Source: Verrucomicrobiota bacterium (GTDB lineage: Bacteria; Verrucomicrobiota; Verrucomicrobiia; Limisphaerales; Fontisphaeraceae). From it: a stretch of DNA of 36,244 nucleotides. This document shows positions 1 to 36,244 of this stretch, piece by piece; position 1 is the first letter of the stretch; each line of letters opens with the position of its first letter. Position numbers and translations under genes: made by a program. The DNA lies in the NCBI GenBank assembly GCA_037139415.1, contig JBAXGN010000069.1, positions 1 through 36,244 on the forward strand, written 5' to 3'. The notes beneath the pieces are model-generated. The model was given only the letters and a program-made list of their open reading frames with translations, had not been told where the DNA came from and did no database searches.

Positions 1-113
1 GCGGTCGAAAGTTTGAGGATGTGAGCGTTGTTATAACTTAACATAGTAATACTAGATGTACGATCACTGGCAACTCGGCGAATTCGTATGGCGGTGGAGT
101 TCATCAGGGTAAT

Positions 114-3100
114 TTGAATAATTGCGTTTTGAGCAAAAATTTTGCCGGCGTGGGAGGTGGTGCGAATTCCAGTACTTTGAGTAATTGTTTCTTGATGGGA
201 AATTTCGCCGTTTATAATGGCGGCGGTGCATTTGCCGGAAAACTGGTCGGATGCGTTTTAACCGAGAACTGTGCTAATTACGGCGGCGGCGTTGGCAGCG
301 CCCAGTTATATAACTGTGTTTTGACACGTAATTCAGCCATTCTGCCAAATGGCTATGGAGGCGGTGCCGATCGTAGCACCTTGAATAATTGCACGGTTAG
401 TGGCAATATGGCGGTTTATGGCGGTGGTGTGTGTGAGGGCGTTCTCACTAATTGTATTGTCTATTATAACACCTCGATAAGTGGGCAAAATTACGATACA
501 ACTGAAGGTGGATTTTTAACCTTTGACTCCTGTTGCACCACGCCACTGCCTCCAGGAGCGAATAACCTCTCTTCAGATCCACTCTTGGCATCAGCATCAC
601 ATTTGTCACAATTCTCTCCCTGCATCGCACGTGGTAACGTGAGTTCTACCACCGGGGCTGATATAGACGGCGATCCTTGGTTTAACCCTCCCTGCATCGG
701 GGCTGATCAATTCGTGGCTGGCATGACCACTAGGGCGCTGGCGGTTGCCATTTCCGCAACTTACACCAATGTCGCTGTCGGCTTTTCCGTGGACGTTACT
801 GCCCAAATAGACGGTCGGCTCGACGCCAGCGTCTGGAATTTTGGTGACGGCACTGTAATTAGCAATCAGCCCTATTCCAGCCACGCTTGGAATACCCCGG
901 GCCTGTATCCGGTACTACTGACCGCCTATGGCCAAAGTTATCCCTTGGGTCTAAGTGCGACCGTGATGGTACGGGTGGTCAGTCAGCCGGTTTATTATGT
1001 GAACTGTAGCAATTCAACCCCGGCATACCCTTTTGCCAATTGGGCCACCGCCGCCCGGACCATCCAGCAGGCCATTGATGCAGGTTCATTGCCTGGGCGA
1101 CTGGTGCTGGTGACTAACGGCGTGTACGAAACGGGCGCATCCACCGCTGATGTCAGCACCACCAACCGGGTGACTTTAACCAATTCGGTTCTGGTCCAGA
1201 GCGTGAATGGACCGGAGGTTACTTGGATCGTCGGTTCCTCGAATGAAATGGTTCGGTGTGCCTATGTCGGCTCCTATGCTGGACTGAGTGGCTTTACCCT
1301 CACCAATGGCTACACCCAAGGTAGCGGTGGAGGTGCCTACGGCGAACTCAGCGGCACCATCACTAATTGCGTCATTACGGGAAATTGGGCTTATTGGTTC
1401 GGTGGTGGCACATACTCAGGAAGATTGAAACGCTGTTTACTGTTGGCCAACTATGCTGGTAGTGGCGGCGCAGCTTTTGGAGGAGTCTTCGACAATTGCA
1501 TAATCTGCGGGAACCAGGCTGTGTATGGAGGGGGAACCTATAGTAGTTTTCTCAATAACTGCGTGTTGACTAACAATGTGGGAAACCAGGGCGGTGGAGC
1601 TATTTGTAGTATGATAAACAACAGTATTTTAATTGGCAATGTGGCGTGGAACGGTGGTGGCGCAGCGCTGAGCACGCTGAATAATTGTACCGTGATCAAC
1701 AATACAGCAACGTACAATGGAGGCATATCTGACAGCATCTCATTCAACAGTATTGTTTATTACAATTCTGGCACGTATGGTTCAAATTGTGGTGGTACTT
1801 ACAACGTCTTTTACAGTCATACCTGCACTACACCATTGGTGGATGGCATAGGCAACATCACTGATGAACCGATGTTATTTAATCGTTTAGCGGGAAATGT
1901 GCACCTGCTAACCAACTCTCCCTGTGTGGATGCCGGAAACGATGAGGTGCTGCAGGCTGGATGGCTTGACATGGATGGTAATCCGCGCATGTTTGGCCAG
2001 CATGTCGATATAGGAGCCTATGAGTGCCAAACAACGCTACTTCAGATTATGCAGCAGCCGCAGAGTTTGACCAACTATTTAGGCACGGTTGCGACTTTTA
2101 CAGTTGGAGTCATAGGTCCAGGACAGATACAATATCAATGGCAATTTAACGACAGTAATATTGTTGGAGCCACATCCTCAATACTTGTGTTGAGCAACTT
2201 GCAACTCAACAACGCGGGCCAATATTCTGTCATTGTATCCAACGCCACCCAGAGTGTTACCAGTCAGGTAGCAACGCTTACATTGTGGATACCGCGTTTT
2301 GTCTGGCCAAATAGTCCCAACCCAACCGCACCTTACACAAATTGGCAGACGGCAGCTCGCACTATCCAGGCGGCGGTGGATGACGCGCAACCCAATGACG
2401 TCATAGTCGTGACCAATGGCATCTACAACACCGGTGGTAAGGCGGTATATGGAACCATGACCAACCGGGTGGCCCTTGATAGGGGAGTCACGGTTCAAAG
2501 TGTGAACGGCCCGGAAGTGACATGGATCATGGGCGCTGGATCTGGTGGCAATGACACTAATGGAGATGGGGCGATCCGGTGTGCTTATGTGGGCTCAAAT
2601 GCCTGGCTGATCGGTTTTACTTTAACAAATGGGCACACTCGTTCCAAAGGAGATGCCGTGTACGAACAAAGTGGGGGTGGAGCATGGGTCGCCAATTATG
2701 GAGTCGTATCGAACTGTATTTTAAGCTGCAATTCGGCGGACTACTCCGGGGGTGGCGGGTACGGCTACAAATTTTACAACTGCATCATATCGAACAACAC
2801 CGTGTTCACGAATGGAGGGGGAGTATGCTCGGCGAACCTATATAATTGCCTATTGGTAAACAATAAAGCGTCCATTGGTGGCGGTGGTGCCTATAACAGC
2901 TCATTGTTTGCGTGCACCGTAAGAAGCAACTTGACGTCTAATAACGGAGGTGGGGCATACGGCGGCACACTGAGCAACAGTACCATCCAAGGGAACACGG
3001 CATTGCTAGGCGGCGGAACTTACTCCAGCACACTGTATTATTGTTATGTGACCTCCAATACTGCCTCATCTGGAGGAGGCGGATATTTGGGGACAAACAA

Positions 3101-6100
3101 TTACTGCATCATCAACAGAAATTATGCAACAAACAGCGGAGGTGGGGCATACGGCGGCACACTGAGCAACAGTACCATCCAAGAGAACTCGACATTGCAG
3201 GGTGGCGGAACTTACTCCAGCACACTGTACTATTGTTATGTGATTTCGAATTCCGCCTCATCTGGAGGAGGCGGATTTTTGGGTGCCATCAATAACTGCA
3301 TCATCAACAGGAATTATGCGACAAACGGAGCGGGAATATATAACAGCACCTTAAAAAATTGCACGGTGACTGAAAATGCGGCTAAAACATCGGGGGGAGG
3401 AAGCTACGGCGGCACCTTGTATAATTGCATTGTTTATTATAATACCGCGGCAAATTATTCTAATTATTATAGCGGCACTATTAACTATTCATGCACGGCG
3501 CCTTTGCCCGCTGGCACAGGAAACATCAGCACGAATCCTTTACTGGCATCAATCACCCACCTTGCGGCGTCATCACCTTGCATTGACAAGGGGCTGATCG
3601 ATTATGTCAGCGGGACCGATATTGATGGTGAGGCATGGCTGAACCCGCCTTGCATGGGGGCAGATCAATATGCATCCGGCCCCGCGACGGGAAGTTTGTC
3701 GGTCGCTATTTCATCTGTCACTGGCACCGGGGTGAATTATTCGGAAAATTTCACGGCACAAATTGAGGGACGGCTGAGCGCGAGTGTTTGGAATTTTGGT
3801 GACGGCACCATTGTGAGCAACCAACTCTGCATAAGCCATGCTTGGGGTGCCCCGGGAATCTACCCGGTTCAATTGACGGGTTATAACGCGAGTAATCCTG
3901 GCGGAATCACAGCCACCGTCATGGTGAGCGTGGTGAAGCAAGCCTATTATGTCGATGCGAACAGTGTTGGCCCCATATCCCCTTACACGAATTGGGCCAC
4001 TGCCGCACGGACAATCCAAGAGGCGGTGGACGCTGCGGTACCTGGCAACCTGGTGCTGGTGAACAGCGGCATCTATAATACTGGTGGCAAAGCTGTGTCT
4101 GGTAGCACCATGACCAATCGGCTGGCCATTAATAAAGCCATTGTCGTACAAAGCTTGAACGGCCCTGGAGTGACTTTGATTGCAGGCCAGGGATCAAATG
4201 GCTGCGTTGGACCCGGAGCGATCCGGTGCGCGTATGTGGGCACCAATGCCGTATTAAGTGGCTTCACCCTGACCAATGGTTTTACATTGCCTTTGGGTGA
4301 ATATGGCCGTTATCAAAGTGGCGGGGGAGCGTATTGCGAACCCAGCGGGATGTTGAGCAACTGTGTGGTAGCGGGAAATACGGCGGCTTATCAAGGCGGC
4401 GGTGTATTTCAAGGCACACTCCAAAACTGTGTATTGTATCAAAATTCAGCACTCATGGGTGGTGGCGCATGCAGCAACCTGATGAATAACTGCTCTGTAT
4501 CTGGGAATTGTGCCGATGCAACTGGAGGTGGAGCATATCAGTGCACAATCAATAACTGCATCGTCTATTACAATCGTGCTGCACGCGATCCAAATTATTA
4601 CGGTGGCTCGTGCAGTTATAGTTGTACCATGCCTCTGCCGATGGGAATCGGTAATATTGAGGAAGATCCATTATTGGTTACCCGCTCGCATTTGTCGGTC
4701 TTGTCACCTTGTATTGGCCGAGGCAATGCCAACTATGCACTTGGAGCCGATATTGACGGTGATCCGTGGGAAGATCCTCCGTGCATCGGGGTGGATCAAT
4801 ATACGTCTGGAGCATCTACTGGGGCCTTGACGGTTGCCATTTCGGCACCATTCACTAATCTGGCAGCGGGGTATAATGCAGATTTCACCGCAGTAATTGA
4901 CGGTCGGGTCTATGCCAATGTTTGGGATTTTGGCGATGGAACAGTTTTAAGTAATCGTGTTTACGTAAGTCATACGTGGAATGTGCCAGGCGTTTATGTG
5001 CTGCGGTTGACAGGGTATAACGATAGTAATCCGGGCGGGGTTAGTACCGTGATCACAGTCCAGGTGGTTAATCAGCCTGTCTATTACGTGAACGCGAATA
5101 ATTCCACTCCGATGTATCCCTACACAAATTGGACCACCGCTGCGGTGACTATCCAGACAGCCATCGAAGCGGGGTCTTTGCCCGGGCGTCTCGTACTGGT
5201 GGCTGACGGCGTTTATGGCAATGGCGGAGTGCCTGTCTATGGAAGGATGACCAACCGGGTGGCAATTACGGATGGGGTGACAGTGCAAAGTATGAATGGC
5301 CCTGAGGTAACGTGCATTGTGGGAGCGGGTAGTGGCGGTCTCACAAATAATGGCGACGGAGCCATACGCTGCGCCTATTTGGGACCCAAAGCGGTTTTAA
5401 GTGGATTCACACTTACCAATGGATATACGCGTGGTGCTTTAAATGCGTACCAAGAAAAATCGGGTGGCGGTGCTTGGTGTGACATTAGTGCTGTAGTTAC
5501 CAACTGTCTGGTTATTGGTAATTCCTCCTCATATTTGGGCGGAGGAATATACGGTGGCACACTCATCAATTGTCGTCTGATTGGCAATTTATCTAGCCGT
5601 GGTGGGGGAGTATATGCAGCAATGTTGACCAACTGCTCGATCGGAGGCAATTCAGCAGGTGAAGGGGGTGGCGTCAATTCTTCCACTTTAAGTAATTGTA
5701 GCCTGACAAACAATGGAAGATATAATGGTGGCGGGTCGGCCTATAGCCTGTTATACAATTGTTTGGTGTCTAGCAACATAGCCAGTATGGGGGGTGGAGC
5801 GTTTTACTGTGCGCTAAGTAACTGTGTCGTGGTCGGGAATTCCGCAACCAACAGTGCCGGTGGGGTGTATTGTGGCACCATGAGTAGCTGCGCTGTGAAT
5901 GGCAATCGTGCGGGATTTGCAGGGGGCGGAGTTTTCGAGGCAATACTCGACAATTGCCTGGTGGTAAGCAACACAGCGGCTAAAGGAGGCGGCAGTGCTT
6001 ATTCCACGAATTACAATACCACGCTGATTGGAAATGGGGCAACGAACGCGGGCGGTGGATCGTATAATGATACCCTGATTAACTGTATCAGTTACTACAA

Positions 6101-6869
6101 TACTGCTCCCAGTAATGCCAATTGGTTTTCTAATTGGAATTCTTTTAGCGTTCAATACTGCTGCACCACACCAAATCCAGTTGGCATCGGCAATATTACT
6201 AATGAGCCAATGTTCATTAATCTTTCAGACGGAAATTTTCAGCTTCTGTTGAATTCGCCATGCGTTGACGCCGGAGATGATAGCAAGGTGCAATCCTCCT
6301 GGCTGGACTTGGAAGGCAAGCCGCGAATCTTGGGTGCGCATGTGGATATCGGAGCGTACGAATTTGGAAGCACCAACTTACAGTTTTTGCAGCCGCAACA
6401 GAACATCACCAACACGGTTGGTACAACAGAAAAATTCACGGCGTCCGTAACAGGCATTGGTCCCTTGGGGTATCAGTGGTATTTCAACTCTAATGCCTTG
6501 CTTTCCACTCAAACTAACAACATTTTGACCTTGGCTAATCTCCGGTTGAATGATGCAGGATTGTATTCAGTCGTGGTGACGAATCGTTCCGGCACCATAA
6601 CTGGCGATGTATTAAAACTGTGGGTGGCTTACCAAATTCCGCCAACTGGAATCCGGTATCCGAAATCGGGCACCAATACGGTCTTCCATCTCGGGGTGCA
6701 GGCGGAGGAAGGGCGCAGCTATTGGCTGGAAGTGCGGGACAGCCTGGTCACCGGTCAGTGGCGGTGCATCGCGGGCGTGACGAATTACGCGGGAACGACC
6801 AACCTGCTGGATACGAATGCGGTCGGTAAACACCGGTTTTATCGCATCGGCAGTGCGAGTGAGAAGTGA
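114..6869 (+). CDS. Giant Pmp-like beta-helix / PKD / Ig-like repeat surface protein, 5' end incomplete
   Basis: Probable secreted or surface-anchored adhesin or glycan-binding protein of at least 2,251 residues. Most of it is a right-handed beta-helix made of rungs of the form GGGxY...L.NC.V..N, recalling the chlamydial Pmp motifs GGA(I/L) and FxxN. Four copies of a helix entry module (YYVN...[14 protein letters not shown]) begin near residues 292, 728, 1277 and 1656. PKD domains with FGDGT lie near 207-285, 1195-1275 and 1571-1655. Ig-like domains with the YQW...L.L.N..L.NAG.YSV pattern lie near 642-725 and 2089-2170. Helix segments end in an SPC.D.G...DIDG...IGA(D/Y) block, as in choice-of-anchor-Q proteins. 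The last ~75 residues resemble the terminal domain common in verrucomicrobial exported proteins. The start used is a TTG inside a rung; repeat-like sequence continues upstream to an in-frame TAA at 39-41 and no signal peptide is present, so the true N-terminus is not seen. The gene is more AT-rich than its neighbours. Confidence 0.8.
2945..3281 (+). repeat. Near-identical 192-nt tandem duplication inside the beta-helix gene
   Basis: The stretch from about 2945 to 3089 recurs at 3137 to 3281 with only scattered substitutions. The period is exactly 192 nt, which is 64 codons or roughly three helix rungs, so the reading frame is kept. Other rungs in the gene are much more diverged, so this looks like a recent in-frame expansion. 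Confidence 0.8.
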
Positions 6870-7610
6870 TAGGGGCCGCGTTTCCCATTCGCGTAAATTC
6901 GCGTGTTTCGCGGGCCGAGAAGGGGGCACTCGAATAACTCAGATCGAGAGGTAGAAACCTGGTTCCATACTCCGATTTTATTCGGTCATATTTTTCTGCC
7001 CGAAAATATTTCTGCAAAATCAGTTTCATTCCGCATTCCGCATTCCGAAATCGAGGGTTCCGCATTTGAATTATTCTCCTCTGGGAGGAAACCACCTTTA
7101 ACAAATCCCTGCTACGCTGCCCACCGTGAATGACATGAACATAAGTCCGAAGCCCGAATGTCGAACTCCGAAACGGGGTCGCCTTGTAGTCGCCGACGTG
7201 AGTCGGCGCAAATCTCGTTGCTACATTTGTGTGTGTCCTTTTGCGACCGCATCTCCTGACTCCTGGCTCCTATCTTCCGGTCATAAATTTTTTGCCAGGA
7301 AATATTTTTGCCATGTTCTGGTTCCGGATTTTTCTGCAAAAGTTCCCCATTCCCCATCCGTGGCATCCGCGCAATCCGTGGTCAAAATTGTGTCAAAAAA
7401 ATCGTTTTCACACAATTTTCACACAATTTCTAAAACTACATTTGAAACGCCGATTACCAATCATCAGCATCCGAGGTATCAAATCTCAGATTCCAGATTT
7501 TAAAGGAGGGATGATGGACATAAACAGGGGAGGGAAATCGGACGTGGCAGATGCGCGGCCGGGCCCATTTCCAGGCTTGTCATCCCGGAAAACACTGGTA
7601 CGTTTTCGCC
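6870..7610. other. Gene-free spacer with dispersed repeats
   Basis: No convincing gene lies here. The small open frames run through repeats and have low-complexity translations. Visible elements are a phrase built from ATTCGCGT/TTCGCGGGC units (about 6889-6916), a tandem CATTCCG run (about 7028-7050), a CCGAA-type run (about 7147-7175), a hairpin repeat (7186-7213), two copies of an AT-rich TTTTTCTGC/AATATTT motif (about 6982-7021 and 7277-7342) and an AT-rich tract with CACACAATTTT direct repeats (about 7408-7432). The hairpin, the TTCGCGGGC phrase and the TTTTTGCCATGTTC motif recur at the right end of the window. Confidence 0.6.
7186..7213 (+). repeat. Dispersed hairpin repeat, copy 1
   Basis: GTAGT is followed by a perfect 7-bp inverted repeat (CGCCGAC at 7191-7197, loop GTGA, GTCGGCG at 7202-7208) and then CAAAT. 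A second copy at 36054-36081 has the same flanks but CGCTGAC/GTCAGCG arms, so the changed base pair is compensated on both sides. Confidence 0.7.
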
Positions 7611-7621
7611 ATGCAAAATAA
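7511..7621 (+). CDS. Possible 36-codon upstream ORF (doubtful)
   Basis: A perfect AGGAGG lies at 7504-7509, immediately before two consecutive ATG codons at 7511 and 7514. The frame runs 36 codons to a TAA at 7619-7621, so it overlaps the first codons of the LOG-family gene that starts at 7611. The spacing from AGGAGG is short (1 or 4 nt) and the peptide has no recognisable domain. It could be a leader ORF coupled to the next gene, or the Shine-Dalgarno match may be chance. Confidence 0.2.
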   Translation: MMDINRGGKSDVADARPGPFPGLSSRKTLVRFRHAK

Positions 7622-8291
7622 TTCTTCTGTATTTGTCAAAGAAGACCCTTGGCGTATTTTCCGCATCATGGCGGAGTTTGTGGATTCGTTCGAATCCATG
7701 TCCTCGGTTGGTCCGGCGGTCACCGTGTTTGGCTCGGCGCGCACCAAACCTTCGGATCGGTATTACCAGGCTTCGGTCACCATTGGCAAGGAACTGGCCA
7801 AGCATGGTCTGGCCGTCATCACTGGCGGCGGCCCGGGCATCATGGAGGCCGCCAACAAAGGCGCTGCCGAGGGCAAAGGCAAATCGGTGGGACTGAACAT
7901 CGAGTTGCCGTTCGAGCAAAAAGGCAACCGCTTTGCCAATGTGCCGATTAATTTCCATTACTTTTTCTCCCGCAAAGTCTGTTTTGTGAAATACAGCATG
8001 GGGTTCATTTACATGCCGGGCGGGTTCGGCACGCTGGATGAGTTTTTTGAAGTGGCCACCCTGGTGCAGACCCAGCGCATCTCCAAATTCCCGATGATTC
8101 TTTTCGGCACGGAATATTGGGGCGGACTGGTCAAGTGGATGAAAGCCACCGTGGAAAAGAACAAGCTGATCAGCCCAGGTGACCTGGATTTGTTCGTGGT
8201 GACCGATAGTGAAGAGGAAGCGGTGGCCCTTATTTTGGATTATATGCGCAAGGTCGGCCCGCCGGAACAGGTGGCGCGCGCCTTTGCGTGA
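7611..8291 (+). CDS. TIGR00730 / LOG-family Rossmann-fold protein
   Basis: Cytosolic protein of the LOG family, formerly called lysine-decarboxylase-like. Characterised members are nucleoside 5'-monophosphate phosphoribohydrolases. Both hallmark motifs are present: GGGPGIMEAANKGA from residue 72 and PGGFGTLDE at 136-144, which form the nucleotide-binding and catalytic site. At 226 residues it has the usual size. The ATG at 7611 is preferred because the protein then begins MQNNSSVF...DPW, without the low-complexity tail added by the in-frame ATG at 7551. It is first in an operon, and its stop overlaps the next start (GTGA at 8288-8291). The natural substrate cannot be read from the sequence. 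Confidence 0.85.
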   Translation: MQNNSSVFVKEDPWRIFRIMAEFVDSFESMSSVGPAVTVFGSARTKPSDRYYQASVTIGKELAKHGLAVITGGGPGIMEAANKGAAEGKGKSVGLNIELPFEQKGNRFANVPINFHYFFSRKVCFVKYSMGFIYMPGGFGTLDEFFEVATLVQTQRISKFPMILFGTEYWGGLVKWMKATVEKNKLISPGDLDLFVVTDSEEEAVALILDYMRKVGPPEQVARAFA

Positions 8292-9574
8292 ACCGCGTGA
8301 CCCCGGCGACCACATATCGGTTCACCCGCCTGGAAAACGGCCTGACCGTGGCCACGGCGGAAATGCCGCACATGACCAGTGTCAGTCTGGGAATCTGGGC
8401 GGGCGTTGGCTCGCGCTATGAGCCGGCGTCGCTAAGTGGCGTCTCGCATTTCATCGAGCACATGCTGTTCAAAGGCACGAAACGGCGGACTCCCTTGGCC
8501 ATTTCCCAGGCGGTCGAAGGCATTGGCGGATACCTGAACGCCTTTACCAGCGAAGAAACCACCTGCTTTTATTCCCGCGCGCGGCATGACCGTTTTGAAG
8601 TGCTGTTGGAGGTGCTGGGGGATATGTTTCTGCACTCGCGTTTCCATCCGGCGGACATCCAGAAAGAGCGTGAGGTCATCAAGGAGGAACTGGCCATGTA
8701 CCTGGATGACCCGGCTCATCATGTCCAGGAACTGCTCAATGCTACCCAGTGGCCGGAGCAACCTTTGGGCCGCTCCATTACCGGTTCCATCCAGACCCTC
8801 AACGGTATCCGGCGCAAAGAACTGCTCCAGTTTCTACAGACGCACTATGTGGCCGACCGCACGTTTATTTGCGCTGCCGGTCGGGTGAAACATGCGCCGG
8901 TTGTCCGAGCCGTGCAGGCCCGGTTTCGCGGCCTTCCCCGGGGAGTTCCATCCGTCTTCGCGCCAGCCATGCCGCGCACTGGTGGCTGCGTGATAGAGTG
9001 GCATACCAAGGATACCGAACAGACGCACCTGGCCTTGGGCGTTCGCACCTGCCCGCGCCATGACCAACGGCGTTATGCCTTGCGACTGCTAAATGTGATT
9101 CTGGGGGAAAACATGAGTTCCCGCCTCTTCCAAGTCGTGCGTGAGGACCACGGACTGGCCTACTCGATTCAGTCCTCGGTCAGCTTTTTCCACGATGCCG
9201 GCGACCTGGTGATTGGGGCCGGGTTGGACGCGGAGAACCTGCCCAAGGTGGTGCGGTTGTTGGCTCAGGAACTGCGGCGTCTCAAGCTGCGGGCACCCGG
9301 CGTTACCGAACTGCGCCGGGCTCGGGATTACGTGCTGGGCCAGATTGAAATGAGCCAGGAGAACACCGAAAGCCAAATGATGAATCTCGGCGAACAACTC
9401 GCCGGTTTTGGCAAGGTCTTTCCCGTGGCGGAGGTCAAGCGCTCGTTGACGGCGGTGACTTGCAGCCAGATTCACGCCGCCGCTTCGGAATTCTTCCACC
9501 CGGAACGGTACACGCTGGCGCTGATCAGCCCGCTGAAACGTATCAAAGGGCTGGAGAAACTGTTGGTGAGTTAA
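8288..9574 (+). CDS. M16 family zinc peptidase (processing-peptidase-like)
   Basis: Single-unit M16 metallopeptidase of 428 residues, the usual length of the M16B (mitochondrial-processing-peptidase-like) group. The inverted zinc motif HFIEH is at residues 54-58 (His54, Glu57, His58). The third ligand is probably Glu134 in REVIKEEL, at the expected distance. The second half has the conserved SSRLFQVVREDHGLAYSI block containing the R/Y substrate-binding pair. No signal peptide is seen, so it is probably cytoplasmic. It starts at GTG 8288, overlapping the upstream stop by 4 nt, which suggests translational coupling. pabB follows after 6 nt. Family members degrade or process peptides; the substrate here is unknown. 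Confidence 0.9.
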   Translation: MNRVTPATTYRFTRLENGLTVATAEMPHMTSVSLGIWAGVGSRYEPASLSGVSHFIEHMLFKGTKRRTPLAISQAVEGIGGYLNAFTSEETTCFYSRARHDRFEVLLEVLGDMFLHSRFHPADIQKEREVIKEELAMYLDDPAHHVQELLNATQWPEQPLGRSITGSIQTLNGIRRKELLQFLQTHYVADRTFICAAGRVKHAPVVRAVQARFRGLPRGVPSVFAPAMPRTGGCVIEWHTKDTEQTHLALGVRTCPRHDQRRYALRLLNVILGENMSSRLFQVVREDHGLAYSIQSSVSFFHDAGDLVIGAGLDAENLPKVVRLLAQELRRLKLRAPGVTELRRARDYVLGQIEMSQENTESQMMNLGEQLAGFGKVFPVAEVKRSLTAVTCSQIHAAASEFFHPERYTLALISPLKRIKGLEKLLVS

Positions 9575-9580
9575 TCACTC

Positions 9581-11044
9581 ATGTCGTTTGCTCCGTTAAT
9601 CGAAACGCTTGTCGCTCCGGAGTTGAATGGTTCCTGGCTGGAACGCTTGGCGCGCGAACCGGGGTGCGTGCTCTTGCGCAGTGCCGGTTTTGATTCTCCC
9701 CAGGCCCGGTATTCCTTGCTGGCGGTTCGCCCGTTTCTCACCCTCACTGCGCGCGGCAGCCGGTGTGAACTGCGCGGGCCTGACGGCCACCAAACCCTGT
9801 TTGGCGATCCCTGGCGCATCCTCAGCGATTGGCTGCGCCGCTATGAAATGCCACCCGAAGCAGACCAGCCATTTCCGTTGGGCGGTTGTTTCGGGTATTG
9901 GGGCTATGACCTCAAGCAATTCACCGAACCCAAACTCACGCGCCGCACTCCCAACGACTTGGAATTGCCGGATGCTTGGGTGGGCTTCTATGATCACCTC
10001 TTGGTGGTGGACCACCGCGCGAACACTGCCCGAATCGTCAGCACCGGCCTGGAGCCCGATGGCTCGCGCTCCCTGGCTCGCGCTCGGGCCGGATTTGCGT
10101 TCTGGCAACGCGCGCTGAAGGGCGAGGCCTTGGAACCATGCTGGTTAAATCCAGAGCGACCGAGTGCAGGAACGGCGTGGCGGGAGCATGCCCACGCCGT
10201 CTGCCACCCGGAGGCGTCTGACTTGTTTTCCACCATGACGCGCGAGGCGTATCTCCAGGCGGTGCGCCAAGCCCAGCATTACATTCGCCATGGCCATATT
10301 TACCAGGTCAACCTTTCGCAGCGGCTGACTTTGCCGCGCGCCATTCCTGGATGGGAGTTCTTCAACGCGTTGCTGGCGGAGTCTCCCGCGCCGTTTGCCG
10401 CCTACCTGAATCCGGGCCCATTTCAGATCGCCTCCTCCTCGCCCGAACTGTTTCTGCGCCAGCGGGGCAACCTGATCCAGACCCGCCCCATCAAGGGAAC
10501 CCGCCCGCGCGCGGCGGATTTGGACCAGGACGCCCGCTATACGTATGAATTGCAGACCAGCGCCAAGGAAATCGCGGAACTGGTGATGATCACCGATTTG
10601 TTGCGGAACGATCTGGGGCGGGTCTGCGAATACGGATCGGTGCATGTGCCGGACCTGATGCGCTTGGAGCGCTATCCGCACGTGCAACACTTGGTGTCCA
10701 CCGTCGAGGGGCGTTTGCGCCCTCACCTGTCGCATCTGGACGCCTTGGCCGCTTGCTTTCCGGGCGGCAGCATCACCGGCGCGCCCAAATTTCGTGCCAT
10801 GGAAATTATCGAAGAACTGGAACCCGTCAGCCGCGGTCCCTATACCGGATGCCTGGGATATCTGGGTTTTAACCGCGAGAGCCAGCTTAGCATCGCGATC
10901 CGCAAGGCTCTCTGTTCTGCCGATGCGACGCATTTCCATGTTGGCGCGGGCATTGTCGCCGACTCCGATCCTCAGGCGGAATACGAGGAAACCTGGGTCA
11001 AGGCGCGGGGGTTCCTGGCGGCACTGAAGCATACTCAGCTATGA
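9581..11044 (+). CDS. pabB: Aminodeoxychorismate synthase component I
   Basis: Chorismate-binding enzyme of 487 residues. With glutamine-derived ammonia it converts chorismate to 4-amino-4-deoxychorismate in p-aminobenzoate and folate synthesis. PIKGT at residues 303-307 places Lys305 at the position typical of PabB; anthranilate synthase (TrpE) has PIAGT there, which argues against TrpE. The chorismate-binding signature GSITGAPKFRAMEIIEELEP lies in the C-terminal third, and the N-terminal domain shows the GCFGYWGYDLK pattern of this family. Its stop overlaps the start of pabC (ATGA at 11041-11044), so the two steps are coupled. No pabA-type glutaminase is in the window. Confidence 0.9.
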   Translation: MSFAPLIETLVAPELNGSWLERLAREPGCVLLRSAGFDSPQARYSLLAVRPFLTLTARGSRCELRGPDGHQTLFGDPWRILSDWLRRYEMPPEADQPFPLGGCFGYWGYDLKQFTEPKLTRRTPNDLELPDAWVGFYDHLLVVDHRANTARIVSTGLEPDGSRSLARARAGFAFWQRALKGEALEPCWLNPERPSAGTAWREHAHAVCHPEASDLFSTMTREAYLQAVRQAQHYIRHGHIYQVNLSQRLTLPRAIPGWEFFNALLAESPAPFAAYLNPGPFQIASSSPELFLRQRGNLIQTRPIKGTRPRAADLDQDARYTYELQTSAKEIAELVMITDLLRNDLGRVCEYGSVHVPDLMRLERYPHVQHLVSTVEGRLRPHLSHLDALAACFPGGSITGAPKFRAMEIIEELEPVSRGPYTGCLGYLGFNRESQLSIAIRKALCSADATHFHVGAGIVADSDPQAEYEETWVKARGFLAALKHTQL

Positions 11045-11910
11045 CATACGTCTATCTCAATCGCGCGGTGATTCCCGAAGCCGAGGCCAAAGTCTCAGTG
11101 CTGGATCGGGGTTTTCTCTATGGCGACGGCCTGTTTGAAACACTGCGCATCTGCCACGGGCAATTATTTCGCTGGTCAATGCATTGGCGGCGACTTCAGG
11201 TGGGCGCGGAATTTTTTGGGATTCGCCTTCCGGTTTCCGAGGCGGAACTCCATGCGGCGGCGCTCCAATTGATCCAGTCGAATGCTCACTCCGAGGGCGT
11301 GTTGCGCCTGCAAATTTCGCGCGGCGCCGGGCAGCGTGGATATTCGCCGCGCGGCGCGGATTGTCCCACGCTGGTGATGACGACCCATCCCTTGCCACCG
11401 CTGACAGAACATATCGCGCCTTGGACCTTGCGCACCAGCCCGTATCGCCTGCCAGCGGGCGACCCGCTGGCGGCCCATAAATCCACGAATAAACTGTTGC
11501 AAATTCTTGCGCGTAAGGAGGCGGAAGAGCAGGGGGCGGATGAAGCGCTATTGCTTAACTCCGAAGGGCAGGTGGCTGAAACCACCAGTGGCAACCTGTT
11601 TTGCGTGCGTGATGGCGGCTTGATCACCCCGCCGGCATCTGCCGGAATCTTGCCCGGCATCACGCGTGCGGTGGTGATGGAATTGGCGGTGTCCCATGGC
11701 ATCCCGGCGCGTGAATCTTCATTGTCCCAGGATGACCTGCTTCACGCAGACGGTCTTTTTCTGACCCTTTCCAGTTACGGACTCATCCCCATCAGAGGGT
11801 TGGATGGCGCTGCGCTGCGGCAGACGCCGTTGATCACCACGTTGCGACATGCGTATGCCGAACAAGTGCAAAAGGAATGTCTGGGAGGTGACAATGCAGC
11901 GGAGAGGTGA
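11041..11910 (+). CDS. pabC: Aminodeoxychorismate lyase (class IV PLP enzyme)
   Basis: Fold-type IV PLP protein of 289 residues. It should release pyruvate from aminodeoxychorismate to give p-aminobenzoate, the step after PabB. Family landmarks are YGDGLFETLR near residues 27-36, the PLP lysine Lys147 in AHKSTNKL, ADEALLLNSEGQVAETTSGNLF and the PASAGILPGITR segment. The family also contains branched-chain and D-amino-acid aminotransferases that are hard to separate by motif. The 4-nt overlap with pabB is the main reason for choosing PabC. Confidence 0.8.
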   Translation: MTYVYLNRAVIPEAEAKVSVLDRGFLYGDGLFETLRICHGQLFRWSMHWRRLQVGAEFFGIRLPVSEAELHAAALQLIQSNAHSEGVLRLQISRGAGQRGYSPRGADCPTLVMTTHPLPPLTEHIAPWTLRTSPYRLPAGDPLAAHKSTNKLLQILARKEAEEQGADEALLLNSEGQVAETTSGNLFCVRDGGLITPPASAGILPGITRAVVMELAVSHGIPARESSLSQDDLLHADGLFLTLSSYGLIPIRGLDGAALRQTPLITTLRHAYAEQVQKECLGGDNAAER

Positions 11911-11984
11911 TTTTGTGCTGGTTTTTGGTTGTAACCGGGCGTTTTTTGTGGCTAGGTAGCGCCGCAACTTAAGAACGGATTATC

Positions 11985-12737
11985 ATGGCAAAAAACGCGT
12001 TATTGCGATGGCTGCACGGCTATGGAGCCCACCACCGGGAATTGGGTATTAATCGCTGCAACGATATCATCGGGCAGGCGGTCGCTGATTTGGCGCCGGA
12101 TTGCCTGCTGGATGTCGGTTGCGGTGATGGGAGCATGTTGTTCCGCTATCTGAAAAAAACGCCCCGTGAATTTTACGGAATCGAAGGGGCACCTGACTTG
12201 AAAGCGCAGGCGGAGGCACGCGGGTTAAAGATGGCCAGCTTTGATCTGAATGGGCGTTGGTCATACGAAGACAATAAATTTGATGTCGTATTCAGTTCAC
12301 AGGTAATTGAGCACCTGCACAATGCCCGCCTTTTCGTGGAAGAAATGTACCGCGTGCTTAAGCCTGGCGGCACCGCCATCGTGGCTTCGGAAAACCTTTG
12401 CAGTATCTTGAATACCTTCGCCATGGCGATGGGCTATACCCCGTTCTCCCTGATGCAGACCTGTGGCCGCTATCTGGGCAACCCCATCGGTCTGCATTAC
12501 AACGAGAAGTTGGTCGAACATGTGCCGGTGGACCACCCCGCCTTTTCCGGGGTCTCCGGCCATGTGCGGGTGCTTACCGTGCGCCAGGCGCGCGAATTGT
12601 TTGACCTGACTGGTTTCCAGACGGAGGCATGGTCCGTCAGCATTCTCCCCCTGCCCGACTGGTTGAGCCGTCGGCTCGAAAGCGTTGTCATACATCGTGG
12701 TCATTATCTGATTGTTCGGGCCAAGAAACCTGTATAA
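11985..12737 (+). CDS. Class I SAM-dependent methyltransferase
   Basis: Protein of 250 residues with a Methyltransf_11/25-type domain. Motif I, LLDVGCGDGS, is at 41-50, an acidic post-I strand (YGIEGAPDL) follows, FDVVFSSQVIEHLHN lies near 100-114, and RVLKPGGTAIVASEN comes after that. The C-terminal half contains further motifs seen in methyltransferases acting on lipids, quinones or sugars, but the acceptor cannot be told. It starts 74 nt after pabC on the same strand, with a poor Shine-Dalgarno. No signal or membrane segment is seen. Confidence 0.85.
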   Translation: MAKNALLRWLHGYGAHHRELGINRCNDIIGQAVADLAPDCLLDVGCGDGSMLFRYLKKTPREFYGIEGAPDLKAQAEARGLKMASFDLNGRWSYEDNKFDVVFSSQVIEHLHNARLFVEEMYRVLKPGGTAIVASENLCSILNTFAMAMGYTPFSLMQTCGRYLGNPIGLHYNEKLVEHVPVDHPAFSGVSGHVRVLTVRQARELFDLTGFQTEAWSVSILPLPDWLSRRLESVVIHRGHYLIVRAKKPV

Positions 12738-12931
12738 GCCAGGTGGACCGCAGCGAGTTTTTGAGCGATTCCTACAGCGGCCTGCTGATGGATTTGCCAT
12801 GGGACTTTTTATATCTTTGTTCCACTCACGGACGAGTAAAGCTGGCCCCTCCACCTGCCCAGTCGCCCATTTATCATTCCCCATTTCAAAGCCGCCGGGG
12901 ATATTTTGTTGACCCGCGCCGGAGCCGGGTT

Positions 12932-13309
12932 ATGTTTGGCGGCATGGAACATTCGCCTGGTTTTTTAAAATTGGTCAATGACAAGCGCCGATTTGTCAAC
13001 GAGATCTCGGTGGCGGAAGCGCGCGCCATTATCACCCGTAACCCCAAGGCCGTCCTCATGGATGTCCGCGAGGATCATGAATGGGACAAGGGACACGCCG
13101 TGGAAGCCGTGCATCTCGGCAAAGGCATCATCGAGCGGGATATTGAAAAAGCGGTGCCAGACAAGCAGTCGGAGATCATTCTTTACTGCGGCGGCGGCTT
13201 TCGGTCGGCATTGTGCTGCGAAGTACTGCAGGAGATGGGGTACAAGAAGGTGTATTCCGTGATCGGTGGTTGCCGGGCGATCATTGACGCCGGTTGGAAG
13301 ATGCAGTAG
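12932..13309 (+). CDS. Single-domain rhodanese-like protein
   Basis: Small cytosolic sulfurtransferase-like protein of 125 residues. Rhodanese landmarks are EISVAEARA near the start, VLMDVREDHEWDKGHAVEAVHLGKG and the active-site loop CGGGFRS with Cys86 as the persulfide cysteine, followed by GCRAIIDAGW. The frame is open upstream to 12629, but the ATG at 12932 has a GGAG 7 nt before it and gives a normal N-terminus. A RACo-like redox protein follows after 39 nt, which fits a role in Fe-S or sulfur handling, though this is inferred. Confidence 0.85.
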   Translation: MFGGMEHSPGFLKLVNDKRRFVNEISVAEARAIITRNPKAVLMDVREDHEWDKGHAVEAVHLGKGIIERDIEKAVPDKQSEIILYCGGGFRSALCCEVLQEMGYKKVYSVIGGCRAIIDAGWKMQ

Positions 13310-13348
13310 CAGGCCGCTCTCTCTTCCGCAAACAGGAATCCGCTGCGT

Positions 13349-14863
13349 ATGGCCACGAAAGTTCACATTGAGCTGGTGCCGATGGGCAAAAAGTTTGAGG
13401 TGGAGCCCGGCAGTCAGCTTCAGGATGTGCTGTTTGCTTTCGGAGTGGAATTTCCCTGCGGCGGCCGTGGCCGCTGCAAGGGGTGCCGCGTCAAAGTGCT
13501 CGACGGGGAGTTTCCCATCACGGCGGAACAATCCCGCGTGTTATCGCCAGAAGAGTTGCAGGCCGGTTGGCGGCTGGCCTGTCGCGGCGAGGTGCGCGGG
13601 CCGTTGAAGATCGAATTGGCCCAATGGGAGGCGTCCATTCTCGCGGATGATTCCGCGTTCACCTTTATTCCGCAGGCGGGGTTGGGGGTGGCCGTGGATC
13701 TGGGCACCACCACGGTCGTCGCGCAACTGCTGGATTTGCAGACCGGCAATGTGCTGGCGGTGCGGTCCGCCTGGAACACGCAGGCGCGGCACGGCGGCGA
13801 CATCATGAGCCGGGTGGATTACGCGGTCAGCGGCGGTGGTCAAGCCGACCTGACAACGCTGATCCGCAATCAGATTGGCGCGCTGATCAGTGAGTTGTTC
13901 GAGGGTGCCGGGCGATCCTCCGCCGAACTCCAGCGGGTGGTCGTGGTGGGCAACACCGTGATGCATCATTTCTTCTGCGGCCTCGATGCCGGGCCGCTGT
14001 CGCAGCATCCCTTCGAGCCGGATCAGGATGGACTGCATGAGTTTTCCGCCCGCGAGGTGGGTTGGGAACTGGGTGATAACGTCCGGGTGTTGTTTCTGCC
14101 CTGTCTGGGCGGGTTCGTCGGTAGTGATATTTTGGCGGGTATCGTGGCGACCCGGCTGCACGAGAGCGAGGCGCTATGCGCGCTGATTGACCTGGGCACC
14201 AACGGGGAAATTGTCATTGGCAACCGGGATGGCATGTTATGTTCCTCCACTGCCGCCGGGCCAGCCTTTGAAGGGGCGCGGATCTCCATGGGCATGCGCG
14301 CCGCCACGGGCGCAATTTCCGAAGTGACGCTGGTGGCGGGGCGATTACACTGCCGGGTATTGGGCCACGCGGAACCGCGCGGCCTCTGCGGCAGCGGGCT
14401 GGTGGATGCGGTGGCGGGTTCCCTGGATGCTGGTTGGATCAAGCCGTCCGGGCGGATTACCAGCGGGGACGGCATACCGCTGCAAGGTCCGGTCAAACTA
14501 AACCAGGCCGACATCCGGGAACTGCAATTGGCCAAAGGGGCCATTGCGGCCGGGATACGCCTGATGGTCGAGCAGATGGGCCGCCGGTTGGACGAGGTGC
14601 AAACGGTGCATCTCGCCGGCGCGTTCGGTAACTACATCAATCGCGCTAGCGCGCAGCGCATCGGGCTGCTGCCGTTTCCCATAGAACGCGTGAAGCCCGC
14701 CGGCAATACCGCCTTGTTGGGCGCCAAACTCGCGCTGTTTGCGCCGGATCAGGAGCACTTCCAGTACCGGGCCTTGCGCGCGAAGGTGCGGCATACCTGC
14801 CTGAATGAGGATGAGCGGTTTCAAGAGGTGTATGTGGAGGAAATGTCGTTTCCACCGGCGTAA
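13349..14863 (+). CDS. RACo-like corrinoid activation protein (2Fe-2S ferredoxin + ASKHA ATPase)
   Basis: Protein of 504 residues with the two-part architecture of reductive activators of corrinoid proteins (DUF4445/RACo). The N-terminal plant-type ferredoxin domain carries Cys37, Cys43, Cys46 and Cys78 (FPCGGRGRCKGC and LACRG). An actin-like ATPase follows, with VAVDLGTTTVVAQLLD near 114, LIDLGTNGEI near 280, a GPAFEG segment and GLCGSGLVDAVAGSLDAGW. Family members use ATP binding and a reduced 2Fe-2S centre to return inactive Co(II) corrinoid to Co(I) in methyltransferase systems. No corrinoid-binding protein, methyltetrahydrofolate methyltransferase or UroD-like methyltransferase lies in the window, so its partner is elsewhere. 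AGGAA at 13334-13338 supports the start. Confidence 0.85.
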   Translation: MATKVHIELVPMGKKFEVEPGSQLQDVLFAFGVEFPCGGRGRCKGCRVKVLDGEFPITAEQSRVLSPEELQAGWRLACRGEVRGPLKIELAQWEASILADDSAFTFIPQAGLGVAVDLGTTTVVAQLLDLQTGNVLAVRSAWNTQARHGGDIMSRVDYAVSGGGQADLTTLIRNQIGALISELFEGAGRSSAELQRVVVVGNTVMHHFFCGLDAGPLSQHPFEPDQDGLHEFSAREVGWELGDNVRVLFLPCLGGFVGSDILAGIVATRLHESEALCALIDLGTNGEIVIGNRDGMLCSSTAAGPAFEGARISMGMRAATGAISEVTLVAGRLHCRVLGHAEPRGLCGSGLVDAVAGSLDAGWIKPSGRITSGDGIPLQGPVKLNQADIRELQLAKGAIAAGIRLMVEQMGRRLDEVQTVHLAGAFGNYINRASAQRIGLLPFPIERVKPAGNTALLGAKLALFAPDQEHFQYRALRAKVRHTCLNEDERFQEVYVEEMSFPPA

Positions 14864-14969
14864 CCGGAGAGAATTCCATGGACGTTACCACCCGCACTCG
14901 TTAAGGTAATCGCCAGCCGGCATAAAGGGATGTGGAACATTTTGACATGACCGGCGCAACGAATGTGTC

Positions 14970-16790
14970 ATGCGATTAGCGACGGTGATTGAATGCCAGA
15001 CAGGGCAGGGCGATGCACAAGCCACGAGCACGATGGCTGCCGTCGGCATTGCCAGTAATCTGGAAACCACGGCAGAGCCGTTTCTGGACGAAGATGGCGA
15101 CGAGTCCTTGACCGTGCGCCTGGCGGGTCCTGAAGATCGGGAAAGCATCTACCGGTTGCGCCACGAGGTCTATGCGCGTGAATTGGGCCAGCACCATGTC
15201 AATCCCGAGGGGCGGCTGAGCGATCCGCTCGATGCGTATAACCTTTATATCGTCATCTGCTCTGGGAAACGCATCCTGGGTTTTGTCTCCATCACGCCGC
15301 CCGGCAGCCCCAAGTTCTCGATTGATAAATATTTTCAGCGCGCTGACCTGCCGTTTCCGGTGGACGACAAGCTGTTTGAAGTGCGACTGCTCACCGTGCC
15401 ACCCACGGCGCGGCGCACGCAATTGGCCCTGGCTTTGATGTATGCCTCGTTTCGCTGGGTGGAATCCCACGGCGGCACCCGTATCATGGCCATTGGGCGG
15501 CAGGAAGTGCTCAGCATTTACCGCCGGGTGGGCCTCAAGCTGGTGGGGCAATTGGCCCGGTCCGGCGCGGTGACGTACGAACTCATGCAGGCTACCATGC
15601 CGGATGTGCATGCCGCGCTGCCCGGCATTGGCCGGATGCTAGCCCGGGTTGAGGTCCGGATGGCGTGGAAGATCGGGGTGGAGTATCGCACGCCCGCGCA
15701 CTGTTTTCATGGCGGTCAGTTTTTCAAGGCGGTGGGCGAGGATTTTGACGCGTTGGAGCGGTTGGACAGCATCATCAACGCCGACGTGCTGGATGCCTGG
15801 TTTCCGCCTTCACCCAAGGCGGTTGCTGCCGTGCAAGCACACCTGCCAAGGTTGTTGCGCACCTCGCCTCCCACAGAGGCGGACGGGCTCATCCGGGCGA
15901 TTGCCCGCGCGCGCGGGGTGGCCCCGGAGTGTGTGCTGCCGGGCGCGGGTTCCTCGGATTTGATCTTTCTGGCGTTGCGCCATTGGTTGACGCCGTCGTC
16001 GCGCGTCTTGATTTTGGACCCCATGTATGGCGAATATGCGCACGTCCTGGAGCGGGTCATTCGTTGTCGGGTGGATCGTTTGCCGCTGGAACGTCAGCGG
16101 CAATATCAGCTTGATTTGGGGAGCCTGGAAAAACAGCTCGCCGCCGGGTACGACCTGGTGGTGCTGGTCAACCCGAACAGCCCGACTGGCCGTCATGTGG
16201 GGCGCGAAGCGTTGGAAGGTGTTTTAAGCCGGGTGCCGGCGGAAACCCGGGTGTGGGTGGATGAAACCTACGTGGATTATACCGGGTCGGGTAATTCGCT
16301 GGAGCATTTTGCCGTGCGCAGCCCCAATGTGATGGTCTGTAAGTCCATGTCCAAGGTGTATGCGCTGAGCGGTGCCCGCGTGGCGTACCTGTGCGCCAGC
16401 CCGCACCAACTGGAATCGTTGCGGGCCATTTCTCCCCCGTGGGCCGTCAGTCTGCCAGCGCAAGTGGCCACGGTCGCCGCCTTGCAGGATTCGGCGTATT
16501 ACGCGGGGGTGCATGCGCAGACGCGCGTGTTGCGTGAGGAACTGGCCCAATGGCTGGCGACGTTGGGATGGGAAGTGGTGCCCAGTACGACCAATTTTCT
16601 GCTGTGCCACCTGCCAGCCACCGGCCCGGATGCCGCGACGGTGATTGCCCGGTGCCGTCCGCGGGGACTCTATTTGCGCGATGCTGCGACCATGGGGCAG
16701 ACCCTGGGACCGCGCGTGTTACGCATTGCGGTCAAGGATGCGGCGACCAATCGCCAGATGATTCAGATCCTGCGTGAAGTCCTTGGGTAA
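14970..16790 (+). CDS. Fusion of GNAT/autoinducer-synthase-like acyltransferase and HisC-like PLP aminotransferase
   Basis: A 606-residue two-domain protein. Residues ~45-200 look like a GNAT-fold acyltransferase of the LuxI/FeeM type: YRLRHEVYARELG, a DPLDAYNLYIV strand, ILGFVSITPPG, FEVRLLTVPPTARR and a helix-strand ending IYRRVGLKLVG. From ~260 on it is a fold-type I aminotransferase related to histidinol-phosphate aminotransferase: PGAGSSDLIF, VLVNPNSPTGRHV, WVDETYVDYTG and SMSKVYALSGAR with Lys462 as the PLP lysine, then the C-terminal arginine in RVLRIAVKD. The ATG at 14970 gives a poorly conserved ~40-residue leader; ATG 15033 is an alternative start. The gene is monocistronic-looking. 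A plausible product is an N-acylated amine or amino acid, but acyl donor and amine are unknown. The aminotransferase half is secure; the acyltransferase subfamily is less so. Confidence 0.75.
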   Translation: MRLATVIECQTGQGDAQATSTMAAVGIASNLETTAEPFLDEDGDESLTVRLAGPEDRESIYRLRHEVYARELGQHHVNPEGRLSDPLDAYNLYIVICSGKRILGFVSITPPGSPKFSIDKYFQRADLPFPVDDKLFEVRLLTVPPTARRTQLALALMYASFRWVESHGGTRIMAIGRQEVLSIYRRVGLKLVGQLARSGAVTYELMQATMPDVHAALPGIGRMLARVEVRMAWKIGVEYRTPAHCFHGGQFFKAVGEDFDALERLDSIINADVLDAWFPPSPKAVAAVQAHLPRLLRTSPPTEADGLIRAIARARGVAPECVLPGAGSSDLIFLALRHWLTPSSRVLILDPMYGEYAHVLERVIRCRVDRLPLERQRQYQLDLGSLEKQLAAGYDLVVLVNPNSPTGRHVGREALEGVLSRVPAETRVWVDETYVDYTGSGNSLEHFAVRSPNVMVCKSMSKVYALSGARVAYLCASPHQLESLRAISPPWAVSLPAQVATVAALQDSAYYAGVHAQTRVLREELAQWLATLGWEVVPSTTNFLLCHLPATGPDAATVIARCRPRGLYLRDAATMGQTLGPRVLRIAVKDAATNRQMIQILREVLG

Positions 16791-16821
16791 AGCGGAACGC
16801 AGCCGCGAATTCGTTTCGCTT
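16790..16821. terminator. Hairpin between convergent genes, weak terminator candidate
   Basis: A 10-bp inverted repeat (AAGCGGAACG at 16790-16799 and CGTTTCGCTT at 16812-16821, one G-U pair) starts right at the stop codon of the fusion gene. It faces the 3' end of the convergent pseudopilin gene. There is no T tract, so intrinsic termination is uncertain. Confidence 0.3.
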
Positions 16822-16898
16822 CCGATCCGTTTGCCCGGCTTTGGCTGGCTATTTTCAAGCCGCGAAAATCCGCGACACCCAATGCGATTACCCTGGTC

Positions 16899-17678
16899 CT
16901 AAAGCTGGGGTTGGGGAGTGCCCCACGTGGTGGCGAAGATGTTGCCCTTGTTGGCCTTTAAATCCTCATAGCGCCAGGTTTCCACATGGCCATCCGCGAA
17001 GGTCACATTGGCGCGCAAAACGTGACGGCAGGCTGGTTGTTTGAGCGGCGAGCCGGTCCATTGCCCGGTCTGGTTCACGGCAAAAGTGACAATCTCAGTC
17101 ATGTAACCGCCCTCCGGGACATTGTTCACGTCCTTGGGCACGCCCACATCACCCATGAGCCATATCTGGGAAGCGCGGGTGAGTTCCGTTGATTTCCGGC
17201 TGCCCAGGAACGAGCCGTCCGGTTGCTGCATGTAGCGGATGATGTTGCCTTCCTGCGGACCATAACCGCCCCAGTTGACTCCGGCAAACCGGGTGATGTC
17301 GGCATCCTCGACGGCCGGGCAACGCCAGATGCTGGCGGAATTGGTCCGAACATCAATTTCTTTGCTGCCGAAGTAGTCGTTGTTGGTCATGGTCTGGAAA
17401 TACCAAGCGCCGCCCGGCGAAACGCCTGGACTGGTGTACCAGCCGGTGTAGAGGTGCGGATAACGTTGATCGAAATCGTCCGTGTACATCATGAACGCCA
17501 CCCCGATCTGGCGGCAGTTGCTGACGCATTTGATGCCTTTGCCTTTGGCCTTGGCTTTGGCCAGCGCGGGCAGCAGCAGCCCCGCCAGGATGGCAATGAT
17601 GGCAACGACCACCAACAACTCAATCAAAGTGAATCCGCGTGAGCGAAACGGATTCCGCCATAGCGTTTTATCTTTCAT
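16899..17678 (-). CDS. Prepilin-type pseudopilin with H-X9-DG C-terminus
   Basis: Type II secretion/type IV pilus pseudopilin-like protein of the kind expanded in Verrucomicrobiota and Planctomycetota. The prepilin peptidase site is Gly15-Phe16 with Glu at +5 ([26 protein letters not shown]), so the basic leader is 15 residues. [16 protein letters not shown] segment follows, and the C-terminus has H-X9-DG ([12 protein letters not shown]). It would be inserted in the inner membrane and processed by PilD. The ATG at 17678 was chosen over an in-frame TTG at 17699 because it gives a normal short leader. No secretion machinery genes flank it, so it is an orphan copy. Its exact role is unknown for this group. 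Confidence 0.85.
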
Positions 17679-17731
17679 AATGCATTTTAACTGCGGCAAT
17701 TAATGCGCCACCGATGACACCACACAAGCAT

Positions 17732-17760
17732 AAAATACCATAAAAATAGCTGGCGGGCAA
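17732..17760 (-). promoter_or_regulatory. Candidate promoter of the pseudopilin gene
   Basis: On the minus strand TTGCCC (17755-17760) and TATTTT (17732-17737) are separated by 17 nt, placing the start of transcription about 45-50 nt before the ATG at 17678. Motif match only. Confidence 0.35.
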
Positions 17761-17831
17761 CTGGCGGTGGCGACGGAACCGTGGCGCGGCTTCCCCCCCG
17801 GCTTCCGGCCTGAAAAAATTATAAATTCAGG

Positions 17832-17859
17832 TTGCAATAGAATTATATTAAAATATAAT
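17832..17859 (+). promoter_or_regulatory. Strong-looking sigma70-type promoter in an AT-rich island
   Basis: TTGCAA (17832-17837) and a perfect TATAAT (17854-17859) are 16 nt apart in an AT-rich island that contrasts with the GC-rich surroundings. It points toward a short frame and the hsdR remnant, so it may drive decayed or non-coding sequence. Confidence 0.4.
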
Positions 17860-17998
17860 AAATCCATGAATATTAAATTATGTATAGTCTGGAACGGGGG
17901 AGTGGGGCACCCATGGGTGACCGCCATCCAGAGTGCTGCCGACACAATCGCGCATTGGTTTTTTGGGCGTCTAAAACCGTCTGTCTGTCTATCCCCCG

Positions 17999-18280
17999 CT
18001 AAAGACCTTCAATGACCATTTCGGCACGCTGTTTGCCGACGCCGACCGTGTCGCCCGCCGCATCCGGGATGACATTGCGCCCAAGATTGCTGCCGACCAG
18101 GCCTACCAGAACGCGAAGAAGAATACGCCCCACACCGCCCGGATGGCTCATGACATGGCCCTCGGCAAGGTCATGCATATTCTGCTCAAAGACGACACCC
18201 AGGTGTACAAGCAATTCGTGGAAAACGAATCCTTCCGCCGTTTCGTGACCGATATGGTGTTTGCCCTGACGCGTGAGTGA
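17999..18280 (+). pseudogene. hsdR: C-terminal remnant of type I restriction endonuclease subunit R
   Basis: The frame ending in TGA at 18278-18280 encodes about 93 residues matching the extreme C-terminus of HsdR proteins. Recognisable pieces are KTFNDHFGTLFADADRV, AADQAYQNAKKNTPHTARMAHD and QVYKQFVENESFRRFVTDMVFAL. The frame has no start codon: a TAA lies upstream at 17972-17974 and the residues between it and 17999 do not look like HsdR. The helicase and nuclease domains, hsdM and hsdS are all absent from the window. It is the stub of a lost type I restriction-modification locus. The ORF starting at 18012 in a different frame is a shadow of it. Confidence 0.75.
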
Positions 18281-18310
18281 GTCTTTGCTGAATTTTCAAC
18301 CCAAAAGGGG

Positions 18311-18838
18311 TCACACAACCAACGTTTGATTGACCTCAGAAGGCGATTGCGCCAGCAACTCATCCAAGTCCAAATAATGGGTACACATGGCCAACCCACC
18401 CTCCTCGGTGCGGGGCCATCGTTCCGGCGGGCGATCCCAATAAAGCTCCACGCCGTTCCCATCCGGGTCCCGGAGATAAATGGCCTCGCTTACGCCATGA
18501 TCGGCCGCCCCCTCCAGCGGCAGGCCCGCCTGTAACACCCGGCGCACGGCGTCTGCCAGTTCCGCCCGGGTTGGGTACAGGATGGCCACGTGGTATAAAC
18601 CGGTGGTGCCGGCGGGCGGTGGCGGACCGCCAGCACTTTCCCAAGTGTTCAATCCAATATGATGGTGATAGCCGCCAGCACCAAGAAACGCGGCTTGCGA
18701 TCCGAAACGTTGCGTGACTTCAAAACCGAGCACATCCTGGTAGAAAGCCAGGGAACGGGGCAAGTCTGCCACCTTCAAATGAACGTGGCCGATTCTGACT
18801 TGCGCTGCCACTGGGCGCGATTGCATATTGGCGGTCAT
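18311..18838 (-). CDS. VOC-family metalloprotein (glyoxalase / extradiol dioxygenase-like)
   Basis: Single vicinal-oxygen-chelate protein of 175 residues. The paired beta-alpha-beta-beta-beta units begin at VRIGHVHLKVADLPRSLAFY (probable metal ligand His18) and at TGLYHVAILYP. Other landmarks are YHHHIGLNTW with a second histidine ligand near 59-60 and YLRDPDGNGVELYWDRP with Glu131. The HHIGLNTW segment is typical of the catechol-2,3-dioxygenase-like YfiE/CatE branch, though those are usually longer. It lies downstream of the pirin gene on the same strand, so both may act on aromatic or quinone-like compounds. Substrate unknown. Confidence 0.85.
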   Translation of the reverse strand: MTANMQSRPVAAQVRIGHVHLKVADLPRSLAFYQDVLGFEVTQRFGSQAAFLGAGGYHHHIGLNTWESAGGPPPPAGTTGLYHVAILYPTRAELADAVRRVLQAGLPLEGAADHGVSEAIYLRDPDGNGVELYWDRPPERWPRTEEGGLAMCTHYLDLDELLAQSPSEVNQTLVV

Positions 18839-18849
18839 AGCCGGTCGGA

Positions 18850-18942
18850 TTAGGCGCGGCGGCCTTGGACCAGCCGCTGGGTGATTTCCGCAATCCGCCG
18901 TCCATAAGCCTCGGACGTTTCAAGGATCGCTATTTTGGTCAT
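18850..18942 (-). CDS. Possible 30-residue ORF between pirin and VOC genes
   Basis: ATG at 18942 to TAA at 18850-18852 encodes 30 residues beginning MTKIAILETSEAYG, between two co-directional genes and with coding-like composition. It could be the stub of a larger gene or chance; there is no clear Shine-Dalgarno and no identifiable family. Confidence 0.25.
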   Translation of the reverse strand: MTKIAILETSEAYGRRIAEITQRLVQGRRA

Positions 18943-18976
18943 AGTTTTGTTTGGTTTAGGGTTTGGTAGTTTATTT

Positions 18977-19699
18977 TTACTTAAGATCGAACAGGATTGC
19001 ATCCGTTGGCTCCGTGGCGGTGAGGGTCAGGATGCCCGGGATTTCGGTGCTCGCGCCATCGCCAGTGGCCAGCGCGACGCCCTCCAGGGTCAGCGCGCCT
19101 TGCGCAACGTGCAGCCAGGCCCCCCGGCCCGGTTGGAGGGTGTGGGTTGCCATTTGTCCCGGTTGGAGTCGAAGGCGATAAATATCTGCGTCCTGATGAA
19201 TCGTCGCCGATCCGTCCCGCCCGTCCGGGGAAATGACGAGGACCTTGGCGGTTTCGGCCTGATCGGTTGCGGGATGCCACTCGGTGTAGCTCGGCGGCAA
19301 ACCGCGTTCACGAGGTTGAATCCAGATTTGCAGAAAATGGAGCGGCTCGCTGCGCGAAGGGTTGAATTCACTGTGCGTAATCCCCCGTCCGGCACTCATA
19401 AGCTGAATCTGGCCCGGCTGCAGTTGGCGTCCGTTGCCCATGCTATCCTGGTGTTCCAGAGTGCCGGCGAGCACATAGCTGAAAATCTCCATGTCCCGGT
19501 GCGGATGCGTTCCAAAGCCCTGGCCCGGCGCCACGCGGTCATCGTTGATGACGCGCAGGGAGCGAAATCCCATGTGCGCCGGATCGTAATAATCGGCGAA
19601 GGAAAAGGTGTGCCGCGTGTCAAGCCAGCCATGATCGGCGTGGCCGCGTTCGCCCGCCCGCCGGATCTTCAGTTCATTTGCACTCGTTCGCATGGCCAT
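18977..19699 (-). CDS. Pirin family protein (YhhW-like quercetin 2,3-dioxygenase)
   Basis: Bicupin protein of 240 residues closely resembling E. coli YhhW across its length: RRAGERGHADHGWLDTRHTF, FRSLRVINDDRV, GTHPHRDMEI and HSEFNPS are near-identical blocks. The N-terminal cupin metal ligands are expected to be His65, His67, His109 and Glu111. YhhW-type pirins show quercetin dioxygenase activity in vitro; the physiological substrate is unclear. It is cytoplasmic. A LysR regulator is transcribed divergently 75 nt away and probably controls it. A second ATG at 19693 is also possible. Confidence 0.9.
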   Translation of the reverse strand: MAMRTSANELKIRRAGERGHADHGWLDTRHTFSFADYYDPAHMGFRSLRVINDDRVAPGQGFGTHPHRDMEIFSYVLAGTLEHQDSMGNGRQLQPGQIQLMSAGRGITHSEFNPSRSEPLHFLQIWIQPRERGLPPSYTEWHPATDQAETAKVLVISPDGRDGSATIHQDADIYRLRLQPGQMATHTLQPGRGAWLHVAQGALTLEGVALATGDGASTEIPGILTLTATEPTDAILFDLK

Positions 19700-19774
19700 A
19701 CGATAATGCCAGTCTGACGTCCGCCTAATGCAAAGATATTGGCCTGAGACTGCTTTTTGGTTATGCTGCCGGGC

Positions 19775-20665
19775 ATGGAACTACGACAACTGCGCTACTT
19801 CGTGGCAGTGGCGGAACAAGGCAACATCAGCCGGGCCGCCAAAAGCATATTCCTGACCCAGCCCGCCTTGAGCCGCCAGATCAAGTCGCTGGAGGAGGAG
19901 GTTGGCCAGCGCCTGTTGGAACGGCAGGCCCATTCCATCCGCCTCACCCCCGCCGGGGAAACCCTGCTCCGGGAAGCCCGCGAGTTACTGCAACATGCCG
20001 AACGCGTCCTTGCCCAGGTGCGCGGCACGGGCGGCAGACCCTGCCTGCGCGTCGGTTATGCGCCCTCGCTCGCCGCCGGGATATTGTCCGTCGCCATCGG
20101 CAACTTCACCCAGGCACACCCCAGCGCCCATGTGGAATTACACGATCTTTCAACCGGGGAAATGATCGCCGGATTGGAAAATGAAAAGCTGGATGCCGCG
20201 TTGTGTGTCGGGCAATACCATCAGGCGGGGGGATTGGTATGGACGCCCCTGGTCAGTGCCGCATGGCGGCTGGCCGTAAACCGAAATCATCCGCTCGCCC
20301 GGCGGGCGCGGGTGACACCCCGCGACGTGGCCGGAGAACCGTTGCTTGTTTATTCCCAGCGCGAGTATCCAGAGTATTGGGAGATCGTCACCGGCTGGTT
20401 GCGCGACCACCGGCAACAGCCGAATATCGCCGGCGAATACGGCGGTGCCGAAAATCTGATGGCAGCGGTTGAATCCGGTTTGGGAGTCGCCGTTGTGACC
20501 ACCCAAATGGCGCGGCTGTTCCCGCAGCGTGCCCGGCTGATCGCGCTGTCCCCCGCTCCGGAGCCAGTCCGCATTGCTGTCGGCCATCGCGCCAATCGCG
20601 CGGCTGACAAGCCGCTCGCGGTGTTCGTGGAAGAACTGCGCAAAGCGGCGCAGGCCTTGGTGTAA
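19775..20665 (+). CDS. LysR-type transcriptional regulator
   Basis: Protein of 296 residues with the N-terminal winged helix-turn-helix (MELRQLRYFVAVAEQGNISRAAKSIFLTQPALSRQIKSLE..VGQRLLER, residues ~1-58), a linker helix, and a periplasmic-binding-like effector domain from ~90. The ATG at 19775 gives the canonical MELRQLRYF start; TTG 19757 and ATG 19763 only add residues. It is divergent from the pirin gene, the usual arrangement for a LysR protein regulating its neighbour. Its stop is 1 nt from the stop of the convergent lutB gene. Confidence 0.9.
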   Translation: MELRQLRYFVAVAEQGNISRAAKSIFLTQPALSRQIKSLEEEVGQRLLERQAHSIRLTPAGETLLREARELLQHAERVLAQVRGTGGRPCLRVGYAPSLAAGILSVAIGNFTQAHPSAHVELHDLSTGEMIAGLENEKLDAALCVGQYHQAGGLVWTPLVSAAWRLAVNRNHPLARRARVTPRDVAGEPLLVYSQREYPEYWEIVTGWLRDHRQQPNIAGEYGGAENLMAAVESGLGVAVVTTQMARLFPQRARLIALSPAPEPVRIAVGHRANRAADKPLAVFVEELRKAAQALV

Positions 20666-20666
20666 T

Positions 20667-22067
20667 TTACTTCGCCGATCGGTTTTTCCACCAGTTGCGG
20701 AAGCTGGTCGGCGCGAATTTCGGAGTCTCTCGCGTGCGCGTCCAGGCGCGCACTGGGTCCAGCACGGAACCTTTGACGATCGGGTGCAGCGGTTGCATGA
20801 GCTTGCCCATGGCCATGCCGAAGCGGTAGAGGGCCGGGCTGCGCATCATGACTTTGAATCCGCTGAACATGAGTTTGTCCAACAGCGGCGGGTTTTCCTT
20901 GACCGCGTTGCGCCGGTTTTGCAGCAGGTGATGCGCCAGGTCAATTTTAACCGGGCACGCCTCGGAACACGCGCCGCACAGGGACGAGGCAAAGGAGAGG
21001 TGTTTCCAATCCTTCAAGCCGCGCATGTTCGGCGTGATGACGGAGCCAATGGGCCCCTGGTAGGTGGTGCCGTAGCTGTGGCCGCCCACGTTGCGGAAGA
21101 TCGGGCAGACGTTCAGGCACGCGCCGCACCGGATGCAATGCAGGGAATCCCGCTGCTCGGGGTCCGCCATCATCTGACTGCGCCCGTTATCCAGCAGCAC
21201 GAGGTGAAATTCACGCGGGCCGTCGCATTCATCCGCCTGGCGCGGGCCGCCGTAGAGGGTGTTGTACCCGGTCAGGTGTTGCCCGGCGCCGACGGTGGCC
21301 AGCATGGGCAGGAACAGGGCCAGGTCGTCCATCCGGCGGATCACCTTTTCAATGCCCATCAGCGCGACATGAACGCGCGGCAGGGAGGTGCTCAGGCGGG
21401 CGTTCCCTTCGTTTTCCGTGATGGAAATCATGCCGGTTTCGGCTACGCCAAAGTTGACGCCGCTGATGCCCATGTCCGCCTCGCAGAATTTCTGGCGCAT
21501 GATGCGCCGGGCAATCATCGTCAGGGCTTCGGGATCCTGCACCGGCTCGGCCCCCAGTTTCTTCTGGAAAATTTCGCTGATCTCACCGCGGGTGAGATGC
21601 ATCGCGGGGAAGACCAGGTGATAGGGCGGTTCATCCCGCAACTGCACGATGAATTCGCCGAGATCGGATTCAAACACGCCAAACCCCGCCTGCTGCAAGC
21701 CGTCATTGAGGTGGATTTCCTCAGTGGTCATGCTCTTGGATTTGATGATGGCTTTGACGTGGTTGTTGCGCGCCACCTCGATGATGTACTCGCGGGCGGC
21801 CTTGGCGTCCTTGGCCCAGAAGACTTTGCCCCCCCGGGCTTCGATGTTCTTGGCGAACTGATCGAGATACTTGTCCAGGTGGTTGATGACCTCGTACTTG
21901 ATTTCCGCCGCCGCCTGGCGGGCCTGTTCCCAATCCTGAAACCGGGCTTTGTTCTCGTCACGTTTGCCCTCGTATCCGGTCAATGCTTTCCGGATGAGGT
22001 TGCGGTGGCGCAGGTCGGCACAATAGCGCGTGGCGCTTTCCTTGAAGGTTTTGGCAATGGTCATCAT
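20667..22067 (-). CDS. lutB: L-lactate utilization iron-sulfur protein LutB
   Basis: Protein of 466 residues of the LutB/YkgF family, a component of the LutABC L-lactate oxidation complex. An N-terminal LUD domain contains HVKAIIKSKSMTTEEIHLN. The C-terminal ferredoxin part has two 4Fe-4S clusters: CIRCGACLNVCP near residues 310-322 and CGACSEACPVK near 360-370. The tail FRNWWKNRS is typical of LutB. Its start overlaps the lutA stop (ATGA, 22064-22067), so the two are coupled. lutC would be expected next, but the gene ends 1 nt from convergent lysR. Confidence 0.92.
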   Translation of the reverse strand: MMTIAKTFKESATRYCADLRHRNLIRKALTGYEGKRDENKARFQDWEQARQAAAEIKYEVINHLDKYLDQFAKNIEARGGKVFWAKDAKAAREYIIEVARNNHVKAIIKSKSMTTEEIHLNDGLQQAGFGVFESDLGEFIVQLRDEPPYHLVFPAMHLTRGEISEIFQKKLGAEPVQDPEALTMIARRIMRQKFCEADMGISGVNFGVAETGMISITENEGNARLSTSLPRVHVALMGIEKVIRRMDDLALFLPMLATVGAGQHLTGYNTLYGGPRQADECDGPREFHLVLLDNGRSQMMADPEQRDSLHCIRCGACLNVCPIFRNVGGHSYGTTYQGPIGSVITPNMRGLKDWKHLSFASSLCGACSEACPVKIDLAHHLLQNRRNAVKENPPLLDKLMFSGFKVMMRSPALYRFGMAMGKLMQPLHPIVKGSVLDPVRAWTRTRETPKFAPTSFRNWWKNRSAK

Positions 22068-22783
22068 AGGCCTTGAGCAAGCACCTCGGCGAGGTGGAGT
22101 CCACGAACTTTTTTACCCTGCTTGTTCAGCATCCCCTGGATGTGCATCAGGCAACTGGAATCGAGCGAGATGACGTAATCGGCGGTGGTTTCCTCGATGG
22201 CGGCGCATTTGGCCTCGCCCATCGCGGAGGAAATCATGGGGAACTTGACGGCAAACGTGCCGCCGAAACCGCAGCAGGTTTCCTTGGGGTTCATCTCCAC
22301 CAGCTCCAGACCGCGCACGTGCTTGAGCAGTTGGCGGGGTTCGTCCTTGAGGTGCATCTCGCGCAGCCCGTGGCAGCCATCATGAAACGTGGCCTTGCCG
22401 GGAAACGACGCGCCCAAATCCGTCACGTTGAGCTTTTTTACTAGGAACTCGGAGAACTCATACGTCTTGGCCGCTAGGATTTTGGCTTCCTCATGCTGGG
22501 GTGTGCCTTGAAACAACTGCGGATAAAACACCCGCATCATGGCGCCGCAGGAGCCGGACGGGGTGACGACGACTTCGGCGTTTTTGAAAGCCTTCAACGC
22601 CTGTTGAGCCACCGCGCGCGCCTCATCCCACAGGCCCGAATTAAAGGCCGGCTGACCGCAGCAGGTTTGTTCCTCCGGGAACTCCACCTGGTGTCCCAGC
22701 TTTTCCAATATCTTGACCACGCTGATCCCGACCTCGGGATAGAACTGGTCAATAAAACACGGTATAAACAATGTGATCTTCAT
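22064..22783 (-). CDS. lutA: L-lactate utilization protein LutA (CCG-domain Fe-S protein)
   Basis: Protein of 239 residues made of two cysteine-rich CCG domains. The first is TCCGQPAFNSG at about residue 40, the second is CCGFGGTFAVKFP near 168, with SGSCGAM and SSCLMHIQG as the matching second halves. This is the LutA/YkgE pattern; it binds iron-sulfur clusters and works with LutB in oxidising L-lactate to pyruvate. It starts 76 nt downstream of fkp and may share its transcript. Confidence 0.92.
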   Translation of the reverse strand: MKITLFIPCFIDQFYPEVGISVVKILEKLGHQVEFPEEQTCCGQPAFNSGLWDEARAVAQQALKAFKNAEVVVTPSGSCGAMMRVFYPQLFQGTPQHEEAKILAAKTYEFSEFLVKKLNVTDLGASFPGKATFHDGCHGLREMHLKDEPRQLLKHVRGLELVEMNPKETCCGFGGTFAVKFPMISSAMGEAKCAAIEETTADYVISLDSSCLMHIQGMLNKQGKKVRGLHLAEVLAQGL

Positions 22784-22859
22784 GGCATCAACTCATTCTC
22801 GCCGTCACGAAGCATTACGTTAGCTAAAACAGCGGCATGAAACCAGCAGAATTTGCGGT

Positions 22860-25778
22860 TCAGCTCCGCGTGATCTGCAATCCCGTATCCGAGAGGCTCA
22901 GTTGCACAAAGCGCGCCCGCGGATTGGGCGGCTGGGCGGTCAGGGTTTTCTGAATGCGGCGCGCGGCTTCCTCATCCTTGGCGAACATCAGCAGGAATCC
23001 GCCACCACCCGCACCCAGCAGCTTGGTGGCCGCCAGATAATCTTCCACCGGGGTTAGGATGCGCTGCACCTCCGGCGGGTTGGTGCCGGAATCCAATCGC
23101 TGATTTAACGTCCAACTGCGGCGAATGCACGCCGTCAAGTCGTTATAATCGCACTGTTGAATGGCTTGATAGGTCAATTCCGCGTTGAGCCCAATCTCCC
23201 CGATGATCCGCAAGTGCGAGGGTGAATTGAGGAAAATTCCGCGCACGATTTCCTGGAGGATGTTTTTCGCCAGCCGGGTGATACCGGTATAATACAGCAA
23301 CACCGTTTTATTGGCGTATTCCCGTTCAAACAGGTGCGGTGGCAGCCAGCGCAACGTGGGCTTCTGCGAGAGCCCAGGCCCGGTTTCCACCAGTTTTATG
23401 CCGCGGAAAATGGCGCCAGCCTGGTCCTGCCAGCCGCCGCCGGTGGTAAGCATCTGTTCCAGCGCCAGCGTGCGGATAAACAAGACGTTTCGGTCCCAGT
23501 TCAGCCCGCACAGATCGCTCAGGGTCGCCAGCAGCGTGGCGGCCAGGATGCTGCTGGTGCCCAGCCCGGAACCTTTGGGCACCGCCGACAGCATCGAGAC
23601 CTCAATGCCGCCGCCAAACTGCTCCAATAACTGGTCCTTGAGTGAAGGGGCTCCGCCCGTGGCATGAAACCTCGGCAGGAACCCCGCCAGCGCTAGCGCC
23701 GCTTTTGCCAAAGCAAATTCGCTACCGGGCCGGGCATAGGTATCCAGCTCCTCGTATGTGTGGATGCGTTGCTCCACCCCCAGGTCAATCGAACGCAACA
23801 CCAGTGCCGGTTCGGCACCGAGTTTGCCAAACACTTGGATGGGCGGTTGACTGTTCAAATCCACCGCCATATTCAGCACTTTGCCGCCGTATTCCAGACA
23901 GTAAGGCGGTGTATCTGTCCAGCCCCCGGCCAAGTCCAACCGCACCGGGCTGCGCCCCCAGACAATCTGATCTTCCTGCACATTGCTGTGCGGCAACACC
24001 GGCGACAATTGGGCGTCCCGCACAATCATCTCCTGCAAAAGCGCAAAGGCCTTTGATTCGTATTGTTCCCAGTCGGCCGTACCCCGATGGCGCAGCACGG
24101 CGGCCCGAAACATCTGATCATGCACCTGCTGCAGCGGTTCCTGACCATCGCCCGCATCCATATCCAGCTTGGGCAAAGGTTGGTCGCCGGTGGCAAACAG
24201 CCGGGCGGTGCTTTCCAAGTCGAGTTTGAAAAACACGCTGTACCGATAATTCCGCAGCATGGGCAACAGGCAACCATTGCGTAACTTGGCGCGCTGCTCA
24301 GTATGCCGACGCCAGTTAATCTCCGTGATCAGTTGGCGGGCCGAAAGCCGGCGCGAGGACTGCCAAAGGGCGGAAAAACCCGCATTCGCCGCCGGTCTGG
24401 CCGCAAACAGCCAGTGCAGGAACTGGGGATCCATCGCCTTGGCGGCGAGCACGGGAAACAGCGGCGCATCCTGGATGTCCAGACCGGCAACCAAGCCGGC
24501 TTTTTCCAGACTGATGCCACGTGCCCGAAACCAGTCCGCCAGTGGCCAATCAAACCAGAGCGTGGTGGCCGCCTCCACGGTGCCAGAAAAAGTATCGCGA
24601 ATGCCATAGGCGCGAACGCAATAATCGGTTTCGCCCACGGGCACAAAATCCAGGCAGGCTCCCGCCTCCAACTTAAGCGGCCACTGATTGGCTGGCGCGC
24701 CGGTCACCACATGGTTGCTGGCCAGTTCCCAGGTGGCGGGCACATGGCTATTTTCCAGCCATAACGCCTGATTTTGCTCGCGACTCAGGAGGTAATCAAA
24801 CTGCGTGTTCTGGATATATTGATCCGGATGCCGCTTGGCACCCATCAGCCCCAGCTTGGTTTCATCCAGTTCCACGCTCTGCATGCGGGATACGGATTCG
24901 ATCATTTCCTGGCTGGAACTGAAACGGTAAATATCCGCGCCCGGCAGCGGCACCACCGCGCAGGATAGGCGGTTGATGAGCGGATTCTGCACCGAGGGAT
25001 GCGCCCCCAATGCCGGTCCGAAATCCCGGTATAAACCGCACGCCTGCACCCGGCCCCCGGCGAACGCTCCTTGCTGTGCCACCCAGCCGCAGCGTTCCAG
25101 CAACACTTCAATGGCCTGCGCGCTAAAGAGCCAGGCACCTGTGTCCACCAGGTAAATCTGGTCATTCGGCAACGCCCGCAACTGCGCTGCCGCCGGCTTT
25201 TGCAGAAACTGGGACAAGTCATTGGGGCGCTGGCGGGTGGTGATAAAAACACCAAAGCCATGCGCCCGTTCCGGCGTTTGCCACAGACCTAATCCGAGCA
25301 CATCCGCCACCGGCAGCTTGGGCAGTTGCGCCGGCAACCGCAACAGGACGTCACCGCTGACCACCATCACCGGCAGGCTGTCTGGCGCCTGGCCCAGGAT
25401 CTTCAAGCAATCGGGCAACAATAAATCGAGTAACGTTTGATCCAGGCGCTGTCCGCGCGCCCAACGCATGACGGAAATCGGAATCAACGGCTTGCCGCTC
25501 GCAGCATACGCTGGCAAGGCACGGTGTTCCCCGCCGCCATTGATGATCAGCTTGCGAGAACTGCGCAACCAATCGCCAAACGACTGTCCCGCACCGAGGC
25601 GCCGCCAAGCCTCCACCAGCACGTGCGCGGTGGCCCCGCCTGAGCCCACGGATTGACCCTCCGGGTCAGTGGTCACAATCCATTGGCAATTGGATTGGCC
25701 CTCCGGGGCGCGAAATTCGGCCGCCGCCCGCGGCGGAAGCGTCAACAGGCACTGCACAGTGGTTGGGGTTGAGGTCAT
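22860..25778 (-). CDS. fkp: Bifunctional fucokinase / L-fucose-1-phosphate guanylyltransferase
   Basis: Cytosolic enzyme of 972 residues, close in size to Bacteroides Fkp. The N-terminal part is the GDP-fucose pyrophosphorylase: GSGGATAHVL, then INGGGEHRALPAYAASGK near 80-97 and MRWARGQRLDQTLL. The C-terminal ~370 residues are a GHMP kinase: SPVRLDLAGGWTDTPPY near 606, the ATP-binding loop VPKGSGLGTSS near 730-741, TTGGGWQDQAGA, and LGAGGGGFLLMF near 918-930. The combined activity turns L-fucose plus ATP and GTP into GDP-L-fucose for fucosylation of surface glycans. All signature motifs are intact. The order on the minus strand is fkp, lutA, lutB. Confidence 0.9.
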   Translation of the reverse strand: MTSTPTTVQCLLTLPPRAAAEFRAPEGQSNCQWIVTTDPEGQSVGSGGATAHVLVEAWRRLGAGQSFGDWLRSSRKLIINGGGEHRALPAYAASGKPLIPISVMRWARGQRLDQTLLDLLLPDCLKILGQAPDSLPVMVVSGDVLLRLPAQLPKLPVADVLGLGLWQTPERAHGFGVFITTRQRPNDLSQFLQKPAAAQLRALPNDQIYLVDTGAWLFSAQAIEVLLERCGWVAQQGAFAGGRVQACGLYRDFGPALGAHPSVQNPLINRLSCAVVPLPGADIYRFSSSQEMIESVSRMQSVELDETKLGLMGAKRHPDQYIQNTQFDYLLSREQNQALWLENSHVPATWELASNHVVTGAPANQWPLKLEAGACLDFVPVGETDYCVRAYGIRDTFSGTVEAATTLWFDWPLADWFRARGISLEKAGLVAGLDIQDAPLFPVLAAKAMDPQFLHWLFAARPAANAGFSALWQSSRRLSARQLITEINWRRHTEQRAKLRNGCLLPMLRNYRYSVFFKLDLESTARLFATGDQPLPKLDMDAGDGQEPLQQVHDQMFRAAVLRHRGTADWEQYESKAFALLQEMIVRDAQLSPVLPHSNVQEDQIVWGRSPVRLDLAGGWTDTPPYCLEYGGKVLNMAVDLNSQPPIQVFGKLGAEPALVLRSIDLGVEQRIHTYEELDTYARPGSEFALAKAALALAGFLPRFHATGGAPSLKDQLLEQFGGGIEVSMLSAVPKGSGLGTSSILAATLLATLSDLCGLNWDRNVLFIRTLALEQMLTTGGGWQDQAGAIFRGIKLVETGPGLSQKPTLRWLPPHLFEREYANKTVLLYYTGITRLAKNILQEIVRGIFLNSPSHLRIIGEIGLNAELTYQAIQQCDYNDLTACIRRSWTLNQRLDSGTNPPEVQRILTPVEDYLAATKLLGAGGGGFLLMFAKDEEAARRIQKTLTAQPPNPRARFVQLSLSDTGLQITRS

Positions 25779-26182
25779 AAGGGGCTAGGGTTCAAGTTGA
25801 GGCATCGTCATGCCTCCGGTGCGAAGCTGCTGGTTAAAGCGAGAGAAATACCGCTACCGACGATGGAGCCACCAAGCCCATCGCCATCCGAGCAGCATTT
25901 GATAATAACGAATGGCATACCTTTCGACACGCTTTTTTGAGCGTGTGACGGAGCCACAATGCCGTTTCCTGAGAAGGATGTGAAGTTGAAACTGCGAGAT
26001 TCACTTCCAAACCGCCCCGCGCTTGGAGAGTGAGGGCCCGGGCGTGCGAAATAATAGGGGCATGGACCATGGCAAAAAGATGACAGGCACTTTATGTGAA
26101 AGGCGGCTTGTTTGTGGGCACCCACCAAAACCCCGGCGAGAAAGATTGCGATACTCCTGGCATTCGTGCTTAACATGGGGCC
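25779..26182. other. Spacer between divergent fkp and GH172 genes
   Basis: About 400 nt without a supportable gene. A minus-strand open frame of 122 codons crosses it but shows no domain and an atypical composition. The region should hold the promoters of both flanking genes, but no clear -35/-10 pair was recognised. Confidence 0.45.
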
Positions 26183-28450
26183 ATGCGCAGCACTTGGAAA
26201 TATCTATGGAACCTTGGGATGGTTTTACTGGGGACGATATCCGTCTTGGCCGGTGAAGAGCCGCCCATGATTCCGGTAGGGCTGGATGCCTATCGCATGT
26301 GGGAGCGCTGGCCGTATCAGCGGATCGGCGCGCGTGCCTACATGCGCAGCACGTATGACCGGCGCGGCGGCAATGAAGGAGCGGACGCCAGCCATTTCCT
26401 TTATCAACTCGCGGATGATTTCAATGTCACTCTGGATGTCGAGGGGCCGGGAATCCTGTGCTTTGCGCGTTACAATCATTGGCATGGCAGTCCCTGGCAT
26501 TACGTCGTGGACGGCCAGGATCATCTCCTCCAGGAGACCGGCACCGCCGATCCTGTGAACGCGAAGAAAACCCTGACCCGCACGACCTTCCTGCCGGAGA
26601 ACCTGCTCCCGGAACCCCTGGCCTGGACCTGGTCCACCACCAAAGGCGCTGATTTAATGTGGGTGCCGATGGGTTTTGAAAAATCCTTCCGCATGGCGTA
26701 TTCGCGGACACGGTATGGCACCGGGTACTACATCTATCACCAATACGTGCGCGGCGCAAACCTGTCGCAGCCCATTCAAGCCTGGGATGGCAAGAACCCG
26801 CCCGATGGCGATGTGCTGGCGTTAATCAACCGCGCAGGTACGGATCTTACCACCGATTCCAAAACCATAAACAAAACGCCGCAACAGGCGTCCAATACGG
26901 TGGTCGGAGTGCTGCAAGAAGGTAAACCGCAGGTGCTGGCTACGCTGGCAGATGGCCCGGCCACCTTGAGAAAACTGGAATTCACCGTCAGCCGGGAACA
27001 TGCGCTCAAATTTGGACGCGCCCGCTTGCGAATCACATGGGATGGTCGTCCGCAACCGTCGGTGGACGCGCCGCTGGCCCTGTTCTTTGGCGCCGGGGTT
27101 CTTTATAATCGCAATCAACAGCCCTATCTGGTCAAAGGGTTTCCGGTGCATATTCGGTATCAGGATGACTCGGTCACCCTGGCCTGCTATTTTCCCATGC
27201 CGTATTTCCGTTCGGTGCGCCTCGAACTCGTTGGCGAAGACGGATCGGCCATCCCGTTCCAGTGCCAGTACCGCACCGCAGCCCTGGCTGATCCAGCCAA
27301 CCACGTCGGGTATTTCCACGCCACCTACCGCGACCATGCCACCCCGGAACCCGGCAAGGACCTCGTGTTGCTGGACACCAAACAGGCCGAAGGCGGCGGC
27401 GATTGGACCGGCAGCTTTGTGGGCATGTCCTGGATTTTCTCGGATCGCGGCGTGTTGAGTACCCTGGAAGGCGACCCGCGCTTTTTCTTCGATGACAGCC
27501 AGTCGCCCCAGGCGTACGGGACCGGCACCGAGGAATGGGGCGGCGGCGGGGATTACTGGGGCGGCCAGAACATGACGCTGCCGTTCGCCGGACATCCCGT
27601 CGGCGCGCGCAACACCAACAGCGCCAAATGCCCGGAAGACCTGATTCAATCCGCCTATCGCTTTCTATTGGCGGACCTGATGCCGTTCGGTAAAAACGCG
27701 CGCATCCAACTGGAACATGGCGGTGTCAATGAATCCACCGAACATTACCAAAGCGTGGTGTATTGGTACGGGCTGCCCGGCGCATCACTCGTGCAAACCG
27801 ATTCCCTGAAAATCGGCGATGACACCAGCGAGCAACGTCACCGCTACCACTCTCCGCAAGCCTCGGCACCATATTCCATCACCTCCCGCTACGAGTTGGG
27901 ACCGGACACCCTTCGCACCCCGACCAAAGGCGATGCGGAAGGGGGTGGCAACAAGTCTGCGGTATTGGAAATCTTTCCGGCGCATACCGACATAGGCCGC
28001 CAAACCACTGGCACTTCGGAATTCACGCTCAAACTGCAACCGGACAATTTCGGCGTTCTGTTGCGCCGCACCCTGGATTATCAATTTCCCAATCAACGCG
28101 CGGAAATTTTCGTGGCCGAGGAAAAGGATGGCCAAGCGGGCGAATTTCAACCCGCCGGAGTGTGGTACCTGGCCGGGGCAAACACCTGCGTGTATTCCAA
28201 TCCCAAAGAGGAATTGGGCGCCACGCAACATAATGTTCAGACCTCCAACCGCCGGTTCCGCGATGACGAGTTCCTGGTTCCGCGCGACCTGACGGCCGGG
28301 CGCACCACCATTCGCGTGCGGGTAAAATTTACTCCGAAAAACATCCCCTTATTCCCCGGCCATCCTCTGGCTGAGCAGGCCTGGAGCGAAATCCGTTACG
28401 ACGCCTATTGCTGGGTCATGCCACCCATGCCGGGCTCTGGGAAGAAATAG
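26183..28450 (+). CDS. Secreted DUF2961 / GH172 family glycosidase
   Basis: Protein of 755 residues with a Sec signal peptide (about residues 1-24, hydrophobic LWNLGMVLLGTISVLAG). DUF2961 landmarks are YRMWERWPYQRIGARAYMRS followed by a jelly-roll segment, RFFFDD, and the acidic GTGTEEWGGGGDYWGG block (Glu450/Glu451). The ending PFGKNARIQLEHGGVNE also fits. The family is CAZy GH172, whose characterised members act on fructofuranosides and arabinofuranosides. It is probably periplasmic or extracellular. The protein is longer than minimal DUF2961 proteins because of a second C-terminal beta domain. No SusC/SusD-like transporter is adjacent. Substrate not predictable here. Confidence 0.85.
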   Translation: MRSTWKYLWNLGMVLLGTISVLAGEEPPMIPVGLDAYRMWERWPYQRIGARAYMRSTYDRRGGNEGADASHFLYQLADDFNVTLDVEGPGILCFARYNHWHGSPWHYVVDGQDHLLQETGTADPVNAKKTLTRTTFLPENLLPEPLAWTWSTTKGADLMWVPMGFEKSFRMAYSRTRYGTGYYIYHQYVRGANLSQPIQAWDGKNPPDGDVLALINRAGTDLTTDSKTINKTPQQASNTVVGVLQEGKPQVLATLADGPATLRKLEFTVSREHALKFGRARLRITWDGRPQPSVDAPLALFFGAGVLYNRNQQPYLVKGFPVHIRYQDDSVTLACYFPMPYFRSVRLELVGEDGSAIPFQCQYRTAALADPANHVGYFHATYRDHATPEPGKDLVLLDTKQAEGGGDWTGSFVGMSWIFSDRGVLSTLEGDPRFFFDDSQSPQAYGTGTEEWGGGGDYWGGQNMTLPFAGHPVGARNTNSAKCPEDLIQSAYRFLLADLMPFGKNARIQLEHGGVNESTEHYQSVVYWYGLPGASLVQTDSLKIGDDTSEQRHRYHSPQASAPYSITSRYELGPDTLRTPTKGDAEGGGNKSAVLEIFPAHTDIGRQTTGTSEFTLKLQPDNFGVLLRRTLDYQFPNQRAEIFVAEEKDGQAGEFQPAGVWYLAGANTCVYSNPKEELGATQHNVQTSNRRFRDDEFLVPRDLTAGRTTIRVRVKFTPKNIPLFPGHPLAEQAWSEIRYDAYCWVMPPMPGSGKK

Positions 28451-28471
28451 GGCCATCCCTTTTTGATATAA

Positions 28472-28506
28472 TTGCATTGCGCTACCTTCCATGCTAGGAT
28501 ACGTAT
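28472..28506 (+). promoter_or_regulatory. Promoter and possible operator of the toxin-antitoxin operon
   Basis: TTGCAT (28472-28477) and TAGGAT (28495-28500) are 17 nt apart, with a TGn extended -10 (28492-28494). An 8-bp palindrome ATACGTAT (28499-28506) overlaps the -10 end and start region. This is a good position for autorepression by the antitoxin. Confidence 0.45.
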
Positions 28507-28513
28507 ATTTGTT

Positions 28514-28765
28514 ATGCATTCTACAATCACAGTCTCGGACCTGCAAAAGCAGACGCCCAAAATCGTGCGCGAGATCGAGCGCCAGGGCATGTGTGGCGTG
28601 ACGCGCAACGGCCGTTTGGCGGCCTTCCTGATTTCCAAATCCAAAGTGGAGGCGATGATTGAGACCATGGAAATCCTTGCCGATCCGGAAGCCATGAAGG
28701 CCATCCGGGAGTTTGAGTCCGGAAAAATGACCACCAAAAGCGTGGAGTCTCTGGATGAAAACTAA
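28514..28765 (+). CDS. Phd/YefM-type antitoxin
   Basis: Small protein of 83 residues. The N-terminal part (STITVSDLQKQTPKIVREIERQGMCGVTRNGRLAAFLISKSKVEAM) has the Phd/YefM DNA-binding fold pattern: strand, two helices, then a turn with RNG..A.LI. The C-terminal acidic tail would wrap the toxin. ATG 28514 is preferred over an in-frame upstream codon at 28472 that falls in the promoter. It overlaps the toxin gene by 11 nt, the classical antitoxin-first order. Confidence 0.8.
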   Translation: MHSTITVSDLQKQTPKIVREIERQGMCGVTRNGRLAAFLISKSKVEAMIETMEILADPEAMKAIREFESGKMTTKSVESLDEN

Positions 28766-29051
28766 GGTCCTGGTGTCTTCTCAGGTGGAGTGCTTTGTCA
28801 AATCCCTCGCTCCCGAACCGCGTCGTCTCCTCATCCGGGCCATTAAAGGTTTGGCGCTCGACAAAGGCGACCGGAAATTATTGGAGGGAAAACTTTCCGG
28901 TTACCAGCGGCTGCGCGTTTCCGGAATGAGGGTTGTGTACAAGGAAATCTCGCAGGCTGGCGTGCGTCAGATCGTTTGCATTTATGTCAATTATCGTAGC
29001 GTGGTGTATGAAATGTTCACGCAACTGCTCGCCGACCAATTGCTGGATTGA
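28755..29051 (+). CDS. RelE/ParE-superfamily toxin
   Basis: Protein of 98 residues with the RelE/ParE pattern: LVSSQVECFVKSLAPEPRRLLIRAIKGL, then the strands KLLEGKLSGYQRLRVSGMRVVYKE and VRQIVCIYVNYRSVVYE. RLRV..MRVVYK holds the basic residues that in RelE-type toxins contact mRNA in the ribosomal A site. Whether it is a ribosome-dependent RNase or a gyrase inhibitor cannot be told. It overlaps the antitoxin gene, so translation is coupled. Confidence 0.8.
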   Translation: MKTKVLVSSQVECFVKSLAPEPRRLLIRAIKGLALDKGDRKLLEGKLSGYQRLRVSGMRVVYKEISQAGVRQIVCIYVNYRSVVYEMFTQLLADQLLD

Positions 29052-29069
29052 GATTGGATCACAATCTCA
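29049..29069. terminator. Hairpin between convergent toxin and araC genes
   Basis: A perfect 8-bp inverted repeat, TGAGATTG (29049-29056) and CAATCTCA (29062-29069) with a 5-nt loop, fills the 20-nt gap between two convergent stop codons. It could act as a bidirectional terminator, but has no clear T tract. Confidence 0.35.
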
Positions 29070-29071
29070 GA

Positions 29072-29941
29072 TTACCCCTCCCTACGGTTCACCAAGCTAC
29101 GGTATTCAAGCGGCTTGAGCTTGATCCGCCGACGGAACTGACGGTGGAAATGCGCGAGGTTGGTGAAACCGCACGCCAGGGCAATATTCGTGACGGATTG
29201 CTCTTCCTCAGCCAGCATCCGGCAGGCGCGGCCCACCCGCAGCTCATTGATGAAATCCGGCAGCGTGCGGCCCGTGCGGGTCTTGAAATAGCGGCTGAAA
29301 CTGACCGGCGCCAAGTGCACCATCCGGGCCAGGGTATCCCGATGAATTTCCTCATCGAGGTGCTGGATGATATACGTGCAGACCTGGCTCAGGCGCTGTT
29401 CATCCACCAGATTGTGTTCCGGCACAAACCCGGCGGACGCCATGGGTTCCAGATCAGGGGATTGCGACAACAGGTCCAGAATCTCCAGCAAATCCACAAT
29501 GCGCCGCAAGCCGTGCCCCTGCGCAATGGCCCGCACCTTGGGCGCCACCCGCTCCCGGGTCGCCCCCTTGATCATCAGGCCGCGACGGGCGTTCGCAAAC
29601 AGGTTGCGCACCGGCGTCATCTCCGGCAGTTGCAGGAAGCCGTCCCCGAGAAAATTTTCACGGAAGTTGAGGGTGATGAAGTGGATTTCCTTGCGGGGTC
29701 CCTTGCCAAAATCATCATGATGCCACAGGTGCGGCAGGCTGGACCCGATCAAGACCAACTCCCCCGGCTTGAGCGGCGCAATGTTGTCCCCGACGATCCG
29801 GTAACCGTGCCCGCTCAGCAGCAGGGTCATCTGCAACTCGGGATGGACATGCCAGCCGATGTCGAAGGCCGGCTGGCAGCGTTCCTTGCAGGCGAACGAT
29901 TCATCCGCTTTTTTGGCGATGATTTCGTAGATCGGTTTCAT
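29072..29941 (-). CDS. AraC family transcriptional regulator
   Basis: Protein of 289 residues. The N-terminal half is a cupin-like ligand domain (FDIGWHVHPELQMTLLLSGHGYRIVGD, residues ~26-51, then LKPGELVLIGSSLPHLW). The C-terminal ~100 residues carry the paired AraC helix-turn-helices: EEIHRDTLARMVHLAPVSFSRYFKTRTG and SVTNIALACGFTNLAHFHRQFRRR. This form is typical of regulators responding to sugars or sugar derivatives. It is divergent from the sugar operon starting at 30377 and is its most likely regulator. Confidence 0.9.
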   Translation of the reverse strand: MKPIYEIIAKKADESFACKERCQPAFDIGWHVHPELQMTLLLSGHGYRIVGDNIAPLKPGELVLIGSSLPHLWHHDDFGKGPRKEIHFITLNFRENFLGDGFLQLPEMTPVRNLFANARRGLMIKGATRERVAPKVRAIAQGHGLRRIVDLLEILDLLSQSPDLEPMASAGFVPEHNLVDEQRLSQVCTYIIQHLDEEIHRDTLARMVHLAPVSFSRYFKTRTGRTLPDFINELRVGRACRMLAEEEQSVTNIALACGFTNLAHFHRQFRRRIKLKPLEYRSLVNRREG

Positions 29942-30024
29942 CAGTATGCCATGCGCGTCTTTTCCATACCATGCCAGATGCCCGAAACCACGGCAAGCCC
30001 GGATGCTACAAAAGTATCTAAACT

Positions 30025-30043
30025 GGCTACGCTACGCGTAGCC
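30025..30043. repeat. Hairpin GGCTACGC-TAC-GCGTAGCC
   Basis: Perfect 8-bp inverted repeat with a 3-nt loop. Both a REP-like element and a regulator-binding palindrome are possible. Confidence 0.5.
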
Positions 30044-30106
30044 GGAATTGCGCCGTTGGAGCATGCTGACCATCAGATGACCATGTGTTGGACAACGAAT
30101 ACGATG

Positions 30107-30135
30107 GCCGGAAACGGGATTTGCCGTTTCCCGGC
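30107..30135. repeat. GC-rich bulged hairpin upstream of the sugar operon
   Basis: GCCGGAAACGG (30107-30117) pairs with CCGTTTCCCGGC (30124-30135) around a 6-nt loop, with one bulged base. No T tract follows, so a terminator is unlikely. Confidence 0.45.
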
Positions 30136-30159
30136 GACCACCGTCGTTGGCAACACAGT

Positions 30160-30332
30160 TAAATCCGAAGCTCGAAATCCGAAACCCGAAAGAACTCCGA
30201 AGGCCGAATACCGAAAAGAAGGTAGCAGTTGGACATTTGCAGTTCCAACCCCATCAACTCTAGTTCCTGTCTCGCAGGTTTGGTTTCGGATTTCGGGTTT
30301 CTTTCGGATTTCGGCGTTCGGAATTCGGTTTT
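30160..30332. repeat. Inverted pair of CCGAA-rich degenerate repeats
   Basis: The left block (about 30160-30218) is built from CCGAA and CGAAATCCGAAA units on the plus strand. The right block (about 30283-30332) is the same unit on the minus strand. Similar runs occur near 7028-7050 and 7147-7175. Confidence 0.6.
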
Positions 30333-30376
30333 CCCCAGAAACTTTACCATAAACAACTAACCTCAATCCCTCATCC

Positions 30377-31690
30377 ATGAACCACACTCCCCTTCCCCAG
30401 ACTGCCGACGTTTCCCGTCGCAGCTTTTTAACCACTTCCGGCGGTCTCGCCCTTGGTTCAGCCGTATTGGCGGGCTTTCCCTCAAGCCTGACCAGCGCCG
30501 AGTCCTCGCAAAAGCTGCGCGTGGGCCTCATCGGTTGCGGCGGACGCGGCACCGGCGCGGCCAAGCAGGCCTTGAGCGCCGATCCCAACGTGGTATTGAC
30601 GGCGGTGGGCGACGCGTTTGAAGACCGCCTCAAAACCAGCCTGAACGCCCTCAAAGCCGACAGCAAGATTGGCAGCCAGGTGCAGGTGCAGTCCGATCAT
30701 TGTTTCCTCGGGCTGGACGCCTACCAGAAGGTGATTGCCAGTGATGTGGATGTGGTATTGCTCACCACCCCGCCCGGCTTCCGCCCGCTGCACATCAAGA
30801 CTGCCATTGAAGCCGGCAAGCATGTCTTCGCCGAGAAACCCATGGCAGTGGACGGCCCGGGCGTGCGCTCCGTGCTGGCCAGCGCAGCCGAGGCCAAGAA
30901 ACGCAACCTGGCATTGGGAGCGGGCTTTTGCTGGCGCTACAACCTGGCGGAACGGGCCGGGTTCGAGCAAATTCATCAGGGTGCCATCGGCGACGTGCGC
31001 ACCATTTACGGCACCTACAACACCGGCTCGCTGTGGTCCAAACCGCGCCAGCCGGAATGGAGCGACATGGAATGGCAGCTCCGCAACTGGCTCTATCTCA
31101 CCTGGCTTTCGGGCGATCACCTGGTCGAGCAGGCGGCACATGCCGTGGATTGGATGTGCTGGGCCATGAAGAGCGAGCCGCCCGCCAAATGCGTCGGCAC
31201 CGGTGGTCGTCAGGTGCGCACGGATGCAGCCTACGGGCACATCTACGACCACTTTGCCGTCACCTACGAATGGGCCAACGGCTCGCGCGGTTTCATCTTC
31301 TGCCGCCAACAGGCCAACTGCGCGAATGACAATTCCCTGACCGTCTATGGCAGCAAAGGCGTGGCGCGCATTCTGGGCTTTGGTGGGATGCCCTCCATCA
31401 AGGGCGACACCGAATGGCGCTATCGCGGCCCGCGCCCGGACATGTACCAGGTGGAACACAACGAACTCTTCGCCTCCATTCGCGCCGGCAAACCGATCAA
31501 TGACGGCGTCTGGATGGCGCACAGCACGCTGACCGCCATCATGGGGCGCATGGCGGCTTATACCGGCAAGGAAATCACCTGGGAAAAAGCGTTGAACTCG
31601 CAGGAGAGCCTCATGCCGGAAAAGGTGGCGTTGAACGCCTCGCTGCCCGTGCCGCCCATCGCCATTCCCGGCATTACTCCGTTTAGTTGA
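30377..31690 (+). CDS. Tat-exported Gfo/Idh/MocA family oxidoreductase
   Basis: Protein of 437 residues. It begins with a twin-arginine signal (VSRRSFLTTSGGLALGSAVLAG, residues ~12-33), so it is exported folded, presumably with its cofactor. The Rossmann motif VGLIGCGGRGTG follows near residue 51. The family EKP motif with the catalytic lysine is Glu153-Lys154-Pro155, and a histidine-containing helix EQAAHAVDWMCWAM lies further on. Such enzymes oxidise or reduce sugar hydroxyls with NAD(P), some recycling the cofactor internally. It is first of five closely spaced plus-strand genes (gap to the next 21 nt). Substrate unknown; an exported 3-keto-sugar-forming dehydrogenase is one possibility. 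Confidence 0.88.
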   Translation: MNHTPLPQTADVSRRSFLTTSGGLALGSAVLAGFPSSLTSAESSQKLRVGLIGCGGRGTGAAKQALSADPNVVLTAVGDAFEDRLKTSLNALKADSKIGSQVQVQSDHCFLGLDAYQKVIASDVDVVLLTTPPGFRPLHIKTAIEAGKHVFAEKPMAVDGPGVRSVLASAAEAKKRNLALGAGFCWRYNLAERAGFEQIHQGAIGDVRTIYGTYNTGSLWSKPRQPEWSDMEWQLRNWLYLTWLSGDHLVEQAAHAVDWMCWAMKSEPPAKCVGTGGRQVRTDAAYGHIYDHFAVTYEWANGSRGFIFCRQQANCANDNSLTVYGSKGVARILGFGGMPSIKGDTEWRYRGPRPDMYQVEHNELFASIRAGKPINDGVWMAHSTLTAIMGRMAAYTGKEITWEKALNSQESLMPEKVALNASLPVPPIAIPGITPFS

Positions 31691-31711
31691 TCCTGACTCA
31701 ACCGGAAGCCT

Positions 31712-33130
31712 ATGAGCACCACCATTCCTGCTGACTTGTTTAACCAGGCCATCCCGGCCGTCAAACCGCGACTCGACCCGGCGTTTCGTCCGGCCGTGCT
31801 CGTCAACCGGGTTTTCCGTCGGCTGGCGCGTGAAAGCGGCGCGGGCGTGCCGGTGCGGTTGGCCTTGGAGCAGGCCGATGGCTCGGTCTTTCATCACGCC
31901 ACGGAAATCCTGCCGGCCGCGCACCCCCTGGCGGCCGCCAATTTCCTCCACCTGGAGCGCATGGTGAAATTCCTCATGTGGTCGCGCGGCGGATACCGGG
32001 TCTATGTGGATGGTCCTGCCGACTTGGGGACACAATTGCAGCGACACTTCACCGACACGGCCACCGGACGGTTTGATGCCGACATCATGGGCACCCGCAT
32101 TTACGAACATCCCTTTGAAGTCGTCCTGACGCGGGACCTGCCCAGGGAACACGCCGCCACCATGCCGTTGGGGCGGCACCTCGACGGCTGCCGCATCGGC
32201 TTCGATCTCGGCGGCAGCGACCGCAAAGTGGCGGCGGTGATTGATGGCAATGTGGTCTTCAGCGAAGAAACCGTTTGGGACCCATATCATCAGCCGGACC
32301 CGCAATATCATTTCGACGGCATCATGGACTCGCTCCGCAAAGCGGCGGCCCACCTGCCCAAAGTGGAAGCCATCGGCGGCAGTGCCGCCGGCGTCTATGT
32401 GAACAACCAGGTCAAAGTGGCCTCGCTGTTCCGGGGTGTGCCGGCGGATGTATTCCAGAAGCGCGTCAAGCGCATGTTCTTTGACGTGCAAAAGGCGTGG
32501 GGCGGCATCCCGCTGGAAGTGGTGAACGATGGTGAAGTGACCGCGCTGGCCGGCTCCATGTCGGCGGGCCGCAACGGAGTGCTCGGCTTGGCGCTGGGGA
32601 CCAGCCAGGCCGCCGGCTACGTCAACAACGAGGGCAACATCACCTCGTGGCTGAATGAACTGGCCTTTGCACCGGTGGATTACGCCCCCCAAGCGCCGTG
32701 CGACGAATGGAGCGGCGATGCCGGTTGCGGCGTGCAATATTTCTCCCAACAGGCAGTGGGGCGGCTGCTTGCTCCCGCCGGGATTTCCCTGCCAGCGGAG
32801 CTGCCCCTGCCCAAGAAACTCAAGGAAGTGCAGAAGCTCATGGAACAAGGAGACCGCCGTACCCACAAAATCTTTGAGACCATCGGCGTTTATCTCGGGT
32901 ACGCCATTGCGCATTATGCCGAATTGTACGCATTCCAGAACGTCCTGATTCTGGGGCGCGTCACCAGCGGTTGTGGCGGGGAAATCATCCTGTTCCAAGC
33001 CCGGCACGTGTTGGATACAGAATTTCGGGACTTATCGCAACACGTCACTTTGATGACGCCGGATGAAAAAGACAAACGCCACGGCCAAGCCATCGCCGCC
33101 GCCAGCCTGCCCAAAATTCAACGTGCCTGA
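31712..33130 (+). CDS. ROK-like sugar kinase/ATPase with N-terminal extension
   Basis: Protein of 472 residues, well above the ~300 of ordinary ROK sugar kinases. About 160 extra N-terminal residues of unknown fold precede the actin-like domain. That domain shows a phosphate-1 loop GFDLGGSDRKVAAVIDG (Asp165-Ser169), EAIGGSAAGV, and the catalytic-type aspartate Asp273 in VVNDGEVTALAG. The usual ROK zinc motif CxCGxxGCxE is replaced by a degenerate region with only Cys330 and Cys339 (PCDEWSGDAGCGVQYFS). It is cytoplasmic. Within a sugar operon it could phosphorylate the intermediate made by its neighbours; a non-kinase regulatory role is also possible because it lacks the classical zinc site. 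Confidence 0.7.
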   Translation: MSTTIPADLFNQAIPAVKPRLDPAFRPAVLVNRVFRRLARESGAGVPVRLALEQADGSVFHHATEILPAAHPLAAANFLHLERMVKFLMWSRGGYRVYVDGPADLGTQLQRHFTDTATGRFDADIMGTRIYEHPFEVVLTRDLPREHAATMPLGRHLDGCRIGFDLGGSDRKVAAVIDGNVVFSEETVWDPYHQPDPQYHFDGIMDSLRKAAAHLPKVEAIGGSAAGVYVNNQVKVASLFRGVPADVFQKRVKRMFFDVQKAWGGIPLEVVNDGEVTALAGSMSAGRNGVLGLALGTSQAAGYVNNEGNITSWLNELAFAPVDYAPQAPCDEWSGDAGCGVQYFSQQAVGRLLAPAGISLPAELPLPKKLKEVQKLMEQGDRRTHKIFETIGVYLGYAIAHYAELYAFQNVLILGRVTSGCGGEIILFQARHVLDTEFRDLSQHVTLMTPDEKDKRHGQAIAAASLPKIQRA

Positions 33131-33145
33131 ACCCATTTTAATCCT

Positions 33146-34003
33146 ATGAATCCTTACCTGTCCTATGTCAGTTCGTTTATCCGGCTGGTTTCCGAGGGCA
33201 AATCCCTGCCGCTGGGCAACATTCCTCCCTGCCAGCGCACCGCCACCCGCCCCGGCGCGCCGGTGGCGCTGATCTTCTCGCCACACCCGGACGATGAATG
33301 CATCATCGGCGGGCTGGCCTTGCGCCTGATGCGCGAATCCGGTTTTCGCGTCATCAACATCGCCGTCACCCAGGGCAGCAACCAGGAACGCCAGCAACCC
33401 CGGCTGACCGAGCTTCTCAACGCCTGCAACTGGATCGGCTTTGAGTTGGAACAGACCGCCCCGAACGGGCTGGAAAAAATCACGCCAAAAACCCGCAACG
33501 CGGACCCCGCCCATTGGGTCGCCGCCGTGAACGTGATCGCTGGCACCCTCAGCCGCCTGCAACCGCGCGTTATCCTATACCCGCATGAACTTGACTGGAA
33601 CGGCACTCACATTGGCACCCATCACCTTGTCATGGATGCGCTGAAAACTCTGCCCGTCGACTTCCGCTGCCACCTGGTGGAAACCGAATTCTGGGGCCAG
33701 ATGATGTCCCCCAACCTGCTGGTGGAATTAAGCGCGAAAGATCTTGCTGACCTTTTGGCCGCCCTGTCGTATCATGTCGGTGAAGTGTTGCGAAACCCCT
33801 ATCACTTGCGTTTGCCTGCCTGGATGCAGGACAACGTGCGACGCGGTGCGGAACTGGTCGGCGGCCAGGGCGGCGCGGCGCCGGATTACCAGTTTGGCAC
33901 GCTCTACCGCGTGTTGAAATGGACCCGGGGTCGCGTGGAACCGGCCTACACCGGCGGAAAACAAATCAGCGCCAGCGATAATCCGGGAACGCTCTTTGCT
34001 TGA
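33146..34003 (+). CDS. PIG-L family deacetylase
   Basis: Protein of 285 residues with the LmbE/PIG-L zinc site. HPDDE lies at 47-51 (His47 and Asp50 as ligands) and a later histidine cluster NGTHIGTHH has His155/His159 as the likely third ligand. Family members remove N-acetyl groups from GlcNAc-containing glycoconjugates such as mycothiol and bacillithiol precursors. No signal peptide is seen. It lies 15 nt after the ROK-like gene and before a second oxidoreductase, which suggests an acetylated sugar or amino-sugar intermediate in this pathway (inference). Confidence 0.85.
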   Translation: MNPYLSYVSSFIRLVSEGKSLPLGNIPPCQRTATRPGAPVALIFSPHPDDECIIGGLALRLMRESGFRVINIAVTQGSNQERQQPRLTELLNACNWIGFELEQTAPNGLEKITPKTRNADPAHWVAAVNVIAGTLSRLQPRVILYPHELDWNGTHIGTHHLVMDALKTLPVDFRCHLVETEFWGQMMSPNLLVELSAKDLADLLAALSYHVGEVLRNPYHLRLPAWMQDNVRRGAELVGGQGGAAPDYQFGTLYRVLKWTRGRVEPAYTGGKQISASDNPGTLFA

Positions 34004-34039
34004 AATCCCTTTAAACAACCAATCAACCCCATCATTCTT

Positions 34040-35095
34040 ATGGCAAAAAAAACCACCAAAACACCAAAGCAGGTCAACGTGGCCGTCGTCGGCCTGGGCT
34101 TCATGGGCATGACCCATCTCCGGGCCTGGAAACAAATTGAACGCGCCCGCATCGTCGCCGTGTGCGACGCCGTGCGCCTGCCGGTGGATGGCGTGCTCGC
34201 CGGCATCACCGGCAACCTCGCGGGCAACGACACCATTGATCTCGGCCGCGAAGTCAAAGCCTTCAAGACCCTCGAAGAAGTGCTCGCCGATCCCGGCGTG
34301 GACCTCGTGGATTTGTGCGTCCCCACCCCGCTGCATCCGCCGCAGGCCATCGCCGCGTTAAAGGCCGGCAAACACGTCATCTGCGAGAAACCCCTGGCCC
34401 GCACCGCCAAGCTGGCGCGCGAAATCATCGCCGCTGCCAAGGCTTCCAAGGGCTACTTCATGCCCGCCATGTGCATGCGCTTCTGGCCGGAATGGGCGTG
34501 GCTCAAGCCGGTGATCGCCAAAAAGACCTACGGCAAAGTGCTCGCCGCCCGCTTCCGCCGCGTTTCGGAACCGCCCGGCTGGAGCCGTAACAGCTACTTC
34601 GATGGTGCCCAATCCGGCGGCGCGCTCTTGGATTTGCATATTCACGACACCGATTTTGTGCAGTTCCTGTTCGGAAGGCCCACCAGCGTGTTCTCCACCG
34701 GCCTGAGCCGCTTCAGCGGCGCGATTGATCACATCGTCACCCAGTACCAGGTGGCGGGCGGTGCCACCGTCCATGCCGAAGGCAGTTGGATCATGTCCAA
34801 GGGCCATGGCTTTAACATGGCCTACACCGTCGTATTTGAAAAAGCCACGGCGGATTTCGATCTCACCCGGGGCGAGAACGCCTTGAAATTGTGCGAGGAA
34901 GGCAAGGAACCGCGCTTCATCAAATGCGAAGGCCCGGACGGTTACGGCGGCGAACTGCGACACCTCACCGACGCCATTCTCTCCGGCAAACCATCCTCCG
35001 TCGTCACCGGTCAGGACGGCCTCAGCGCCGTGGAAATTTGCGAAGCCGAGGAAAAATCCATCAAGACCGGCAAAGTCGTGACGCTGAAACCTTGA
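34040..35095 (+). CDS. Cytoplasmic Gfo/Idh/MocA family oxidoreductase
   Basis: Protein of 351 residues without signal peptide, unlike the first oxidoreductase in the operon. The N-terminal NAD(P)-binding motif is VAVVGLGFMGMTH near residues 14-26. EKP is at 116-118 with Lys117 as the likely catalytic base. The C-terminal sheet domain has LLDLHIHDTDFVQFLFG, with Asp198 and His202 fitting the family D-x3-H motif. It would oxidise or reduce a sugar or inositol-like hydroxyl in the cytoplasm. Pairing with an exported homologue and a TIM-barrel enzyme resembles reported 3-keto-glycoside pathways. Gaps are 36 nt upstream and 31 nt downstream. Confidence 0.88.
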   Translation: MAKKTTKTPKQVNVAVVGLGFMGMTHLRAWKQIERARIVAVCDAVRLPVDGVLAGITGNLAGNDTIDLGREVKAFKTLEEVLADPGVDLVDLCVPTPLHPPQAIAALKAGKHVICEKPLARTAKLAREIIAAAKASKGYFMPAMCMRFWPEWAWLKPVIAKKTYGKVLAARFRRVSEPPGWSRNSYFDGAQSGGALLDLHIHDTDFVQFLFGRPTSVFSTGLSRFSGAIDHIVTQYQVAGGATVHAEGSWIMSKGHGFNMAYTVVFEKATADFDLTRGENALKLCEEGKEPRFIKCEGPDGYGGELRHLTDAILSGKPSSVVTGQDGLSAVEICEAEEKSIKTGKVVTLKP

Positions 35096-35126
35096 CCCGC
35101 GCCAACGCCCACCCAGCACCCCAACT

Positions 35127-36017
35127 ATGAATCGCAGACATTTCGTCCAAACCACCGTGGCTGCTGCCGCCCTGGCTGCCGTAACTCCCGCCCTGGCCGC
35201 CGAAGCCAAGGCCAAGCGGACCAACAAGCGCGGCATCATGTGGGCCACCGTGGGAATCAAAGGCTCGATCCTCGACAAGATGAAGGCCGTCAAAGAGGCC
35301 GGCTTTGACGGCGTCGAAATGATGAGTCACCTGAATCAGGAGGAAGTCTTAAAGGCGCGCGAGGCTGTGGGGCTGGAAATCCTGAGCGTGTGCGGCGAGA
35401 AACATTGGGGCAAGCCGCTGTCGAGCCCGGATGCCGCCGTGCGCGAAGAGGGGTTGGCCGCCTTAAAGCAGACCCTGCGGGATGCCAAAGCCTACGGCAC
35501 CAACTCCATCCTACTGGTGCCCGGCACCGTCAACGCCAAGGTCAACTTCGACGACTGCTGGAAAATCTCCATCGAAGAAATCCGCAAGGCCATCCCGCTG
35601 GCCCAGGAACTGGGTGTGAAAATCTCCATCGAAAACGTCTGGAACAACTTCATCGAAAAGCCGGAACAGGCCGTGCGCTACCTTGAAGAAATCAACAGCC
35701 CGTGGGTCGGCTGGCATTTTGATTGCGGCAACGTCATCCGCTTCGGCGACCCCATCGCCTGGATCAAAGCCCTTGGCCCGCGCATCAACCGCGTGCACCT
35801 CAAGGAATACAGCCTGGACCGCTCCATGCGGGCGGGCGACGTCTGGAAAGGCTTCAACGCCCCCCTGCTCGAAGGTGCCAACAATTGGGCTGGCATCATG
35901 AAAGCCCTGGATGCCGCCGATTACACCGGCCCGGTCATCACCGAACAAGGCGGCGGCAGTTCCCCGGAAGGCCTGAAAAACCTGCTCGAAAGCGTCAACA
36001 AAATCCTGGCCTCCTGA
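35127..36017 (+). CDS. Exported TIM-barrel sugar phosphate isomerase/epimerase family protein
   Basis: Protein of 296 residues of the xylose isomerase-like TIM-barrel (AP_endonuc_2) family. A twin-arginine-like signal (MNRRHFVQTTVAAAALAAVTPALAA, ~25 residues) predicts export. The metal quartet is visible: Glu169 (SIENVW), Asp199 (WHFDCGN), His224 (RVHLKEY) and Glu273 (VITEQGGG). Families of this fold include hydroxypyruvate isomerase, 3-keto-sugar epimerases and the lyases that cleave 3-keto-glycosides. It ends the operon, 31 nt after the cytoplasmic oxidoreductase. Whether it isomerises, epimerises or cleaves is not decidable from motifs. Confidence 0.88.
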   Translation: MNRRHFVQTTVAAAALAAVTPALAAEAKAKRTNKRGIMWATVGIKGSILDKMKAVKEAGFDGVEMMSHLNQEEVLKAREAVGLEILSVCGEKHWGKPLSSPDAAVREEGLAALKQTLRDAKAYGTNSILLVPGTVNAKVNFDDCWKISIEEIRKAIPLAQELGVKISIENVWNNFIEKPEQAVRYLEEINSPWVGWHFDCGNVIRFGDPIAWIKALGPRINRVHLKEYSLDRSMRAGDVWKGFNAPLLEGANNWAGIMKALDAADYTGPVITEQGGGSSPEGLKNLLESVNKILAS

Positions 36018-36053
36018 ACCGCATCCACCTGCGCATTGAGGCTCATTGCATTC

Positions 36054-36081
36054 GTAGTCGCTGACGTCAGTCAGCGCAAAT
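36054..36081 (+). repeat. Dispersed hairpin repeat, copy 2
   Basis: GTAGT, then CGCTGAC (36059-36065), loop GTCA, GTCAGCG (36070-36076) and CAAAT. It is the same element as at 7186-7213 with one compensated base-pair change. Confidence 0.7.
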
Positions 36082-36111
36082 TTCGGTTTCCAGCCTTCGG
36101 ATTTGCTCGTG

Positions 36112-36206
36112 ATTCGCGTTGATTGGCGTGATTCGCGGGCTTCGGCCTTCAGATTTACCATCTCCTCCTTCCCCATTTTTGCCATGTTCGCTTCCCATTT
36201 TTCTGG
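36112..36206. repeat. Dispersed repeat phrases at the right end
   Basis: ATTCGCGT/ATTCGCGGGC units at about 36112-36140 match those at 6889-6916. TTTTTGCCATGTTC at 36176-36189, followed by TTTTTCTG, matches 7305-7318 and onward. No gene is seen from 36018 to the window end. Confidence 0.55.
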
Positions 36207-36244
36207 TGCAGCCTTCGATCTTTGACAGGCCAGCGGGTGCAAGT

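What the first reader, a model, noticed from the sequence alone, without database searches (positions are those of the whole stretch)
14970..16790. Acyltransferase-aminotransferase fusion that could make a new signal or lipoamine
One reading frame joins a GNAT-fold domain with LuxI/FeeM-like features (LRHEVYARELG, DPLDAYNLYIV, FEVRLLTVP) to a complete HisC-like PLP aminotransferase with Lys462. LuxI-type enzymes acylate an amino substrate; a fused aminotransferase could supply or alter that amine. No other signal-synthesis gene is near. Seen directly: both domains and the intact PLP motif. Inferred: that the N-terminal half transfers a fatty acyl group.
Basis: partly seen in the sequence, partly recalled or inferred. 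Interest (0 to 1): 0.75.

Follow-up and report, generated by a model that had tools for sequence, protein, structure and literature searches.

The report
Two-step fusion enzyme for fatty amides
A single bacterial protein joins a vitamin-B6 enzyme that probably makes a small phosphorylated amine to an acyltransferase that probably hangs a fatty chain on it; relatives in actinobacteria sit beside a membrane-lipid gene, which points to an unusual lipid rather than to a cell-to-cell signal.

Summary
In detail: 14970-16790 (+) is one 606-aa frame with a FeeM/LuxI-type GNAT domain (FeeM 36.3 bits, cut-off 27) and a complete PLP domain with Lys462. It is no assembly join: 56 of 71 named loci, 4 of 39 genomes of the relatives draw and 8 Streptomyces plasmid records carry it. 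The PLP half leans to CobD over HisC (HGG N-arm in 62 of 62 rows) but fails both family cut-offs; its genome has two other HisCs and no CbiB. New clue: in 7 of 8 Streptomyces records and in Actinoplanes a CdsA-type cytidylyltransferase gene overlaps the fusion by 4 bases. A second family joins a related GNAT to a PhnW-like class V aminotransferase behind plsY (14 of 16 loci). Best reading: the PLP domain makes a small amino-alcohol phosphate (serinol-P or ethanolamine-P), the GNAT N-acylates it, and the product feeds phospholipid-type lipids. The reactions are inferred. A quorum signal is not supported: no LuxR-type receptor domain was found. New variant of a known kind.

The parts
14970..16790 (+). 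the fusion gene, 606 aa plus stop
14970..15098 (+). residues 1-43, predicted disordered; true start may lie inside (codon 22 is an ATG)
   Evidence: pLDDT below 50 for 1-43; sequence
15099..15698 (+). FeeM/LuxI-type GNAT domain, residues 44-243
   Evidence: Pfam FeeM; AF2 of the domain alone pLDDT 93.3; Foldseek and VIA-align
15378..15386 (+). Glu137-Val138-Arg139, candidate catalytic Glu and invariant Arg of the GNAT domain
   Evidence: E137 and R139 in 53 of 53 fused rows; E137 aligns with a Glu of BjaI
15702..16787 (+). CobD/HisC-type PLP domain, residues 245-606
15708..15716 (+). His247-Gly248-Gly249, CobD-type N-arm motif
   Evidence: 62 of 62 rows; present in three CobD-type proteins from cobalamin loci, absent from both own HisCs; VIA-align range puts residue 247 on residue 8 of 1LKC
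16353..16355 (+). Lys462, PLP lysine
   Evidence: 62 of 62 rows

Best explanation
A bifunctional N-acyl amino-alcohol (phosphate) synthase. The CobD/HisC-like PLP domain makes a small phosphorylated amine: most likely serinol phosphate by transamination of dihydroxyacetone phosphate, or else ethanolamine phosphate by decarboxylation of O-phosphoserine. The FeeM-type GNAT domain then moves a fatty acyl group from acyl-ACP or acyl-CoA to that amine. The product is an amide analogue of lysophosphatidate, which lipid enzymes such as a CdsA-type cytidylyltransferase can take further. Shown: the two domains, their conserved active-site residues, the spread of the fusion, the CdsA overlap in actinobacteria, and the sister fusion behind plsY. 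Inferred: both reactions, the order of steps (amine first, because PLP chemistry needs a free amine) and the product.
For: (a) FeeM/LuxI-type domain with residues of the superfamily: R64, D85, D88, E137, R139 in 53 of 53 fused rows; the Arg, the two Asp and the Glu fall on BjaI's own in the profile alignment. (b) PLP domain with CobD features (HGG arm, P-x-W) but not in a cobamide pathway: no CbiB match in the genome (control rings in 8 of 14 genomes), no CobD over the cut-off in 39 genomes of the relatives draw, own included (control over the cut-off in 3 of 14). C. jejuni Cj1437 makes serinol-P from DHAP and Cj1436 makes ethanolamine-P from phosphoserine (PMC11800397, passages). (c) A CTP_transf_1/CdsA gene overlaps the fusion by 4 bases in 7 of 8 Streptomyces plasmid records and in Actinoplanes; Actinoplanes has one other, diverged match in its genome. 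(d) A related GNAT is joined to a PhnW-like class V aminotransferase behind plsY, in Verrucomicrobiota and Cytobacillus. (e) Bacterial N-acyl synthases that give N-palmitoyl serinol in E. coli are known, from Desulfitobacterium and a Bacillus (PMC9605164, passage).
Against: The CdsA link is seen only in actinobacteria; one of 8 Streptomyces records lacks it (L120), and tblastn finds no such gene in the held flanks of the other loci or in the window. No neighbour cluster recurs in more than 10 of 60 fusion loci, and the window's neighbours look unrelated. PLP-only relatives (47-56% identical) lie in genomes with no match to the N-domain (0 of 9; no positive control in that call), so the PLP product also has uses without this acylation. 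CobD likeness favours decarboxylation, serinol-P needs transamination: the domain does not decide. CobD and HisC tie by VIA-align, and one PLP-only relative scores higher for HisC. The FeeM profile misses some members: L099 and L089 fall below the cut-off and L116 does not match. In the 53-row profile search of PDB sequences FeeM and LuxI types did not appear.
Confidence: 0.5

Rival explanations
1. N-acyl amino acid synthase with a built-in transaminase: the PLP domain makes an alpha-amino acid from a 2-oxo acid and the FeeM domain N-acylates it, giving a free N-acyl amino acid (surfactant or signal-like).
For: FeeM is the only GNAT-type Pfam family over its cut-off for the window protein; N-acyl tyrosines, with candidate synthases of this kind, are reported from a planctomycete (PMC7293339, passages).
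Against: The PLP domain keeps the CobD arm motif in 62 of 62 rows and resembles enzymes of phosphorylated substrates; the linked CdsA and plsY genes point to phosphate lipids. Common amino acids would not need a dedicated PLP partner (inference).
Confidence: 0.2
2. Ordinary short-chain N-acetyltransferase joined to the PLP enzyme: the amine made by the PLP domain is acetylated, as in amino-sugar or ectoine-type pathways, and no lipid is made.
For: VIA-align's top row is a plain GNAT (5jph, Z 17.8 over 140 residues), tied with LuxI-type rows and FeeM (17.3-17.7); Acetyltransf_1 outscores FeeM in L099 and L089; the 53-row profile finds serotonin acetyltransferase best, weakly (E 0.043).
Against: BjaI and RpaI align over 186-188 of 200 residues, most plain GNATs among the 50 rows shown over about 135-155; BjaI heads the Foldseek list; FeeM passes its cut-off in the window protein; CdsA overlap.
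Confidence: 0.18
3. LuxI-like signal synthase making a new diffusible autoinducer.
For: LuxI-type fold; sporadic distribution.
Against: No PF03472 receptor domain found in the genome (control rings in E. coli only, 1 of 14), no PF00765 match for the window protein at E up to 0.1, the place of LuxI's Trp34 holds Gln74 in 53 of 53 rows, lipid genes in relatives.
Confidence: 0.06

Closest known systems
FeeM and related N-acyl amino acid synthases (Pfam PF21926; PDB 2G0B)
   Same: N-domain profile over the cut-off; same fold (2g0b_C: VIA Z 17.3, 2.5 A, 167 residues); an invariant Glu (E137) that may match the catalytic Glu reported for this family.
   Different: Fused to a PLP enzyme; 15% identical in the structure alignment; substrate unknown.
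Human-microbiome N-acyl serinol synthases (hm-NAS; Cohen et al. 2017)
   Same: N-acyltransferases giving N-palmitoyl serinol in E. coli (PMC9605164 and PMC11271093, passages). That they carry an aminotransferase domain is recalled, not read; the paper is not held.
   Different: By inference those correspond to the class V (PhnW-like) fusion behind plsY; the present family uses a CobD/HisC-like (class I/II) domain.
CobD, threonine-phosphate decarboxylase (TIGR01140; PDB 1LC5, 1LC7, 1LC8, 1LKC)
   Same: First three Foldseek matches of the full model; HGG arm, P-x-W; VIA Z 42.1, 349 residues, 25% identity for 1lc7.
   Different: 199.9 bits against a cut-off of 290.55; no CbiB match in the genome; fused to an acyltransferase.
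HisC, histidinol-phosphate aminotransferase (TIGR01141)
   Same: Fold and PLP residues; VIA Z tied with CobD (8bj3, 42.1).
   Different: 177.2 bits against 276.55; the genome has two HisCs over the cut-off (298.4 and 343.6 bits), neither with the HGG arm.
Campylobacter jejuni Cj1437 and Cj1436
   Same: Enzymes that make serinol-P from DHAP and ethanolamine-P from phosphoserine (PMC11800397, passages); that they are HisC/CobD-like PLP enzymes is recalled.
   Different: No acyltransferase partner is mentioned in the passages seen; sequences not compared here.
Nas343/Nas354, NAS domain fused to PilZ
   Same: FeeM-type domain at the N-terminus of a two-domain protein; Glu103 needed for activity (PMC4897644, passages).
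   Different: The partner is a putative c-di-GMP-binding domain, not an enzyme.

Membership tests
FeeM-type N-acyl amino acid synthase | match to Pfam PF21926 over the curated cut-off | tested here: met
   36.3 bits against 27; L099 and L089 fall below and L116 does not match
FeeM-type N-acyl amino acid synthase | catalytic Glu (FeeM Glu95, Nas354 Glu103) | tested here: inconclusive
   E137 in 53 of 53 rows and aligned with a BjaI Glu; not aligned with FeeM residue by residue
FeeM-type N-acyl amino acid synthase | transfer of a long acyl chain from acyl-ACP to an amino acid | not testable with these tools
   needs enzyme assay
LuxI autoinducer synthase | match to Pfam PF00765 | tested here: not met
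   not among the 5 families at E up to 0.1; one relative, L102, 16.3 bits against 24
LuxI autoinducer synthase | Arg24, Phe28, Trp34, Asp45, Asp48, Glu97 (positions recalled) | tested here: inconclusive
   R64, Y68, Q74, D85, D88, E137 at these places: Trp replaced by Gln in 53 of 53 rows
LuxI autoinducer synthase | LuxR-type receptor domain in the genome | tested here: not met
   0 matches to PF03472
CobD threonine-phosphate decarboxylase | TIGR01140 cut-off | tested here: not met
   199.9 against 290.55
CobD threonine-phosphate decarboxylase | cobamide pathway partner CbiB in the genome | tested here: not met
   0 matches to PF03186
CobD threonine-phosphate decarboxylase | N-terminal HGG arm | tested here: met
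   62 of 62 rows; shared with 3 CobD-type proteins from cobalamin loci
HisC histidinol-phosphate aminotransferase | TIGR01141 cut-off | tested here: not met
   177.2 against 276.55
N-acyl serinol synthase with aminotransferase domain | N-acyltransferase plus PLP aminotransferase-fold domain in one chain | tested here: met
   but the PLP domain is of another class than in the plsY-linked fusion
N-acyl serinol synthase with aminotransferase domain | makes N-acyl serinol | not testable with these tools
   needs expression and lipid analysis

The most novel reading that the evidence does not exclude
The fusion starts a phospholipid class in which the glycerol backbone is replaced by serinol: DHAP is transaminated to serinol phosphate, N-acylated, and (in actinobacteria) activated by its own CdsA, giving amide-linked phosphatidate analogues in the membrane. 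Two different PLP enzyme classes were recruited for this by one acyltransferase family.
Probability: 0.25. Interest if true: 0.85.

Novelty: new variant of a known kind. Interest (0 to 1): 0.57.

Why it matters
If true, several bacterial phyla carry a one-protein route from central metabolism to an amide lipid, hidden in databases as 'histidinol-phosphate transaminase' (the label on 6 of the 8 Streptomyces hits, the other 2 having no annotation). It would link N-acyl amide synthases, studied as makers of surfactants and host-active ligands, to membrane lipid synthesis, and the CdsA pairing makes this directly testable in laboratory actinobacteria.

Tried and rejected
Conserved operon in the window's own lineage: none found. 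Clustering of ORFs around 60 fusion loci gave no neighbour cluster in more than 10. Of 102 immediate neighbours listed, 63 were scanned together with Pfam; no family occurs in more than 3 (the listing shows 25 of 124 families; 2 of 63 match the PlsC-type Acyltransferase family, loci not identified). Ten close downstream same-strand genes gave unlike families; such genes within 60 bases occur in 17 of 65 loci, PLP-only and partial ones included. A motif scan for PlsC, CdsA and CDP-alcohol transferases added nothing consistent.

Split-gene test: if the PLP-only genomes kept a separate N-domain, linkage would be stronger. 0 of 9 had a match, without a positive control in that call.

Cobamide role: rejected. 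Histidine role: unlikely (two other HisCs). LuxI/LuxR signal: not supported.

Profiles of the N-domain against PDB sequences gave only weak hits from 53 rows (serotonin acetyltransferase, E 0.043; no FeeM or LuxI type). A mixed profile with class V fusions and a stand-alone GNAT hit BjaI at 2.1e-08. FeeM itself appeared only by fold.

PLP tree: the 9 PLP-only rows do not form one group (5 changes, at least 3 forced by well-supported branches). Its bootstrap had not settled and one outgroup row was dropped for lack of columns.

Not in print: I found no description of this fusion in ten paper searches (listings) of an open-licence library; most subscription papers are missing, so this is weak.

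Full report
The feature is real. The frame 14970-16790 (+) is open over 606 codons. Its N-terminal part matches Pfam FeeM over the curated cut-off and its C-terminal part is a class I/II aminotransferase-fold domain. AlphaFold2 from 62 aligned rows gives mean pLDDT 90.1; residues 1-43 are below 50.

The fusion is not an assembly join. In the draw of relatives, 4 of 39 genomes (own included) hold it full length; the other three are 50-59% identical. In a draw across the phylum 10 of 288 genomes match a profile of the N-domain and linker at E up to 1e-25; nine cover it whole, own included, and one (G134) has the PLP part only. A scan of named genomes for two peptide patterns gave 71 loci: 56 full-length, 9 PLP-only, 6 partial (L051, L092, L093, L100, L101, L107). 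Relatives lacking both patterns are missed, and the MAG labels are not all trustworthy. Records named as strains with the full fusion are Verrucomicrobium sp. BvORR106 and BvORR034, Haloferula rosea, Haloferula sp. BvORR071, Luteolibacter marinus, Occallatibacter savannae and Actinoplanes regularis. Of 528 plasmid records with any match, 8 are covered to at least 80%, all Streptomyces. For residue counts I aligned the window protein, 52 of the 56 full-length loci and the 9 PLP-only loci, 62 rows; L057, L073, L076 and L086 were left out because my ORF picking missed their frames.

N-terminal domain. Modelled alone (pLDDT 93.3) its best Foldseek matches are the acyl-homoserine lactone synthases BjaI and RpaI, with MesI, LasI, TofI and FeeM among the first 16 ranks; plain GNATs are interleaved from rank 6. 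By VIA-align the LuxI types, FeeM and a plain GNAT tie in Z (17.3-17.8), but BjaI and RpaI align over 186-188 of 200 residues, most plain GNATs among the 50 rows shown over about 135-155. R64, E71, Q74, D85, D88, E137, R139 and R148 are invariant in 53 fused rows. In a profile alignment with BjaI, the Arg, the two Asp and the Glu fall on BjaI's own. So the LuxI/FeeM superfamily is supported; the acyl chain length is not shown.

PLP domain. NCBIfam gives CobD 199.9 bits (cut-off 290.55) and HisC 177.2 bits (cut-off 276.55); for one Prochlorococcus PLP-only relative (L110) HisC is ahead (163.8 against 153.2). Foldseek puts S. enterica CobD first; by VIA-align CobD and HisC tie at Z 42. Two features side with CobD: the N-arm HGG and the Trp of P-x-W (W491), each in 62 of 62 rows. 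Both occur in three CobD-type proteins from cobalamin loci, annotated as histidinol-phosphate transaminase or cobyric acid synthase, and not in the two HisCs of the own genome. Yet the own genome has no CbiB match and none of 39 genomes of the relatives draw has a CobD over the cut-off. I take the domain for a separate branch of the CobD/HisC clan with another job. It also exists alone: 9 loci, including Prochlorococcus single-cell genomes, 47-56% identical to the window protein. In the tree these are scattered among the fused ones, so the N-domain was gained or lost several times; the tree is rough.

Context. In the Verrucomicrobiota and most other loci I found no recurring partner gene. In actinobacteria there is one: in 7 of 8 Streptomyces records (three of them S. 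atratus strains) and in Actinoplanes the next gene overlaps the end of the fusion by 4 bases (GTGA or ATGA) and is a CdsA-type protein: PF01148 in the four tested (L116, L117, L118, L099), 74% identical to L116's in L119, and by annotation in L123-L125. The eighth record (NBC_01591, L120) shows none. Actinoplanes holds one other match to it (44% over 120 aa), presumably the housekeeping copy. CdsA activates phosphatidate with CTP (established knowledge), so the fusion's product is probably a lipid phosphate.

A second fusion gives the same hint. One search showed N-domain matches in frames of 550-576 aa. These join a GNAT (FeeM profile 43.2 bits in L036) to a PhnW-like class V aminotransferase (TIGR03301, 171.1 bits, cut-off 360.8). 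I checked 17 loci: 16 with this fusion (L037 only in part, at a contig end) and one (L041) with the GNAT alone. plsY lies upstream next to it in 14 of the 16 fusions and also in L041; L035 begins at a contig edge and L039 shows none. In Cytobacillus spongiae an LTA-synthase-family gene follows. The two GNAT types share E71, Q74, D85, E137, R139 and R148 in the 11 rows aligned. One acyltransferase family is thus tied to two PLP classes and, separately, to plsY and to cdsA. Whether partners were exchanged or joined twice is open.

Mechanism. Cj1437 makes serinol-P from DHAP and Cj1436 makes ethanolamine-P from phosphoserine (PMC11800397, passages; that they belong to the CobD/HisC clan is recalled); RtxA's N-terminal part also makes serinol-P from DHAP (PMC3222319, passages). 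N-acyl synthase genes from Desulfitobacterium hafniense DP7 and Bacillus sp. 2_A_57_CT2 give N-palmitoyl serinol in E. coli (PMC9605164, passage); another review lists Gemella (PMC11271093, passage). I recall that the original paper describes an aminotransferase domain there, but it is not held. The class V fusion in Cytobacillus, a Bacillus relative, fits that taxon. I therefore propose that the present fusion makes an N-acyl amino-alcohol phosphate. Serinol-P fits plsY and cdsA best; CobD likeness keeps ethanolamine-P open.

Signal reading. The own genome has one FeeM-type match, this one, and no LuxR-type receptor domain by profile. Nothing found points to quorum sensing.

Verdict: an ordinary-looking 'HisC' annotation probably hides a two-step amide-lipid enzyme. 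The architecture idea has a precedent; the CobD-like version and its CdsA partner I did not find described in the searches named under Tried and rejected.

Noticed in passing
L036 5963-8226, L037, L038, L040, L126-L135: Conserved pair plsY then FeeM-type GNAT fused to a PhnW-like class V aminotransferase, from Verrucomicrobiota to Cytobacillus (followed there by an LTA-synthase-family gene); 9 of 194 Verrucomicrobiota genomes carry the fusion.
   Followed up: partly
L041 5394-6720: Stand-alone GNAT behind plsY, 59-66% identical to the N-domains of five class V fusions: the same pair without the aminotransferase domain.
   Followed up: partly
L110, L114, L115: Prochlorococcus single-cell genomes hold the PLP-only relative, with no match to the N-domain in the genome; function unknown.
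   Followed up: partly
L055 519-986, L077 7438-7956, L108 7448-7909: A MarR-type regulator lies directly upstream of the gene in two fusion loci and, by sequence cluster, one PLP-only locus.
   Followed up: no
window 12629-14863: Rhodanese gene followed by a RACo-type corrinoid activator (2Fe-2S plus ASKHA domains) in a genome without a CbiB match; a rhodanese-like gene with similar sequence, by reading, lies beside plsY-GNAT in L041.
   Followed up: no
window 114-6869: Very long ORF (2251 aa) with PKD and immunoglobulin-like domains, probably a surface protein.
   Followed up: no
window 22860-25778 (-): Fucose pyrophosphorylase and GHMP kinase domains in one frame, the make-up of bifunctional FKP enzymes (recalled).
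   Followed up: no
G000 C151 and C58 (L002, L003): Two HisC genes over the HisC cut-off in one genome; L002 has a HisD-like neighbour (by reading).
   Followed up: partly
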